Under the pieces are notes generated by a model. The model searched no databases, had not been told where the DNA came from, and saw only the letters and a list, made by a program, of their open reading frames with translations. Shown in pieces: positions 1-64,000 of a DNA stretch of 64,000 nucleotides. Position 1 is the stretch's first letter. Each line of letters begins with the position of its first letter. The stretch covers positions 186,001-250,000 of the forward strand of contig NZ_JAMSLS010000002.1 of NCBI RefSeq assembly GCF_023806465.1, given 5' to 3'. A program made the position numbers and the translations under genes. This stretch comes from Thermomicrobium sp. CFH 73360 (GTDB taxonomy: Bacteria > Chloroflexota > Chloroflexia > Thermomicrobiales > Thermomicrobiaceae).

Positions 1-2
1 TC

Positions 3-227
3 CGTCGGCTCGGTCAAGAGGTTGACGAGTATCCGGATGGCTTGCGGATCACCCCACGGCCCGTTCGTCCCGCTATCGTCCACACGTACCACGACCACCG
101 CATGGCGATGAGCTTCGCCGTGCTTGGCTGCGCGGTGCCCGGGATTGTGCTCGATGATCCCGGTTGTGTCGCCAAGACTTTCCCTGACTTCTTCGAGCGA
201 CTCTGGGCAGCCTTAGGCGCCCGCTAG
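3..227 (+). CDS. aroA: 3-phosphoshikimate 1-carboxyvinyltransferase (EPSP synthase), C-terminal part
   Basis: Only the last 74 codons are in the window; the frame is open to the left edge. EPSP synthase transfers the enolpyruvyl group of PEP to shikimate 3-phosphate, the step before chorismate synthase in the shikimate pathway. The visible part carries the family's C-terminal signature, a 'YHDHRMAM' stretch around codons 29-36, followed by the usual '[14 protein letters not shown]' end. The stop codon overlaps the stop of the convergent aroC gene by a few bases, so two consecutive shikimate enzymes are encoded tail to tail. The N-terminal domain cannot be judged. Confidence 0.93.
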
Positions 228-1291
228 ACGCGTGCTGCGCGATTCATCAGATAGCAGTCAGCGAGGACGAGTAGCAACATCGCCTCTGCGACCGGAACGA
301 CACGCGGGCAGATTGAGGGATCGTGTCGCCCTTCGACGACGATGGTCCGCTCGTTGCCAGAGATGTCCACTGTCCGCTGCGGGCGCGCGATCGACGATGT
401 CGGCTTGACCGCGAGCCGCACGACAATCTCTTCACCGGTGGAAATACCGCCCAACATCCCGCCGGCATGATTCGTCAGCGTCCGCACCCGCCCGTTTTCT
501 ATCACAAAGGGATCGTTGTGCTCATGGCCGTAGAGCCGCGCCGCAGCAAAGCCATCCCCAATCTCGACGCCCTTTACTGCCGGGATGCTGAGCATCGCAT
601 AACCGATCAGCGCATCGAGTTTGTCCATTGTCGGCTCACCGAGCCCTGGCGGTACGTTCACCGCCCGCACCTCGACGATGCCACCGACGCTTGTCTTCTG
701 TTCCTTCGCCTCAAGGATGGCCGCAACCATCTTCTGTGCGGCGACTGGGTCAGGGCACCGTACCGGGTTGCGATCAATCTCCTCACGGTCGAACGTTTCA
801 ATCGTGATGCCAGCGAGCTCCCGGACGAACGCAAAGACTTCAACCCCTGCCACCGACCGCAGGAGCTGCCGAGCGATTGCTCCTGCCGCAACCCGGCCCC
901 AGGTCTCCCGAGCACTCGAGCGTCCGCCACCGCGGTGATCGCGATGCCCGTACTTGACCCAGTAGGTGTAATCGGCATGCCCGGGACGGAAGACATCGCG
1001 CAAGGGCTCGTACTTGCTCGAGTCCGCATCGGCATTGTAGGTAATCAGGGAGATTGGAGCCCCAGTGGTCTTCCCCTCAAAAACGCCGGAGAGGATCGTC
1101 ACCCGATCGCGCTCTTGGCGCGGCGATGTGACCTCGCTTTGTCCTACTCGACGACGGTCAAGGTCACGTTGAATGAGTTCCTCATTTAATTCCAGCCCAG
1201 CTGGACAACCATCGACTATAACACCCAAGGCTGGACCGTGCGATTCACCCCAGGTCGTCACCCGGAAAAGTCTGCCGAACGTGCTGCCCAT
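224..1291 (-). CDS. aroC: chorismate synthase
   Basis: 355 residues, a normal length. The enzyme removes phosphate from EPSP to give chorismate and needs reduced FMN. The N-terminus '[18 protein letters not shown]' is the family signature and fixes the ATG. '[14 protein letters not shown]' (about 101-114) and '[18 protein letters not shown]' (about 120-137) are the other conserved blocks. It is the last gene of a minus-strand run, 33 bases behind the GNAT gene, and is convergent with aroA. Confidence 0.97.
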
Positions 1292-1324
1292 TGTCTCTCT
1301 ACCCCTCCATCCGGTCTGCCCGAC

Positions 1325-2173
1325 TCACGTACCACCCGGATCCGCGAGCCAGCGCCCGTAGATCTGATAATCCAGCTCCGGTACGCGCCGGAAGCCGAAC
1401 CGCTCGTAAAGCCGACGGCTACGCTGATTGCTCCCCTGGGTACTGAGTGCGATCCGATGAGCTCCGCGCGCCGCCAGGACACGTACTGCCCACACCAACG
1501 ACTCGTATCCGTACCCTTGCCCTTGGTAGAAGGGTGACACAGCAAGCCGATCCAAATGTCCCCAACCGCGCAGACGCGTAACACCCACGTAGCTCACTGG
1601 CGTCCCGTCGCGTTCGCGGCCAAGATAGACGTCGACACGTGGGTCACTCATGTACTCGTCGAATTCCTCTACGCTGTTCCACCACAGCCAGTCGAATGCC
1701 TCGTGATCGAGGTCGAGCAGTTCTCCCAGCGTAAACGGATCATCTGCATCCACCCGCTCAAAGCGCAACCGTGATGGACCTGGTGGTACGGTGTAAAGCA
1801 CCATCTCGTACACGAAGATTTCCTCGAGCAGCTCGAAACCCGTCCGCTCATAGAACACCGGTGGACGCCGCTCGTATTGTTGCGCGGAGACGAGCAGTTG
1901 CTTCCCTTGTGCAGTCGCAACATCAGCAAGCGCATCAATCAACTGATAGGTGAGTCCGCCACTGGTCACTTCGAGAAGTGCGACAATCTCTTCGCGATGC
2001 CGCCACGGACCGGCAAGCACATATTCACCTGTCACTGGTGCCCACAACGACAGGCCGGGTGCATCGCGCACGAGTTCGGCGACCTCCTCCACACTGTACC
2101 GACTTCCCCACTTCAGCCGGAGACGTGGGAGGTCGTCGAGGACCAACGGGACAATCAGGGTTGACTCGACCAT
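1325..2173 (-). CDS. GNAT family N-acetyltransferase (tandem GNAT-like fold)
   Basis: 282 residues. The C-terminal half holds the acetyl-CoA-binding motif of the GNAT fold: 'LDRLAVSPFYQGQGYG' (Q-x-x-G-x-G type) followed by 'NQRSRRLYERFGFRRV', the usual end of the fold. The N-terminal half also ends with a 'VFYERTGFELLEE' segment, so the protein looks like two GNAT units, the first probably degenerate. The substrate cannot be told. The ATG is preceded by GGAGAG. It lies 26 bases after the solute-binding protein gene and 33 before aroC, probably in one transcript. A second tandem GNAT-like protein lies at 26694-27674. Confidence 0.85.
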   Translation of the reverse strand: MVESTLIVPLVLDDLPRLRLKWGSRYSVEEVAELVRDAPGLSLWAPVTGEYVLAGPWRHREEIVALLEVTSGGLTYQLIDALADVATAQGKQLLVSAQQYERRPPVFYERTGFELLEEIFVYEMVLYTVPPGPSRLRFERVDADDPFTLGELLDLDHEAFDWLWWNSVEEFDEYMSDPRVDVYLGRERDGTPVSYVGVTRLRGWGHLDRLAVSPFYQGQGYGYESLVWAVRVLAARGAHRIALSTQGSNQRSRRLYERFGFRRVPELDYQIYGRWLADPGGT

Positions 2174-2199
2174 TTCTCTCCGACCAGCATCACGGGCAC

Positions 2200-3933
2200 T
2201 CAGCGCGCTGGGTGCGATCCATCGATCCAGACACGCTCCAATCCGAGGATACCCAAAGGGGTCACCGGAAGGTCGCGAACCCGCGGCGCGACGAGCAAGT
2301 ATTCCACGTCGAACGTCAGCGGGAGAACGACCGCCTCATCAAGGATGGCTTCTTGGGCAGCGAGCAATGCCTCCCGCCGCTCGCCTGGATCCAGAGTGTA
2401 CCGAGCTTGCTCGACCAAGCGCTGGACCCGCGGGTTTTCGTATGCAATCGGGCGCGCAGGGCTGTCCGTTGCGAACAACGCATCAAGGACCGCCTCAGGG
2501 TCGGGATAGTCCGCGACCCAGGAAAAGACGAAGATCGGCAGCCGTCTCGCATCGAGATCGTCCAGATAGTCTGGCCAGTCCAACTGGAGAACTTCGACGT
2601 CCGCGCCGAGTTCCTGTTCCCAGACGCGGGCGAGCATGATTCCAAGTCCGCTGCCAGCACTCACAACCTCCAGCTGGAGCTTGCGCCCGGCCAAGAGTGC
2701 TCGCGCAGCCTCCGGATCGGTGGGCAACGTCGCAGCTGTCCACGGGCTTCCTGGCATTCCTTCTGGCACGATTCCCTCGGCCAGCCGCACCTTCCCTTGG
2801 AGTGTCACCTGGGCCACCTTCTCCCGGGGAAACGCTTGAATCAATGCACGCCGCACGGCTGGATCGTCGAGCGGCGGCACAGCCGGGTTCAAGAACACAT
2901 AGGTCCCAGCGAAGAGCGGCTGCACAATCAAGTGGTCACGGTAGGGCGACTCGGGCGCGCTCACCCGATCCACCGCCCAAGCCGGGACGGGAGCGACATC
3001 GAGCTGACCACGCTCGTACTGATTCAGCGGTGAAAGCGCCCCTGCGCCAATCGCAACGCGCACCTCGCGGAGGTACGGTGGCTGTGGCCGGTATCCAGGA
3101 TGTGGGCCGAGCACCAGCTCCTCGGTGTCCCACCGCAATAACCGGAATGGACCGCTCCCAACGGGATGTCGCCACCACTCGGGCCCCTGCTCCACATTGG
3201 CTCGTTGCACCACGCTTGCGACCGGCAAGGCCAAGCTGAGGAGAAATGTCGCGCGCGGTGCCTCCAAGTGCAGCCGTAGTGTCCGCTCATTAAGGAGCTC
3301 AACTCCCGGAATTTCACTGCGGCGGCCGAGCAAACGATCTTCAGCACCAACAAGATCACGCAGCATCCCCCAGGCCGGTAGTCCCCGCCCGTCACCCCCG
3401 TTCAGTGCTGGATCGCACGCCCGTTCCAGTGAGTACTTGACATCAGCGGCGGTGATCGGTGTTCCGTCGTGAAACGTGATATCGGGTCGTAGCCGGACGG
3501 TGTAGGTACGCCCATCGGGAGAAATCTCAATGCGCTCGGCGAGCTCCGGAACGGGCCGAAGCGATGGGTCAAAGCGGACCAAGCCTCGGAACAGCTGCTG
3601 GACCACAAAGGCAGACTCAACGTCGCGGACGAGCGCCGGATCGAGTGTGAGTGGCCCATCAGGCGAACCGACCACGGTGAGGACCTGATTACCCACCAGC
3701 GGTGGCGGCTGAGGCGCCGCTTGTGCCTCGAGGATCTCTCCCGGCAGCACCGGCGTTACTGCTGGAGTCGCAAGGGCCACTCGGGGAAAGCCATCCGGTG
3801 AGGAAACTGGTACCGAGGACGAATCCTCTGGTGTCGTAACTGGGCCGGCCGGAACAACAAGCCGACAGCTCGCCAGAACGAGCAGCAGGAGAATAATAAA
3901 CAGCGTCAGCCGACTACGCTCGTGGGCCTTCAT
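2200..3933 (-). CDS. ABC transporter solute-binding lipoprotein, family 5 (peptide/oligopeptide type)
   Basis: 577 residues from the ATG at 3933, which has GGAAG in front; an in-frame GTG at 3954 has none. The N-terminus is a lipoprotein signal: basic residues, a Leu-rich core and lipobox 'LASC' with Cys23. The mature part has family-5 features, with 'AFVVQQLFRGLVRFDPSL' and 'YTVRLRPDITFHDGTPITA' near the N-terminus. It would sit on the outer face of the membrane and deliver peptides or similar solutes to a permease. No permease or ATPase gene is adjacent, so its partners must be elsewhere. The start overlaps the end of the P-loop kinase gene by 20 bases. Confidence 0.9.
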   Translation of the reverse strand: MKAHERSRLTLFIILLLLVLASCRLVVPAGPVTTPEDSSSVPVSSPDGFPRVALATPAVTPVLPGEILEAQAAPQPPPLVGNQVLTVVGSPDGPLTLDPALVRDVESAFVVQQLFRGLVRFDPSLRPVPELAERIEISPDGRTYTVRLRPDITFHDGTPITAADVKYSLERACDPALNGGDGRGLPAWGMLRDLVGAEDRLLGRRSEIPGVELLNERTLRLHLEAPRATFLLSLALPVASVVQRANVEQGPEWWRHPVGSGPFRLLRWDTEELVLGPHPGYRPQPPYLREVRVAIGAGALSPLNQYERGQLDVAPVPAWAVDRVSAPESPYRDHLIVQPLFAGTYVFLNPAVPPLDDPAVRRALIQAFPREKVAQVTLQGKVRLAEGIVPEGMPGSPWTAATLPTDPEAARALLAGRKLQLEVVSAGSGLGIMLARVWEQELGADVEVLQLDWPDYLDDLDARRLPIFVFSWVADYPDPEAVLDALFATDSPARPIAYENPRVQRLVEQARYTLDPGERREALLAAQEAILDEAVVLPLTFDVEYLLVAPRVRDLPVTPLGILGLERVWIDGSHPAR

Positions 3934-4285
3934 CGCTTTTCTTCCGAGACGCACGCTCCGTGAGCACTGACAAAATTCGCACGACGACGTCGTCTACCGT
4001 CAGCAGACCGGTATCGAGAACGAGATCAGCGTGCGCCCGTGCCTCGGCTAACCGTTCTTGCTCAAGCCGGTAGAGCCACTCGGGCCAGTCGTGGCCGCGT
4101 CGTTCCCGCACCGTCTCTAAGCTCGCATCGAGGTAGACCAGGAGATCTGGTTCTGGTCGACGCCAGAGATCGCGCACGATGGAATGTTCCTGCCCAACGA
4201 CAATGGCCTCGATGCCACGACGGGCGAGCTCAGCCGCGATGGTCGATTTGCCAGCCCCGCAAGGGCCAACGAGGACAACACGCAT
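3914..4285 (-). CDS. small P-loop nucleotide kinase-like protein
   Basis: 123 residues from the ATG at 4285, which has GGAG six bases upstream. The N-terminus contains a Walker A loop, 'GPCGAGKST', and 'LLVYLDASLETVRERRG' resembles the LID/Asp region of shikimate- or adenylate-type kinases. It is shorter than most such kinases (about 170-200), so it may be a minimal NTPase; the substrate is unknown. It lies between a SpoIIE-type phosphatase gene and a solute-binding lipoprotein gene and overlaps the latter by 20 bases. Confidence 0.72.
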   Translation of the reverse strand: MRVVLVGPCGAGKSTIAAELARRGIEAIVVGQEHSIVRDLWRRPEPDLLVYLDASLETVRERRGHDWPEWLYRLEQERLAEARAHADLVLDTGLLTVDDVVVRILSVLTERASRKKSDEGPRA

Positions 4286-4343
4286 CGAAGACTCCAACCC
4301 TGACGTTAGGGGAAGTGTACCGGGTTCCGTATACCCCTGTTCC

Positions 4344-5057
4344 TCACTCGGGCAGGGGAAAGCAGAGTGCGAGTCGCCGGATTGGCTGCACCATTCCACC
4401 GCTGTGAAGCTTGAGTGCAATGATCGTCATATCATCCTGTGGATTTCCGCGGTCAGCCGTCAGCGCTGCCGCGAGGAGACCGTCAGCGACTTCCTGCGCC
4501 GTCCGCTCCGGCCACGCCTCCTGCTGGGCATAGGCGACAACATCAAACGGTTGCTGCCAACGCCGACCGGCATGCGCAACACCGTCACTCACCACGATGG
4601 CAACTAACCCCGGCTCGAGCGGCCACTCGGTAACCCCTGGTCGGGTATGCCGGTAGACACCAATCCGTCCGCCCGTGGAAGCGACGACCTCAATACCACT
4701 GTCCCGGACGAGGACGAGCGGTGCTTCACTATTCCGTGTGACGACGAGCGTGCGGCTGGCAAGATCGACCGAGACAATGTCCAGTTCGGCCGAAACGCGT
4801 CCACCGCGCAGTGTGTACAAAAAGTCATGTGCCGCCCGTGCCGCAGCTCCATCGCGCACACCCTCATTCAGTAGGCCGATGATCCGCCCAGCGATCTGGA
4901 GGCTCAACAGCTTGGCTGCACTTCCGGAACCCTGGGCATCCACCAGGACGACCGAAATGCCGCCACCCGGTCGCTCAACGAGCTCCACGGTGTCGCCGCT
5001 CTCGCGACTACCCGCCCGGTGTGTCTTTGCAATGGCGAGTTCGATCGTGAGTGTCAC
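4344..5057 (-). CDS. SpoIIE/PP2C-type serine phosphatase domain protein
   Basis: 237 residues, essentially one PPM/SpoIIE catalytic domain. 'ISVVLVDAQGSGSAAKLLS' corresponds to the metal-binding Asp-Gly motif (Asp followed by Ala here rather than Gly), 'VAIVVSDGV' to the second Asp-Gly, and 'NPQDDMTIIALKL' to the terminal 'DDxT' motif. Such proteins dephosphorylate anti-sigma-factor antagonists or Ser/Thr phosphoproteins; no sensor domain is fused to it. It starts with GTG inside a GTGA overlap with the end of rfbB, so the two are translationally coupled. Confidence 0.82.
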   Translation of the reverse strand: MTLTIELAIAKTHRAGSRESGDTVELVERPGGGISVVLVDAQGSGSAAKLLSLQIAGRIIGLLNEGVRDGAAARAAHDFLYTLRGGRVSAELDIVSVDLASRTLVVTRNSEAPLVLVRDSGIEVVASTGGRIGVYRHTRPGVTEWPLEPGLVAIVVSDGVAHAGRRWQQPFDVVAYAQQEAWPERTAQEVADGLLAAALTADRGNPQDDMTIIALKLHSGGMVQPIRRLALCFPLPE

Positions 5058-6088
5058 GACGATCGAGAAACTGATGCCCGACCTTTGTAGTTTCGGGTGT
5101 AGTACGCCGCAAATGCGTCATCGCGCCGGGCCCGCCACCAGTCCTGCCGTGCACAATACCATGCGACCGTTTTCGCTAAGCCCTCAGCGAACGAAATACG
5201 TGGGCGCCAGCCGAGAGCCGCAAGACGACTCCAGTCGACGGCATACCGCCGGTCATGGCCCGGACGATCAGCCACATGGACAATTGTCTCAGGGTCCGCC
5301 CCGAGAAGCTCCACCAGTGCGCGCGCAACCGCGAGATTTGGCCGATGCTCGGAAGCCCCAATATTGTAGACCTGCCCTGCTTCACCGTGCAGGAGCACCA
5401 TCCAAATGGCACGGCAGTGATCATCGACAAAGAGCCAGTCGCGCTCTTGCAGACCGTCACCGTAAATGGGAATCGGTTGCCCGCTGAGAAGATTCGTGAT
5501 GGCCAGCGGAATAAACTTCTCAGGATACTGGTAGGGACCGTACGTATTGCAACCGCGGGTGATCAGGACTGGAAGGCCATAGCTGGTCCAATAGGCATAG
5601 GCAAAGTGTTCGGCGGCTGCTTTGCTTGCTGCATAGGGATTCCGCGGACGCAGCGGATCATCTTCTTTCGCCGCGCCATTCAGCACTTCCCCGTAAACCT
5701 CGTCGGTACTCACATGGAGAAAGCGGGCAACACGAGCACGGGTCGCATGTTCCAGGAGCACCATCGTTCCCCAGACATTCGTCTGGACGAAGGCCGCAGG
5801 TTCGAGGAGCGACCGGTCAACGTGGGTCTCGGCCGCGAAGTTCACGACCGCCTCACAGCCGGCTATCGCTTCGGCAACCGCATCCGGATCGGCGACATCG
5901 CCTTGGAGAAAACGAACCCGTGGATCGTCGAGCACTCCCTCGAGGTTGAGAAGGCTTCCAGCATACGTGAGCTTGTCGAGAATCACGATCTCGGAAATCC
6001 CACAGGCCAAAGCCAGTCGGACGAAGTGACTGCCGATAAATCCGGCACCACCAGTCACCAGTAAACGACGAAACGGCGCTGTGGACAC
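5054..6088 (-). CDS. rfbB: dTDP-glucose 4,6-dehydratase
   Basis: 344 residues from the GTG at 6088, which has GGGAGG six bases upstream; the GTG at 6094 directly abuts that site. This extended SDR enzyme converts dTDP-glucose to dTDP-4-keto-6-deoxyglucose, an early step toward rhamnose and other deoxysugars. The N-terminus has the NAD-binding 'TGGAGFIGSHF' loop; 'VNFAAETHVDRSL' and 'STDEVYGEV' (catalytic Thr-Asp-Glu) are typical, and 'NPYAASKAAAEHFAYAY' holds the YxxxK pair. No other dTDP-rhamnose gene is adjacent; it heads a mixed minus-strand operon ending in aroC. Confidence 0.95.
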   Translation of the reverse strand: MSTAPFRRLLVTGGAGFIGSHFVRLALACGISEIVILDKLTYAGSLLNLEGVLDDPRVRFLQGDVADPDAVAEAIAGCEAVVNFAAETHVDRSLLEPAAFVQTNVWGTMVLLEHATRARVARFLHVSTDEVYGEVLNGAAKEDDPLRPRNPYAASKAAAEHFAYAYWTSYGLPVLITRGCNTYGPYQYPEKFIPLAITNLLSGQPIPIYGDGLQERDWLFVDDHCRAIWMVLLHGEAGQVYNIGASEHRPNLAVARALVELLGADPETIVHVADRPGHDRRYAVDWSRLAALGWRPRISFAEGLAKTVAWYCARQDWWRARRDDAFAAYYTRNYKGRASVSRSS

Positions 6089-6454
6089 CGACACCCTCCC
6101 TGTTCAGCGTGAGCCTAGCATCTGCACGGCATAATGAGCAACCCACTGGTACCGACCATCACGCACTGGAGAGAGTTGTCCAAAAAGGAGCTGTTCTGAC
6201 CGCTGGGGGACATCAGAACCGACAACAGCAAGGTGGCTTGGCACGTATAGATTCCCCCATTCCAGTGTCTTCCATGAGAGGTCTTTGCCACCACAGCTCG
6301 GTAGATGCCCCCAAGCGTGGCAGCAGCCCATCGTGAGAAGCGGAGCACCCGTCACCCTTGTGAGTTGCTCAGAGCGGTACCGGAAGGAAGCGCCCCCACG
6401 TTCAAGCCGCTGTAGCACGGCGGAAAGAGGGACAAAGGTTTGCAAACTCGGGTA

Positions 6455-6483
6455 TTGACAGGTAGAGCCGTTCGTACTACATT
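6455..6483 (+). promoter_or_regulatory. candidate sigma-70 promoter ahead of the HD-GYP leader
   Basis: TTGACA at 6455-6460 and TACATT at 6478-6483 are separated by 17 bases. A transcript would start near 6490, immediately before the 6495-6549 inverted repeat, and run into the HD-GYP gene at 6869. Confidence 0.5.
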
Positions 6484-6653
6484 GGAGGTAACCAGTAGTA
6501 CTCGCCGCAAGGACGGCCGGCCGAAATCAGAGCGGGACGAGAGTACTACCGAGTGCGGGTCGGTTTGCATACGGGAAGGGAGTTTCGCCGTGAAGTGGAA
6601 GAGCTGGAAGATTCGCTGACACGTCCCAAGGAGACAAGGGGCCACTGATTATA

Positions 6654-6694
6654 GACACCCTGGCCGCTCGGAATTCTCAGCGGCACAGGGTGTC
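6654..6694 (+). repeat. strong hairpin in the HD-GYP leader
   Basis: Arms GACACCCTG and CAGGGTGTC pair perfectly, with a second helix CCGCT/AGCGG above a small internal loop and a ten-base apical loop. No T-run follows, so it is not a standard intrinsic terminator; it may be a regulatory or stabilising RNA structure. Confidence 0.55.
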
Positions 6695-6868
6695 CTGCTG
6701 CTACACTCTGCGATCTCTGAAGTTAAGACTTTAGCACCTACAAGTCCCGGCCATAAAGTCCCGAGAGATAGACACCATCGTCGCCACCAATACCTCACCT
6801 GAGGAGCCTGGAAAATCAGACCAGATCGTGGTAAACACAGGATCGGACTAATTGACTCGAGAGAACGC

Positions 6869-8173
6869 ATGACGAGTCCACAAACAGTCACCGATCTTAA
6901 GCGTTTTCTGCCGTTTCTTCTTCTTCTCACGACGGCGAATGCTACGGCGTTCATCTTTGCAACGATTTATTTTCCGGCAGAGATCAGTTTTCGTTCGCTC
7001 CTTACGGCCGCCATTCTTCTGGCCCTTGTTATTCTGGCTGAGCAGCTGGCTATTGATCTTCCAGTGCCGCACGCGAGAATTACAGTATCCGTTTCGTCAG
7101 CAATTAACTTCGCTGCTGTGTTGACCCTTGGACCGTCTCTTGGGATCGCCGTCGCCGTTCTCGGTACGCTCATTGATGACCTTATCGAGCGTAGGGAACC
7201 GATCAAAATCCTGGTCAACATGAACAATTTCGCCTTACAGGGCATCATCGCTGGCCCAATGTACTTCTTCATGGCAGAAGGAGAATCACCTCTTGCGAAT
7301 CCGCGTAACTTCTTTGCTATGCTTGTGGCCGCTGTTGCATCCTCCAGTGCCCAAACTGTCCTCTTAGCCCTTCTCCTCTCCATCGCCACCGGTACCAGTG
7401 CGTGGTATCTCTGGCGCTCAATGGCCCGCGGCCTTCTCGTCGAGTTCCTCGCCTTGCCCGCACTCGGCAGCCTCTTCCCTCTCCTCGCCCGCGAGCACCC
7501 ACTCGCGTTGGTGCTGATGGTAATCCCGCTGCTTGGCCCCTACCTCGCCTTCCGCGACTACCGACAGCTCCACCATGAAACGCAGAGCACCTTCGAACTC
7601 CTTGCTGACCTCTTGGATCGCCGCGATCCCTATACCGCAGCACACTCCCAACGCGTCGCACAGCTCGCAGCCCTCATCCTTGACGAGTTTCCAGAACTCA
7701 CCGTCGAAGAACGCGAAGCGATCGTCTCTGCCGCTCGCATTCACGATCTCGGGAAAGTCGCAACCAGCGACCTTATCCTGCGTAAACCAGGACGTCTCTC
7801 CGACGATGAGTTCGCAGTGATCCAGCGCCATCCGGTCGATGGAAGCGAGATCCTGCGCCATTTGAGTCCCTACCGGCATATCGTTGAAATCGTTCGGCAC
7901 CACCACGAGCGCTGGGATGGTCGTGGCTATCCGGACGGACTCACTGGCGAGGAGATTCCTTTCGGCTCGCGCGTCATCGCAGTTGCAGATACGTATGACG
8001 CCATGACCACCGATCGTCCCTACCGGCGTGCGCTCACGCACGAAGAGGCGATGGCTGAGCTCCGCCGTGGTGCCGGATCACAATTCGATCCCGCTGTTGT
8101 CGCTGCCTTCGAACGCGCCGTCGCGCGCGCGAGCGCAGCCGTGCGCGAGAAGGCAGCAGTTTCTCTCTCCTAA
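6869..8173 (+). CDS. membrane-bound HD-GYP domain protein (putative c-di-GMP phosphodiesterase)
   Basis: 434 residues. The first 220 or so contain about six hydrophobic segments forming a membrane sensor module I cannot name. A short linker ('LHHETQSTFELLADLLDRRD') leads into the HD-GYP domain: 'HSQRVAQLA', the metal-binding 'HDLGK', 'HHHERWDGRGYPDGLTG' carrying the GYP motif, and 'VIAVADTYDAMTTDRPYR'. Such domains hydrolyse cyclic di-GMP, and some act on cGAMP. All expected catalytic residues are present. The first 450 bases use more T-ending codons than neighbouring genes. A long structured leader precedes it. Confidence 0.9.
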   Translation: MTSPQTVTDLKRFLPFLLLLTTANATAFIFATIYFPAEISFRSLLTAAILLALVILAEQLAIDLPVPHARITVSVSSAINFAAVLTLGPSLGIAVAVLGTLIDDLIERREPIKILVNMNNFALQGIIAGPMYFFMAEGESPLANPRNFFAMLVAAVASSSAQTVLLALLLSIATGTSAWYLWRSMARGLLVEFLALPALGSLFPLLAREHPLALVLMVIPLLGPYLAFRDYRQLHHETQSTFELLADLLDRRDPYTAAHSQRVAQLAALILDEFPELTVEEREAIVSAARIHDLGKVATSDLILRKPGRLSDDEFAVIQRHPVDGSEILRHLSPYRHIVEIVRHHHERWDGRGYPDGLTGEEIPFGSRVIAVADTYDAMTTDRPYRRALTHEEAMAELRRGAGSQFDPAVVAAFERAVARASAAVREKAAVSLS

Positions 8174-8366
8174 CCGCGTTCAGCGCTTTGTCTGTTGACT
8201 CTAGCCCCGCACAGCGCTGCCGGGTGTCGGTCTCTGTTCCGCACCGCGTGACCTTCTCGGCTCCACACCACGAAAGCGCCGTCATCCGTGTGGCGGCGAT
8301 CTGTCCTGATAGGCGTCTGCGCTGCGAGACCCTCATTTGCTAGGCTGAGGATGAAAGGGGCAAGTG

Positions 8367-9158
8367 ATGCGCTTCGATGTCTTCACGATCTTCCCATCGA
8401 TGTTCACTGGCTTCCTCAACGAGAGCATCCTCAAGCGCGCCCAACAGGCGGGACTCATCCAGATCGCGCTCCACGATATTCGCGCCTGGGCGACCGACAA
8501 ACATCGCACGGTCGATGACACGCCCTACGGCGGCGGACCGGGCATGGTGATGATGGCACCGCCCATCGTCCACGCAGTGGAAAGCGTGCTCGGAGATGCG
8601 CTGGCAACAACCCCCATCGTCATCTTGAGCCCGTCTGGTGAACTGTTCACACAGCAGGTCGCTCGAGAGCTCGTCCAGTATCCGCGCCTCGCGTTGATCT
8701 GTGGTCGCTATGAAGGGATCGATGACCGCGTGCGCATTATCCTTCAAGCGCGCGAACTCTCAATTGGTGACTATGTTCTGACCGGTGGGGAACTAGCAGC
8801 AGCAGTGGTGATCGACGTCGTCAGCCGGCTTGTCCCCGGCGTCATCGATCCTGAATCGCTTGCGGAAGAGTCCCATAGTTCCGGACTGCTCGAATATCCG
8901 CAGTACACGCGCCCGCCAATCTTCCGCGGTCTTGCTGTCCCGGAAATTCTCTTGAGCGGGCATCACGCGAAAATTGCTGAGTGGCGGCGGATGATGGCGC
9001 TCTGCCGGACAAAGGCACGTCGCCCTGAGCTCTTAGAAAGGGCTTCGTTGACGCCGCGTGACCATCAATTACTCCAGCAGTGTCCACCAGACCCGTTTGC
9101 TCACCTTGGCTCGATTGTCAAAGAAACCACTGAAAGGGGGTCAAGTGCCACCGACTGA
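8367..9158 (+). CDS. trmD: tRNA (guanine-N1)-methyltransferase
   Basis: 263 residues from the ATG at 8367, preceded by AAAGGGG. TrmD uses SAM to methylate G37 of tRNAs and has the SPOUT trefoil-knot fold. Visible hallmarks are the N-terminal '[13 protein letters not shown]', '[13 protein letters not shown]', '[14 protein letters not shown]' and the knot region '[13 protein letters not shown]', followed by '[21 protein letters not shown]'. The usual rpsP-rimM-trmD-rplS cluster is absent; instead the end overlaps the next gene by 14 bases. Confidence 0.97.
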
Positions 9159-9405
9159 GCCGCGCTCACTCATCGGGTGGATCGTCATCGGTTTTCTGGC
9201 GGGCTGGCTTGCCGGGCTTTTGACGCGTGGCCGCGGATTTGGATGCCTCGGAAACGTCGCAGTCGGACTCGTCGGCGCCGTCATTGGTGGCTATCTCTTC
9301 CATCTGCTTGGGCTCCGCGGGCCAGCAGGGTTTGTCGGCAGCCTGCTCGTCGCACTGGTCGGTGCCGGTGTACTTCTCGCTCTTGCCAACCTGCTCCGCC
9401 GATAG
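9145..9405 (+). CDS. GlsB/YeaQ/YmgE-family small membrane protein
   Basis: 86 residues from the GTG at 9145, with GAAAGGGGG just upstream. It has three hydrophobic helices rich in Gly ('[17 protein letters not shown]', '[19 protein letters not shown]', '[20 protein letters not shown]'), the pattern of the transglycosylase-associated protein family. Function is unknown; homologues are often stress-related. It overlaps trmD by 14 bases and is followed 19 bases later by an ABC ATPase gene. Confidence 0.8.
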
Positions 9406-9424
9406 CCCACTGAGGGGTCCGTCA

Positions 9425-10114
9425 GTGCTTCCCACTCCACTCGTCCAGCTGCAAGAAGTGACCAAGGTTTACCGTGATGGGCAGCGCGAAGTGACGGCAC
9501 TTCACAACGTCACGCTTGAGATCTGGCCAGGAGAGTGGGTGGCAATCGTTGGGCCATCTGGGTGCGGCAAGTCGACGCTCCTGAACCTGGTTGCCGGCCT
9601 CGATCGGCCGACGAGTGGCCGTGTTTTGGTTGACGGGATCGATCTTGCCACGCTTGACGAGGAAGGCCTGGCACGCTGGCGACGGACGCACGTTGGCTTC
9701 GTCTTCCAATTCTTCCAGCTCCTTCCCACACTCACCGCACTAGAAAATGTTCAACTCCCGCTCATCCTCGCCGGCAGTGCCCAAGCCCGGCAGCGCGCTA
9801 CGGAATTGCTCCATCGGGTTGGGCTGGCGCACGCTGCACATCGCTTCCCGAGTGAACTCTCGGGCGGTGAACAGCAGCGGGTCGCAATCGCGCGAGCACT
9901 GGCTAATCAGCCACGACTCCTCCTCGCGGACGAACCGACTGGTAATCTCGACAGCGCGAGTGGCGCAGCTGTTTTGGAACTCTTTGCGCAGGCGTGGCAG
10001 GACGGCACCACTCTTCTCCTCGTTACCCACGATCTCACCATCGCTCAGCGTGCCCAACGATTGATCGAACTACGCGATGGCATCGTTGTTGCTGACACAC
10101 TTCTGCGTCGCTGA
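9425..10114 (+). CDS. LolD/MacB-type ABC transporter ATP-binding protein
   Basis: 229 residues from the GTG at 9425, eight bases after GAGGGG. It has a complete nucleotide-binding domain: Walker A 'GPSGCGKST', Q-loop 'VFQFFQLLPTLTALENV', signature 'LSGGEQQRVAIARAL', Walker B 'LLLADEPTGNLD' and the H-loop 'LLVTHD'. The 'EPTGNLD' form is typical of LolD, MacB and FtsE, which pair with FtsX-like permeases. Such a permease (12286-14634) with its fusion protein lies nearby, separated by an opposite-strand solute-binding protein gene, so I infer they work together. A terminator hairpin follows. Confidence 0.93.
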   Translation: MLPTPLVQLQEVTKVYRDGQREVTALHNVTLEIWPGEWVAIVGPSGCGKSTLLNLVAGLDRPTSGRVLVDGIDLATLDEEGLARWRRTHVGFVFQFFQLLPTLTALENVQLPLILAGSAQARQRATELLHRVGLAHAAHRFPSELSGGEQQRVAIARALANQPRLLLADEPTGNLDSASGAAVLELFAQAWQDGTTLLLVTHDLTIAQRAQRLIELRDGIVVADTLLRR

Positions 10115-10121
10115 CAAACAA

Positions 10122-10148
10122 GACCGGGCCGGCGCAACCGGCCCGGTC
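10122..10148. terminator. bidirectional intrinsic terminator hairpin
   Basis: GACCGGGCCGG and CCGGCCCGGTC pair over 11 bases around a five-base loop, between the convergent ATPase gene and the solute-binding protein gene. T-runs are weak on both sides, so termination may be factor-assisted. Confidence 0.75.
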
Positions 10149-10170
10149 CACGTTGCCTCATCCGCGCAGT

Positions 10171-12039
10171 TTATTGACGTCGCCAGTCGGCGATATTCCA
10201 GAGATCGGACGCCCAAGTTGATGGCTGGTAGCCGGTCAAGTTCTTTGCAGCCGCCGAAACCTCATTGCGATGCACAAGCGGAATTTCGACAATATCAGTC
10301 ACACTGATCCAGTTGATCTGTCGGAAAAGTTCCGTCTGTTTGTCTGGATCCATCTCCGTAGCAAGCTGGTCGAGAATCTTATCCATTTCTGGATTTTGAT
10401 AGCGTGTGATATTGATCCCAGCCCAGTTATTCGCCTTCCGTGCCACCTCACGAGAGTGGTAGCGGCGTGCCCAGTTGAGTGGGAACGGATTCGACGGCCC
10501 ATTGGTATACATCTCAATATCTGCATAGAAGTGACCGTAGGTGTCAGGGTTACCCGGATCAGAGGAGAAGAAGACGGAGGCGTCAATCGACTTGAGCTCG
10601 ACCTTGAAACCGATCTTCTCGAGCTCCGCCTTGACGATCTCCTGTGTTCGCTGCCGGATCGAGTTGATTGACGTCTGGTAGAGGATCTGGAGCGGCTTGC
10701 CGTTATACTCGCGCACACTGTCGCCGTTCGAGTCCTTGGCTCCCGCCTCGTCAAGCAGCTGGGCTGCTTTCTCCAGGTTGAATTCCCACTTGAGGTCAGG
10801 ATGCTTGAAGCGTGCCGGCGCGTTCAGGTTGTTAGCCGTCACTTGCCCAGCTGGACCGTAGAGCTGCTCCGCGATGACATCACGCCGGATCGCCAGTGCG
10901 ATTGCCTGTCGAATGTTCTTGTTTGTCAGGAACGGATGTGGAACATCTGGCTCAGCCCGCGCACCGTCCTTCTCAGTGTTTGGATCGGCAAAGTTGACCA
11001 TGATCCGCTCGGCAAACGCACCTGGACCAATGACCAGCTTCCCTTGCCCTGCTTTCTCAAGCTGGAGGAGCACCTGCGCTTCAACCTGCAGGTTCCAAGC
11101 CCAGTCCACTTCACCCGTCTGGAGCACCGCCCGTGCGGCGCTTGTCGCGTCGCCTCCGCCCTTGAGCTCGACGCGATCGAAGTACGGCTTCCCGTCCTGC
11201 CAGTAGTCCTGATTAATCTCGTAAACGACGACGTCTCCCGGCTTGAACTCGACCACCTTGTACGGCCCGGTGCCGATCGGCTTGAGGTTGAATTCCGCGT
11301 TCCGCGCCTTTTCGCCCTTAAACTCGCGGAGTTTGTGCTCGGGCAAGATCAGCCCAAAGTCTCCAACAAACGCTTCAAACCACGCCGGATTCGGCTGCTT
11401 GAAATTCACCTTGACCGTGTAGTCATCGACGATCTCAACACTCTCGATCGCACGGTAGGATCCGATGGTCGTGGCTGTTGTCTTTTCGTCGGTGATGTAC
11501 TCCCACGTGAACTTCACATCCTTTGCAGTAAACGGCTCGCCATCATGCCACTTCACGTTCTTGCGCAACTTCCAGATGACCCAGCGTCCTTCTGGATCGA
11601 GCGTTCCCTTTTCCACAGAGGGAATCTCCTCAGCCAGCCGCGGGACGAGCTTGTCCTCAGCATCAAAGTAAGCGAGCGCCTCGAAGACGACGTTTGAGGC
11701 GTCGAAATCCTTTGTCCCTTGCGCAAGATGCGGATTCAGGATGGTTGGTGCTTGCCACCACAGAAGGCGCAACGTACCGCCACCCCCGCGCTGCGCCGCC
11801 GGGCTCGGCGTTGCTTGAGCCGCTGGTGTGACCCCCGCCTGCGTTGGCGTGGCTGCCGCAGCGGGGGTCTGTGCCGCGGGCGCAGCGGTCGGGGTTGCCT
11901 GCTGTGCACCCCCACATGCGGCGAGGAGCGAGGCGATCGCTGGCGCCGTGAGACCAAGCGCTGCCGCCCGCCGGAGCACCTCACGCCTCGTCACCTGCCC
12001 GGCTCCAATTTCTGCCTGAAGACGCTCAAATTCATTCAT
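10171..12039 (-). CDS. ABC transporter solute-binding protein, family 5, Tat-exported lipoprotein
   Basis: 622 residues from the ATG at 12039, which has GAGGAGG upstream. The N-terminus has a twin-arginine signal ('TRREVLRRAAALGL', Arg18-Arg19) ending in lipobox 'LAAC' (Cys42), so it is probably exported folded and lipidated. An Ala/Pro/Thr linker of about 40 residues precedes the binding domain, which has family-5 features such as 'GTLRLLWWQAPTILNPHLAQ' and 'KWHDGEPFTAKDVKFTWEY'. It would bind peptides or other large solutes. No oligopeptide permease is adjacent; the gene interrupts an otherwise LolD/FtsX/fusion-protein grouping on the other strand. Confidence 0.93.
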   Translation of the reverse strand: MNEFERLQAEIGAGQVTRREVLRRAAALGLTAPAIASLLAACGGAQQATPTAAPAAQTPAAAATPTQAGVTPAAQATPSPAAQRGGGGTLRLLWWQAPTILNPHLAQGTKDFDASNVVFEALAYFDAEDKLVPRLAEEIPSVEKGTLDPEGRWVIWKLRKNVKWHDGEPFTAKDVKFTWEYITDEKTTATTIGSYRAIESVEIVDDYTVKVNFKQPNPAWFEAFVGDFGLILPEHKLREFKGEKARNAEFNLKPIGTGPYKVVEFKPGDVVVYEINQDYWQDGKPYFDRVELKGGGDATSAARAVLQTGEVDWAWNLQVEAQVLLQLEKAGQGKLVIGPGAFAERIMVNFADPNTEKDGARAEPDVPHPFLTNKNIRQAIALAIRRDVIAEQLYGPAGQVTANNLNAPARFKHPDLKWEFNLEKAAQLLDEAGAKDSNGDSVREYNGKPLQILYQTSINSIRQRTQEIVKAELEKIGFKVELKSIDASVFFSSDPGNPDTYGHFYADIEMYTNGPSNPFPLNWARRYHSREVARKANNWAGINITRYQNPEMDKILDQLATEMDPDKQTELFRQINWISVTDIVEIPLVHRNEVSAAAKNLTGYQPSTWASDLWNIADWRRQ

Positions 12040-12285
12040 TGCTTCTCCTCCTCTTTCAACCCCGTACACGCCCCTCGCGTGTCGGATCCGGCACCCCGTC
12101 AGCGCTATTCTATGATCGCGACCCAGAGTCGCAAGCCCGGAACTGTCAAGTTGCGGGCTTTCTTCGAAGTTGCTCGTGCAAGGCCGGCCGTGCCGTAGGG
12201 CGCTGTTTCTGTGACGGGGCACCCTTGCTCCACGCACAATGTGTTCCCGCTCTACAATCTGTCGACGAATGAACGGACGGTGCTG

Positions 12286-14634
12286 ATGCGGCTAGCCCTG
12301 GCACTCGCATGTGCTCTCCGCGCACTTGCAATGCGGCGAATCCGCACGCTACTCGCAACAGCGAGCATCACGCTCGCGGTCTTTACGCTCGTTGCTATCC
12401 ACACAACAGGCCTCGCACTGGTTGAGGCACAGCGACGAACCTACGCCGATACCGGCCAACCAGACATCGCGGCGAGTATCCCCGGCCTCACACCCGGATT
12501 GCTCGCGACACTCGCTCGACGACCAGGCGTTCAGCTCGCGGAAGCTCGCACCGTGCAGACCAGTCGTCTCTCGGCCGGTGATCGCTGGCTCCCGGTCCGT
12601 CTTGTCGGCATCGATCGGTTCTCGGAGTTCCAGCTTGACCGGCCGCAGCTCGTCTCAGGACGTTGGCCAGAGCACGGTGAACTTGTGCTTGATGTCTCGG
12701 CGCAACGTCTGCTCGGAGTTCGAGAAGGCTCGCTCGTCGCGCTACAGGCCAATCCTGCCGATCCCATCCGCTACGCTCGCGTGAGCGGCTTTGCCTGGGT
12801 CCCTGCCCGCCCCGACGCCACCCTGCTCAACCAAGTGACGGCCTACCTCCCCGAGCGTGATGTCCGCCAGATCCTCGGAACAGATGCTGCTAACACCCTC
12901 CTCGTCAAAGTCATGGAACCGTCACTCGCAGGACAGGTCGCCAGTGAGCTCCGACGTTTCCTCGCTGCGCGCCACGTCACCAGCTATGGATGGACGGTGC
13001 GCGACCCAACATCGTTTCTTGGCGCACGCGAACTTCGAACCCTTCTGCTGCTCCTTCAGGCCTTTGCCGGGCTCGGAACGCTCGTTGCTTTCTTCATCGT
13101 TGCGCACACGAGCGTCGGTCTTCTCACCGAGGAGCGCCCGCACCTCGGCACGCTCCGAGCGCTGGGAGCGATTCGCCTCCAAATCGCAGTCCTGTACCTT
13201 GTTCCTTTCGTTGTCCTCGGTACAGCCGGGAGCCTGCTTGGGCTCTTCCTGGGTTTGTTCGGTGGCCACGTGCTGAGCTCCTATCTTGCGCACCTCGCCG
13301 GACTCGTTGTCCCACCCATTTCGCTTGCCCTGACCTCGGTGCTCCTCGCCTTTGCGGGAGGATTGGGGATCGCACTGCTCGGGGCTGTGCTCCCTCTCCT
13401 CATAAGCACTCGGACACCTGCCGCACAGCTGCTCAGGAGCCATCTGGTGCAACACGTTGCCCCGCCACGTTGGCTGACAAGGCCGACGCGGTGGCTCGCG
13501 CACCGCTCACCCCTCCTGGGGATGAGCGTGCGTGACCCATTCCGTCGGCCCTTGCGCACTGGTCTAGCAACGGCGGTGAGCGCAGTCGCTCTGGCAGCGC
13601 TCTTCGCGAGTCATCTTGTTGACCACTCACTCCGCGTCACAGTAAACGAGTTGTACAATCGTTACCAAGCCGATGCCTGGCTACTGACCAACCCTCCAGT
13701 GCCCCCCATCTATGCACGGCGCCTTCAAGCAGCACCCACGGTGCAGCACGCAGAACCTTGGAGCATGACGCAAGGAGCGCTCGGCTCCATACGGACCGAC
13801 ATCTGGGGACTCCCCCGCTCGACGGCCGTGTATCAGCCACGCCTCATCGCTGGCTCGTGGCTCACTCCATCACAACCGCCTGCGGTGGTTCTCACGAGCA
13901 ATCTCGCCGCACGGATCGGTGCTCGCGTCAACGACGTGTTGGCTCTCGATCTCGGAGTACGACGCGTACCCGTCCGCGTGGTCGGCATTGTGGACGATGA
14001 GAGCACCTATCTTGGGGCAACTGCGCTGGGCAAAGTTTTCATCGATCGTGACGAACTTGCACTCCTTCTCGGCCGCGACGGCCGAACGGCACTCTACGCT
14101 ATCCGCTTCTGGAACGCGCCTCCCGCCGTTGCGGCAACCGCCCTGGACGCGCTCGAGCGACGGGAGCGGGCAGTTCGACCAATGACGCTGCTGATGGCCG
14201 AGGACCGCGCAGCAACCGAGCGTGTCCTGGCTGTTCTGACCGTACTGGCACGCACTGTTGTCCTCGTCGTAGGAGCGGCAGCTCTCTTTGGCGTCGCGAA
14301 CGCGCTCCTCCTCGACGTGACTGAACGCCGACGGGAGTTTGGCGTTCTGCGTACCATTGGGGCAGTGAGAGGCAGCCTCTTCGCGATGCTTGTCACCCAG
14401 GCATTCGTCATCGTTGCCAGCGGCACACTCCTCGCAGGAGCGCTTGGCCTCAGCATGGGATGGATTATCCTCCACTTTGTGAGCGCACAACTCTTCTTTA
14501 TTCCGCCCCACCTGGACCGATGGCTACTTGTGCTTGCCGCGGGAACTGCGATTCTCAGCGCTGCGTTCGCCGCCATCGTCCCAGCGGTCGTCGCCACTCG
14601 CCTGCGCCCTGTCGAGGTTCTGCGCTATGAATAA
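12286..14634 (+). CDS. FtsX/MacB-type ABC transporter permease
   Basis: 782 residues from the ATG at 12286. The layout is typical: an N-terminal transmembrane helix ('LLATASITLAVFTLVAI'), a periplasmic MacB-core-like region, three helices (about residues 250-390), a second extracytoplasmic region and three final helices. The C-terminal FtsX domain ends 'PAVVATRLRPVEVLRYE', as in LolC/MacB permeases. It probably exports or extracts a lipid, peptide or drug by a mechanotransmission cycle, driven by the ATPase at 9425-10114. Its stop overlaps the start of the fusion protein gene by eight bases. Confidence 0.9.
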   Translation: MRLALALACALRALAMRRIRTLLATASITLAVFTLVAIHTTGLALVEAQRRTYADTGQPDIAASIPGLTPGLLATLARRPGVQLAEARTVQTSRLSAGDRWLPVRLVGIDRFSEFQLDRPQLVSGRWPEHGELVLDVSAQRLLGVREGSLVALQANPADPIRYARVSGFAWVPARPDATLLNQVTAYLPERDVRQILGTDAANTLLVKVMEPSLAGQVASELRRFLAARHVTSYGWTVRDPTSFLGARELRTLLLLLQAFAGLGTLVAFFIVAHTSVGLLTEERPHLGTLRALGAIRLQIAVLYLVPFVVLGTAGSLLGLFLGLFGGHVLSSYLAHLAGLVVPPISLALTSVLLAFAGGLGIALLGAVLPLLISTRTPAAQLLRSHLVQHVAPPRWLTRPTRWLAHRSPLLGMSVRDPFRRPLRTGLATAVSAVALAALFASHLVDHSLRVTVNELYNRYQADAWLLTNPPVPPIYARRLQAAPTVQHAEPWSMTQGALGSIRTDIWGLPRSTAVYQPRLIAGSWLTPSQPPAVVLTSNLAARIGARVNDVLALDLGVRRVPVRVVGIVDDESTYLGATALGKVFIDRDELALLLGRDGRTALYAIRFWNAPPAVAATALDALERRERAVRPMTLLMAEDRAATERVLAVLTVLARTVVLVVGAAALFGVANALLLDVTERRREFGVLRTIGAVRGSLFAMLVTQAFVIVASGTLLAGALGLSMGWIILHFVSAQLFFIPPHLDRWLLVLAAGTAILSAAFAAIVPAVVATRLRPVEVLRYE

Positions 14635-15598
14635 GCGTCGCCGGTGGCTGATTCTGTTCGTGCTCGGCCTCCTCGTCTTCGCGGTGATCGTGCTTGCCTG
14701 GTGGGTGCACCGCCCCAGCGAGACACTCTGGACAGTACGACGTGGCGACCTGACCGGATCGCTCGAAGTTCCCGGACGAATTATCTCGCTGCGCACGGTC
14801 TCAGTTCGTGCGACGTTCGACACGCGCGTCCAAATCCTCCCTGTCACACTCGGCGACATGGTCCTCGCCGGGGATATCGTGGCCGTTCTCGATGACACGT
14901 CACTGAAGGCACGTCAGAAGCAGGCAGAACAGCAACTCCGCCAAGCCGAGGCAGCTCTGGCGCAGGCCGAGGCAAGCGAGGCACCGCTCGACGTTCGGCT
15001 ACGTGCCGAACAGCAACGGCGCGAAGCTGCTGACGCCGATCGTGAAGCGACCGCACGCCTGGCCGAAAAGTATGTCCTTGCTCCACTCGACGGGATTGTC
15101 ACGGAAGTCATCGTCACTGAAGGAGCTCCGGTGGGGACAGGGAGTGTCCTCCTCCGTCTTGCCGATCTCCATGCTCTTGGGGTCTCAGCGACCGTCGATG
15201 AAGTTGATGTCCAATATTTCGAAGCAGTACAGGACGTGCGCGTGACCGTTGATGCGCTGCCCGGATGGGAGGGGCGGGGAAAGGTCGTCGCAGTGGGCCG
15301 GTCAGCAACGCAACAAGCTGGCGTTGTTGGTTTTCCGCTCACTGCCCGCCTCGTCGATACAACAGAGCGTCTCCGACCTGGTATGACCGCCACGATCCAC
15401 CTCGCCGCGGTGCTCCGACAAAACGTGCTGCTCGTTCCGGAGCAGGCAGTACGGGTCGTGGGTGAACGTGCTTTTGTGACCGTCATCCACGACGGGAAGC
15501 GTGAGGAGCGGGAAGTCACGCTTGGTCTCCGAAGCGGTGGTATGGTCGAGGTGGCCGTTGGGCTGGCGGAGGGTGAACAGGTCGTTCTTGCCCCGTAG
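14627..15598 (+). CDS. HlyD/RND-type membrane fusion (periplasmic adaptor) protein
   Basis: 323 residues from the ATG at 14627, inside the end of the permease gene. One N-terminal membrane helix (about 6-27) is followed by a biotinyl-lipoyl-like half ('VQILPVTLGDMVLAGDIVAVLDD'), a short coiled coil rich in Ala/Gln/Glu (about 88-150), the returning lipoyl half ('LAPLDGIVTEVIVTEGAPVG') and beta-barrel domains ('RPGMTATIHLAA'). With the permease and a LolD-like ATPase it makes a MacAB-like tripartite arrangement. No outer-membrane channel gene is adjacent, as expected if the organism has one membrane. Confidence 0.9.
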   Translation: MNKRRRWLILFVLGLLVFAVIVLAWWVHRPSETLWTVRRGDLTGSLEVPGRIISLRTVSVRATFDTRVQILPVTLGDMVLAGDIVAVLDDTSLKARQKQAEQQLRQAEAALAQAEASEAPLDVRLRAEQQRREAADADREATARLAEKYVLAPLDGIVTEVIVTEGAPVGTGSVLLRLADLHALGVSATVDEVDVQYFEAVQDVRVTVDALPGWEGRGKVVAVGRSATQQAGVVGFPLTARLVDTTERLRPGMTATIHLAAVLRQNVLLVPEQAVRVVGERAFVTVIHDGKREEREVTLGLRSGGMVEVAVGLAEGEQVVLAP

Positions 15599-15714
15599 GA
15601 ATGAGAAAAGATGGCTAGGACATGTGGGCGCCAGACTGCCCTTTGGAGGTGCTGCCGCTTTGCCGATCTGATTCCAAGAGAGCGGAAGAGGCACACATCG
15701 GAGCACTCAACGAC

Positions 15715-16980
15715 ATGACCGTCAGCACGCGGAAAGATTCTGTTCTGACGATTCCGCAACCGGCAAACCTGGAGGAGGCGGGACTTGACCTCCAGCTTGT
15801 GGTCGAACTCGTGCTCAAGTTCCTCTACGCGCACGGCTCTCAGACGGCACGCGATCTCGTGGATGCGCTCTGCCTGCCCTATGCGGGATCGCTGGAGCGG
15901 GCACTCAGCCAGGCCAAGCGTGAGGAACTTGTTGAGGTGACCGGCAGCAACGGAATCGGCGAACTCGCGTACCGGTATGCGCTCACCAGCAAAGGGCACC
16001 ACCGCGCGCAGGAGTACTTGGCACGGAACGGTTACATCGGCCCAGCCCCGGTACCGATCGAACAGTACCGATCTGTTGTCACTGTCCAGAGCCTCCGTAC
16101 CATCCCTGTAACGCCGCAAGCGATCCGACGGGCCCTCGGACGGCTTGTCTTCTCTGAACCCGTGCTCGACCAGATTGGGCAAGCATTGAACAGTGGCCAA
16201 GCGATCTTCCTCTTTGGAAAGCCCGGTAACGGCAAGACTGCGCTGGCGCAACGTGTGGTAGCCATGTACGGTGGTGCTGTTTTTGTTCCCCACGCCATCC
16301 TGGCCGATTCGCACATCATTCGCGTCTTTGATCGGCACCACCATCATCCCACACCTGAACAGCCAGCTGGCGACCGCCGCTGGGTACTCTGCGAGCGGCC
16401 GCTGATCCAGGTGGGTGGAGAGCTGACGCTTGAACAGCTCGATCTGATCTACGACGAGCGGAATCGCTTCTACGAGGCGCCACTACAGCTACGAGCGAAC
16501 AATGGGGTGCTCCTGATCGACGATTTTGGCCGACAGCGGGTCTCGCCACGAGCTTTGCTCAATCGCTGGATTGTTCCACTGGAACAGCGGATCGATATCC
16601 TTACCCTGCACACTGGCAAGCAGATCGAAGCACCCTTCGAGGGGCTGGTGATTTTCTCGACGAATCTCCAGCCAACCGACCTCGTCGACGAGGCGTTCCT
16701 GCGACGGATTCCAAACAAGATCCATCTCGGAAACCCAACGGTCCAACAGTTCGCGGACATTTTCCGTGCGCAGTGCGAGGAACTCGGTATACCGTTCGAT
16801 CCACAGGGACTCGCTTACCTCTTGCGAACCTACTACGTCGGAAAGCGGGAACTCCGCGCTTGTCATCCACGCGACATATTGCGCGCCCTCGTTGGCGCGG
16901 CGCGTTACCTCGGCCGCGAACCCCGCCTGACCCCTGACCTCATCGATCGCGCCTGCCGGAGCTACTTTATACACCCCTGA
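15715..16980 (+). CDS. AAA-type ATPase with N-terminal winged-helix-like region
   Basis: 421 residues from the ATG at 15715, which has GGAG upstream; an in-frame ATG at 15622 would add 31 residues of no evident character. The first 110 residues look like a small helix-turn-helix module ('LVVELVLKFLYAHGSQTARDLVDAL'). A P-loop 'GKPGNGKTAL' begins near residue 168, Walker B is 'GVLLIDDFGRQ', a sensor-like 'VIFSTNLQP' follows, and 'DEAFLRRIPNKIHLGNP' resembles an arginine-finger segment. A helical lid ends the protein. Function unknown; it could be a helicase-loader-like or pilus/secretion-associated regulator. No partner gene is adjacent. Confidence 0.8.
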   Translation: MTVSTRKDSVLTIPQPANLEEAGLDLQLVVELVLKFLYAHGSQTARDLVDALCLPYAGSLERALSQAKREELVEVTGSNGIGELAYRYALTSKGHHRAQEYLARNGYIGPAPVPIEQYRSVVTVQSLRTIPVTPQAIRRALGRLVFSEPVLDQIGQALNSGQAIFLFGKPGNGKTALAQRVVAMYGGAVFVPHAILADSHIIRVFDRHHHHPTPEQPAGDRRWVLCERPLIQVGGELTLEQLDLIYDERNRFYEAPLQLRANNGVLLIDDFGRQRVSPRALLNRWIVPLEQRIDILTLHTGKQIEAPFEGLVIFSTNLQPTDLVDEAFLRRIPNKIHLGNPTVQQFADIFRAQCEELGIPFDPQGLAYLLRTYYVGKRELRACHPRDILRALVGAARYLGREPRLTPDLIDRACRSYFIHP

Positions 16981-17025
16981 CATGCAGCCTTCAGCGCTGC
17001 TCTACTCTGGCCGGCAAAAAGAGAC

Positions 17026-17051
17026 GGGATGACGCTCGCTGGCGCCATCCC
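17026..17051. terminator. hairpin between convergent genes
   Basis: GGGATGACGC and GCGCCATCCC pair with one mismatch around a six-base loop, between the ends of the AAA ATPase gene and speE. Probably a shared terminator; there is no clear T-run. Confidence 0.6.
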
Positions 17052-17079
17052 GGCAACGATTCTGTCTTGGCGTCCTCGC

Positions 17080-18018
17080 TCAAGCCGTCGGCCGCCGGAC
17101 TGCCGCTTCCGGCAAGAGCGGATGAGAGTCAGCCGGCCGCCCTAGCGCAATCGACTCCTCAATGAAACGCCGCAGGAACGGTGGCAGGCGGAACGCAGCC
17201 CAATGAATTTCCGGCGAGTAGTACTGACAGTCATCAATCCCGCGCGCACGCAGACGGTCGGCGACCGTCTCCATATCGAGTGCAGCCGGATCGACATCGC
17301 GCGAGGCAACGGTGAAGCTCCAGTAACTGTCGTATGACTGCACCATCGTCAAATAGGTGCGGACAATGGGAAGCACCTCGCGCAGGTGAAGATGTGTCGC
17401 CGCTGTCTGGATCGGGAGCAGCATTGGGGACTCTGTCTGCTGCACCACCAATCCACCGGGTGCGAGCATATCGGCAAGTCCGTGGTAGAAATCGGGCGAG
17501 AAGAGGACCATCCCGGGCGTGTCACCCAGCGGATCCGGTCCGTCGACGATGATCACATCGTACGTTGCCGGTCGCCGCTCGACGTAGGCGAACCCGTCCT
17601 CGAAGCGGAGCTCGACCCGCGGGTCGTCAAACGCTCCCCGATGCACACCCCAGAGGTGGGCACGGCAGGCTTCGACGACTTGCTCGTCGATCTCCACCAT
17701 CGTGACGTGCTCGACAGGATGCTGCAGAACCCGACGCAGCGCGCCGCCATCCCCCCCTCCAATAATGAGCACCCGCCGAGGATTCGGATGCGCAATCATG
17801 GCCGGATGCACAAGCATCTCGTGGTAGCAGAACTCGTCGCGCTCCGCCGTCTGAAGCACGCTGTTCAGCACCAGCGCACGACCGAAGAGGACCGTTTCGA
17901 TAATCGCAATCTCCTGATACGGGGATGTACCCCGGTACAGGACGTCGCGCACCTGCAGGAATACCCGTTGGCTTGGAACCTCCGGGTCGTCGGTATGCCA
18001 GAGTCCTCCGTCAATCAA
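17080..18018 (-). CDS. speE: spermidine synthase-family polyamine aminopropyltransferase
   Basis: 312 residues. It transfers an aminopropyl group from decarboxylated SAM to putrescine or a longer polyamine. Motifs: 'YHEMLVHPAMIAHPNPRRVL', the glycine-rich 'IIGGGDGGALRRVL', 'MVEIDEQVVEACRAHL' and 'IIVDGPDPLGD' with the catalytic Asp. The first 30 residues match the N-terminal beta domain. It starts eight bases inside the end of speH, which makes its co-substrate, so the pair is a coupled polyamine operon. Whether the product is spermidine or a longer thermophile polyamine cannot be read from the sequence. Confidence 0.95.
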   Translation of the reverse strand: MIDGGLWHTDDPEVPSQRVFLQVRDVLYRGTSPYQEIAIIETVLFGRALVLNSVLQTAERDEFCYHEMLVHPAMIAHPNPRRVLIIGGGDGGALRRVLQHPVEHVTMVEIDEQVVEACRAHLWGVHRGAFDDPRVELRFEDGFAYVERRPATYDVIIVDGPDPLGDTPGMVLFSPDFYHGLADMLAPGGLVVQQTESPMLLPIQTAATHLHLREVLPIVRTYLTMVQSYDSYWSFTVASRDVDPAALDMETVADRLRARGIDDCQYYSPEIHWAAFRLPPFLRRFIEESIALGRPADSHPLLPEAAVRRPTA

Positions 18019-18361
18019 CGATCATCCCCCTACTCACCTGCAGCACTTCCATCCGCTGCGGCTGGAACCGCTCCCGGAGAACCGGGATCGCCGCCTCAGG
18101 ATCAGTGTGCTCACCGCACGTGAAAACATCCACCGCCGCATACCCGAGCTCCGGCCACGTGTGGATGCTCAGGTGCGACTCCGAGAGGATCGCAATCCCG
18201 CTCACTCCGTTGTACGGCTCCCAGGGAAAAACCTGCAGGTCGCGCAACGTCGCATTGGTTGCCGCGACTGCATCGCGGATGGCCTCTTCGACCGCCTGCA
18301 GGGAGTCGATGTTCTTGCAACCCCAGAGTTCGACAATAACGTGTCGACCCAGGCTCTTCAC
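18011..18361 (-). CDS. speH: S-adenosylmethionine decarboxylase proenzyme
   Basis: 116 residues from the GTG at 18361, nine bases after a perfect GGAGGT; an upstream in-frame TTG (18403) lacks such a site. It is a class 1B prokaryotic enzyme that self-cleaves to form its pyruvoyl cofactor. 'LSESHLSIHTWPE' carries the cleavage site (Glu61-Ser62), and 'GYAAVDVFTCGEH' has the conserved Cys. The N-terminus 'KSLGRHVIVELWGC' is the family start. A candidate promoter lies upstream at 18438-18466. Confidence 0.96.
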   Translation of the reverse strand: MKSLGRHVIVELWGCKNIDSLQAVEEAIRDAVAATNATLRDLQVFPWEPYNGVSGIAILSESHLSIHTWPELGYAAVDVFTCGEHTDPEAAIPVLRERFQPQRMEVLQVSRGMIVD

Positions 18362-18810
18362 TCCCCACGGACCTCCGTTTACCTGAGAACGATCACCCCC
18401 CAACAGCCCGTACCAACCTCACGGGCAACAACAGTAGAGTGTATCACCCCTCCCCCTGTTCTGCAACCCCACTCGCAGACTCCAGCACAACGACTCTCCT
18501 CGTCCCCAGTGTCTGAGCTTCTCTCGGCGCAACAGCCACCGCTATCCCTGATCTCACCATCGCATCGTATGTCTCTCTGTGCACAGCGCACTAACCCAAA
18601 GACTTGGCCTCATACGACGCCTACCACTCCAGAGATTCACGCCACTGGAACTCGCCCCCTCACCTCGTGGCGGGCACGCGCTCGAGCACACCAACCAGTT
18701 TTGGGTCCCATCAGGAATACCGGCACGACCTCCAGCGTTCCACGGTACCGTCACCGCGGCATGATCCCGGCATTACCGACTGCCTCCACTCCGACTCGAG
18801 CCAATGCCTC
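18362..18810 (-). other. intergenic region between ligA and speH
   Basis: About 450 bases with no supported gene. It holds the candidate speH promoter near its left end. I see no terminator for ligA and no convincing RNA structure. Small frames on both strands have no recognisable content. Confidence 0.55.
18438..18466 (-). promoter_or_regulatory. candidate promoter of speH-speE
   Basis: Read on the minus strand: TTGCAG (18461-18466), a 17-base spacer and TACACT (18438-18443). The predicted start would be near 18431, giving a leader of about 70 bases before the speH GTG. Confidence 0.45.
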
Positions 18811-20964
<2,154 letters not shown>

Positions 20965-21047
20965 TCAATGGCACAGCGCGCAGCAACACGAGGGGATTGG
21001 ACGAGCGTCGAGTACTATACGAGCGAGGTGCGGGTGAGGAGTGCGGG

Positions 21048-22985
21048 ATGGCAAGTGAGCCCGTCACCACAACATACGAGCGATTGCGGGACCGCGCCAA
21101 GCGAGTCCTGCTGGCGCGGGGTGGGGTTGCCAGCGAGGAGCAGATGATTACGGCACTCTTCGGCTCGGTCGGAAATCGCCGACTTTGGGCACCTTTCCTT
21201 GCACAGCTCCTCGAGGCCGACAACGAAGTAGTACGACGCCCGGATGGGACGTGGGCTCTGCGGAACCGGCCATCGCCGCTCGACGAAGGCTGGCCGCGCT
21301 CGTTCGTCGCACTCGATGTTGAGACGACGGGCCTCAAGCCGACCCGACACCGTGTGATCGAGATCGGCGCCGTTCGGTACGTGGATGGGCAGTGCGTGGA
21401 GCGCTTCGCTGTCTTGGTCAATCCGCACCGGCGATTACCAACCTACATCGTCCGGTTGACTGGTATCCGCGACGAAGACCTCCTGACGGCCGCACCGTTT
21501 GCTGATGTGGCCGCGGCACTGCGTGCTTTCTTCGGTGACAGCGTCGTCATCGGCTACAACGTTGGCTTCGATCTCGACTTTCTCAACGTTGAGCTGCGGC
21601 GGATCGGCCACGGACCACTCCCCAATCCCGCGCTCGACGTGCTGCCGCTGGCACGAGCACTGGGTGTAAGCAATGGCCGTTACGATCTCGATACGGTCTG
21701 CCGGGCATTAGGGATCGCACGCCCGGTGCGACATCGTGCACTGCCGGACGCTGAGGCAACTGCGACGCTCTATTTGTGTCTGGTCGAGCGAGCCGAACAG
21801 GCCAATTTGCGGGCACCGAGCGACGTCCGTACCGAGACAGCACGCCGGCCGGTGGTCGTGGAAGCGGTCGCCCGCGGACGGGCAGTCTTGGATCGTCGCT
21901 TGCTCGACGGCGCGCCGGAACTGCCCGGCGTCTACCTCATGCGTGATGCGCTCGGGCGCGTTCTCTACGTAGGGAAGGCACGAAATCTTGCACAGCGCCT
22001 GCGTTCGTACTTTGCGCAACCACTCGGCTACACACGGAAGATGGACGGACTGCTCGAGTCGGTGACCGAGATCGAGACGGTCGTGGTCGGCTCCGAGCTC
22101 GAGGCATTGCTGCTGGAGAGCCAGTTCATCCAACGCTACAAGCCGCCGTACAACACTCAGCTGCGGAACCATGAAAGCTATCCATACATCAAGGTCGAAC
22201 TTGGTCGGCCCTGGCCACGCGTACTCCTCGCCCGCCAGCGTGAGGGTGACGGTGCGCTGTACATCGGCCCCTTCCGCAGTTCGGCCGCAGCACGCTCAGT
22301 TGTCGAACTCCTCCATACCGTCCTTCCCTTGCGCACCTGTCATCGTTCGTTCCGCGATGCACGCTCGTACGGGCGGCCCTGTCTCCAGCTCACGCTCGGA
22401 CGCTGTATCGGCCCATGCACTGGGCGGGTTGAGTCTGACCAATACCGCGCGTTGGTTGAGATCGCCGTGCAGTACTTCGCAGGAAACACCCATCCAGTAG
22501 TAGAGCGCACTCAGCAGTTGCTCGCGGAGGCAGTAGAGCGGCTGGACTTTGAGCGCGCAGCGCGCCTCCGTGACCTCCTGCGGCGAAGCGAGGAACTTGT
22601 GCTCACCCACCAGTTGGTTGCACACACGATGACTGGGCACCCCTGTGTCATCGTCACCCCCTGTCCAGAGACAGGAGACCGTGCATTTTTACTGGTGGTC
22701 GGTGGCCGTCTGTGGGCGCGTATCCTGGCCGATCGGGAGGAGAGCACCACCGATGTTGCCGCACGCCTCCAGGCGTCTCGGGAGCGCGCCCGGCGAGCAC
22801 CGCCGTGGACACTCGACCAAGAAACGCTGGACACGACCGTCATCCTGGCCCGCTGGTTGCAGCGCCATGCTGGCGATCCAACGGTCGTCGTCCTGGCAGA
22901 ACCAATCGACTGGGAGGCAGTCGTCCGCTACGGTCGGCAACTTCCAGAGAGTGCTCTCGCCGTGCATGCACCGCTCGAGGAGTGA
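21048..22985 (+). CDS. DEDDh exonuclease fused to GIY-YIG (UvrC-like) nuclease
   Basis: 645 residues from the ATG at 21048, which has GAGGAG upstream. Residues 1-80 are a small helical region. Residues 83-250 form a DnaQ-type 3'-5' exonuclease: Asp90/Glu92 in 'ALDVETTG', an Asp in 'GYNVGFDLDF', and His229/Asp234 near 'RALPDAEATA'. Residues 292-370 are a GIY-YIG nuclease like UvrC's N-terminus ('GVYLMRD', 'LYVGKARNLAQRL'). Cys431, 445, 453 and 457 have UvrC-like spacing, suggesting an Fe-S cluster, and a UVR-like helix follows (about 490-515). UvrC's C-terminal nuclease and tandem HhH are missing. Actinobacteria have similar fusions; it may be an alternative incision nuclease, like Cho, with an added exonuclease. 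Confidence 0.92.
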   Translation: MASEPVTTTYERLRDRAKRVLLARGGVASEEQMITALFGSVGNRRLWAPFLAQLLEADNEVVRRPDGTWALRNRPSPLDEGWPRSFVALDVETTGLKPTRHRVIEIGAVRYVDGQCVERFAVLVNPHRRLPTYIVRLTGIRDEDLLTAAPFADVAAALRAFFGDSVVIGYNVGFDLDFLNVELRRIGHGPLPNPALDVLPLARALGVSNGRYDLDTVCRALGIARPVRHRALPDAEATATLYLCLVERAEQANLRAPSDVRTETARRPVVVEAVARGRAVLDRRLLDGAPELPGVYLMRDALGRVLYVGKARNLAQRLRSYFAQPLGYTRKMDGLLESVTEIETVVVGSELEALLLESQFIQRYKPPYNTQLRNHESYPYIKVELGRPWPRVLLARQREGDGALYIGPFRSSAAARSVVELLHTVLPLRTCHRSFRDARSYGRPCLQLTLGRCIGPCTGRVESDQYRALVEIAVQYFAGNTHPVVERTQQLLAEAVERLDFERAARLRDLLRRSEELVLTHQLVAHTMTGHPCVIVTPCPETGDRAFLLVVGGRLWARILADREESTTDVAARLQASRERARRAPPWTLDQETLDTTVILARWLQRHAGDPTVVVLAEPIDWEAVVRYGRQLPESALAVHAPLEE

Positions 22986-23039
22986 GCCCGGCGGTTGAGA
23001 GAAGCAACGCAGCATGGACTGACGGGAGAGGAGCGAGAT

Positions 23040-23693
23040 GTGAGCGAAGAGCGATCACGAGCGGAGGAACGCAGCCTCGAGGCACGACTGGAGGAGATTG
23101 CCCAGCGCGTGCGCGTGTGCACACATTGTGATCTCTGGCGAACCAGGACGCACGCGGTGCCGGGCGAGGGCAATCCCCGGGCCGAGGTCATGTTCATCGG
23201 CGAAGCTCCGGGGTACCACGAAGACCGGCAAGGACGGCCATTTGTGGGGGCAGCTGGCCAGTACTTGAACGAGCTCCTCCAACGAGCCGGCCTGCGGCGG
23301 GAAGAGGTGTACATCACCAATGTCGTGAAGTGCCGACCTCCGGGGAACCGCGATCCGTTACCAGACGAGATCGCTGCCTGTGCGCCCTACTTGGATGAGC
23401 AGCTGGGCGTGATCCGGCCACGTGTGATCGTGACGCTCGGCCGCTACTCGATGTCCCGCTGGTTTCCTAACGAGAAGATCTCGCGCGTGCACGGTCAGGC
23501 ACGCCGCGTCGGTGACTATGTCGTGGTCCCCATGTATCATCCCGCAGCGGCACTCCATCAGCCAGCATTGAAGGAGTTGGTGGAGAAGGACTTCGAGAAG
23601 CTCGGGGAGATCATCACCCAGGTGCGTGCGGAGACCGCCACGACTGCTGACGATCAGCCCGAAGAGAAGCCCCAGCAGATGCGTCTCTTCTGA
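23040..23693 (+). CDS. family 4 (Fe-S) uracil-DNA glycosylase
   Basis: 217 residues from the GTG at 23040, with GGAGAGGAG upstream. It removes uracil from DNA, important in thermophiles where cytosine deaminates fast. The [4Fe-4S] ligands are visible: 'CTHC' near the N-terminus and a second pair, Cys in 'VVKCRPPGNRD' and 15 residues later in 'AACAPYL'. 'IGEAPGYHEDRQGRPFVGAAG' and 'MYHPAAAL' are the catalytic motifs. The charged C-terminus ends 'QQMRLF', which resembles a clamp-binding motif (inference). It follows the exonuclease fusion by 54 bases and precedes ftsK. Confidence 0.95.
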   Translation: MSEERSRAEERSLEARLEEIAQRVRVCTHCDLWRTRTHAVPGEGNPRAEVMFIGEAPGYHEDRQGRPFVGAAGQYLNELLQRAGLRREEVYITNVVKCRPPGNRDPLPDEIAACAPYLDEQLGVIRPRVIVTLGRYSMSRWFPNEKISRVHGQARRVGDYVVVPMYHPAAALHQPALKELVEKDFEKLGEIITQVRAETATTADDQPEEKPQQMRLF

Positions 23694-23742
23694 ACCGCTG
23701 CTATACTGCGTACGGACGTGCGAACGGACGCAGGGGGACGCC

Positions 23743-25986
23743 ATGGCGCAAGCGCGGACACGGGGTCGGCAGCGAGCGGCGGAATCCAAGCGAGATGCCG
23801 GTTCGGTGGTTTCCCACGTGCTGCGGCATCTCACACGGATTGGTCATGGGGTCGTGATGGGGATTCCGCGGCGGCTACCGCGAGATCTGGCGGCGCTGTT
23901 CCTGGCGACCGTTGGCGTTCTCCTGGCCCTCGCGCTCTTTGGCCAGGCAAACGAGACAGGGCTTGTGGGATGGATTGCGACTGGGTGCCAACAGCTCTTT
24001 GGGCGCGGCGCACTCATCGTGCCACTCACCTTCTGGTGGGGTGCTCTCGAGCTCGTGGCCTCAAGTTCTCGCCAGGCGACGGTCCGCCGCGCCATCGGGT
24101 TTGGCCTCTATGCGGCCGGTGCTCTAGCACTACTTGATGCGAGGGCGACCGATCGTGTCGAGGAGGCTGGAGGGTATATCGGGGCAGGCATCGCCACACT
24201 GCTGCGGCTCGTCGGCGGTGAGGTAGGGCTTGGGCTTCTGGCACTTGCGCTCGGGCTGGCGGGGTCAACTCTTCTTGCTGGGGTGGACTTGCGGACACTG
24301 GGGGCGCGTGGCGTTGCACTGGGACGGGTGCTGTCCGGCCAACTCGCACGTCGCCGACGTGGTCCAGAGCGGAGCGCGGTGCTCGAACCAGGTACTGCCG
24401 TACCAGGGCATCGGATGGAGGAGACGACCAACCAAGAACCGACGCCTGCCGTCATCACCCCACCGCGACACACAAGCACGAGCCGCGTGCGTAGCAAGCG
24501 CGGGACGGCCGACGGCCGACCGCGCGTCGAGCGGCCAGCTAACCGGGAACCTGAATTGGCGAGCGACGAACAGGTTGCATTCCCCACACGTGGCGAGGAT
24601 GTGCTCCCGGATATTGGACGGCTGCAACGCTACGAGGCGAGTCTCCCCGACCCAGAGGAGCTCCAGCACAAAGCCGCGATCATTCAGGAGACGCTGGCCA
24701 ATTTTCGGGTCGATGCGCGGGTACGGGAGATCTATCCAGGGCCGGCTGTAACACTCTTCACCTTGGAGCCAGGCCCTGGTGTGAAAGTGCGGCGGATCAC
24801 CGAGCTGCAAAATGACCTCGCGCTGGCGCTTGCTGCCCCAGCGATCCGGATTGAGGCCCCGGTACCCGGGATGGCCCGCGTGGGAATCGAGGTACCGAAC
24901 GCGGCAATTTCGACCGTCGGGCTCCGCGAAGTGATCGAATCACCAGCGTTTCAACGTTCACGGGCACGGTTACCGCTGGCACTCGGACGCGATGTACACG
25001 GTGAGTACGTGATCGCCGACCTCACCCGGATGCCTCACCTTTTGATTGCTGGTGCGACCGGATCGGGGAAATCGGTCTGCATCAACGGCATCATCGCAAC
25101 GTTCCTCCTCACACGCCGGCCCGATGAACTCCAGATGCTGCTGATCGATCCGAAGAAGGTGGAACTCGCTGGTTATGACGGTGTGCCGCACCTCAAGCGA
25201 CCAGTTGTGACCGACATGGGGTTAGTGGTGGGCGCACTGCGGCGCGTTCTCCAGGAGATGGAGCGGCGTTACGAACTCTTTGCCCAGCTCGGGGTGCGCA
25301 ATCTCGAAGGATACCGGTTACGGCGCGAAGAAGATGCCTCGTTGGAACCACTCCCCTACCTGGTTGTGATTATTGACGAGCTCGCCGACCTTATGTTGAC
25401 GACCCCTGACGAGGTCGAGACTTTACTGGTCCGCCTCGCACAGATGGCTCGGGCAACCGGCATCCATCTTTTGATCGCGACCCAGCGCCCATCGGTCGAC
25501 GTGCTCACCGGGCTTATCAAAGCGAACGTCCCGGCACGGATTGCCTTTGCGGTCACCTCCCAGACCGATAGCCGTGTGATTCTCGATATGCCGGGCGCTG
25601 AACGTTTGCTCGGTCGTGGCGACATGCTCTACCTCCCACCGGATGCCGCGCGCCCGCTCCGGGTGCAAGGTTCCTTCATCGAGGATCGCGATCTGGAGTA
25701 CGTGGTCGAACACTGGCGACGGCTCTATCCGGAACCACGTTATGACCCGACGTGGCTCGATCTTGAAGAGGTGGGCCCGGAGCCCAGCCGAGGCGACGAT
25801 CCACTGTTGGAGCAGGCAAGGCAACTGGTCCGGCAGCTCGACACGGTGTCGACCTCGCTCCTTCAACGGCGACTCCGGATCGGCTATAACCGGGCTGCGC
25901 GGATTATGGAACAGCTAGAGGCCGAGGGGATTGTTGGTCCCGCTGAAGGGGCGCGCGGCCGTTTGGTCTACCTGGGGGAGGAGTGA
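23743..25986 (+). CDS. ftsK: DNA translocase FtsK/SpoIIIE
   Basis: 747 residues from the ATG at 23743, preceded by AGGGGG. It is a hexameric ATP-driven pump that clears chromosomal DNA from the division site. About four membrane helices occupy residues 45-200, then a basic, disordered linker (about 210-290), the alpha domain ('LANFRVDARVREIYPGPAVTL'), and the motor with Walker A 'GATGSGKS' and Walker B 'LVVIIDELADLM'. The C-terminal gamma winged helix ('STSLLQRRLRIGYNRAARIM') reads polar KOPS-like sequences. A TATACT-like element at about 23701 may be its promoter. Confidence 0.96.
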   Translation: MAQARTRGRQRAAESKRDAGSVVSHVLRHLTRIGHGVVMGIPRRLPRDLAALFLATVGVLLALALFGQANETGLVGWIATGCQQLFGRGALIVPLTFWWGALELVASSSRQATVRRAIGFGLYAAGALALLDARATDRVEEAGGYIGAGIATLLRLVGGEVGLGLLALALGLAGSTLLAGVDLRTLGARGVALGRVLSGQLARRRRGPERSAVLEPGTAVPGHRMEETTNQEPTPAVITPPRHTSTSRVRSKRGTADGRPRVERPANREPELASDEQVAFPTRGEDVLPDIGRLQRYEASLPDPEELQHKAAIIQETLANFRVDARVREIYPGPAVTLFTLEPGPGVKVRRITELQNDLALALAAPAIRIEAPVPGMARVGIEVPNAAISTVGLREVIESPAFQRSRARLPLALGRDVHGEYVIADLTRMPHLLIAGATGSGKSVCINGIIATFLLTRRPDELQMLLIDPKKVELAGYDGVPHLKRPVVTDMGLVVGALRRVLQEMERRYELFAQLGVRNLEGYRLRREEDASLEPLPYLVVIIDELADLMLTTPDEVETLLVRLAQMARATGIHLLIATQRPSVDVLTGLIKANVPARIAFAVTSQTDSRVILDMPGAERLLGRGDMLYLPPDAARPLRVQGSFIEDRDLEYVVEHWRRLYPEPRYDPTWLDLEEVGPEPSRGDDPLLEQARQLVRQLDTVSTSLLQRRLRIGYNRAARIMEQLEAEGIVGPAEGARGRLVYLGEE

Positions 25987-26064
25987 GCGGCAAGGGCTTC
26001 TTCGCCAGTTTGGTATACTGGTGAGCGTGAACGCGCGTTTTGCCGGACGGCGACTGAGGTGACT

Positions 26065-26670
26065 GTGCGCGCACGGGGTCCGGCCGAGCCGATTGCTCGG
26101 CTCATCGAGGAACTTGCCAAACTTCCCGGAATCGGTCCAAAGACCGCATCACGGTTGGCGTATCACCTGCTGCGTAGCCCGCGCGAGGAGGCATTGGCAC
26201 TCGCGCAGGCCATCGTTGAGGTGAAGGAGCGCGTCCAGCTGTGCTCGCGCTGCTTCAATTTGTCAGATGTGGATCCTTGTCCGATCTGCTCCGACCCAAC
26301 GCGGGACCAGCAGACGATCTGTGTGGTCGAGGATCCGCTGGATGTGCTCGCGCTCGAGCGGACCGGTGCGTATGACGGGGTCTATCATGTGCTGCACGGC
26401 GTCATCTCGCCGGTGGACGGAATCGGGCCGGAGCGCCTGCGTATCCGGGAGCTCGTGCAGCGCGTGCGGGATGAGCGCCCCAACGAGGTTATCCTGGCGC
26501 TGAACCCGAATATTGAGGGAGATGCGACAGCAATGTACCTGGCACGTCAGCTCATCCCGCTGGGAGTAACAGTGACACGTCCAGCAAGCGGTCTCCCGGT
26601 CGGTGGCGACCTCGAGTATGCAGACGAAGTGACGCTTGGTCGCGCGCTCGCTGGACGACGCGCGCTCTGA
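26065..26670 (+). CDS. recR: recombination mediator protein RecR
   Basis: 201 residues from the GTG at 26065, five bases after TGAGG; a GTG at 26059 overlaps that site. RecR works with RecO (encoded at 32628) to load RecA on gapped DNA. Visible are the helix-hairpin-helix ('[20 protein letters not shown]'), a four-Cys zinc finger ('CSRC' and 'CPIC'), the Toprim domain ('[14 protein letters not shown]') and the terminal '[24 protein letters not shown]'-type Walker-B-like end. The commonly linked dnaX and ybaB genes are absent here. TATACT lies upstream near 26012. Confidence 0.96.
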
Positions 26671-26693
26671 GAGGACAAGGAGGAGGACCCGGC

Positions 26694-27674
26694 GTGCTGT
26701 GGCGGTGGCCTCAACGGGCAACGGGTGATCGGCCGGGTCAACTCGCGATCAAAGGTTACGACCTTGTCAACTTGCCGCACGCGTTCCGGCCCTGGTTGCT
26801 GTGGAGCGTTCTCGGCAGTGCATTCGGTGGGGTGGGAAACCGAGTCTTCGTCAGTCACCAGCGGTCACTCGCCTTTGCCCAAGTTGTCGCCGAACCGGGG
26901 CGCGACCACTGGTTCATCGTCCGGCTGGTCACCCAGGCCGGTGTCACGGATGGCGGTCGCGAGCTCCTCGATCGGATCGCCCGAGAAGCGGGCGCGCGTG
27001 GAGTGATCCGCCTGCACACACTCGTCGCGGAGCACCCAGACGTGCTGGAGTGGTGGCAGCGAGCCGGATTCACCCCGTTTCGGCGCGTTGTCCTGCTCGC
27101 GACAACGGCCGAAGGGCGTCACGCCCCCCCGAAGGGGATGATTCGTGTGCAAGAGGCGGTCGACGCATGGGAGGTGCAACGGCTCTACGAGCGGCTCACG
27201 CCGCGACCGGTGCAGTATGCGGAGGCACGAAACCGTGCGACGTGGCAGGTCGGTCGGCGCGCTGGATGGCGGGTGCGAGGATTTTTGCTCTCGAATGGGC
27301 AGGAGACAACAGCCTATTGTCGTGTGCGCTCACGCGGTCAATGGCATCTCGTTGAGGTACTCGCGTCGGATGATGCGGCAGACGATGCAGTCGGTTTGGT
27401 GTGCTATGCGATTGGGCAGAGCGCAAGGCCGCAGGACCAGGTTCTGCTTGTACTTCCCGAGGAGACTCCCTGCATGCTCGCCGCGTTCGAGCGCGCGGGA
27501 TTTCGGACACACGAGAGGAGAGTCTGGCTCGCACGCTATACCGTTCGACGGGTCCGAGTGGGGACCCTGGCAACCGATGCAGCACGTCTTGCCGCTGTGG
27601 CTGACGCGCGGCGCGCGTTCTACCGGCGTGAGCGCCCAAAGGTCGCCGTCGTCGAACGCGCGACATCACACTGA
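26694..27674 (+). CDS. tandem GNAT-like acetyltransferase
   Basis: 326 residues from a GTG with GGAGGAGGA upstream. Two GNAT-like halves can be seen: 'RIAREAGARGVIRLHTLVAEHP' with 'WWQRAGFTPFRRVVLL', then a second half ending 'MLAAFERAGFRTHERRVWLARY'. Neither has a crisp R/Q-x-x-G-x-G/A loop, so acetyl-CoA binding is uncertain. Substrate unknown. It lies between recR and the R3H ATPase gene in a co-directional run. It differs in sequence from the GNAT protein at 1325-2173, although the two-unit layout is alike. Confidence 0.72.
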   Translation: MLWRWPQRATGDRPGQLAIKGYDLVNLPHAFRPWLLWSVLGSAFGGVGNRVFVSHQRSLAFAQVVAEPGRDHWFIVRLVTQAGVTDGGRELLDRIAREAGARGVIRLHTLVAEHPDVLEWWQRAGFTPFRRVVLLATTAEGRHAPPKGMIRVQEAVDAWEVQRLYERLTPRPVQYAEARNRATWQVGRRAGWRVRGFLLSNGQETTAYCRVRSRGQWHLVEVLASDDAADDAVGLVCYAIGQSARPQDQVLLVLPEETPCMLAAFERAGFRTHERRVWLARYTVRRVRVGTLATDAARLAAVADARRAFYRRERPKVAVVERATSH

Positions 27675-27708
27675 AAATCGATGAAAGAGGAGGACGAGTA
27701 CGCGAACC

Positions 27709-29430
27709 GTGACGAAGCTCACAACAATTGTTCCAGCAGCGCCGGAGCAGACCATCACTGACAATCTTGAGGATCTGCTCGCGGTCTTGCCTCCTGATAT
27801 CGTCGAAGCGCTCCAGCAATACAACAACCCGGAGGACCGGGCGAAGTTGCTGGAGATCGTCCTCGACCTCGGCCGTCGTCCGGAGGCCCGGTTCGAGGAT
27901 CGCGAGGTCTACCTCGCCGAACGAGAGGTGACGCGTGAGGATATCGCGTACGTCGCCTCACGGATCGGGCGCTTCGGGGACGATAACCGTGCTGGGATCG
28001 AGCGGACACTCCATCGCATCTCCGCGATTCGCTCCCGCTCTGGTGAGATCGTCGGGCTTACTTGCCGGATCGGGCGCGCGGTCTACGGGACCGTCACTAT
28101 TATTCGCGACTTGATTGAGTCCGGCGAGAGCATCTTGTTGCTTGGGCGACCCGGCGTCGGGAAGACGACGATGCTGCGTGAGACGGCCCGGGTATTGGCC
28201 GATGACTTGCGCAAGCGGGTCATCGTTGTGGACACCAGTAATGAAATCGCCGGAGACGGCGACATCCCTCATCCGGCGATCGGACGCGCGCGCCGAATGC
28301 AGGTACCAACGCCGAGCCTCCAGCATGCGGTCATGATCGAAGCGGTGGAAAACCACATGCCGGAGGTGATTGTCATCGACGAAATCGGCACGGAACTGGA
28401 GGCGGCTGCCGCTCGGACGATCGCTGAGCGTGGTGTCCAGCTGATTGGTACCGCGCATGGCAACACGCTCGAGAACATTATGATGAATCCGACGCTCTCT
28501 GATCTCATTGGCGGAATCCAGTCAGTCACCCTGAGCGATGAGGAAGCGCGGCGACGCGGGACGCAAAAGTCGATCCTCGAGCGCAAGGCTCCACCAACGT
28601 TCGGAGTCCTCGTCGAAATCCAGTCGCGCAACCGGGTGGCCGTGCATCGCGACGTCGCGGCAGCGGTCGACGCAATCCTGCGCAACCAGCCACTGCGGGT
28701 GGAAATCCGCGAGCGGAATCCCGATGGCACGGTGTCGATCTGGTACGAGGAACTGTACGGACAGGAGCACCGCGCAGAGCGTTCGATGCTACCCTCAGGA
28801 CCGCGACGCACCTACCAGCGGATCCCAGGTGCACAGCCGCCTAGCCGACCGACGACTGCACCCGTACCGTCAGCTTCTCTGCCTGCGGTCACTGCTGAGT
28901 CGTCCCGGCGGACTATGCGGCTCTTTCCGTTCGGCGTCAGTCGCAATCGCCTCGAGCAAGTGATCCACCAACTTGTACTTCCGGTGGAACTCGTGCGTTC
29001 ACCGCGGGAAGCGGATGCAGTCGTGACGCTAAAGAACTACTTCCGGAAGCGGCCGCAAGTGCTACGCGAGGCGGAGCAGCGGGGCGTTCCGGTGTATGTG
29101 CTGCGCAGCAACACAGCACAGCAGATGGCGAATCTCTTCCGTTCGCTGTTCCCGGATCACTTCATCGAGCAAACCGACACGGAAGAGACGGATGATGGGG
29201 ACGGCTCCTTTGCACCGCAGGACCGCATCGCGGCGGCGATGTACGAGGCCGAAGCGGCAGCGCACCAAGTCCTGCAGGGAACACGCGACCGGGTCGAACT
29301 CCGTCCCCAAGAAGCCTGGATCCGCCGTCTGCAGCACCAGCTCGCTGAGCGCTACAACCTCGCCTCGCGCAGCCGCGGACGCGAACCATTCCGCCGGGTG
29401 GAAATCTATCGCGAGGACGAGGGCTGGTGA
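27709..29430 (+). CDS. R3H-domain AAA ATPase (SpoIIIAA-like)
   Basis: 573 residues. Residues about 20-330 form a RecA/SpoIIIAA-like ATPase with Walker A '[10 protein letters not shown]', Walker B 'VIVIDEIG' and '[17 protein letters not shown]'. A Pro/Ser-rich linker (about 360-400) leads to a small alpha/beta region, an acidic patch, and an R3H domain at the C-terminus ('[14 protein letters not shown]' then '[13 protein letters not shown]'), which binds single-stranded nucleic acid. Homologues occur in Firmicutes, Chloroflexi and plastids (Ycf45), and their role is unclear. The stop overlaps tmk by four bases, tying it to nucleotide metabolism. Confidence 0.88.
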
Positions 29431-30062
29431 GTTGGTTTATCACCTTCGAGGGGCCAGAGGGCGCTGGGAAGACAACACAGTGTCACGCACTGGCGACCCG
29501 GTTGCGTGACCAAGGGTACGACTGTTTGGTCACTCGCGAACCCGGCGGAACGCCACTTGGCGAGGCCATCCGAGAATGGTTACTGGGCAGGAACACGTTG
29601 CGCGCCGAAACGGAGGCGCTCCTGTTCACCGCTGCGCGCGCCGAGCATGCGTGGGAACGCATCCGTCCGGCCCTTGCGCGTGGCACGATCGTCTTGTGCG
29701 ACCGCTACGTGGATTCGACGCTGGCCTACCAGGGGGCAGGTCGCGGGTTGGATGAGCGCTGGTTGCGCGAGCTCCACCGCGTCGCGACCGGAGACCTGTG
29801 GCCGGACTTGACCGTGTTGCTTGACGTGCCGGTCGAACTTGGCTTGGCACGTCGTCGGGCAGCCGGTGAGACATTGACACGTTTGGACAGCGAGCTGACG
29901 AGTTTTCACGAACGGGTCCGAGCCTGGTACCACACGGCGGCACAGCGCGAGCCGACCCGCTGGCGGGTCATTGACGCAACGAAGGCACCGGAAACGGTGG
30001 CTGAGGCCGTCTGGGTAGCGGTTGCGGAGTTCTTGGAGCAGAGGAAACGGACGGGCCGATGA
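29427..30062 (+). CDS. tmk: thymidylate kinase
   Basis: 211 residues. It phosphorylates dTMP to dTDP. Walker A is '[12 protein letters not shown]', the DRX motif is '[18 protein letters not shown]', '[11 protein letters not shown]' binds dTMP, and '[15 protein letters not shown]' matches the LID. The GTG start overlaps the R3H ATPase stop (GTGA), and the stop overlaps the start of the PII-like gene (ATGA), so three proteins are coupled. Confidence 0.97.
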
Positions 30063-30400
30063 GCTCGATGAAGCTCGTCATCGCAGTGGTACAGGCGCGG
30101 GATGCTGACAAGCTCCTTCATGCCCTGCAGCAAGAGGGCTTCCGCGCCACGCGCATCAGCAGTACCGGCGGTTTCCTTCGCGAGCAGAACGTCACCGTGC
30201 TGATCGGTGTGGAAGCCACACGACTGGAACAAGTCTTGCGCATCATCAAAGCGAACTGCTATACGAGAACGCAGTATGTCAACCCGCTGTTACCGATCGT
30301 TGAGTCGGGTGAGTTCTTTGTCCCACAGCCCATTGAGGTTGAGGTGGGTGGGGCCAACGTCTTCGTCGTTCCTGTCGAACGGTTCGAGCGCATTCCCTAG
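30059..30400 (+). CDS. cyclic-di-AMP receptor-family PII-like protein (DarA/PstA, DUF970)
   Basis: 113 residues. Homologues form PII-like trimers; in Firmicutes DarA/PstA binds c-di-AMP. Motifs are 'MKLVIAVVQARDADKLL', 'EGFRATRISSTGGFLREQN', 'VLIGVEATRLEQVLRIIKANC' and the end 'IEVEVGGANVFVVPVERFERI'. The tmk-darA neighbourhood is also seen in Firmicutes. Binding of c-di-AMP in this organism is inference. A paralogue, 111 residues, is encoded at 53426-53761. Confidence 0.92.
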   Translation: MSSMKLVIAVVQARDADKLLHALQQEGFRATRISSTGGFLREQNVTVLIGVEATRLEQVLRIIKANCYTRTQYVNPLLPIVESGEFFVPQPIEVEVGGANVFVVPVERFERIP

Positions 30401-30422
30401 AACAGGAGGGTGAGGTCACGCG

Positions 30423-31049
30423 GTGGAGCAGTTGATCGCGCAAGCAGTGCACCTTCTCCTCGCGCTTGGTGGCGCGTACTATCTTGCACTCTGGTTTGCT
30501 CTCGTCGTCTGGACGTTTCAGGATATCCAGACGCGAACCCGGAGCGTCATCGCGCAGATTTTTGCGACCCTCCTAGTCGTTCTCTTCTCGGTTCCTGGAG
30601 TTGTCCTCTACTTGCTCATGCGGCCACGTGAGACGCTTGAAGAGCAATATGAACGCGCCCTGGAAGAGGAGTATTTGATTCAGGATTTGGAGGCGACCGA
30701 CCGCTGTCCATCCTGCCGCCGACCGGTGCAGGAGGAGTTCCAGTTCTGCCCCTATTGTCGCACCGCTCTCAAGCAGCTCTGTGTCAGTTGCGGACGGCTT
30801 CTGAGCTTGGACTGGCCACACTGCCCATACTGCGGCGCAGCGCAACCAAGTGAGGAACCGGAGTTCGTTGTCCGCGAACGACGGTCACCGCTTGAAGCGG
30901 TTCAGCGAGCGTTGGGACGCACCGTGCCGCTCCGTGAACATCGGACAGAATCGTCTCTTCCAGAGGAGCCAGCGTCCACGCTTCCTCCAGGCTGGTCGCG
31001 CAGCGAGGCACGAGCGGAGCCAGAGACCGACCAGCTACCGCGCGCGTGA
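30423..31049 (+). CDS. membrane protein with double zinc ribbon
   Basis: 208 residues. Two N-terminal membrane helices (about 8-32 and 42-65), a charged segment, then two zinc-ribbon motifs: 'CPSCRRPV...CPYC' (about 95-115) and 'CVSCGRLL...CPYCGA' (about 120-142). The last 60 residues are polar and probably disordered. No enzymatic domain is visible; a cytoplasmic zinc-ribbon on a membrane anchor suggests a protein- or nucleic-acid-binding adaptor. It follows the PII-like gene by 22 bases. Its end overlaps the convergent nadK gene by 15 bases. Confidence 0.85.
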   Translation: MEQLIAQAVHLLLALGGAYYLALWFALVVWTFQDIQTRTRSVIAQIFATLLVVLFSVPGVVLYLLMRPRETLEEQYERALEEEYLIQDLEATDRCPSCRRPVQEEFQFCPYCRTALKQLCVSCGRLLSLDWPHCPYCGAAQPSEEPEFVVRERRSPLEAVQRALGRTVPLREHRTESSLPEEPASTLPPGWSRSEARAEPETDQLPRA

Positions 31050-31898
31050 CTGGGATGCGGCACGGTCATTTCCACGACTCGGCTGCGCCTCGGGACGGAT
31101 TTGGAAGTTGAACTTGCTTCGGAAGGCTTCGTAGAAGTTCGTGCCAGACAGGATCACGAGGCGAAAGAGCTGTGTGCCGCGCGTGACCCGAATGAGGTCC
31201 CCACGTTGCAACGCAAGCACGGGATCACCATCGATGATAAGGCGCGCCTCCCGGTCACTCAGATACACCTGCTCGATCGTCGCCTGCTCCGGAACCACAA
31301 GCGCGATGCGGATCGGAGAATGAGGGCAGATGGGCGTGACCGCGAATCCGTGTACCCCTGCCGTCAGAACTGGGCCACCAGCTGCCATACAGTACGCGGT
31401 ACTGCCCTGTGGAGTGGCCACGATCATGCCATCACCCGGATAGGTGTTGACAAATTGGCCATCAATGTAGAGCTCCAGCTCGATCAGTTGGAATCCGGCG
31501 CGGACGACCACGTCGTTGATCGCCCAGGCCTCCACGATCACTGCACCGTTCCGCTCAAGTTGAACCGCGAGTGTCGGTCCCTCTTGGACGTGATAATGGT
31601 CACTGATCAGATCGGTCAGCGCACGTTCCCAATCCTCTCGTTCAACCAAGGCTAGGAAGCCCACCCGCCCCACATTGATGCCCAGAATCGGTACTTCAGG
31701 GTAGGCATGCGCAACACGCATAATCAGGCCATCACCGCCAATCGCAATGACAACCTCGCGGTCTCGCCAGGACTGGGCGAGTACTTCCTCGTCCGCAACG
31801 TCACAACCCCGAGCAACGAGCCAGTCGCGGATCTCCCGCGCGAGGAGCGCTGCTTCTGGCTTGCCATGCGCCGCGATTACTCCAAAACGTCGGGCCAT
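31035..31898 (-). CDS. nadK: NAD kinase
   Basis: 287 residues. It phosphorylates NAD+ to NADP+. Motifs: 'VIAIGGDGLIMRVAH' (GGDG nucleotide loop), 'ILGINVGRVGFLA', 'EAWAINDVVVRAG' (Asn-Asp/Glu pair) and 'PGDGMIVATPQGSTAYCMAAGGPV'-type glycine-rich region (about 159-181). The ATG follows GGGGGAG. It is a lone minus-strand gene, divergent from the KDPG aldolase gene. Confidence 0.95.
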   Translation of the reverse strand: MARRFGVIAAHGKPEAALLAREIRDWLVARGCDVADEEVLAQSWRDREVVIAIGGDGLIMRVAHAYPEVPILGINVGRVGFLALVEREDWERALTDLISDHYHVQEGPTLAVQLERNGAVIVEAWAINDVVVRAGFQLIELELYIDGQFVNTYPGDGMIVATPQGSTAYCMAAGGPVLTAGVHGFAVTPICPHSPIRIALVVPEQATIEQVYLSDREARLIIDGDPVLALQRGDLIRVTRGTQLFRLVILSGTNFYEAFRSKFNFQIRPEAQPSRGNDRAASQSRAR

Positions 31899-31989
31899 CT
31901 CGGTCGCTCCCCCTCCCGGCTCGGAACCGGTACACTGAGCACCGGGCGGACATCCATCCGAATGGTACTTGAGGGAAAGGAAACGACGA

Positions 31990-32631
31990 GTGTACTGGAT
32001 TGAAACCTATCGACTCATCGCTGTTGTGCGTTTAGACGATCTCAGCTGCGCGACCGAACTCACGGGAGCACTCCTTGAAGGGGGTGTCCGGGTACTTGAG
32101 TTCACCTACACGAATCGAGAAGCCGGCCGCGCGATTGAAGAGGTGCGGCGTCGCTTTGAGGGAACCTGTCTTGTCGGAGCGGGGACAGTGCTCGATGCAG
32201 AAACAGCGCGGCAGGCAATGCTGGCTGGCGCACAGTTCATCGTCACCCCCACTCTACGGCGCGAGACGATCGAGATCTGCCGCCGCTACTCGGTGCCGAG
32301 CGTCATCGGGGCTTTCACACCAACCGAGATCTTGACGGCATGGGAGTGGGGCGCTGATTACATTAAAGTCAACCCAGCCAGCCTCGCTGGTCCAAGCTAC
32401 TTCAAGGATGTGCTCGCACCGCTCCCCCAGGTAAAGCTCATCCCGTCGGGAGGTGTCACGCTGGAGACCGCGCCTGCCTTCCTTGCCGCTGGTGCTGTGG
32501 CGGTCGCGGTCGGTAGCCACCTGGTTGATCGGAGGCTGGTCGCCGCGCGTGATTGGGTCGGTCTTCGCGAGCGCGCACGCCAGTGGGCCGAACTCGTCGC
32601 CCGTTCCGGCGGAGAGGGTCTTCGGACATGA
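31990..32631 (+). CDS. eda: KDPG/KHG aldolase
   Basis: 213 residues from the GTG at 31990, seven bases after AAAGGAA. A class I aldolase of the 2-keto-3-deoxy-6-phosphogluconate / 4-hydroxy-2-oxoglutarate type. Motifs: 'VRVLEFTYTNREA' with the catalytic Glu, 'CLVGAGTVLDAETA', 'GADYIKVNPAS' with the Schiff-base Lys, and 'KLIPSGGVTLETAPAFLAAG'. Its stop overlaps the recO start (ATGA). Whether it serves the Entner-Doudoroff pathway cannot be told, as no partner gene is adjacent. Confidence 0.93.
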   Translation: MYWIETYRLIAVVRLDDLSCATELTGALLEGGVRVLEFTYTNREAGRAIEEVRRRFEGTCLVGAGTVLDAETARQAMLAGAQFIVTPTLRRETIEICRRYSVPSVIGAFTPTEILTAWEWGADYIKVNPASLAGPSYFKDVLAPLPQVKLIPSGGVTLETAPAFLAAGAVAVAVGSHLVDRRLVAARDWVGLRERARQWAELVARSGGEGLRT

Positions 32632-33461
32632 GCCAAGACGGAAACGCACTCGACCATCGCCGAATCCGCCTGGTCCGAGCCGAAGCAGTCGTCCTGCGAC
32701 GACGAGATCTCGGCGAGGCGGATCGTATCTTAACGCTTTTTACCCGCGAGCTTGGCAAACTGCGGGTGGTCGCCAAGGGAGTACGTCGCCCAATTAGCCG
32801 CCTCGGCGGGCATCTGGATCTCTTTACCCGGACACAGGTGCTGCTGGCACGCGGTCGCGAGCTCGACGTGGTGACACAAGCACAACTGCTCGAGTCGTTT
32901 ATTGGCCTTCGTCACGAGCCATGGCGAGCCGGCTGGGCGGGGTACCTCGCCGATCTCACCGATCGCGCGACAGTCGACGCCGACCCGCAGCCGGCGTTGT
33001 ATGACCTCCTGGTTGACTGTCTCCGCGCGCTGGCCGACTGCACCGACTCCTTTGCGATCGTTCGGCGCTTTGAGATGCGTCTCCTGGTTCTGCTGGGCTA
33101 CCAGCCAGAACTCTCGGTCTGCCCACGCTGCAGCAGACGCCTTATACCCGGATCACTCGCGTACGCTCCAGATCAGGGCGGGGTACTTTGCGCAGAGTGC
33201 ATTGGCAGTACCGCGAACGAGATTCCTGTGAGCGTGGGGACGGTCAAGGCACTGCGATTACTCCTCGCCGACCAGTGGCGCGAGGTGGCAAACCGAACGT
33301 TAAGCCAGTCCTTACGGACCCAACTCGAGGCTGTCCTCCGTGCCACACTGGAGGCGCATATCGGCGGACCACTTCCCTCGGCGACGGTGGCGACGATCCT
33401 CGAGCAGCGAGGAGCAAGCGATGAGCGTCCTGCTGCACCCCGCTCAGGAACGGGCGGCTGA
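32628..33461 (+). CDS. recO: DNA repair protein RecO
   Basis: 277 residues from the ATG at 32628, in a four-base overlap with the aldolase gene. RecO anneals ssDNA and, with RecR, exchanges SSB for RecA. It has the N-terminal OB fold ('AEAVVLRRRDLGEADRILTLF', then 'GKLRVVAKGVRRPISRLGG') and the C-terminal helical domain with a four-Cys zinc finger ('CPRCSRR' and 'CAEC'). The end overlaps the purine nucleoside phosphorylase gene by 41 bases. Confidence 0.94.
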   Translation: MSQDGNALDHRRIRLVRAEAVVLRRRDLGEADRILTLFTRELGKLRVVAKGVRRPISRLGGHLDLFTRTQVLLARGRELDVVTQAQLLESFIGLRHEPWRAGWAGYLADLTDRATVDADPQPALYDLLVDCLRALADCTDSFAIVRRFEMRLLVLLGYQPELSVCPRCSRRLIPGSLAYAPDQGGVLCAECIGSTANEIPVSVGTVKALRLLLADQWREVANRTLSQSLRTQLEAVLRATLEAHIGGPLPSATVATILEQRGASDERPAAPRSGTGG

Positions 33462-34269
33462 GCGTGCCCAAGAACTTGCCCGGCAATATGGCGTGGAACC
33501 GACCGTCTTTGTGGTTCTGGGGTCGGGACTCGGAGGGTTACCGGAGAACGCGCGCGTCGTCGCGCGTGTCCCACTCGACGAGGTGACCGGGATCACGGCA
33601 GTCACGGTCGCCGGGCATACCCGCGAACTGGTCTTGGCTCACTGGCAGAATGTTGCAACGTGGTTCTGCCTCGGGCGATATCACCTCTACCAAGGGCTTT
33701 CCGCGACAGCGGTCGCAAGCCCAATCGTCATGTTGGCACACCTGCCGGTACGGTGCGTCGTACTGACGAATGCGGCCGGAGGACTTCATCCGGCGTATCA
33801 GCCTGGGGACCTCGTGCTGATTCACGATCACCTCTTCCTACCCGGGTTGGCAGGACAACATCCGCTGATCCCACCTCCCGGGCTCGTTCGCTTTTTCAGT
33901 CTCCGTGATGCGTACGATCCAAAACTTCGAGCTGCAGTGCGCCGCGTGGCCGAGGAACGCGGACTCATGCTCGGCGAGGGTACATATGCGATGGTCGCAG
34001 GCCCGACGTTTGAGACGGCGGCTGAGCTCCGGTGGCTACGCTTGGCTGGTGCTGACCTCGTCGGGATGTCGACGGTACCAGAAGTGATCATGGCACGGGC
34101 GCTCGGTCTGCGGGTACTGGCGATCTCTGTCGTCACCAACCGAGCGATCCCGGATGAGCCCCACATTCCCACACACGAAGAAGTGGCGGCGGTCGGCGAA
34201 CGAGCGCGCCCACAACTCTTCGCCCTGCTCGAGGCGATTCTCCCACTGCTGGCGACCCTCGAAGGATGA
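33421..34269 (+). CDS. purine-nucleoside phosphorylase (class I, trimeric type)
   Basis: 282 residues from the ATG at 33421, preceded by GAGGAG. It cleaves purine nucleosides with phosphate for salvage. Motifs: 'VVLGSGLGGLPEN', 'GRYHLYQG', 'LTNAAGGLHPAYQPGDLVLIHDH'-type region, 'YAMVAGPTFETAAELRWLR' and 'GADLVGMSTVPEVIMAR', with 'VVTNRAI' carrying the base-contacting Asn. The class I length and motifs separate it from the hexameric DeoD type. MTA phosphorylases belong to the same fold, so a methylthioadenosine activity cannot be fully excluded. Confidence 0.93.
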   Translation: MSVLLHPAQERAAERAQELARQYGVEPTVFVVLGSGLGGLPENARVVARVPLDEVTGITAVTVAGHTRELVLAHWQNVATWFCLGRYHLYQGLSATAVASPIVMLAHLPVRCVVLTNAAGGLHPAYQPGDLVLIHDHLFLPGLAGQHPLIPPPGLVRFFSLRDAYDPKLRAAVRRVAEERGLMLGEGTYAMVAGPTFETAAELRWLRLAGADLVGMSTVPEVIMARALGLRVLAISVVTNRAIPDEPHIPTHEEVAAVGERARPQLFALLEAILPLLATLEG

Positions 34270-35160
34270 GCAAAACGAAATCGGAGGACCCTGGGCGCTG
34301 AGTCCCCCCTTCCGCCCGGCTCCCCGTGACCGAGCCTCGTTCAGCACCGGTGCCTACTGGATGGGTACGCTGCCGCCCGATGACGTCCTTCCCGAAAGAC
34401 AGTCAGGCAGTGCCATGAGGCGGCAGAGACCACAGCTGAATGGACAACTCCCGTGCCTCCCACCGTTTCGGCCGCTCGGCCTCCCCCGAGTCCCGAAGCG
34501 TTCCTTTCACGCATCGTCTCTTCCAGCAGGCAAACGCGTCAACTTTTCCGACTACAAGCGTGCAGCATCGTTGACCTCGGCGAGCACGCGCTGGTCACAC
34601 CGCCCCGATCACGGGTGCGACAAATCTCCAAGCCAGAGTCTTAGCACACCGGATTGTCCCGATGGGTTTTCACGTGATGAACGATCCACTCCGGTCGAGC
34701 CCTGGAGTGGCAGTACCCATAACTTTTCGTGTGCAGGGCGAACCATTCAGGTGCGCTCAGGATCACCCGTGGTCGGTGACCGGTCATCGGCACGCTAGGC
34801 ACAGGCCCAGGAACGTCAACCTTTACTCGTTGAGGCGGCCTGCATGCCGCTGGCTGTGAGCGCACGGAGGCAACTTCCTTGCGGCCTGGTGCGTCGAGCA
34901 TCACACCAACGGGCCAGTGCGTCACCCACGTCGGAACGATGTACAGGAGACGTCTCACCACATGAGGGAGTCACTGATGATCCGCAGCCGCTGCTCCTCA
35001 GAGTGAGATCAGCGCCATCTCTGGGTGATTGGTGACGCGTCTCCTGTACTGTCCGACTCACCCAACCCGGACGGAGTGGGACACGCACCGAGGAGGTGCG
35101 CCACGCGAGTACCGCTGGTCCTCCTGACGACAACCATGATCCACTGGACGGTCGCAGTGG
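34270..35160. other. 891-base intergenic region with a long palindrome
   Basis: Lies between the convergent ends of the purine phosphorylase and pyrE genes. No frame in it resembles a known protein. The only clear structure is the imperfect palindrome at 34931-35056. I looked for RNase P, tmRNA, SRP RNA and tRNA motifs and found none. Confidence 0.6.
34931..35056. repeat. 126-base imperfect palindrome
   Basis: The arms 34941-34960 and 35030-35049 match as inverted repeats at 18 of 20 positions (12 in a row, two mismatches, six more). Outside them, TCGGA (34931-34935) and TCCGA (35052-35056) extend the pairing past a small asymmetric bulge. The 69 bases between the arms contain a further weak helix (CACTGAT with ATCAGCG, one mismatch). 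It could be a small MITE-like element, a structured RNA or a shared terminator; no T-run follows. Confidence 0.75.
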
Positions 35161-35775
35161 TTACTCCTCGGCTAGCCCCTGCGCAGTGGTTCCCGGTTTC
35201 ACAAGTGGAATTCCTTCCTTGCAAAGCGGGCAATCTGCAGGCAACCAGCTTGAAATCTCCAGCCGCAACAGCGCAACCAGCGGAACTCCAACGTCCACCG
35301 GCTCGATTGAGCGGTCAACGAGGACCGCCACACCGACGACCTCGACGGGGTGTTCGGCGAGCGCACGCAGTGTCTCACGCACCGAGCCGCCCGTTGTAAG
35401 CACATCGTCGATCACAAGCACACGCGTTCCCGGGACGAAACGGGTTCCGCGGCGGATGACCCGGCGCGCGCTTCCCTCGGCCTCTCGCTCGGCATAGGCC
35501 GCTTGCACACCCAACTGGCGTGCACACTCGAACGCGAGCAGAATACCGCCAGTAGTCGGTCCGACTACCGCCTCGATGCTGCTCCAGGGTAACCGGGCAA
35601 GGAGCTCGCGGCAGACTTCCTCCACCCGTCGTGGCCAGCGTAACAACGCGAACTTCTCCACATAGCGGTCGCTATGCCGCCCTGACGCGAGGAGGAAGTG
35701 ACCGTCCAGTAACGCACCAACCTCGCCGAGCAGACTCATGAGCTTCTTCGTCGTTCCTTCGTCGGCTAACACAGA
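35161..35775 (-). CDS. pyrE: orotate phosphoribosyltransferase
   Basis: 204 residues from the GTG at 35775, seven bases after GGAGGT; an ATG at 35739 would be shorter. It joins orotate to PRPP to give OMP. Motifs: 'ALLDGHFLLASGRHSDRYVEK', 'VVGPTTGGILLAFECARQLG' and the PRPP loop 'VLVIDDVLTTGGSVRETLRAL'. The last 20 residues include 'CPLCKEG', a possible zinc-binding pair seen in some relatives. It lies downstream of pyrC-carA-carB and the exchanger gene, 228 bases from the latter. Confidence 0.95.
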   Translation of the reverse strand, partial: SVLADEGTTKKLMSLLGEVGALLDGHFLLASGRHSDRYVEKFALLRWPRRVEEVCRELLARLPWSSIEAVVGPTTGGILLAFECARQLGVQAAYAEREAEGSARRVIRRGTRFVPGTRVLVIDDVLTTGGSVRETLRALAEHPVEVVGVAVLVDRSIEPVDVGVPLVALLRLEISSWLPADCPLCKEGIPLVKPGTTAQGLAEE

Positions 35776-36003
35776 CACCAGCCACACCTCCGCTTCAATG
35801 CTTCCGTCTTCCGGCGGGATCAACCGAGCGGACGCCCTATAGCACCTCTGCCGTCCTGCTCCTCGCACAAGCGCGCAGGCGTGCGCCCTTCAGCCGTCGC
35901 GCAATCCTTGATGACACGGCCAGCAACACGATCCGATGCGGAGCCAGATCCCTCGTTGCACCTGGCCTGAGCGCTCTTCCCGGTGCCGACCTGCAGCGCA
36001 CCG

Positions 36004-37035
36004 TTACGGAAGGAAGAAAAAGCCGACCGCTAGCCCCGCATAAACAGCCAAGAGCATCGCTCCTTCAAGCCAGTGTGAGCGGCCATCGACGGCAATCAGC
36101 GAAGAGACCAGTGCCGCTCCCAAGAGTGCGACCAGTTCGTAAACATTGAAGACAAGGGACATCGGCTGGCTCGTCGCAAGACTCGCGAAGATGAGCACCG
36201 GCGTCACAACAAGCGCGATTTGCAAACTCGACCCATAGGCGATCCCAAGACTTAAGTCCATCTGGTTCCGGCCAGCCACTTGGACAGCAACAAAGTGTTC
36301 GGCCACGTTCCCAACGAGTGGCACCAGGACGACACCGAGAAAGAACTCGGAGACGCCAGTCGCCTCGACCACTGGCTCAACTGCACCGACCAGCACCTCG
36401 CTCATTACCACGACGCCAAGTGTGGCACCTGCCAGGACGGCGATCGCGCGCGGCAACGACCAGGTCGCATGCGCATGCTCGGTCACCGGGCCACCCATTC
36501 GCAGCGTGTACACGAGGTACAGCACGTAGATCACCGCAAGGACGACCGCAAGGCCAATACTCATCCACTCGACCGCTGCGCCGTGCACCGGTGTGGGGCC
36601 CAGGGTGAAAAGCCCGGGGACGAGCAGCAGCACCACTGCGAGCGTCATCATTGTGGCGCTAATGCCGGCCAAGTGCGCATTGAACTGCTGGAGCCCGTGA
36701 CGAAGCCCTCCAACCAGTAGACTCGCCCCGAGGATGAGTAGCAGGTTTCCAAGAATGGATCCCGAGATCGATGCCTTGACGAGTTCGTGTAGTCCAGCAC
36801 GTAGCGCGGCCAGGGCAATGATCAACTCCGCAGCGTTCCCCAGTGTCGAATTGAGCAGACCACCAACAAAAGGACCAGTGCGCGCTGCTACCTCTTCAGT
36901 CGCTCGACCCAGCAAGGCGGCGAGGGGTACCAGTGCCGCCGCCGAGGTGAGCAGAACAGCCAACGGTGGCGCATGCAACACCTCGAGGACGACGGCGACC
37001 GGCACGAGCACGAGTCCAGCGACCCACCAACGCAT
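36004..37035 (-). CDS. Ca2+/H+ (cation/proton) antiporter, CaCA superfamily
   Basis: 343 residues with about 11 hydrophobic helices. The two alpha-repeat motifs are present: 'LLNSTLGNAAELIIALAALR' in the first half and 'VPLVGNVAEHFVAVQVA' in the second, each with the acidic residue that binds the cation. The length fits CAX/ChaA transporters, which expel Ca2+ for protons across the cytoplasmic membrane. It starts nine bases after the carB stop, so it is probably cotranscribed with the pyrimidine operon, with no obvious metabolic reason. Confidence 0.92.
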   Translation of the reverse strand: MRWWVAGLVLVPVAVVLEVLHAPPLAVLLTSAAALVPLAALLGRATEEVAARTGPFVGGLLNSTLGNAAELIIALAALRAGLHELVKASISGSILGNLLLILGASLLVGGLRHGLQQFNAHLAGISATMMTLAVVLLLVPGLFTLGPTPVHGAAVEWMSIGLAVVLAVIYVLYLVYTLRMGGPVTEHAHATWSLPRAIAVLAGATLGVVVMSEVLVGAVEPVVEATGVSEFFLGVVLVPLVGNVAEHFVAVQVAGRNQMDLSLGIAYGSSLQIALVVTPVLIFASLATSQPMSLVFNVYELVALLGAALVSSLIAVDGRSHWLEGAMLLAVYAGLAVGFFFLP

Positions 37036-37044
37036 CGGTCCCCC

Positions 37045-40000
37045 TCAGGCAAGAGCCGACACCGTTTCCCGAGTGCGGTACGCGGGCAACGGTTGCACCG
37101 TGTACGTCGTACAACCGAGCAACGCCCGCACCAATGCCCGTGCCGTGTCAAGCGAGGTCAGACACGGCATGCCGCGCTCCACCGCCGCACGCCGGATCAG
37201 GAAGCCATCCTGGATGGTCCCCTCGTCCTGTCCCGGCGTGTTGATCACCCCGCGTACTGTCCGATCAAGGATCACTTCAAGGACATCCGGATGCCCATGC
37301 CCAATGTGGCGCACCACCAGTTCAACCGGGACACCACGCGAACGAAGATATGCTGCTGTCCCTTCGGTTGCAACGATGGGGTAACCAAGCTCGGCCAACG
37401 CGCGAGCGAGTTCGACGCCGGCCGGCTTGTCCTCGTCAGCGAGGCTGAGCAGGACCGGAGCTCCGCGCGGGATTGCGAGTCCGGCCGCCAAGAACGCTTT
37501 GGCCAGAGCCGCCTCGAACGTGCGGTCGATCCCCATCGCCTCACCGGTCGACTTCATCTCTGGGCCGAGCTGCACATCTACACCGTGCAACTTGGCCATG
37601 GAGAAGACTGGCGCCTTCACCGCCACCAGTGGCTGGCGTGGCCAGAGTCCACCGCGATACCCCTGCTCGGCGAGCGTCTGGCCAAGCAGGATTCGCGTCG
37701 CAACCTCGACCATCGGCACTCCGGTCACCTTGCTCAAGAAGGGGATGGTCCGTGAGGCGCGCGGATTGACTTCCAGGACGTAGATGGTTCCCCCGTGCAA
37801 CACGAACTGGATATTCATGAGTCCTCGCACGCCGAGCGCGAGCGCAATCTCGGTGGTATAGCGAACAAGCGTCACGACGTGCTCGTGCGGAAGCTCAACA
37901 GCCGGGTACACTGCAAAGCTATCCCCAGAGTGCACCCCTGCACGCTCGATGTGCTGCATGATTCCGGGGATCAACACCTCGCGCCCGTCGGCGAGTGCGT
38001 CGACCTCGAGCTCAACTCCACCGAGATACTTGTCGATCAGCACCGGACGGCCACTGGCGAAAGCACCTGACGTCGCCAAATATCGTTCGAGCTGCTCGCG
38101 CCGGTACACCACCTCCATCGCTCGCCCACCGAGGACATACGACGGCCGAACGAGCACGGGATACCCGATGCGCTCGGCCACGGCGAGTGCCTCCTCAAGG
38201 CTCAGCACGCCAGCGCCCGGTGGCTGCGGAATACCCAGCTCTCGGAGGAAGCGTTCGAACCGTCGCCGGTCTTCTGCAATGTCGATCGCCTCCTGATCAG
38301 TGCCGAGAATCGGCACCCCCGCCGCTGCGAGTTCCCCAGCAAGGTTAATCGCTGTCTGCCCACCGAACTGCACGACGACTGGTGGAACCGCGTCGGGACG
38401 TCCAGCTGCCTCATGGAGCAGCACATCCAGCACTGACTCGGCATCAAGCGGGACGACGTAGAGCCGGTCGGAAGCATCGAAATCGGTCGAGACCGTCTCC
38501 GGGTTGTTGTTCAGCATGATCGCTGCGACACCTGCCCGATGCAGTGCCTGTGCCGCTTTCACACTGCAGTAATCAAATTCGATCCCCTGTCCAATCCGGA
38601 TCGGCCCCGCGCCGATCACCACCGTCTTCGGAGGCGGGAGCGGTGGCGCCTCATCCTCATCCTCATAGGTGGCGTAGAAGTACGGCGTCTCGGCCGCAAA
38701 CTCGGCAGCGCAGGTATCGACGAGCTTGTGAACCGGCACGATGCCCCAGCGCCACCGGAGCTCCCGCACCGCCTGCTCTGTGGTATCGCGCAGGACAGCA
38801 ATTGTGCGGTCACCGTACCCAAGCCGCTTTGCCTCCCAGAGGAGATCCGGTGTGAGTTCATCACCGGCGAGGGGCGCTTCGAGAGCGACAATTCGCTGGA
38901 TTGCCCGAACGAACCAGGGATCGATCCCGCTGAGGGCGCTGACCTCATCCGGGTCCCAACCGCGGCGAACCGCAGTAGCGACCGCCCAGAGCCGTAGATC
39001 GGTCGGCACCCGCAGCGCGCGCTTCAGAGCCTCCTCGTCCTGCCACGTTGGATCTTCCCACAGTAAGTCGGCCTGATCTGAATCAAGGCCACGCACTGCC
39101 TTCTGCAGCGCTGCCTCAAAGCAGCGGTCAATGGCCATGACCTCTCCAGTCGCCTTCATCTGTGAGCCCAGCGTTCGATCGCCATGGCGGAATTTGTCAA
39201 AGGGCCAGCGCGGAATCTTGACCACACAGTAGTCCAGGGCTGGCTCAAACGAGGCCATGGTCTTCCCCGTCACCGGATTGGGCAACTCATCAAGGGTACG
39301 TCCAATCGCTAGCTTGGCCGCGATCCGGGCAATCGGGTAACCTGTGGCTTTCGAGGCTAGGGCCGAGCTCCGACTCACCCGCGGGTTGACCTCGATGACG
39401 TAGTACTGGTCAGAGTGAGGATCGAGTGCGAACTGAATGTTGCATCCGCCGACAATGCCGAGGGCCCGAATGATTTTCAGTGCGGCACTGCGCAGCATTT
39501 GATAATCACGGTCGCTCAGCGTCTGTGAAGGTGCAACCACGATGCTATCGCCGGTGTGCACGCCCATGGGGTCGAGGTTTTCCATATTGCAGACCGTGAT
39601 GCAGGTATCGTTCGCGTCCCGCATCACCTCATACTCGATCTCTTTCCACCCCAGAAGGCTCCGTTCAACAAGCACCTGGCCGATAGGGCTCGCTGCGAGG
39701 CCACGCTGGACCAGGGCACTGAGTTCCTCACGAGTGAAGGCAATCCCGCCACCTGTCCCACCGAGCGTGAAGGCCGGCCGCACAATAAGCGGGGGTGGCA
39801 CTTCCTCGGCAAAGCGCAGCGCCTCGTCGACACTGTAGGCCGTCACACTCTCCAGCACCGGCTCGTTGATCTCCAGGAGAAGGTCCTTGAAGAGCTGCCG
39901 GTCCTCCGCCTTGCGAATCGCCTCAAGTGGCGTCCCCAGGAGCCGCACACCGTACCGATCGAGCACTCCCGCCTCAGCGAGCGCAACGGCGAGGTTCAGC

Positions 40001-40284
40001 CCCGTCTGGCCGCCAAGTGTGGCCAAAAGCCCCTCTGGACGCTCGTGCGCGATGATCCGCTCGAGTACTTCGACCGTCAGCGGCTCGATGTAGACGGCAT
40101 CAGCCATGTCCTCGTCGGTCATGATGGTCGCTGGGTTGGAGTTGACGATGATGGTGCGGACTCCTTCCTCGCGCAACGCCCGGAGAGCTTGGCTTCCGGA
40201 ATAGTCAAACTCGGCTGCTTGGCCGATGACGATCGGTCCCGAGCCAATGACAAGAACGCTGGAAACAATTGGTCGGCGGGCCAT
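37045..40284 (-). CDS. carB: carbamoyl-phosphate synthase large subunit
   Basis: 1079 residues, as in E. coli. It makes carbamoyl phosphate from bicarbonate, ammonia supplied by CarA, and two ATP. Two homologous ATP-grasp halves are seen: the first starts '[22 protein letters not shown]', the second '[22 protein letters not shown]'. Between them lies the oligomerisation domain, and the C-terminal MGS-like allosteric domain ('[22 protein letters not shown]') ends the protein. It starts two bases after the carA stop. Confidence 0.98.
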
Positions 40285-40286
40285 CC

Positions 40287-41438
40287 TTACACCCCCTCTC
40301 CGGCGAGGAGTACTGGCTGCGTCATGCGCGCCTGCCAGCGCTGCCGCACCAGTTCTAGGAAGGCATCAAAGAGGTCCTGACTGTCTTGCGGCCCTGGTGC
40401 TCCCTCCGGGTGAAACTGGACGCTCAGTACTGGCAATTCCTGATGCCGGAGGCCTTCCACCGTCCCGTCGTTCACGTTCACCATCCAGACCAGCCAGCCC
40501 TGCTCGGTCGGCACACTGGCTGCTTCGACGCAGTAGCCATGATTCTGCGAGGTGATACGGACCCGACCAGTGAGGAGATCTTTCACTGGATGGTTCCCCC
40601 CGCGGTGCCCGAAGACGAGCTTGGTCGTCTTGGCACCAGCCGCGAGTGCAACGAGCTGGTGGCCAAGACAGATGCCGAAGAATGGCACGCCAGAGTGCGC
40701 AAGCTCGCGCACCGTCTCAACCGCTTGGCGGGCCTGCGTTGGGTCACCCGGACCAGGTGAGACCACGACCCCGTCCGGATCGAGTTCGAGCACCTCAGCT
40801 GCCCGAGCACCATAGGGAAGCACAGTCAGTCGCACACCACGCCGGCGAAGTGAAGCAAGGATGTTGTGCTTCACACCGCAGTCGATCACGACAACGTGTG
40901 GTGCATCCGCTGGGCCAAAGGTCGCACGCTCTCCTCGAACAGCAGGCACAACATCTTCTCGGTCTGGTGTCCAGGCACGACGCGCCATCTCGCAAAGCTC
41001 TTCGTCTGAGAGGCCGGTGCGGTCGCTCACCAGTACGGCCCGCATTGTCCCGTGCAGGCGCAGATGCCGAGTGAGCGCCCGAGTATCGACCCCGGCGAGT
41101 CCAGGGATCCCCCAGCCCTCCAGGTACTCGCCCAGCGTGCCCTGCGCGCGCCAGTGACTCGGCTGGTCGCAATACTCGCGCACCACCAACCCAGCCACCC
41201 AGGGGCGCCGTGACTGTTCATCCTCATCGCAGATACCGTAATTGCCGATCAGTGGGTAGGTCATGCAGACGATCTGCCCATAAAAAGAGGGGTCAGTGAC
41301 CACCTCTTGATAGCCAGTCATGACAGTGGTGAAGACGGCTTCGCCCTCAGCGTTGCGGCGCGCCCCGAACGGGGTGCCCGGAAAGATCCGGCCGTCCTCC
41401 AAGACCAGTGCACCAGTCCGCGAAGTGCGTATCGACAT
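40287..41438 (-). CDS. carA: carbamoyl-phosphate synthase small subunit
   Basis: 383 residues. It hydrolyses glutamine and passes ammonia to CarB. The N-terminal domain begins '[17 protein letters not shown]'; the class I glutamine amidotransferase domain has '[13 protein letters not shown]' with the nucleophilic Cys and '[13 protein letters not shown]' with the His/Glu. The ATG at 41438 follows GGAGGGAAGGTGG, so the start is well supported and lies 92 bases inside the pyrC gene in another frame. Confidence 0.97.
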
Positions 41439-42837
41439 AGACCACCTTCCCTCCGACGATTGTCAAGAGCACGCGCCCGTGCAGTGTGAGTCCCAGGAGT
41501 GGCGTATTCGCGCTGCGCGAGCGCAGCGACTCGCGCGTGACCTGCCAGCGAATCTCCGGATTGAACACCACAACATCGGCCGGGGAACCCGGCCTGAGTG
41601 TTCCTCCTGGCAGGCCAAACAGTCGCGCTGGCTGACAAGAAAGGAACTCGACCAGTTCGCCGAGCGTCAGTGATCCAGCGCGGACAAGGCGCAGTAAGAG
41701 CGGAAGTGCCAGCTCGAGGCCAACCATGCCGAATGCGGCACGACGGAGATCGCTCGGCTTATCCTGCTGGTGATGCGGCGCATGATCGGTCGCAATGAGG
41801 TCGATTGTGCCGTCGCGCAGGCCGGCCTGCAAAGCCAACGCATCTTCTTCTGGCCGCAAGGGTGGATTCACCTTGGCGTTCGGATCTGGACACGGTCCAG
41901 CTCGTTGGACCTCCTCTTCACCGGCAAACCGCCGCACCCCAGCCACCCACTCATCGGTCAGCAACAGATGGTGCGGGGTCACCTCGACCGTCACACGCAC
42001 GCCATCACGCTTCGCCCGCCGCACCATGGTGAGCCCTCGCGCTGTCGTCAGATGCAGGACGTGCAGCCAGCCACCGGTCAAGCGCGCCAGTTCCAGATCG
42101 CGCAGCAGCACGATCTCCTCCGCCGCGGCCGGGATCCCAGGGAGGCCAAGTCGCTGGGCAATCGGCCCTTCGTGTACCACCCCACCCGCCGCGAGCGTCC
42201 ACTCTTCGCAGTGCACCATGATGGGTCGCCCGAGCGTACGGCTCGTCTCCAGCGCCGCCCGTAGCACTCGTGCACTCCGCGTGCTGTCACCGTCGTCCGA
42301 AAAGCCAACTGCGCCTGCCTCGGCCATCCCAACGAGGTCGGCTAACTCCTCTCCCCGGCGACCACGCGAAATCGCCCCGACGGGGTAAACGCGCACCGGC
42401 AGCTCCCGTGCCCGTTCGACAATGTCACGCACGCGTTCTGGAGTGTCCAGTGGAGGATCCGTGTTGGGCATGCAGCAGATCGTGGCAAAGCCACCGGCTG
42501 CCGCTGCCGCAGCACCTGTCTCCAACGTCTCCTTCTCGGGAAAACCTGGATCACGAAGATGCACGTGCACGTCGACGAAGGCCGGAGCGACGATCAGCCC
42601 CTGCACGTCCATCACTCGCGCGTCATCCGGGATCGGGAGGTGCGGCTCAAGCGCAACGATCTTCCCGTCACGAATGAGCACATCCGCACGCTCATCGAGC
42701 CCCTGTGTCGGGTCGATGACGCGGCCACCACGGAGCAGGAGTGCAGGAGCCCATAAAAAAGGCCTCTGGATTCGGGCTGAATCCAGAGGCCCGCTCGCCT
42801 GCCGCATCTGAGGTTGTGGACTACCGCTACCCTGCAC
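41347..42837 (-). CDS. pyrC: dihydroorotase (class I)
   Basis: Up to 496 residues. It cyclises carbamoyl aspartate to dihydroorotate using a metal centre. Motifs: 'VDVHVHLRDPGFPEKET', 'ATICCMPNTDPP', 'EVTPHHLLLTDE' and 'LIATDHAPHH'. The start is a problem: homology begins near residue 34 ('LLRGGRVIDPTQGL'), but no ATG, GTG or TTG is in frame between the terminator and that point. Choices are GTG 42837 or ATG 42807, both upstream of the terminator hairpin, or CTG 42738 after it; none has a good ribosome-binding site. The 3' end overlaps carA by 92 bases. The aspartate transcarbamylase gene (pyrB) is not adjacent. Confidence 0.94.
   Translation of the reverse strand: MQGSGSPQPQMRQASGPLDSARIQRPFLWAPALLLRGGRVIDPTQGLDERADVLIRDGKIVALEPHLPIPDDARVMDVQGLIVAPAFVDVHVHLRDPGFPEKETLETGAAAAAAGGFATICCMPNTDPPLDTPERVRDIVERARELPVRVYPVGAISRGRRGEELADLVGMAEAGAVGFSDDGDSTRSARVLRAALETSRTLGRPIMVHCEEWTLAAGGVVHEGPIAQRLGLPGIPAAAEEIVLLRDLELARLTGGWLHVLHLTTARGLTMVRRAKRDGVRVTVEVTPHHLLLTDEWVAGVRRFAGEEEVQRAGPCPDPNAKVNPPLRPEEDALALQAGLRDGTIDLIATDHAPHHQQDKPSDLRRAAFGMVGLELALPLLLRLVRAGSLTLGELVEFLSCQPARLFGLPGGTLRPGSPADVVVFNPEIRWQVTRESLRSRSANTPLLGLTLHGRVLLTIVGGKVVYVDTHFADWCTGLGGRPDLSGHPVRGAPQR
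42755..42791 (-). terminator. perfect intrinsic terminator (probable pyr attenuator)
   Basis: On the minus strand, GGCCTCTGGATTC pairs perfectly with its complement over 13 bases around a five-base loop and is followed by six T. It lies about 90 bases after a near-consensus promoter and overlaps the 5' end of the open pyrC frame, so the operon can be transcribed only if this stop is bypassed. Confidence 0.9.
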
Positions 42838-42886
42838 GCCTCACCAAGTCGCGTCCGTACGCCCTCTCTCCGGCACTCAAGGACAA

Positions 42887-42915
42887 ATTGTACCCTAGCA
42901 TGCTCGTGGTGTCAA
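42887..42915 (-). promoter_or_regulatory. promoter of pyrC-carA-carB
   Basis: Minus strand: TTGACA (42910-42915), exactly 17 bases, TACAAT (42887-42892). The start would be near 42880. The short leader holds a purine-rich hairpin loop (GTGCC, GGAGAGAG, GGCGT, about 42859-42878) that vaguely resembles PyrR-binding loops but does not fit the consensus spacing. Confidence 0.8.
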
Positions 42916-43079
42916 GACAATGTTCGAACGTCCAAGTGCAACAGCGCCCTTCGCATCAAATCAGGGCAATACGCAAATCCCCATGACGTGGGGAAAATGA
43001 AGCCTCATTGGGGTTGGAACGTCACCACCGAAACGCAATACCAGAACACAACCTCCTGCGACTCCCTGAGCAGGCATTC

Positions 43080-43700
43080 CTATGCGAACGCCAGTGGACA
43101 GGTTCGGCATACGTCGGGGATTTGGGCCGGCCGTGGCAGCTCCCACCCACTTCGCCGCAGCAGCCGCCAGGTCAACCAGATCGAGAGCCCCACCACATTG
43201 CAGTAGCAGCCCCGCCACTCTGCGACCGGCCGCAGATCCGGATCCTGAATGGCATAGCCGCCTGCCTTGTCAAATGGCTCACCCCGCGCAATGCTCGCCG
43301 CAATGTCCGCCTCCGAGTATGCACGCATCCGCACCCAGGTCGTGGTGTGATCCACCCACAAGCGTGTTCCCTGAGCAACCGCCACCCCCGTGATCACCCG
43401 GTGCCAGCGACCGCGCAGCAGCTGCAACATCGCCCGGGCTTCCTCCGCTGTCTCTGGCTTCCCGAGCAGGCGACCACGGAACACCACGACCGTATCTGCG
43501 GCCACCACCCAGTCCCCTGGCCGACGTTGAGCGACCGCTGCCGCCTTGTGTCGCGCCAAGGCACGCGCCACACGCTCCGGATGCGGGTGCTGCTCCGGCA
43601 GCGGCTCCTCAACCGCCGCTGGATCGATCTCAAAGGGCACACCAAGCCATGCCAGGAGTTCGCGGCGCCGGGGCGAAGCGGAGGCGAGGACGAGCGTCAC
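43080..43700 (-). CDS. maf: Maf-family nucleotide pyrophosphatase
   Basis: 206 residues. Maf proteins hydrolyse non-canonical or canonical nucleoside triphosphates and are linked to house-cleaning and septum control. The N-terminus 'LVLASASPRRRELLAWLG' is the signature; 'WVVAADTVVVF' holds the catalytic Asp; 'GKPETAEEARAML' and 'EPFDKAGGYAIQ' follow. The C-terminus runs about 20 residues beyond the core and includes 'CRTCP'. It overlaps the upstream methyltransferase gene by four bases. Confidence 0.93.
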   Translation of the reverse strand: MTLVLASASPRRRELLAWLGVPFEIDPAAVEEPLPEQHPHPERVARALARHKAAAVAQRRPGDWVVAADTVVVFRGRLLGKPETAEEARAMLQLLRGRWHRVITGVAVAQGTRLWVDHTTTWVRMRAYSEADIAASIARGEPFDKAGGYAIQDPDLRPVAEWRGCYCNVVGLSIWLTWRLLRRSGWELPRPAQIPDVCRTCPLAFA

Positions 43701-44911
43701 GGCAGCCCCTCGGCCAGCTCAAGCGTCGCAACCGACTCGATGTGGTACGTCTGTGGGAACATGTCGAGCGGCGTCACGTCGACCAGACGGTAACCGCCAT
43801 CGACCAGCTTCCGGAGGTCACGCGCCAGCGTTGCCGGATCGCAAGAGACGTAGACGATTCGCGGTGGCCGCAGTATGAGCACGCCGGTGATCGCCTCCGG
43901 TGCACAGCCAACCCGCGGCGGGTCGAGGATGACCACGTCCGGCCGCACGGCCAACTTACCCAGCACCTGCTCGACCTTCGCCATCACGTACTCGACATTG
44001 TCGAACGGGTCGAGGTTGACTTGGGCATCTGCCACAGCCGAGGGCGACTCCTCGATTCCGATGACACGTGCTACACGCGGCGCCAGGAAAGCAGCAAACG
44101 TCCCGACCCCTGCATAGGCATCAACAACGACCTCCCGACCGGTCGGGGCGATCCGCTCCAACACCAGCTCAACCAACCGCTCGGCGATCGCGGTATTGGT
44201 CTGGAAGAACGAGCTTGCCGAGATGCGGAAGCGATAGCCTTGCAGTGCTTCGTGGTAGTACGGCTGGCCCGAAGGAAGTTCCGGATCAATCTCGTGAACG
44301 TTCGGATGCACAAGAAGATCGCCGGTGTTGACACCGTACCGGACCATGAGCTGGTGCTTGACGTGTGCCTTCCCCTGCAGCCGCTCAAGCACCTCGTTGA
44401 TCTTCGGATGCATAATGAGGCAACGCGCGATCTGGAGAAACCGGTAACCATGTCCCGGCCGGGAGATGTAGCCTAGGTTACCCTTTCCGTCGACCGAAAA
44501 CCGCGCGTGGTTGCGGTACCCGTAGGGGCTCGGCGAGGGGATCGTCGGTGAAACAGGTGGATCCTCGAATTTGCCAATCCGCCGGAGTTGCTGGCGAACG
44601 ACGTGTTGCTTGAGAACGAGCTGGTGCTCGTATCGGATGTGCTGCCACTGGCACCCACCGCAGACGCCGAAGTACGGACACGGCGGGTCGACTCGCTCCG
44701 GCGAGGGCGTGCGTACCTCGACGACCCGTCCCAGGGCGTGATCTTTACGGTCACGCTCGATTGCAACAAGCACATCCTCACCAGGGATCCCGTACTCGAC
44801 AAAGACAACGCGACCGTCTTCGCGGCCGATCGCTGCACCCTGGTAGGCCATCTCCTCAAGGTGGAGCTCGATCGTGCGGAGCGTCCGCGGTGTCGGGAGC
44901 GACTCTCCCAT
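43697..44911 (-). CDS. TrmA/RlmD-family RNA (uracil-5-)-methyltransferase
   Basis: 404 residues. N-terminal TRAM domain (about 10-70), then Fe-S ligands 'CPYFGVCGGC' (C-x5-C-x2-C) with the fourth Cys in 'IARCLIMHP', as in E. coli RlmD (RumA). The SAM domain has 'VVDAYAGVGTFAAFLA', 'ILDPPRVG' and the nucleophile 'YVSCDPATLARDL'. It makes 5-methyluridine in rRNA or tRNA; which position cannot be told. The start is preceded by a strong GAAGGAGG, and a TACACT element sits upstream. Confidence 0.93.
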   Translation of the reverse strand: MGESLPTPRTLRTIELHLEEMAYQGAAIGREDGRVVFVEYGIPGEDVLVAIERDRKDHALGRVVEVRTPSPERVDPPCPYFGVCGGCQWQHIRYEHQLVLKQHVVRQQLRRIGKFEDPPVSPTIPSPSPYGYRNHARFSVDGKGNLGYISRPGHGYRFLQIARCLIMHPKINEVLERLQGKAHVKHQLMVRYGVNTGDLLVHPNVHEIDPELPSGQPYYHEALQGYRFRISASSFFQTNTAIAERLVELVLERIAPTGREVVVDAYAGVGTFAAFLAPRVARVIGIEESPSAVADAQVNLDPFDNVEYVMAKVEQVLGKLAVRPDVVILDPPRVGCAPEAITGVLILRPPRIVYVSCDPATLARDLRKLVDGGYRLVDVTPLDMFPQTYHIESVATLELAEGLP

Positions 44912-45200
44912 AGCGAACCTCCTTCGGGGATAGTGTACTGGCCGCGCCGGTTACTGCCACGCCCTTGTCCGCTGCTCGTCCCTCTGCCGACAGCAGCCGT
45001 ACGCAAGCACGATTCCCCAAAGCCAGCTTGTCCGCAGAAAGCAAGCCAAGTAGCAGACGGCACAGCCCCGCTTGGCGAACTCTGGGGACGCTCCTCACGG
45101 AAAGCGCCTCCGTCGCACAGCCGGGCCGCATACTTGACCTTGGCAACCAAGGCCTCGAGAATCGGTCGCGCACGACGCGAGGATGACTGAGAGGACCGTG

Positions 45201-46490
45201 ATGATGAGCGAGCCATTGACACAAACCGTGATCGCGATGGATCTCGTGCCCTTCCGTTTCGGCCCAGGCGCAACGGCAGAGGTAACGGACGAGCTCCGCC
45301 GCCTCGGTGCACGGCGCGTCCTCTTGGTGGCCGATCCCGCGCTCCGGCGTCACGGTCTGGTAGACCGTGTCGAAGCGGCAATTCGGGACGCTGGGGCTGA
45401 AGTCACCATGTTCGACCGCGTTCACATCGAACCCACCGACCGCTCGCTCCGCGAGGCGATCGAATTTGCGCAACGTATCCGCCCCGATGCCTATGTGTCG
45501 CTTGGTGGCGGCAGCACGATCGATACGGCTAAAGCGATGAACCTCTTCACGACGTATCCAGCCGACCTGTTCGACTACCTCAACAAGCCGATTGGTAAGG
45601 GGCTTCCGGTTCCGGGTCCCTTGGCACCTCACATCGCCCTACCGACCACTGCTGGTACAGGCAGCGAGACGACCGCAGTGATTGCCCTGGAACTTTCCGA
45701 GCGACGGCTGAAGACAGGGATCTCGCACCGGTACATCCGGCCGACGATCGCGATCGTTGACCCCCTCAACACCGTCACCTGCCCGCCAATGGTCACCGCC
45801 TTCGCTGGGCTGGATGTCCTGTGCCATGCGATCGAGTCCTATACCGCGAAACCGTATCATGTCCGGCCACGCCCAGCGAGCGCAGCAGAGCGGCCCGCGT
45901 ATATCGGATCCAACCCGATTGCCGACCTGTGGAGCGCTCAGGCGATCCGTTGGGGCGCGAAGTATTTGCGTCGGGCCTTCTTCGCGCCGCTTGACTTGGA
46001 GGCGCGCACCTTCATGGCGATGGCCAGCCTGACAGCTGGGATCGGCTTCGGCAATGCGGGTGTGCACATCCCGCATGCGATGTCGTACCCAATCGCAGGG
46101 ATGGTTCGTGAGTTCTTCCCACCGGACTACGATGTCGACGAACCGCTGATCCCCCACGGCCTCGCCGTCGTTGTGGGTGCGCCTGCCGCATTGCGCCTCA
46201 CGGCGGTTTCCTGGCCAGAGCGTCACGCGGAGGTCGCAGCGATGCTGGGGATCGATACGCGCGGCATGCCGGTGCGCGCCGCCGCCGAGGCTGTCGCCGA
46301 GGCCCTCCTGCAGCTTCTGCGCGATCTGGGCTTGCCAAGCGGTCTTGAAGAACTCGGATTCAGTGAAAAGGACATTCCAGCACTCGTCGAGGGCACGCTT
46401 GCTCAGCAGCGCATCCTGGTCAACAGCCCGCGACCGGTCGATGAGCGTGCGCTGACCGAAATCTTTCGCCAGGCGATGCGATACTGGTAA
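45201..46490 (+). CDS. iron-dependent hydroxyacid-oxoacid transhydrogenase (ADHFE1-like)
   Basis: 429 residues from the ATG at 45201, six bases after GAGAGG; an ATG at 45183 has no such site. A group III iron-containing alcohol dehydrogenase: 'SLGGGSTIDTAKAMNLF' binds NAD(P), 'PTTAGTGSETT' follows, and metal ligands are in 'GLDVLCHAIES', 'VHIPHAMSYP' and 'IPHGLAVV'. The insertion 'ERPAYIGSNPIADLWS' and 'VGFGNAGVH'-like segment ('IGFGNAGVH') match the mitochondrial enzyme that couples 4-hydroxybutyrate oxidation to 2-oxoglutarate reduction, rather than simple alcohol dehydrogenases. That function is inferred. Confidence 0.9.
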   Translation: MMSEPLTQTVIAMDLVPFRFGPGATAEVTDELRRLGARRVLLVADPALRRHGLVDRVEAAIRDAGAEVTMFDRVHIEPTDRSLREAIEFAQRIRPDAYVSLGGGSTIDTAKAMNLFTTYPADLFDYLNKPIGKGLPVPGPLAPHIALPTTAGTGSETTAVIALELSERRLKTGISHRYIRPTIAIVDPLNTVTCPPMVTAFAGLDVLCHAIESYTAKPYHVRPRPASAAERPAYIGSNPIADLWSAQAIRWGAKYLRRAFFAPLDLEARTFMAMASLTAGIGFGNAGVHIPHAMSYPIAGMVREFFPPDYDVDEPLIPHGLAVVVGAPAALRLTAVSWPERHAEVAAMLGIDTRGMPVRAAAEAVAEALLQLLRDLGLPSGLEELGFSEKDIPALVEGTLAQQRILVNSPRPVDERALTEIFRQAMRYW

Positions 46491-46912
46491 GGGCATCCTG
46501 AAAGGGACGCTCGACACGCACGATGCTTGGTCCACCTGTACCACCCAGGGATAGCCCCTCTCTCAGCGGCGCGGTATGCATGTGTGGCCGGCTACCCCCT
46601 GCCCTACAACAGCTTTGCGGCGGCAGCCCTCAGCACCGCAGACGAGCGGATCACGTTGTGTGGCCGTCTCGGATCTTGCCAACTGGCCCGAACTGCGCGG
46701 CGACATTGGAACTCACCGCGGCTTGCAGTCTTGGCATGGGGGACCGCGTCAGCACGCGCCCGCACAGTGCCGAGAAGACACAGCGGACGCTTCTTGAGAG
46801 CAACGGCTAGTCGTGACATGAGGTGTTATCGCCCTGCCCTGAGTGGTACATTTGATCATCTGCACCCCCTTGGTGCAGACAACGCAGACACTCGGGCGAG
46901 GGGAGGCGCACG
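46491..46912 (+). other. intergenic region with a hairpin before the lipoprotein gene
   Basis: About 420 bases without a supported gene. A perfect eight-base-pair hairpin (TCTGCACC / GGTGCAGA, loop CCCTT) lies at 46859-46879, 33 bases before the lipoprotein start; there is no T-run after it. The rest shows nothing I can name. Confidence 0.5.
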
Positions 46913-47665
46913 ATGGCTCACCCCAGGAGATGGATCGTTATCCTCGCGGCGACTTCCGCCCTCATTCTGGTAGCCTGCAGCAGTCCGGCTGGAACTCCGT
47001 CACCAGCGCCCAGCGCACCGACCATCACCGCAGCTACCGCCGCAACGGCAGCGGCAGAAAGACCAACGCTGACCCTGTCACTCCCGACTCCCACTCGCGC
47101 CAGTGTGCCGCCCGCGCCCACTGTGGCTGTCCCCTCCCCAACCACTGCAAGCCAGCCGGAGACAGCACCCCGCGATCGCTGGGCCATGGCCTGACAAGGT
47201 ATTCAGAGTGTTGCCATTCACGGACAATCCTACGACTCGTCCGGTGCGTTGCTCTCGGACATGCACCTTCTCCTCGAGAAACCTGATCGACTTCGCGCAC
47301 GCATCTCCTTCCCTGACGGGACCGAAATGGAAATGATCCTTATCGGTGAGCGACTCTGGCTCCACTTCGGTGGCACTTGGGTGGAGGCACCAAGCGGCAC
47401 GATGAACGAATCTGTCGCGCAGGCGTTCGTCTTCGAGGACCGCATTCTCGACGACTCGGGCAGCACACCCACCTTCCAACTGGTTGGAGAGGAAACCTTG
47501 GACGGTGAGCAGACACAGGTGTGGCAGGCAGCGTTCACCCAAATGGGCGGTCGCTCAACTGTCTGGGTCGGCGCGGACGATCTCCCACGACGACTCGTCT
47601 GGGAAGATAACAATGGTCGCGTTGACGTGCGTTACTCCCGGTACAACGAGCCGTTTGGGATCTAA
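46913..47665 (+). pseudogene. lipoprotein gene interrupted by an in-frame TGA
   Basis: The first 93 codons, with GGGGAGG before the ATG, encode a lipoprotein signal with lipobox 'LVAC' and a Thr/Pro/Ala-rich spacer, then stop at TGA 47192-47194. The same frame continues for 156 codons without another start that has a ribosome-binding site. That part begins 'QGIQSVAIHGQSYDSSG' and contains 'LEKPDRLRARISFPDG' and 'LIGERLWLHFGGTW', like LppX/LolA-type secreted beta-sheet lipoproteins. The simplest reading is one lipoprotein broken by a nonsense mutation; a sequencing error or readthrough are alternatives. Confidence 0.6.
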
Positions 47666-48072
47666 CCGCCCACCTCGTGATTCGAGTGATACCGAACGAA
47701 CTCTGGGAGCCTAGCAGGACAGCGCCCAAACGGAAAACGCTCTGACTCGTCGATCGCAAGCGCTATCGGATGTCCGACCACAGTTGTGTCCCCTTCGTCT
47801 AGCGAGCCCGAGCTCCGACCAGCGTTGGAGCGCGTCCGCGACCAGGCTGGTAGAGACCCAGCGAGATCGAGTACGTCGACAGCGCGCCAGTACTCGTGCG
47901 TCGGCGACCAGGACGGTCCAGCTCCCTCGGGGTGTACTGCGAGGACAGGCACGGACGCAACCTTGACAAGGGTAGTCTGACGGTCAACAATGATGAAGAG
48001 GCCGATCGGTCGGTGTGTGCACCTTGACAGGACGTACGAGACGGCGGCGAGTGCGAGCGTCTGACTGGGCAT
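47662..48072 (-). CDS. doubtful hypothetical protein
   Basis: An open frame of 136 codons from an ATG at 48072. It ends 'FPFGRCPARLPEFVRYHSNHE' and has fairly GC-rich third positions, so it could be real. I recognise no family, there is no good ribosome-binding site, and it covers the candidate promoter (47963-47991) and just touches the 5' edge of the cobalamin riboswitch on the other strand. Probably either a small divergent gene or a chance frame. Confidence 0.25.
   Translation of the reverse strand: MPSQTLALAAVSYVLSRCTHRPIGLFIIVDRQTTLVKVASVPVLAVHPEGAGPSWSPTHEYWRAVDVLDLAGSLPAWSRTRSNAGRSSGSLDEGDTTVVGHPIALAIDESERFPFGRCPARLPEFVRYHSNHEVGG
47963..47991 (+). promoter_or_regulatory. candidate promoter of the cobalamin operon
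   Basis: TTGACA (47963-47968), 17 bases, AACAAT (47986-47991). Transcription would start near 47998, about 70 bases before the riboswitch. The -10 box matches only four of six consensus bases. Confidence 0.4.
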
Positions 48073-48180
48073 AGGTTCGGTCCGCTCGTCCACACGGGGG
48101 AACACCGGTGAAAGTCCGGGGCTGTGCCGCAACTGTGACGTCGCGCTAAGTAGCGTGGCGAAGCCAGGTCTACCGTCGCC
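48067..48180 (+). ncRNA. cobalamin (adenosylcobalamin) riboswitch
   Basis: The conserved core can be read directly: GGGGAACACCGGTGAAAGTC around 48096-48115, then CCGCAACTGTGACG (48127-48140), a variable hairpin (GCGCTAAGTAGCGT), and the B12 box AAGCCAGGTCTACC (48161-48174). The outer helix is formed by the AGGT near 48073 with ACC near 48172. A terminator follows at 48257. By established knowledge this class binds cobalamin and shuts off downstream expression, so the genes at 48348-53378 are predicted to be repressed by B12. Confidence 0.95.
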
Positions 48181-48256
48181 GCCGTGTCCGACCCGCCTCG
48201 AGCTAAGGGGGGAGGACGCCAGTGATCTGCTGTGCCTCAACGCAGTGAACCACCGG

Positions 48257-48288
48257 CAGCCCGCCCCGCGCGGGCTGTTTCCGTTTTT
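48257..48288 (+). terminator. riboswitch-controlled intrinsic terminator
   Basis: CAGCCCGC and GCGGGCTG pair perfectly around CCCGC, followed by TTTCCGTTTTT. A CCCGC at 48192-48196 could pair with the 3' arm as an antiterminator. This is the expected expression platform of the riboswitch upstream. Confidence 0.88.
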
Positions 48289-48347
48289 CCCGATAAGCCA
48301 AAGAGTGCGGTTCGGAGCCGACCTCAGCTTGAAGGGGGGTTGGAAAG

Positions 48348-49853
48348 ATGCGTCGTTTCGTCATGGTTCTCGTGCTGCTCATACTGGTACTAGCACCCAC
48401 GGCAGGTGTCTCAGCGCATCAACTTGATGCTGCACGAACTTTGGCTGGAGCCACCCAATGGCTGCTGAGTCAGCAACGGCCCGATGGTGGTTTCGCCGGT
48501 TTCAGTGGTGAGAGTGACCCAGGAATCACCGTCGATGCAGTCCTGGCTCTTGCAGCAGCGGGGATGAACCCCGCGCAGGTCCGACAAGAAGAGGGCAGAA
48601 GTAGCATCGAATACCTCCAATCAGTGGCAGCACAATATGCTGAGCACCCTGGTGGTGCAGCGAAACTCGTACTCGCTGCAAAAGCGTCAGGGCAGAATCC
48701 TCGCTCCTTCGGTGGAGTCGATCTGGTCAGACGACTCGAGCAAGCCTTCGATCCAACAACGGGGCTCTACGACCAGCAACTCTTCAGCAATGCGTATGTG
48801 CTCTTGGCACTTTCCGCTGCTGGTGTTCGCGTGCCAGACGCTGCGATCGGCGGAATCCTGGAGCGCCAAGCTGCTGACGGCAGCTGGGCTTGGAACGGCA
48901 GTACAGAACCAGGCACTGGAGACTCCAACACGACTGCTCTTGTTGTCCAGGCACTGGCAGCACTCGGCCATGCTGACCATCCAGCCGTGCAACGCGCTCT
49001 CCAGTACCTGCGCAGTGTGCAGGCATCCGATGGCTCCTTTGCCTATCAACCAGCTGATACCTTGGTTGGCGATGCGAACTCGACCGCGTTGGCCATCCAG
49101 GCGCTTCTTGCTGCTGGCGAGGAACCGCAGTCGCCGACATGGCGGTATGCGCTCGACGCATTAGCGCGTTTCGCTAATCCGAGCGGTGCGCTCCGCTGGC
49201 GCGACGATGCCGCTGACGACAATCTGTTCGCCACCGTCCAAGGGATCCCAGCACTCGCTCGGCAGCCCTTCCCGCTCCACGGAACGGTGCGGCCACCGCT
49301 TGTGGCACGAGCACCTCTGACGACCGAAGAGCCGGGTTGCCGCTTCTTCCCGGAGACGGATCAGAGTCTCTGCGGGCCATTTCTTGAGACGTGGGAGCAG
49401 CTCGGCGGACTACCGAACTTCGGATACCCGTTGACACGCGCCTATTATGATCCGGCACTCGGACTCGTCGTCCAGTACACCGAGCGGGCACGCTTTGAGC
49501 TCCACCGTCTTCCCGACGGGCGTGAACTCGTACTGCTCGGTCGGCTCGGTGCGGAATTGGCACCACCGCGACCGCGGGAAGCCTTCGCACCAGCCGAGCC
49601 GAAGGCATCAGCAGACTGCGTTTACTTCGCTGAGACACAGCACAACCTTTGCGCTGGCTTCCGTGCCTACTGGGAGCACTTCGGTGGGTTGAGTGCCTTC
49701 GGTTATCCGCTCAGTGAAGAGTTTGTCGAGAACGGCGTGGTCGTTCAGTACTTTGAGCGAGCCCGCTTTGAATGGCACCCAGGTGTCTGGCCAGAGCGGT
49801 TCGATGTGCTCCTCACCCGGCTCGGCGCTGAGATCGTCGAGGAAGGCTCGTGA
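48348..49853 (+). CDS. secreted transcobalamin-like alpha/alpha-barrel protein with Cys-rich C-terminal repeats
   Basis: 501 residues with a signal peptide (about 1-24). Residues 25-300 contain prenyltransferase/squalene-oxidase-type repeats: 'WLLSQQRPDGGFAGF', 'ILERQAADGSWAW', 'YLRSVQASDGSFAY', with 'DSNTTALVVQALAALG' and 'DANSTALAIQALLAAG' between. Transcobalamin and intrinsic factor have the same alpha6/alpha6 fold as their large domain. Residues 320-500 are two copies of a repeat common in secreted Chloroflexi proteins, each with two Cys, an 'FGYPL' and a 'VQYxERARFE' motif. It is the first gene after a cobalamin riboswitch and overlaps the DUF4430 gene by four bases. Cobalamin binding is inferred. 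Confidence 0.88.
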   Translation: MRRFVMVLVLLILVLAPTAGVSAHQLDAARTLAGATQWLLSQQRPDGGFAGFSGESDPGITVDAVLALAAAGMNPAQVRQEEGRSSIEYLQSVAAQYAEHPGGAAKLVLAAKASGQNPRSFGGVDLVRRLEQAFDPTTGLYDQQLFSNAYVLLALSAAGVRVPDAAIGGILERQAADGSWAWNGSTEPGTGDSNTTALVVQALAALGHADHPAVQRALQYLRSVQASDGSFAYQPADTLVGDANSTALAIQALLAAGEEPQSPTWRYALDALARFANPSGALRWRDDAADDNLFATVQGIPALARQPFPLHGTVRPPLVARAPLTTEEPGCRFFPETDQSLCGPFLETWEQLGGLPNFGYPLTRAYYDPALGLVVQYTERARFELHRLPDGRELVLLGRLGAELAPPRPREAFAPAEPKASADCVYFAETQHNLCAGFRAYWEHFGGLSAFGYPLSEEFVENGVVVQYFERARFEWHPGVWPERFDVLLTRLGAEIVEEGS

Positions 49854-50785
49854 GAAGAATGCGGCCCCTCTCCCACCTCTTCCTTGCGCTCCTGCTCGCC
49901 CTCGTACCATTGGCGGGGGCGAGCAGCCCACCTTCGCTCGCCGAGCGGCCAAACGGTGCTGGACTCGTCGTGCGCTTTGGCGACGGACGCGTCCTCACAG
50001 CCTATGTACAGTTTGACGAACCAGCAATCACGGGGATCGAGCTCCTCCAGCGCGCTGGCATTCCAATCACTGTCGCCCCGTTCGGGGGGCTAGGGCTGGC
50101 TGTCTGCGCAATTGATGGAGAAGGTTGCCCAGCAGAGGACTGCTTTTGTCAAGCCAAGCAGCAACCGGCATGGTTCTGGCATTACTATGGGTTAAACCCA
50201 GACGGTCGTTGGGCGCTCCATCCGGTCGGCGCGTCAAACCGTCTCTTGAGAGACGGCGATGTCGATGGCTGGTCGTGGACGAGCGGCGAGAGCGGACTCC
50301 CGGCGGTGACCATCGATGACATTGCGCGTGCGCACGGCCTCGAGCGGACAAGAGAGCCATCGCCAGTGCCGACACCAGAATCAGGGGTACATGCAACTCC
50401 AACACCGCTGCCACCACTGCCTGCTGGGTCACCCACCACGCCCGCGACGCTCATAACCCCGACGCCGTTTCAACCATCGACCCCGCAAGCGACTCCAACC
50501 GGGCCCCCACGCGTAGTACCGACGCCGATACTCCCATCTGCCACCGCTACCGTAGTCCCGAGTGTTCCGTCGCTGCCGACACCTGCACGTCCATCGGTAC
50601 CACCCTTGTCTCCGGTCGTCGAGGCGACGACTCCAAGCCAGCTCACCGTGCCCACGGTAACCCCACCAACGACACCGGAGAGCAATGCAAGCGGTCCACC
50701 CTGGATAGCCATTGCCTTCGTTGGTCTAGGTGCGTTGGGCCTCGCTGGGACCGCATTCCGTCTCCGCTGGAGGAAGAGGCGATGA
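49850..50785 (+). CDS. DUF4430 (transcobalamin C-terminal-like) protein, membrane-anchored
   Basis: 311 residues; GTG in a GTGA overlap with the previous gene (ATG 49859 also possible). A signal peptide (about 1-27) leads into a DUF4430-like domain (about 35-150), with 'TGIELLQRAGI', 'PAWFWHYYGLNPDGRWAL' and 'LRDGDVDGWSW'. The same domain forms the small C-terminal beta domain of transcobalamins. Then a Pro/Thr-rich stalk of over 100 residues, one membrane helix and a basic tail ('RLRWRKRR') anchor it outside the cell. There are four Cys in the domain ('CAIDGEGCPAEDCFC'). It probably completes a cobalamin-binding clamp with the preceding protein. Confidence 0.85.
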   Translation: MRRMRPLSHLFLALLLALVPLAGASSPPSLAERPNGAGLVVRFGDGRVLTAYVQFDEPAITGIELLQRAGIPITVAPFGGLGLAVCAIDGEGCPAEDCFCQAKQQPAWFWHYYGLNPDGRWALHPVGASNRLLRDGDVDGWSWTSGESGLPAVTIDDIARAHGLERTREPSPVPTPESGVHATPTPLPPLPAGSPTTPATLITPTPFQPSTPQATPTGPPRVVPTPILPSATATVVPSVPSLPTPARPSVPPLSPVVEATTPSQLTVPTVTPPTTPESNASGPPWIAIAFVGLGALGLAGTAFRLRWRKRR

Positions 50786-51777
50786 ACGGGGCACTCTGGC
50801 TGGCCTGGGCCACCCTCATGGCACTGGCGATCTCGGTGACGCGGAATCCCTTCTACCTGGCGCTTGCCCTGCTGGCAGTACTGACCGTCCGAACCGCCGT
50901 CGACACGACACGCCCGCTGGGCCGAGCCGCCCCACGGTTCGCAGTCTTGGCAGCACTTGTCCTGATCGGTTGGAGTACGGTTGTCAACGTACTTCTTGCG
51001 CACGTCGGGGATCGGGTCATCACACGGTTGCCGCCTTGGCCAGTCGTCGGCGGGCCACTGACGTTCAATGCCCTCTTGTATGGGGCACTCACAGGCATTG
51101 CGCTCGCCACCGTCCTCATCGGCATAAGCCTTCTTCATGCTGTCCTAGACCGTCATGAGGCGTTGCGGCTCGTTCCGAGGAGACAGCGCGTGCTCGCGAC
51201 GACGCTCGCGATTGCGCTCAACGCACTTCCGACGTTCGCTGCAGCCGCACGTGATGCCGAAGAGGCAATCCGGCTCCGTGGGCTCGCTCAGCAGCCGCTT
51301 GTGCATCTCCGCATGCTGATCAACGCTGTCCTGGTACGCGGTATGGACTACAGCGTAGCCGTAGCCGAGACGCTTGAGGTGCGTGGTTTTGCTGCTGCCA
51401 GCCGTCGCAGTCAGCGCACACGGCTCGGGTCGCTCGCATTCCTCGCCGGGGGGGTGATCGCCATTGGTGGGAGCATCGCCGGATCGGGGATCATCCTGGC
51501 ATTGGGTTTGAGCGGTCTTGCCGTAGGGCTGGCAGGTGCAGCATTTTCTGCTCTGCCGGGAGTGCGTGCGTTGCCGTGGCCCTGGTCAGCACGCGTGACG
51601 GCGCTCCTACTCGGACTCATCGCGGCAGGCTTCGTCTGGGCGTTACGCGATCCGGCCGCTGATCTCACCTACTCGCCCTATCCCACGCTGCACTGGCCCG
51701 GCTTCTCACTACTTGCCGGTGCCTCGTACCTCCTCCTGGCCGCTCCGGCATTCGCGTTACGCGGAGGACGATCGTGA
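50782..51777 (+). CDS. ECF transporter transmembrane (T) component, CbiQ/EcfT family
   Basis: 331 residues in an ATGA overlap with the DUF4430 gene. Hydrophobic, with about eight helices. The two coupling-helix signatures of EcfT are visible: 'DAEEAIRLRGLAQQ' and 'VAVAETLEVRGFAAAS' (x-R-G motifs), which contact the ATPases. It is longer than usual: three or four extra C-terminal helices follow the coupling region (about residues 215-328). These could stand in for part of a missing S component, but nothing in their sequence shows it. Confidence 0.88.
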   Translation: MNGALWLAWATLMALAISVTRNPFYLALALLAVLTVRTAVDTTRPLGRAAPRFAVLAALVLIGWSTVVNVLLAHVGDRVITRLPPWPVVGGPLTFNALLYGALTGIALATVLIGISLLHAVLDRHEALRLVPRRQRVLATTLAIALNALPTFAAAARDAEEAIRLRGLAQQPLVHLRMLINAVLVRGMDYSVAVAETLEVRGFAAASRRSQRTRLGSLAFLAGGVIAIGGSIAGSGIILALGLSGLAVGLAGAAFSALPGVRALPWPWSARVTALLLGLIAAGFVWALRDPAADLTYSPYPTLHWPGFSLLAGASYLLLAAPAFALRGGRS

Positions 51778-53378
51778 TCGAGGTGATCGAACTCCGCTAC
51801 CAGTATCCCGCCAGCCAGTCCCCCGCGCTGATCGCGCCGCACTGGTTCGTTGGAGAGGGCGAGTTTGTTCTCCTTGCGGGTACTACGGGATCCGGGAAGA
51901 CGACCCTGCTCCGCAGCTTGGTCAGTCTCGTACCGCACTTCTATGGTGGTTGGTTTGGGGGCCGCGTTGTCATTGGCGGTCGCGACACACGCTCCCACCG
52001 CCCAGCTGACCTCGCCGACCTGGTCGGTTACGTGAGTCAGGAACCGGAGGCGCAGACACTGCTTGACCGCGTCGCTGACGAGGTCGCCTTCGCGCTCGAG
52101 AATCTTGGCTATTCCGCCGGGGCTGTTGCCGCGCGGGTGGAAGAAGCCCTTGATCTGCTTGGGATTGCACATCTGCGCGAGCGGCCTATAGAGTCGCTTT
52201 CCGGCGGAGAGCGGCAACGCGTCACACTGGCTGCAGCACTCGCGCTCCGCCCACGCGTCTTGCTGCTCGATGAGCCGACCTCCCAACTCGATCCGTGGGC
52301 TGCCGAGTCGGTGCTCGAGGTCCTCCGCCGGCTTGTCGACGAACTCGGCGTAACGGTTATCCTGGCAGAGCACCGGCTCGATCGTCTGCTGGGCAGTGCG
52401 ACACGACTCACAGTTCTCGAGAAAGGGCAGCTGCTCGCCGATGGGCCGCCCGTTGAGACTGCCGCCCTTCTTCCCGATCCACCTGTACTCGTCCAGCTCA
52501 GTCAGGCACTCGGCTGGTCGCCACCAGCACTCACAGTCGCTGACGCCAAGAGACGCCTGGGACGCCACACGTTCCCGTCCCGGGCCAAAAGGTACGTCGC
52601 CGGCGGAGAAGTGGTCTTAACGCTTGAGGGTGTCACCTGTCAGCGTGGCGATCGCGTCGTGCTCCGCGACATCGACGTCGTGTTCAGACGCGGCAGCGTC
52701 ACTGTGATTGTGGGACGGAACGGGGCGGGAAAGACGACGCTGGTGCGAGCTGCACTCGGGCTTGAACCTGTCCAGCGCGGCCGAGTACGGTTGTTTGGCT
52801 ATAAGCCGGGAGAGCCGGCATTTCGCCAACAGCTGCGCAGGGTGGCCTACGTGCCGCAGTTCCCCGGGGCTCTCCTCCTTGCGACGCGACTCGCCGACGA
52901 CCTCGAGCTGGCACGTCGGAGTCGTGAGTGTGCTCACGATGCCGTCCAGGCTATGGTCGACATGTTCGAGCTTGCGCCACTCCTTTCTGCCCACCCGTTT
53001 GATCTGAGCAGCGGGGAACGCCAGCGTGCCGCGCTGGCAGTCGCACTCATCGGCACTCCAGACCTGATCGTCCTTGACGAGCCGACTCGGGGGCTTAACC
53101 TGGCTGTCAAGCGTCGGTTGGTGAAAGAGTTGCGTCAGCGCGCCGCTAGGGGGGCAACGGTCATCATAACCACACACGACGTCGACTTCGCAGCGGCAGT
53201 TGCCGATCGTATCTTGCTTCTCGGGAATAGCACCATCATCGCGGAAGGGGCACCAGAGCAGGTACTGGGGGAGAGTTTCGCCTATGCCCCGCTCATCAGT
53301 CGGATCTTCGGCCCCGCGTTCCTTGACCTGGAGGATGTACTCCACGTGCTTGCGGCGGTGTCTCCACCGCTCGATTGA
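51774..53378 (+). CDS. ECF transporter ATPase, fused EcfA-EcfA'
   Basis: 534 residues with two complete ABC domains in one chain. First: Walker A 'GTTGSGKTTL', signature 'LSGGERQRVTLAAAL', Walker B 'VLLLDEPTSQLD'. Second: 'GRNGAGKTTLV', 'LSSGERQRAALAVAL', 'LIVLDEPTRGL', with 'IITTHDVDFAA' as H-loop. It overlaps the T-component gene by four bases (GTGA). This is the energising unit of the putative B12 importer and the last gene of the riboswitch operon. Confidence 0.93.
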   Translation: MIEVIELRYQYPASQSPALIAPHWFVGEGEFVLLAGTTGSGKTTLLRSLVSLVPHFYGGWFGGRVVIGGRDTRSHRPADLADLVGYVSQEPEAQTLLDRVADEVAFALENLGYSAGAVAARVEEALDLLGIAHLRERPIESLSGGERQRVTLAAALALRPRVLLLDEPTSQLDPWAAESVLEVLRRLVDELGVTVILAEHRLDRLLGSATRLTVLEKGQLLADGPPVETAALLPDPPVLVQLSQALGWSPPALTVADAKRRLGRHTFPSRAKRYVAGGEVVLTLEGVTCQRGDRVVLRDIDVVFRRGSVTVIVGRNGAGKTTLVRAALGLEPVQRGRVRLFGYKPGEPAFRQQLRRVAYVPQFPGALLLATRLADDLELARRSRECAHDAVQAMVDMFELAPLLSAHPFDLSSGERQRAALAVALIGTPDLIVLDEPTRGLNLAVKRRLVKELRQRAARGATVIITTHDVDFAAAVADRILLLGNSTIIAEGAPEQVLGESFAYAPLISRIFGPAFLDLEDVLHVLAAVSPPLD

Positions 53379-53425
53379 GCAATCGGCTATACTCTGGGCG
53401 TCGATAACGTCGATAGGATACGCCA

Positions 53426-53761
53426 GTGAAACTCGTCATTGCGATCGTGCAAGCAGAAGATGCAGATCGGCTCGTGAGCGAACTGGTCGACGAGGGGTTC
53501 CGGGTGACACGAATCGCAAGTAGCGGCGCGCTCCTGCGACGTGAGAATGCGAGCTTGCTCCTTGGCGTTGAGGAGCGGGATATCCCGAGGGTCCTGTCGA
53601 TTATCCGACGCACCTGTCGCCAGCGCAAGGAGATTGTGATCCCCTACGCCCCCGCAATGGAACCGGGGCTTCTCTGGCTCCCCGAGAACTTTGAAGTGGA
53701 AGTCGGCGGTGCGACAGTTTTCATCCTTCCCGTCGAGCGCATGGAACGGATCGATGGCTGA
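53426..53761 (+). CDS. second PII-like c-di-AMP receptor-family protein (DarA/PstA)
   Basis: 111 residues from a GTG. It aligns end to end with the protein at 30059-30400: 'MKLVIAIVQAEDADRLV', 'EGFRVTRIASSGALLRREN', 'LLLGVEERDIPRVLSII', and the end 'FEVEVGGATVFILPVERMERI'. It lies 47 bases after the ECF ATPase gene, behind a TATACT element (53388-53393), so it probably has its own promoter rather than belonging to the B12 operon. Confidence 0.9.
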   Translation: MKLVIAIVQAEDADRLVSELVDEGFRVTRIASSGALLRRENASLLLGVEERDIPRVLSIIRRTCRQRKEIVIPYAPAMEPGLLWLPENFEVEVGGATVFILPVERMERIDG

Positions 53762-53903
53762 GTAGCGCAGGGAAGCCTGGTCAACGGAATTGTCAACTCG
53801 TGACGCGTTCGGGACAAGAAAACATGACTGGTTCGTTGGGTGGTGACGGTTACCGGACAGCGATCAGGAGGGGAAGCGGCCAACTGCCGCGTGTGAGGAA
53901 CGA

Positions 53904-53932
53904 TTGACAGCCCCGATCTCACGCGGTAGGAT
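53904..53932 (+). promoter_or_regulatory. recA promoter
   Basis: TTGACA (53904-53909), 17 bases, TAGGAT (53927-53932). The start would be near 53939, just before the SOS-type palindrome at 53945-53956 and about 57 bases from the recA ATG. Confidence 0.65.
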
Positions 53933-53944
53933 TGACCAGGACTC

Positions 53945-53956
53945 GAACATGGGTTC
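53945..53956 (+). promoter_or_regulatory. SOS (LexA) box, Bacillus type
   Basis: GAACATGGGTTC is a perfect GAAC-N4-GTTC palindrome flanked by CG-like context (CGAAC). It lies about +7 to +18 from the predicted recA start, where a bound repressor would block transcription. It fits the LexA/DinR box of Firmicutes; no lexA gene is in the window. Confidence 0.7.
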
Positions 53957-53995
53957 TACCTCCAACTCGACGAGCTGAGGAAGGCGGCGACGCAG

Positions 53996-55054
53996 ATGGA
54001 TCGGCAGAAGGCACTCGAACTCGCGATCTCTCAGATTGAGCGGACCTTCGGCAAAGGTGCGATCATGCGCATGGGTGAGGATGCGTCCAAGCTCCAGGTG
54101 GATGTCATCCCGACCGGAGCGATCGCACTTGACCTGGCGTTGGGGGTTGGTGGGATCCCACGCGGGCGGATCACTGAGATCTTCGGACCAGAGTCAAGCG
54201 GGAAGACGACGCTGGCGCTGCACGTGATCGCGCAGGCCCAGCGAATGGGCGGCATCGCGGCGTACATTGACGCCGAGCACGCATTCGACCCGGTCTATGC
54301 CGAGCGACTCGGGGTCGACCTCGACAACCTCCTGATCTCACAGCCCGATACCGGGGAGCAGGCGCTAGAGATCACCGAAACGCTCGTTCGCTCTGGCGCA
54401 GTCGATGTGGTGGTGATCGATTCGGTTGCCGCGCTCGTTCCTCGCGCCGAGATCGAGGGGGAGATGGGTGATGCGCACGTTGGGCTGCAAGCACGCTTGA
54501 TGAGCCAAGCACTACGCAAGCTGACCGGTGCGATCAGTCGTTCCAAGACCGCGGTCATCTTCATCAACCAGCTTCGGATGAAGATCGGCGTCATGTACGG
54601 TAATCCTGAGACGACGACTGGCGGCAACGCGCTCAAGTTCTACGCCTCGGTGCGGCTCGACATCCGCAAGGTCGATGCGATCAAGGAGGGGAACGAGACG
54701 GTCGGCACGCGGGTGCGTGTCAAGGTCGTCAAAAACAAGGTTGCGCCACCCTTCCGCCAGGCTGAGTTCGACATCATGTACAACGAAGGCATTTCGGTTG
54801 CGGGGAACTTGCTCGACGTGGCGACCGATCTGGGAATCATCCGCAAGAGCGGTGCATGGTACTACCTCGGTGAGGAGCGACTGGGGCAAGGCCGGGAGAA
54901 TGCCAAGGCATTTCTGAAGGCAAATCCGGAACTGATGCGCGAGATTGAGCAGCGTATCCGGCAAGCTGCACCCGAACTCCGTGGACGCATGCACTACGAT
55001 GGAGGCGCAACGGAGGAGCCGGAACCAACGTTGACCTCGCTCTTCGACGAATGA
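53996..55054 (+). CDS. recA: recombinase RecA
   Basis: 352 residues. It forms filaments on ssDNA, exchanges strands and triggers LexA self-cleavage. Motifs: N-terminal '[20 protein letters not shown]', Walker A '[13 protein letters not shown]', catalytic Glu in '[10 protein letters not shown]', '[22 protein letters not shown]'-type region, and '[22 protein letters not shown]' with L2 elements (about 196-217). The C-terminus is acidic, as usual. A promoter and SOS box precede it. Confidence 0.98.
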
Positions 55055-55098
55055 TACGCTCAGCGTAACTCAGAGATCCCGAGCGAAGGGCTAGTCCG

Positions 55099-56016
55099 GT
55101 GACGGAAAGTGCCCTACTTCGCGTCGAAGGCCTGACGAAACGCTTCGGTGATCGGCTCGCAGTCGACGGTATCTCTTTCTCGCTTCAGCCGGGTGAACTG
55201 GTCGGACTTCTCGGGCCGAACGGCGCAGGCAAGACCACAACAATCTCCATGATTGCTGGCTTAATCCGGCCCACTGCCGGCCGGATCTTTCTTTTGGGCC
55301 GGCCACTCGAGGAAGATCGCACACCTCTCCGCCGTGTGGGTCTCATGCCGGAGGTCCCTAGCTTCTACCCATATCTGAACGCCCGGCAGAATCTCGAGGT
55401 GATGGCACGTGTCTACGGAGCAGACCTGGGTGAAATTGACGGACTCCTGAAGACAGTTGGATTGACTGAGCACGCCGGGCGCCCCTTCCGTACCTACTCT
55501 CAGGGGATGCGCCAGATGCTTTCGTTGGCCAACGCACTGCTCGGCGATCCGGAACTCCTCTTGCTTGACGAGCCGACCAACGGACTCGATCCGCTTGGTC
55601 AGCAGCGCGTTCACCAACTCTTGCGCGACCTTGTCGCGCGTGGTAAGACGGTCCTCCTCTCCAGCCACTTGCTGCGCGACGTACAGGAACTGTGTCAACG
55701 CGTCCTGATCATCCATCGGGGCAAGCTCATTGAAGACAGCCCGATCGAGCGATTACTCCGCCCCGGGGAACTCCGCGTCCTCGTTCGCACCGTCGCCGAC
55801 GACCGCGCATTTCTCCTGCTGAGTGGGCCAGCTCGGCCAGAGTGGATCAAAAGTGTCGATCGCCACGACGACCACTTGGAGGTGCGACTTTCCCCGGAGT
55901 ACCTGCCGGAGCTCAGTGTGTTCCTTGTGCAGCACGGGCTGTACCTCCGTGAATTGCGTCCACTCGAAGGTGACCTCGTGACGGCCTTCTTCCAACGAAC
56001 GAGCGACACGAGATAA
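55099..56016 (+). CDS. ABC-2 type transporter ATP-binding protein
   Basis: 305 residues from a GTG. Walker A 'GPNGAGKTTT', signature 'YSQGMRQMLSLANALL', Walker B 'LLLLDEPTNGLD', H-loop 'VLLSSHLL'. The Ser-Gln-Gly-Met-Arg signature is typical of exporter ATPases paired with ABC-2 permeases, such as the next gene, 10 bases away. The last 90 residues form a C-terminal domain common in drug or antibiotic exporters. Substrate unknown. Confidence 0.92.
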   Translation: MTESALLRVEGLTKRFGDRLAVDGISFSLQPGELVGLLGPNGAGKTTTISMIAGLIRPTAGRIFLLGRPLEEDRTPLRRVGLMPEVPSFYPYLNARQNLEVMARVYGADLGEIDGLLKTVGLTEHAGRPFRTYSQGMRQMLSLANALLGDPELLLLDEPTNGLDPLGQQRVHQLLRDLVARGKTVLLSSHLLRDVQELCQRVLIIHRGKLIEDSPIERLLRPGELRVLVRTVADDRAFLLLSGPARPEWIKSVDRHDDHLEVRLSPEYLPELSVFLVQHGLYLRELRPLEGDLVTAFFQRTSDTR

Positions 56017-56026
56017 GGGAACAGCG

Positions 56027-56929
56027 ATGCGTGGACTGCTGGCAGCCGAAGTCCTCAAGGTCACCCGCCGACCAATGACGTGGATCGCGCTGGGCATCCT
56101 CCTCGCCATCATGGCGACGCTGCGCATCTTGTTGATTGCGGTCTCCTTTGTCCCTCTGCCCGCGGCGGACCAGCAACCCATACCTGTCAATCCCTTTGTC
56201 GACCTGGTCACCTTGCCTGGCGCAGTCGCTGATGCATTGAACTTCCTCCCTTCGACCGGAGTCTTCGCTCTCCTTGTTGTCGCTGCAAGCACGGCCGGTA
56301 CGGAGTTCGCTTGGGGAACGATCGTTCCGCTCCTCTGCCGTGGGGCGTCGCGTAGTCAGCTCGTCCTGGCGAAGGCAGCCGTGACGATAGGGCTGGTTGT
56401 CCTCTATCTCTTGCCAACGGTCGCTCTTGGCCTCCTCCTCGGCGCGGTGGCATCGCAGCTGCATGACGGTTCCATCCCGCTTGAGTGGATCCGCGAGCGC
56501 TGGCTTGATCTTCTCTTTGGACTCGTGCGGTCCTTCTGGGCGACTGTCCCCTATGTTCTGGCTGCGACCGCGTTGGCGATCCTGTTCCGCTCCTCTGCTC
56601 TGGCCATGGGCACTGTGCTGGCGTATGTCATCGTCGAGCAAGTCGGGTTCGGCATGTTCCAACTGCTTCGTCCGATGCTCGCTAACACGACTTGGTCGTG
56701 GATCGCCTCCATCATCGACTGGATACTCCTTGGAGCCAACGCGAACGAACTCACGGGACTGACGACGCGCACCTTCCTCGCCGCATCAGCTCAATTGGGA
56801 GAACTCCCTGCTTCTGAGGCACATCCCTGGCGCGCGGCACTCGTCCTCGCAGCCTATGCAATTGGCTTTCTCGCCCTCGCGCTTGCGGCGATCCGTCGCG
56901 ACGTAGGAACGCGCCCAGCGAGTTCTTGA
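56027..56929 (+). CDS. ABC-2 family transporter permease
   Basis: 300 residues with six hydrophobic segments, beginning near 20 ('WIALGILLAIMATLRIL') and ending near 290. A loop after the first helix, then 'AWGTIVPLLCRGASRSQLVLAKAAV' (about 105-129), the usual cytoplasmic elbow of ABC-2/NatB-like permeases. It works with the ATPase encoded just upstream. No regulator gene is adjacent, so the substrate cannot be inferred. Confidence 0.85.
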   Translation: MRGLLAAEVLKVTRRPMTWIALGILLAIMATLRILLIAVSFVPLPAADQQPIPVNPFVDLVTLPGAVADALNFLPSTGVFALLVVAASTAGTEFAWGTIVPLLCRGASRSQLVLAKAAVTIGLVVLYLLPTVALGLLLGAVASQLHDGSIPLEWIRERWLDLLFGLVRSFWATVPYVLAATALAILFRSSALAMGTVLAYVIVEQVGFGMFQLLRPMLANTTWSWIASIIDWILLGANANELTGLTTRTFLAASAQLGELPASEAHPWRAALVLAAYAIGFLALALAAIRRDVGTRPASS

Positions 56930-57091
56930 CCCCCAACCAATTTGACATTGGCACTCTTCCCCGAAAAGCCCTCACGGCACGAGGTCGACGCGTTTCGGTA
57001 GCACAATGAACAGTTCTTGAACACCACAGGACTGTACACGGTCACTGTACCTTTTCCCCTAGTAGCTCTTGACGTGTAGATTCTTCTCATA

Positions 57092-57767
57092 ATGTACGTT
57101 CTCATGTATTGTGAGATTTCTGATCACATGTTAGAGTCATGCAGCTGCGATTTACTTTGTCCTTGTTGGTTTGATCTCTCTGTCACGCCAGATCTCGGTT
57201 GGTGTGGCACTGCACTCGTGTTCGATATTCAGCGTGGAACGTCCGATGGCGTCGACCTGTCAGGACGGGCAGTCATCCTTGCCGCGACGGTTCCGGGGCC
57301 GTTCATTGACGGCAATCTGACGGTTCGGCTCAACGTCGATGAGCAAGCTTCACCCAAGCAGCGCCGCGAACTCAAAGCGATCCTCTCGGGCCAGAAAGCC
57401 AGGCCTCTAGACGGGTTGGGGCCACTCATCCCAGACAATTCTCCCAACGAAGACCCTTCCCATTTCCTGGCAGCGTGGAGAGACGATCGATGTCCGTCTC
57501 GGCGACGTCGCTATTGTTCACTGTTCTCCCCGCTCGCATCCGTCTGGCCAGCTCACTCGTGTTGTCGCCGCCGAGGCGACGGGAGCCTTCGACGTGGCAG
57601 AAGGACAGCCAGCCAAGACACGCGGCACCGTCTTCCCCGATCCCGACATGCGGCAGTGGAACGGTGACTCCGGCAGGATGAGCCGCTTCACTTGGCGTGG
57701 TGAAGCAACCGTTCTCCACTTGAGTAGCTGTTCGTCTCACAACGTGGTGGTACGCCATGGCCGGTAA
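57092..57767 (+). pseudogene. DUF1326 protein gene with a frameshift
   Basis: The first 129 codons encode a DUF1326 N-terminus: 'ESCSCDLLCPCWF' with its metal-type Cys cluster, then 'GNLTVRLNVDEQASPKQRREL' and 'GLGPLIPD'. After about base 57481 the homologous part continues in another frame ('TIDVRLGDVAIVHCSP', 'PDMRQWNGDSGRMSRFTWRGEATV') to a TAA at 57765. Adding one GA to the GAGAGAC tract at 57478-57484 restores a single frame reading '...AAWRETIDVRLG', so loss of one GA unit explains the break. It may be a true pseudogene or a sequencing error. DUF1326 proteins (about 200 residues) have no proven role. The 160 bases upstream are AT-richer than the surroundings. Confidence 0.82.
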
Positions 57768-58548
57768 TGTGCGAACGAGTCCCCACCTTCCTCTGGGCTC
57801 CTTCCGCAGGCAGCAGGTGCCTGTCATCCTTGCCCTGGTGCTCCTTGCGACCGCGAGCTGGTCGATACTGCTCCGGTGGCCGACGGATCCCATGAGTGAT
57901 GGCCTCACGATGGGCCTCGGACCAGTCATGTTTCTCCTCATCTGGCTCGTCATGATGGTCGCCATGATGTTCCCGGCAGCCACTCCGATGATCGCGATGT
58001 TCGCGCGTCTTGCCTCCGAACGACGGGGAGGCGGCCAGCCGTTTGTTCCGACGTGGCTCTTCGTCTCTCCCTATCTCGTCGTGTGGCTGCTCTTTGGCGT
58101 CGTGGTCTACGTGGTGGCAGTACTCAGCAAGTGGCTGATCAGTCTTCTCTCCTTGTCCCCTGCCACGATTGTTCGATTCGGTGGCGTGCTGCTTCTCACC
58201 GCCGGTGTCTATCAACTCACGCCACTGAAACGAGCCTGCCTCACCAAATGCCGCTCCCCCTTTCACTTCCTGCTCGCACACTGGCGCGATGGCTATCGGG
58301 GCGCACTCACACTCGGCCTTCGCCACGGCCTGTACTGTCTGGGCTGTTGCTGGATGCTGTTCGTCCTTCTTCTTCCGCTGGGATTCATGAACATTGGAGC
58401 AATGGCCCTTGTCACGTTCTTGATCGTCGCGGAGAAGGCGCTTCCCTTCGGACGCATCGCGCGCTTTACTGGTGCGACGGCTCTACTCCTCTACGGCACG
58501 CTTGCTTTCGTCCGTCCAGAGTTCCTCCCGACCATGCCGGGACTGTGA
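57757..58548 (+). CDS. DUF2182 integral membrane protein
   Basis: 263 residues with seven or eight membrane helices. 'WLVMMVAMMFPAATPMIAMF' is the Met-rich signature of the family, and 'LTPLKRACLTKCRSP' and 'GLYCLGCCWMLFVLLL' hold conserved Cys pairs, suggesting metal or thiol chemistry in the membrane. It begins 11 bases before the repaired end of the DUF1326 gene, the usual partner of this family. The function of the pair is unknown. Confidence 0.88.
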   Translation: MAGNVRTSPHLPLGSFRRQQVPVILALVLLATASWSILLRWPTDPMSDGLTMGLGPVMFLLIWLVMMVAMMFPAATPMIAMFARLASERRGGGQPFVPTWLFVSPYLVVWLLFGVVVYVVAVLSKWLISLLSLSPATIVRFGGVLLLTAGVYQLTPLKRACLTKCRSPFHFLLAHWRDGYRGALTLGLRHGLYCLGCCWMLFVLLLPLGFMNIGAMALVTFLIVAEKALPFGRIARFTGATALLLYGTLAFVRPEFLPTMPGL

Positions 58549-58562
58549 ACGTCCAGCAGACG

Positions 58563-58594
58563 AAAAGGCGCCGGGCGTTTCCCCCGCGCCTTTC
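58563..58594. terminator. bidirectional intrinsic terminator
   Basis: AAAGGCGC (58564-58571) and GCGCCTTT (58586-58593) pair, with an inner GGG/CCC helix, between the convergent DUF2182 and NlpC/P60 genes. The A and T ends give each strand a short T-run. Confidence 0.8.
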
Positions 58595-58623
58595 TGCGCG
58601 CGCAAATGCCCCACAGCTGCTTG

Positions 58624-59913
58624 TCAGGAGCCGACACGGCGTGCTGTGTAGTAGCGTGGCCCGTAGTAATCGCCCCAGAGGTCGCTGATCGTCACACCGG
58701 TGGCATAGTTCTCGGCATGGATGAAGCGGCCGTTCCCGATGTAGATGCCGACGTGGGAGAGTCCCCACTTGTACGTGTTCTGGAAGAACACCAAGTCACC
58801 CGGTTGCAGATGGTCAGGATCAACGTAGACACCGCTTACAGCCTGCGCCTCGAGACTACGCGGGAAGCCACCACCAAGCACCTGGTTCACCACAAAGTAG
58901 ACGAAGCCGGAGCAGTCAAAGCCAGCTGGAGTTGTACCGCCCCAGACGTACGGCCGACCGAGGTACTGCATCGCCGTCGCGACGACTTGCTCACCCACGC
59001 TGCTGGTTGGTGGCGGCGTCGGCGCTGCATCAGCACTGGTTTGTGCGGGAACCGCAGCAGGTACGCTGGCCTCACGATCGGTGGGCGCGAGGTAGCCCCC
59101 ATGCACCCAACCCTGGAGTCCACGGTAGTCGACTTGCCACCAGGTAATTCCCTGGCCGTCGGTCTGTGGGCCGCCGATAACCCGCATCACTGTCCCTTCG
59201 GGCGCGACGGCCGCGATCGGCTGATCGTACCCCGCTCCATGTCGCACGTTCACACCCTGACCGTCGGTGTTCACCACTTCCACATTTCCACCGACACGAA
59301 TCGCCGGTGAATTCGAGATCGGCTGGACCTGTGCGACAGCTCCCGCGGCTCCAGAGTCCGCGTCTCCCGCGACGACCACAAGATAGGCTGCCGCCGCGAA
59401 CCCATCCTGTCCCTCGTACCGAATGGGAATCCACTCAGTCCCGGAACTATCACGCACTGGAGCGCCGGTCGCCACGGGCCGCGCACCTTCGGGCATGATG
59501 GCAAGCACCGCTCCATCCGCCCGCGCCTCTGCTCGGAGCCGCAACCCATAGCCGCCCGTGCCACTGACCTCGAGCGTATCGCCCGCTGTTGCCACCGCGC
59601 GAGCGAGGTAGTCTGCGAGTACCCATCCATCCAGACTACCTGCCTGCACCCGGTACCATTGCGAACCGTCTGCAGCTGACTGTGGTCCCTCCAATACCAG
59701 AACCCGCGCCCCTTCGGGCAGCCCCCCAATGCGTACTGCACTGAGACCCGGGCCGGAACGCACGTTCACTCCGTCACCGTTCGTCCCAGCTACTTGGCCG
59801 AGCGCACCGATGACAAGATCGTTTGCCGCGAGGACTGGGGAAAGCGTGACGAGTGCAACAAGAAACGCGAGAAGCGAGGCGATCCACCATGACGGGAGTC
59901 GTCTCTTCCCCAA
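58624..59913 (-). CDS. secreted NlpC/P60 peptidoglycan endopeptidase with SH3b domains
   Basis: 429 residues from the TTG at 59913, five bases after AAGGGGAG; this places a signal peptide (about 1-30, 'PSWWIASLLAFLVALVTLSP') right at the N-terminus, while upstream in-frame starts do not. Three SH3b wall-binding domains follow, with 'GVNVRSGPGLSAVRIGGLPEG' and 'GVNVRHGAGYDQPIAAVAPEG' marking the first and third. A Pro/Ala linker leads to the NlpC/P60 domain: Cys in 'FDCSGFVYF', His in 'LSHVGIYIG', and 'FIHAEN'. It cuts peptide stems in the cell wall. Confidence 0.93.
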   Translation of the reverse strand: MGKRRLPSWWIASLLAFLVALVTLSPVLAANDLVIGALGQVAGTNGDGVNVRSGPGLSAVRIGGLPEGARVLVLEGPQSAADGSQWYRVQAGSLDGWVLADYLARAVATAGDTLEVSGTGGYGLRLRAEARADGAVLAIMPEGARPVATGAPVRDSSGTEWIPIRYEGQDGFAAAAYLVVVAGDADSGAAGAVAQVQPISNSPAIRVGGNVEVVNTDGQGVNVRHGAGYDQPIAAVAPEGTVMRVIGGPQTDGQGITWWQVDYRGLQGWVHGGYLAPTDREASVPAAVPAQTSADAAPTPPPTSSVGEQVVATAMQYLGRPYVWGGTTPAGFDCSGFVYFVVNQVLGGGFPRSLEAQAVSGVYVDPDHLQPGDLVFFQNTYKWGLSHVGIYIGNGRFIHAENYATGVTISDLWGDYYGPRYYTARRVGS

Positions 59914-60053
59914 CCGAGCTCCCCTTCCCAGACGCTCGTCGAGATCCGTCGCGCCCCGGGCCACTGACCAGACGCTTCGCAGGTGAGCGCTACCGCGCTT
60001 CCCTACGATCCCCCGTACGGACGGGATCCCGCCGTCCCCGTCCGGTCGCCCGC

Positions 60054-60082
60054 AGACTACCACGCCTCGTCACAGCTGTCAA
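60054..60082 (-). promoter_or_regulatory. candidate promoter of the NlpC/P60 gene
   Basis: Minus strand: TTGACA (60077-60082), 17 bases, TAGTCT (60054-60059). It leaves a leader of about 130 bases with a GC-rich inverted repeat near 60010-60035. Confidence 0.5.
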
Positions 60083-60132
60083 GATGAGAAATGGGAGATT
60101 CGTCCAGCTTCGGCAGGGAAAAATGCGTGATT

Positions 60133-60921
60133 TCAGGCCCGCGCATGATTTTCACCAGCTCGGACGTGCCGCACCGGCACACCGCGCTCGGCCAAATACT
60201 GTTTCGCTTCCGCGACCGTATAGCGGCCGAAATGGAAGATGGAGGCAGCAAGGACCGCATGTGCCCGGCCGATCGTCAACGCTTGGTAGAGATGCTCGAG
60301 CGTTCCCGCACCTCCGGAGGCGATTACCGGAACTGGAACGGCCTCGACGACGGCGCGCAGGAGCTCCAAGTCATACCCACTTTGTGTGCCATCTGTGTCC
60401 ATACTGGTGAGTAAGATTTCACCAGCACCAAGCGCGACCCCGCGCTGTGCCCACTCGATCACGTCGAGCCCAGTCGGACGCCGTCCCCCATGCGTGTAGA
60501 CCTCCCAGCCTCCATCCGGGCGCCGGCGGGCGTCGATCGCCAGAACGACGCACTGGCTTCCAAACCGCTGCGCGCATGTCCGAATGAGCTCGGGGTCCAG
60601 CACTGCAGCCGTATTGACACTCACTTTGTCCGCTCCGGCCCGCAGCAACCGGTACATGTCCTCCGGTGTCCGCACGCCACCTCCGACAGTCAACGGGATG
60701 AAGACCTCCTGCGCCGTCCGCCGGACAACGTCGACCATCGTCTCTCGTCCCTCAGCAGAGGCCGTGATGTCGAGGAACACGAGCTCGTCGGCACCTTCGG
60801 CATCGTACCGGGCAGCGAACTCAACCGGATCTCCCGCATCGCGCAGGTCAAGGAACTGCACACCTTTGACGACGCGTCCCGCTGTGACGTCGAGGCAAGG
60901 AATAATACGCCGCTTCAGCAT
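60133..60921 (-). CDS. hisF: imidazole glycerol phosphate synthase, cyclase subunit
   Basis: 262 residues. A TIM barrel that, with HisH, converts PRFAR to imidazole glycerol phosphate and AICAR. The N-terminus '[20 protein letters not shown]' carries the first catalytic Asp; '[17 protein letters not shown]' carries the second; '[12 protein letters not shown]' and '[12 protein letters not shown]' bind phosphate. Its ATG shares one base with the stop of the coiled-coil gene (TGATG), so translation is coupled. Confidence 0.97.
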
Positions 60922-62036
60922 CAGCTGGCCGCCCCTTCACCACGTTCGGCCCGTTGTCGTTGCTGAATAAACTGTTCGAGTTCTTGCTGCGCCTGCTCAA
61001 AACGCAAACGTACCCGTTGTTCGAGGAGACGCCACAATTCGGCCCGCAATTGCCGGTCGATCTCGCGCAGTTCCTCGAGTGCAACATCGATGAGGTCGAT
61101 CCGATAACGGAGTTCGCGATCGACTGCCGCCAGGCGCTCGAACTCCTCGGTCACCCGTTGCGCTCGCTGGTCACCGACAGCGGCCAGATCGCGCAGTGCC
61201 TGGTCGAACTGCTGCCGGAGCTCATCGACCCGTTCCAAGAGCAGCTCGTCCCGTTCGGTGCTATGACTGCGCACGCGCTCAATCTCAGAACCAAGCCGCT
61301 GCCCAACGGCTCGGAGTTCCTCGAGCTGCGAAGAAAGCGCCACCAATTCCTCCCGCAGGCGCTCGACTTCCTCCTCGAGTCGCGTATCGTGCGCAGCGCC
61401 TTCTTTTAGTTGCACCTGCAGGGTCTCGATGACCTGCATCGCCTCGGCAACACGTCGTCGCACGTCCTGCTCCACGATCCGGATCGCATCGTGAAGACGC
61501 GTGACTTCACGCCCCAGCCGCTCGACCTCGGTTGTGACCGCCTCAAGACCTCCACGCAGTGACTGGTCAGTGGCCGAGAGTCGCTCGATGTGCGCAGCGA
61601 GGTGCTCGATGAGGACGCGCAGCTCGTCGTAACGCCGCGAATCTTGGCCGGTATCTTCACGTTGGCGTCTGACAGCCTCCAGGAGTTCTGTGACCTGGGC
61701 CTGGAGTGTGCGAAGGGGACGGGCAAGGTCGTCGACGCGCAAGGACAGCTCGGTCAACTGTTGGCGGAAACGCGCTTCTTCGAGCTGCCGAGCTTGCTGG
61801 GCCTGCTGTGCCTCATGACGGTGTTGCTCGAGCGCTTGCCGTTGCTCAGCCCAGTCTGCTTCCGCAGCCTTGAGCTCTTCTTCTAAGCGCAGCAGTCGGG
61901 CGGCCAGCTCGCGGACCCGATGACGCAGCTCGTCAAGCTGGCTCTGCATGGCCTGTTGCCGCGCCTCCTCACGACGCCGCCGCTCTTCTTCCCGCGCTTG
62001 TTGGATGAAGTCCGGATTGTCGGGGCGCCGCTCCAT
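60921..62036 (-). CDS. long coiled-coil protein inside the his operon
   Basis: 371 residues from the ATG at 62036, with GGGGGAG upstream inside hisA. Nearly the whole chain (about 10-365) is Glu, Arg, Gln, Leu and Ala rich with heptad spacing, e.g. '[21 protein letters not shown]' and '[19 protein letters not shown]'. There is no signal peptide, membrane helix or Cys, so it is a cytoplasmic filament-like or scaffold protein. It lies between hisA and hisF, one or two bases from each. I know of no such component in histidine synthesis; it may be an unrelated passenger. Confidence 0.85.
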
Positions 62037-62037
62037 G

Positions 62038-62772
62038 TCACACTGCTCCCCCGGCGACAATCCAATCGTCCGGCCGCTCACACCGCAGGCGTCCCTCGTA
62101 GAGAGCCCGCCCGACCACGACTGCTTCCACACCGCGAACTTGAGCGAGCGCCTCAAGATCTGCTCGACTACTAACCCCACCGGAGGCAATCACTGCGACT
62201 CCGAGGCTCGCCAGTTGAGCCATCAACTCAAGGTTTGGGCGTGTCAGCATGCCGTCACGGGCGACATCTGTCGCGAGGATGCGCCGCACACCAAACTGCA
62301 CCAGGCGCCCGACGAGATCGACCGCGCGCACTGGTTGCAGTGTCTCCCATCCATGCGTCGCCACCCATCCATCGCGCGAATCGACGGAGACCACGAGGCG
62401 CTCGGCCCCGAAGACCCGTACTGCTTCTGCCACGAACTCCGGCTGCTCGACCGCTGCCGTCCCAATCACCACTCGTGCAACGCCGGTCATGAGGAGACGC
62501 TCGATCGTCTCCAGCGAACGGACGCCTCCCCCAACCTGCACCAAGAGCTCCGGAGCAGCTCGAACCACCTGCTCAACGAGCCCAACCTGGAGCGGCTGCC
62601 CAACACGCGCTCCGTCAAGATCCACAACATGCAGCCAGCGCGCGCCGCACTCCGCCCACAGGCGGGCGACACGCAAAGGATCGTCGCTATAGACCGTCTC
62701 TCGGGAGAAATCTCCCTGGACAAGCCGGACACACCGCCCGCCCCGGAGATCAATCGCTGGGATGACGATCAC
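62038..62772 (-). CDS. hisA: ProFAR isomerase
   Basis: 244 residues, a TIM barrel opening the sugar ring of ProFAR to give PRFAR, the HisF substrate. 'IVIPAIDLRGGRCVRLVQGDF' holds the first catalytic Asp, 'LVQVGGGVRSLETIERLL' the phosphate loop, and 'ILATDVARDGMLTRPNLELM' the second Asp. A second 'VIASGGVSSRADLEAL' phosphate loop follows. PriA-type bifunctionality with tryptophan synthesis cannot be excluded. It overlaps hisH by four bases. Confidence 0.95.
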   Translation of the reverse strand: MIVIPAIDLRGGRCVRLVQGDFSRETVYSDDPLRVARLWAECGARWLHVVDLDGARVGQPLQVGLVEQVVRAAPELLVQVGGGVRSLETIERLLMTGVARVVIGTAAVEQPEFVAEAVRVFGAERLVVSVDSRDGWVATHGWETLQPVRAVDLVGRLVQFGVRRILATDVARDGMLTRPNLELMAQLASLGVAVIASGGVSSRADLEALAQVRGVEAVVVGRALYEGRLRCERPDDWIVAGGAV

Positions 62773-63413
62773 GTGCTCGCCTCCATCGCGGCATTGTGCT
62801 GCGCGCGCTCAACGATCCGCACGAAGTTCGCGAGCAGCTGTAGTCCCCAGCTTCCACTCTTCTCGGGATGGAACTGCGTCGCCATGACATTGTCACGAGC
62901 CAGTACACTCGCGAAGCGGACGCCGTAGTCAGTTTCGCCAAGCACCCATGTCGGATCTTGCGGCTCAGCGTAGAAGGAGTGAACGAAATAAAAGTCTGTT
63001 CCGTTCGGAATTCCTGCAAAAAGCGGGTGGGGACGATGCAGCCAGACCTCGTTCCAACCCATGTGAGGAACCGTAACGTCACTGGGCAGCTGGCGAACAA
63101 TGCCCGGAACGACCCCGAGGCAGCGGTGCTCGCCCCCCTCGTAACTCACTTCGAGCAAGACCTGGAGACCCATACAAATCCCCAGAAACGGAATCCTGCG
63201 CTGAATCGCGCTCAGCAACGCCGGCACGAGCCCGAGTGCCTGAAGCTGCCGCATCGTGTCGGCAGCAGCGCCAACACCGGGCACAATGACCCCGTCAGCC
63301 TGCTCGAGAAGCACCGGATTGTGGCTGACGACGACCGGAGCGCCGATCCGTTTGAGCGCGTTGACCACGCTAGCGAGATTCCCCGCGCCGTAATCGACGA
63401 CGACGATTGCCAT
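62769..63413 (-). CDS. hisH: imidazole glycerol phosphate synthase, glutaminase subunit
   Basis: 214 residues from the ATG at 63413, three bases after GAGGAG. A class I glutamine amidotransferase giving ammonia to HisF: 'IPFLGICMGLQVLLE' has the nucleophilic Cys, 'ATQFHPEKSG' the His and Glu, and 'GAGNLASVVNALKRIG' the N-terminal contact. 'PGVGAAADTM' is the oxyanion strand. The gene starts 22 bases after the deacetylase-family gene stops. Confidence 0.95.
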   Translation of the reverse strand: MAIVVVDYGAGNLASVVNALKRIGAPVVVSHNPVLLEQADGVIVPGVGAAADTMRQLQALGLVPALLSAIQRRIPFLGICMGLQVLLEVSYEGGEHRCLGVVPGIVRQLPSDVTVPHMGWNEVWLHRPHPLFAGIPNGTDFYFVHSFYAEPQDPTWVLGETDYGVRFASVLARDNVMATQFHPEKSGSWGLQLLANFVRIVERAQHNAAMEAST

Positions 63414-63435
63414 GCTGCTCCTCGCGCTCTTGTGT

Positions 63436-64000
63436 TCATGCACGCCCGTCGAGCGCATCCAATGTCACGCCAACGCTCGAGGCGAGCGCACTCAGATTGT
63501 AACCGCCTTCTAAAATGAGCACGAGCCGCCCGCCGCACCACTCCTCGGCCCAGCACCGCACGCGCGACGCCATCGCCGCAAAGCCATGCTCTGTCACCGC
63601 CATCGCCGCCAGCGGGTCGGCGTAATGCGCGTCGTAGCCCGCTGAGACAAGCACGAGCTCAGGTCGGTAGGCCGCGAGCCGCGGCTCGATGTCACGGTCG
63701 AACACCTCAAGATACACACGGTCGTCACTGCGTGGTGGGAGTGGAATATTCAAGGTGTATCCGCGGCCAGGCCCCTCACCAATCTCATCGGCACGGCCTG
63801 TTCCAGGGTAGAGTGGCCACTGGTGGATCGAGACAAAGAAGACCCGATCGGTCCGGTAGAACGCCGCTTGCGTACCATTGCCGTGGTGGACATCCCAGTC
63901 GATGATGGCGATGCGTTGCAGTCCATGTCGCTCAAGTGCGTACTGCGCCGCGATCGCAACGTTGTTGAAGAGGCAGAATCCCATCCCGCGATCTGGTTCA
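63436..64000 (-). CDS. histone deacetylase/AcuC-family hydrolase, C-terminal part
   Basis: The frame is open to the right edge; 187 codons are visible. This zinc amidohydrolase family includes acetoin-utilisation AcuC, acetylpolyamine amidohydrolases and histone deacetylases. Seen are 'GFCLFNNVAIAA', the metal site 'IIDWDVHHGNG' (Asp and His), 'GYDAHYADPLAAM' with the second Asp, and 'LILEGGYNLSAL'. With polyamine genes at 17-18 kb, acetylpolyamine is a possible substrate, but this is only a guess. The N-terminal active-site His pair lies outside the window. Confidence 0.93.
   Translation of the reverse strand, partial: EPDRGMGFCLFNNVAIAAQYALERHGLQRIAIIDWDVHHGNGTQAAFYRTDRVFFVSIHQWPLYPGTGRADEIGEGPGRGYTLNIPLPPRSDDRVYLEVFDRDIEPRLAAYRPELVLVSAGYDAHYADPLAAMAVTEHGFAAMASRVRCWAEEWCGGRLVLILEGGYNLSALASSVGVTLDALDGRA

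Follow-up and report, generated by a model that had tools for sequence, protein, structure and literature searches.

A riboswitch-controlled, putative cobalamin importer with a split transcobalamin-like receptor in Thermomicrobium sp. CFH 73360

We describe an operon that is best read, with a probability of about 0.77, as encoding a riboswitch-repressed ECF importer for cobalamin, which would be equipped with a dedicated, two-chain, transcobalamin-like extracellular receptor and completed by an S-component encoded in trans. Corrinoid import by the operon is very likely, and corrinoids other than cobalamin are probably imported as well. The four genes, which encode a toroid protein, a beta-domain protein, EcfT and a double ATPase, span positions 48348-53378 on the + strand of the window, i.e., the whole 64-kb stretch of DNA that was analysed (Table 1). 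A previous, sequence-only reading of this DNA had recognised a B12-controlled importer with a split transcobalamin-like receptor, and for this genome that observation is confirmed. The four-base overlaps by which it had joined the four genes are present at all 3 junctions, and the riboswitch, the terminator and the four genes in its list of parts all stand; the list had overlooked the S-component, which is not encoded in the window.

The window originates from Thermomicrobium sp. CFH 73360 (assembly GCF_023806465.1, contig NZ_JAMSLS010000002.1, positions 186,001-250,000 of the forward strand). Its host is a heat-loving bacterium of the Chloroflexota.

Table 1. Features of the operon and its leader, in window coordinates
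Feature	Position	Strand	Basis and remarks
Promoter-like site TTGACA-17-AACAAT (tentative)	47963-47991	+	Consensus scan, 10/12 matches; 0.0 expected in shuffles
Cobalamin riboswitch aptamer, AdoCbl class	48037-48221	+	Rfam RF01482 and model from relatives
Intrinsic terminator, GC hairpin then T tract	48255-48289	+	Scan, 10-pair stem 48255-48279; 0.3 expected in shuffles
Toroid gene	48348-49853	+	501 aa; secreted alpha/alpha-toroid protein
Signal peptide of toroid protein	~48348-48413	+	
Toroid	~48405-49262	+	
Two C-terminal LGFP-like repeats	~49293-49850	+	
Beta-domain gene	49850-50785	+	311 aa, GTG start
Signal peptide of beta protein		+	Hydropathy
Beta domain	~49946-50302	+	Hydropathy, AF2
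Pro/Thr-rich stalk		+	Hydropathy
Membrane helix	~50702-50758	+	Hydropathy
EcfT gene, CbiQ family	50782-51777	+	331 aa; PF02361 1.3e-6, over cut-off; conserved in relatives' operons
Fused double ECF ATPase (EcfA-EcfA') gene	51774-53378	+	534 aa, GTG start; two ABC_tran domains (Pfam)

At its default gathering cut-offs, Rfam reports no riboswitch in the leader: the RF01482 (AdoCbl) match at 48080-48221, with 47.3 bits and an E-value of 1.1e-7 in 501 nt, falls just short of the 50 bits required, and RF00174 scores 24.7 against 31.5 bits. The window leader is, however, homologous to leaders that pass the cut-offs (n=8 among the orthologues) and that occupy the same position before the same gene. 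A covariance model built from those eight relatives' riboswitches alone, with the window sequence excluded, matches positions 48037-48194 with 93.3 bits (E 1.1e-17), and this is its sole match in the 64 kb. Dismissal of the riboswitch on the Rfam gathering cut-off is overturned by this score, and the cobalamin riboswitch proposed earlier is upheld. The terminator predicted ahead of the operon was likewise found, as a hairpin followed by a T tract, and likely represents the expression platform of the riboswitch. The relatives-only model detects a riboswitch at 68 of the 79 homologous loci that count as independent. With duplicates included it gives 76 matches, and in 75 of them the riboswitch is followed by the toroid gene before any other recognised gene; the median distance to the first aligned toroid codon is 246 nt.

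The second gene of the operon had been described as encoding a DUF4430 protein on a stalk and membrane anchor. The fold, the stalk and the membrane helix hold, but membership in the Pfam family does not: PF14478 matches neither the window protein, for which no Pfam or NCBIfam family was found, nor any of its 61 homologues, and the similarity of the beta-domain profile to PF14478 in a profile-profile comparison is weak (probability 22%, E 0.001). As judged by sequence, DUF4430 is rare in Chloroflexota, with no match in the genome studied here and matches in 3 genomes among 251 of the phylum. A search of PDB sequences with the beta-domain profile yields chance matches alone. The structural likeness to transcobalamin is nevertheless borne out by an AlphaFold (AF2) model of the beta domain made from the 61 homologues (pLDDT 89.6, pTM 0.82). 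The best 16 PDB chains for this model are those of the animal B12 carriers transcobalamin, haptocorrin and intrinsic factor and of the Ruminococcus protein 3u7z; upon realignment, Z scores to these entries are 10.9-12.3, whereas everything else remains at or below 5.3. Sequence identity to the animal carriers is 9-14%. The protein is thus modelled with a transcobalamin-type beta domain fold, a beta-grasp with a hairpin insert.

Relatives of the operon join its parts in several combinations. One-chain fusions in the order beta-toroid occur in ten loci (L069, L071, L110, L125, L127, L146, L147, L148, L151 and L164), and a toroid-toroid-beta fusion occurs in one (L065). The natural fusion of L125, aligned with the separate window proteins, was modelled with pLDDT 95.2 and pTM 0.91, so that AlphaFold places its two domains confidently relative to each other. 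The idea of a split receptor gains support from these one-chain counterparts, and it appears likely that both secreted proteins jointly bind corrinoid. In addition, the beta protein is fused to the S-component in two Caldilineales genomes (L125, L164) and to EcfT in two other genomes (L067, L068), whereas EcfT is fused to EcfAA in L080. The fusions come mostly from draft or metagenome assemblies and any single one may be an assembly error, yet they are independent and in frame. Taken with the linkage of the genes, the fusions argue that the two halves of the receptor form a single machine with the membrane receptor and the motor.

The assignment of the last two genes to an EcfT permease and a fused double ECF ATPase agrees with the domain searches: PF02361 scores over its cut-off, and, of the models matching the two ABC_tran domains, those of ECF ATPases score best. 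With EcfT and two ECF ATPases encoded in the operon, the motor classifies by gene content as dedicated, a trait of group I ECF transporters; a second trait of that group, an S gene in the same operon, is absent here. ECF transporters require an S-component, for which no gene was found in the window or its operon. A candidate is encoded in trans elsewhere in the genome (~G000:C1:370371-371183; PF12822 over cut-off). A profile of 45 homologues of this protein has a sole significant match in the PDB, 6fnp_A (E 6.1e-7, next 0.37), and by its relation to CbrT of Lactobacillus delbrueckii the protein is assigned to the CbrT family. Chain 6fnp_A is the CbrT subunit of ECF-CbrT, a proven B12 S-component. 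Because the trans gene is unlinked to the operon, adjoins a BtuF-like gene (overlap ATGA) and has no detected riboswitch, its partnership with the operon rests on the relatives.

The system is found across Chloroflexota. Among 80 named loci, 37 include the S gene, and the order toroid-beta-S-T-AA is complete in 30. In 150 genomes of the class, 74 carry both the beta and the S gene, 16 the beta gene only (16 of the 90 beta-positive genomes), 10 the S gene only and 50 neither, with a Fisher p of 6e-16 when genomes are counted singly and phylogeny is ignored; in 12 of the 150, the S gene lies beside the beta gene on the same contig. The operon of Chloroflexales includes two corrinoid-salvage genes, cobC and cobS, an arrangement that points to salvage of corrinoids. 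In three genomes (G034, G050 and G058), the beta proteins adjoin BtuC/BtuD, with no ECF module. Because of these neighbours, the receptor is not bound to a single motor and can be paired with either.

From sequence and models, namely gene order, the riboswitch, the domain folds, the relation of the S-component to CbrT, conserved linkage and fusions, we infer how cobalamin would be bound, enclosed and transferred. Outside the membrane, the toroid and the beta domain would close on the corrinoid, and the beta protein, tethered by its stalk and membrane helix, would present it to the CbrT-like S-component. The latter would topple in the membrane and be returned to its starting state by EcfT together with the double ATPase, while abundant intracellular adenosylcobalamin would act through the riboswitch and terminator to switch the operon off. 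Direct hand-off to the S-component, for which the fusions and the gene order speak, is plausible. We would give even odds to the full proposal, that is, a receptor-fed ECF transporter in which a two-part transcobalamin-type clamp passes corrinoids directly to the CbrT-like S-component.

The alternative that survives best, although we consider it unlikely, is that the toroid and beta proteins form a B12 receptor serving another permease, or a surface concentrator, and that the ECF module with its S-component works independently. Such independence would suit the unlinked S gene of this genome, the beta proteins that adjoin BtuCD in three relatives, and ECF-CbrT of Lactobacillus, which moves B12 without toroid or beta proteins (PMC5997447). 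It is harder to reconcile with the direct beta-S and beta-EcfT fusions, with the complete gene order in 30 of the 80 loci and with the lack of a BtuC-family permease in this genome.

In the genome, two class II (B12-dependent) ribonucleotide reductase genes score over the cut-off, and the only other cobalamin riboswitch of the genome precedes a class I ribonucleotide reductase, an arrangement that is the usual switch between B12-free and B12-dependent enzymes. No permease of the BtuC/FecCD family was found in the 99.7% complete genome, the control search being positive in 13 out of 14 reference genomes; the operon is therefore the only recognised B12 route into the cell, as anticipated by the earlier proposal of an ECF system in place of BtuCD. 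CbiC was not found in the genome either, with working controls, and, judged by this one marker, de novo corrin synthesis looks absent. A separate CbiM-CbiQ pair (L035) lies elsewhere in the genome. Cobalamin riboswitches often control cobalt transporters, and EcfT of the operon falls into the CbiQ family, both of which would fit a cobalamin-regulated importer of cobalt (or nickel) of the CbiMNQO type, with B12 not being the cargo and the secreted proteins being accessory. This is very improbable given that CbiM and CbiN are missing at the locus while the genome holds the separate CbiM-CbiQ pair, that the S-component matches CbrT and only 1 of its 45 homologues matches CbiM, that without CbiC there is no sign of cobalt-needing corrin synthesis, and that the beta domain has the fold of B12 carriers.

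The product of the first gene, which had been taken for a secreted alpha/alpha-barrel protein, is consistent with that description: it has an N-terminal signal, its single N-terminal hydrophobic segment by hydropathy, it matches SQHop_cyclase_N over the cut-off (3.7e-11), and a modelled homologue adopts a toroid fold. The search with PF01122, by contrast, gave matches below the cut-off (E 0.0047 and 0.0011, 16-18 bits versus 25), outscored by the squalene-hopene and other cyclase toroid models, and only 3 of 55 toroid homologues match this family at E <= 0.01. In fold comparison, the modelled homologue scores higher with squalene-hopene cyclase (Z 26) than with intrinsic factor (Z 20.6), and the toroid fold, as modelled, is by itself not diagnostic of transcobalamin. 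Because the DxDD acid motif of class II cyclases is missing from all 55 homologues, the protein is predicted not to be a class II terpene cyclase. The window toroid aligns over 289 columns (BLASTP E 5e-15) with that of another Chloroflexota protein (L168), in which the toroid is fused to a DUF4430 domain recognised by Pfam itself. The two extra repeats at the C-terminus were recognised as LGFP-like by eye, Pfam giving no match. It is hardly credible that the toroid has nothing to do with binding B12 and serves instead as an enzyme resembling a terpene cyclase or a glycosidase, or as a protein that binds the cell wall. In favour of such a reading, squalene-hopene cyclase and further type II terpene cyclases give its top fold and profile matches, and the LGFP-like repeats suggest wall contact. 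Against it, the protein is secreted, shows DxDD in none of its 55 homologues, is fused to a B12-carrier-type beta domain in many relatives, is encoded first behind a cobalamin riboswitch and is homologous to the toroid of the DUF4430 fusion.

Read as a cobalamin importer, the operon belongs to a known kind, because the general arrangement, in which a toroid, a transcobalamin-like domain and CbiO/CbiQ serve to scavenge B12, was proposed in 2007 (PMC1796856), a precedent that the earlier reading did not name. That study defined a transcobalamin-like clade of beta-grasp domains, described bacterial fusions with toroids in either order and operons with CbiO- and CbiQ-like genes, proposed B12 scavenging and called the set a Gram-positive innovation. 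Its SLBB/toroid proteins share with ours the secreted toroid, the transcobalamin-like beta-grasp and the CbiQ/CbiO operon; the present case differs in the phylum, Chloroflexota, in the two-gene receptor, in the riboswitch, in the identified CbrT-like S-component and in the fusions to S and T. ECF-CbrT of L. delbrueckii is a group II B12 transporter with a shared general motor and no extracellular receptor reported (PMC5997447). It has in common with the operon an ECF motor and a CbrT-family S-component, whereas here the motor is dedicated, its ATPases are fused and a two-part extracellular receptor is present. BtuFCD likewise imports B12 with extracytoplasmic capture, but its receptor and permease folds are unrelated, and its BtuC family, missing from this genome, stands beside the same receptor in three relatives. 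According to PMC6143338, PMC8941943 and PMC13398666, BtuG, BtuH and DUF4465 proteins of Bacteroides also capture B12 at the surface beside a transporter, yet they are different proteins and act in outer-membrane BtuB systems. The cobalamin regulons of five Chloroflexi have been described (PMC3766115), with no mention of these receptor proteins in the passages found. The animal carriers transcobalamin, haptocorrin and intrinsic factor share the alpha/alpha toroid and the beta domain and provide the best PDB match of the latter; they are single chains taken up by endocytosis, whereas here two chains, one of them tethered to the membrane, are attached to an ABC-type importer, and the relatives' fusions differ from them in being mostly of the order beta-toroid. 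Within the open-access literature searched, we did not find descriptions of the split receptor of Chloroflexota, its CbrT-like S partner, the beta-S and beta-T fusions or the pairing with BtuCD.

The general view, to our knowledge, is that an ECF transporter does not require a soluble binding protein; a receptor-fed ECF transporter, if true, would extend the accepted ECF mechanism. The analysis turns an in-silico prediction of 2007 into a concrete, testable machine with named parts: the receptor halves, the S-component, the motor and the switch. The same receptor module is also combined with BtuCD-type motors. The receptor would be a bacterial version, divided over two chains, of the design found in animal B12 carriers. 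It bears on the origin of these carriers, and the system would provide a route of B12 acquisition for a large part of the phylum, by means of receptor proteins that score over the cut-off of no named B12 family.

The gene for the CbrT-like S-component, encoded in trans to the importer operon, overlaps one for a BtuF-like protein (PF01497 match, 5.9e-16) in which a signal peptide is not obvious. No BtuC was detected in this genome, and such pairing of a binding protein with an ECF S-component without BtuC is an odd combination. The genome's second cobalamin riboswitch precedes a class I ribonucleotide reductase large-subunit gene.

Coordinates of the features discussed (G000:C1, contig of the source genome; L numbers, loci in this genome and its relatives)
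Feature	Location	Strand	Detail
S-component and BtuF-like gene pair	L033:218-2085 (G000:C1, about 369 to 371 kb)		ATGA overlap
Second cobalamin riboswitch, ribonucleotide reductase gene	L058 and L171, G000:C1:422355-424838	-	88 bits
Lipoprotein start, open frame	window 46913-47665		93 aa, 138 aa
LGFP-like repeats	window 49293-49850		two
Cyclic-di-AMP receptor, recA	window 53426-55054		PF06153
S-component/EcfT/ATPase frame	L146:8506-12489		1327 codons
DUF6580 and DUF4430 genes	L166:947-1878		overlap

The toroid protein carries the LGFP-like repeats at its C-terminal end; they recur in Thermomicrobia homologues and were not detected in Chloroflexota homologues outside Thermomicrobia. Near the operon, the lipoprotein start and the open frame following it look like fragments of a single secreted protein, possibly split by a frameshift; downstream, the cyclic-di-AMP receptor and recA form a neighbourhood kept in several genomes of the same family.

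The single open frame in L146, containing S-component, EcfT and ATPase regions, apparently encodes a one-chain ECF transporter, and the DUF6580 membrane protein, whose gene is overlapped by that of a Pfam DUF4430 protein, may be a further S-component-like partner. In three loci (L055, L072 and L073, the last also carrying a BtuF-BtuC-BtuD set), BtuC and BtuD adjoin two paralogous beta-domain proteins; here the receptor family is paired with a different motor.
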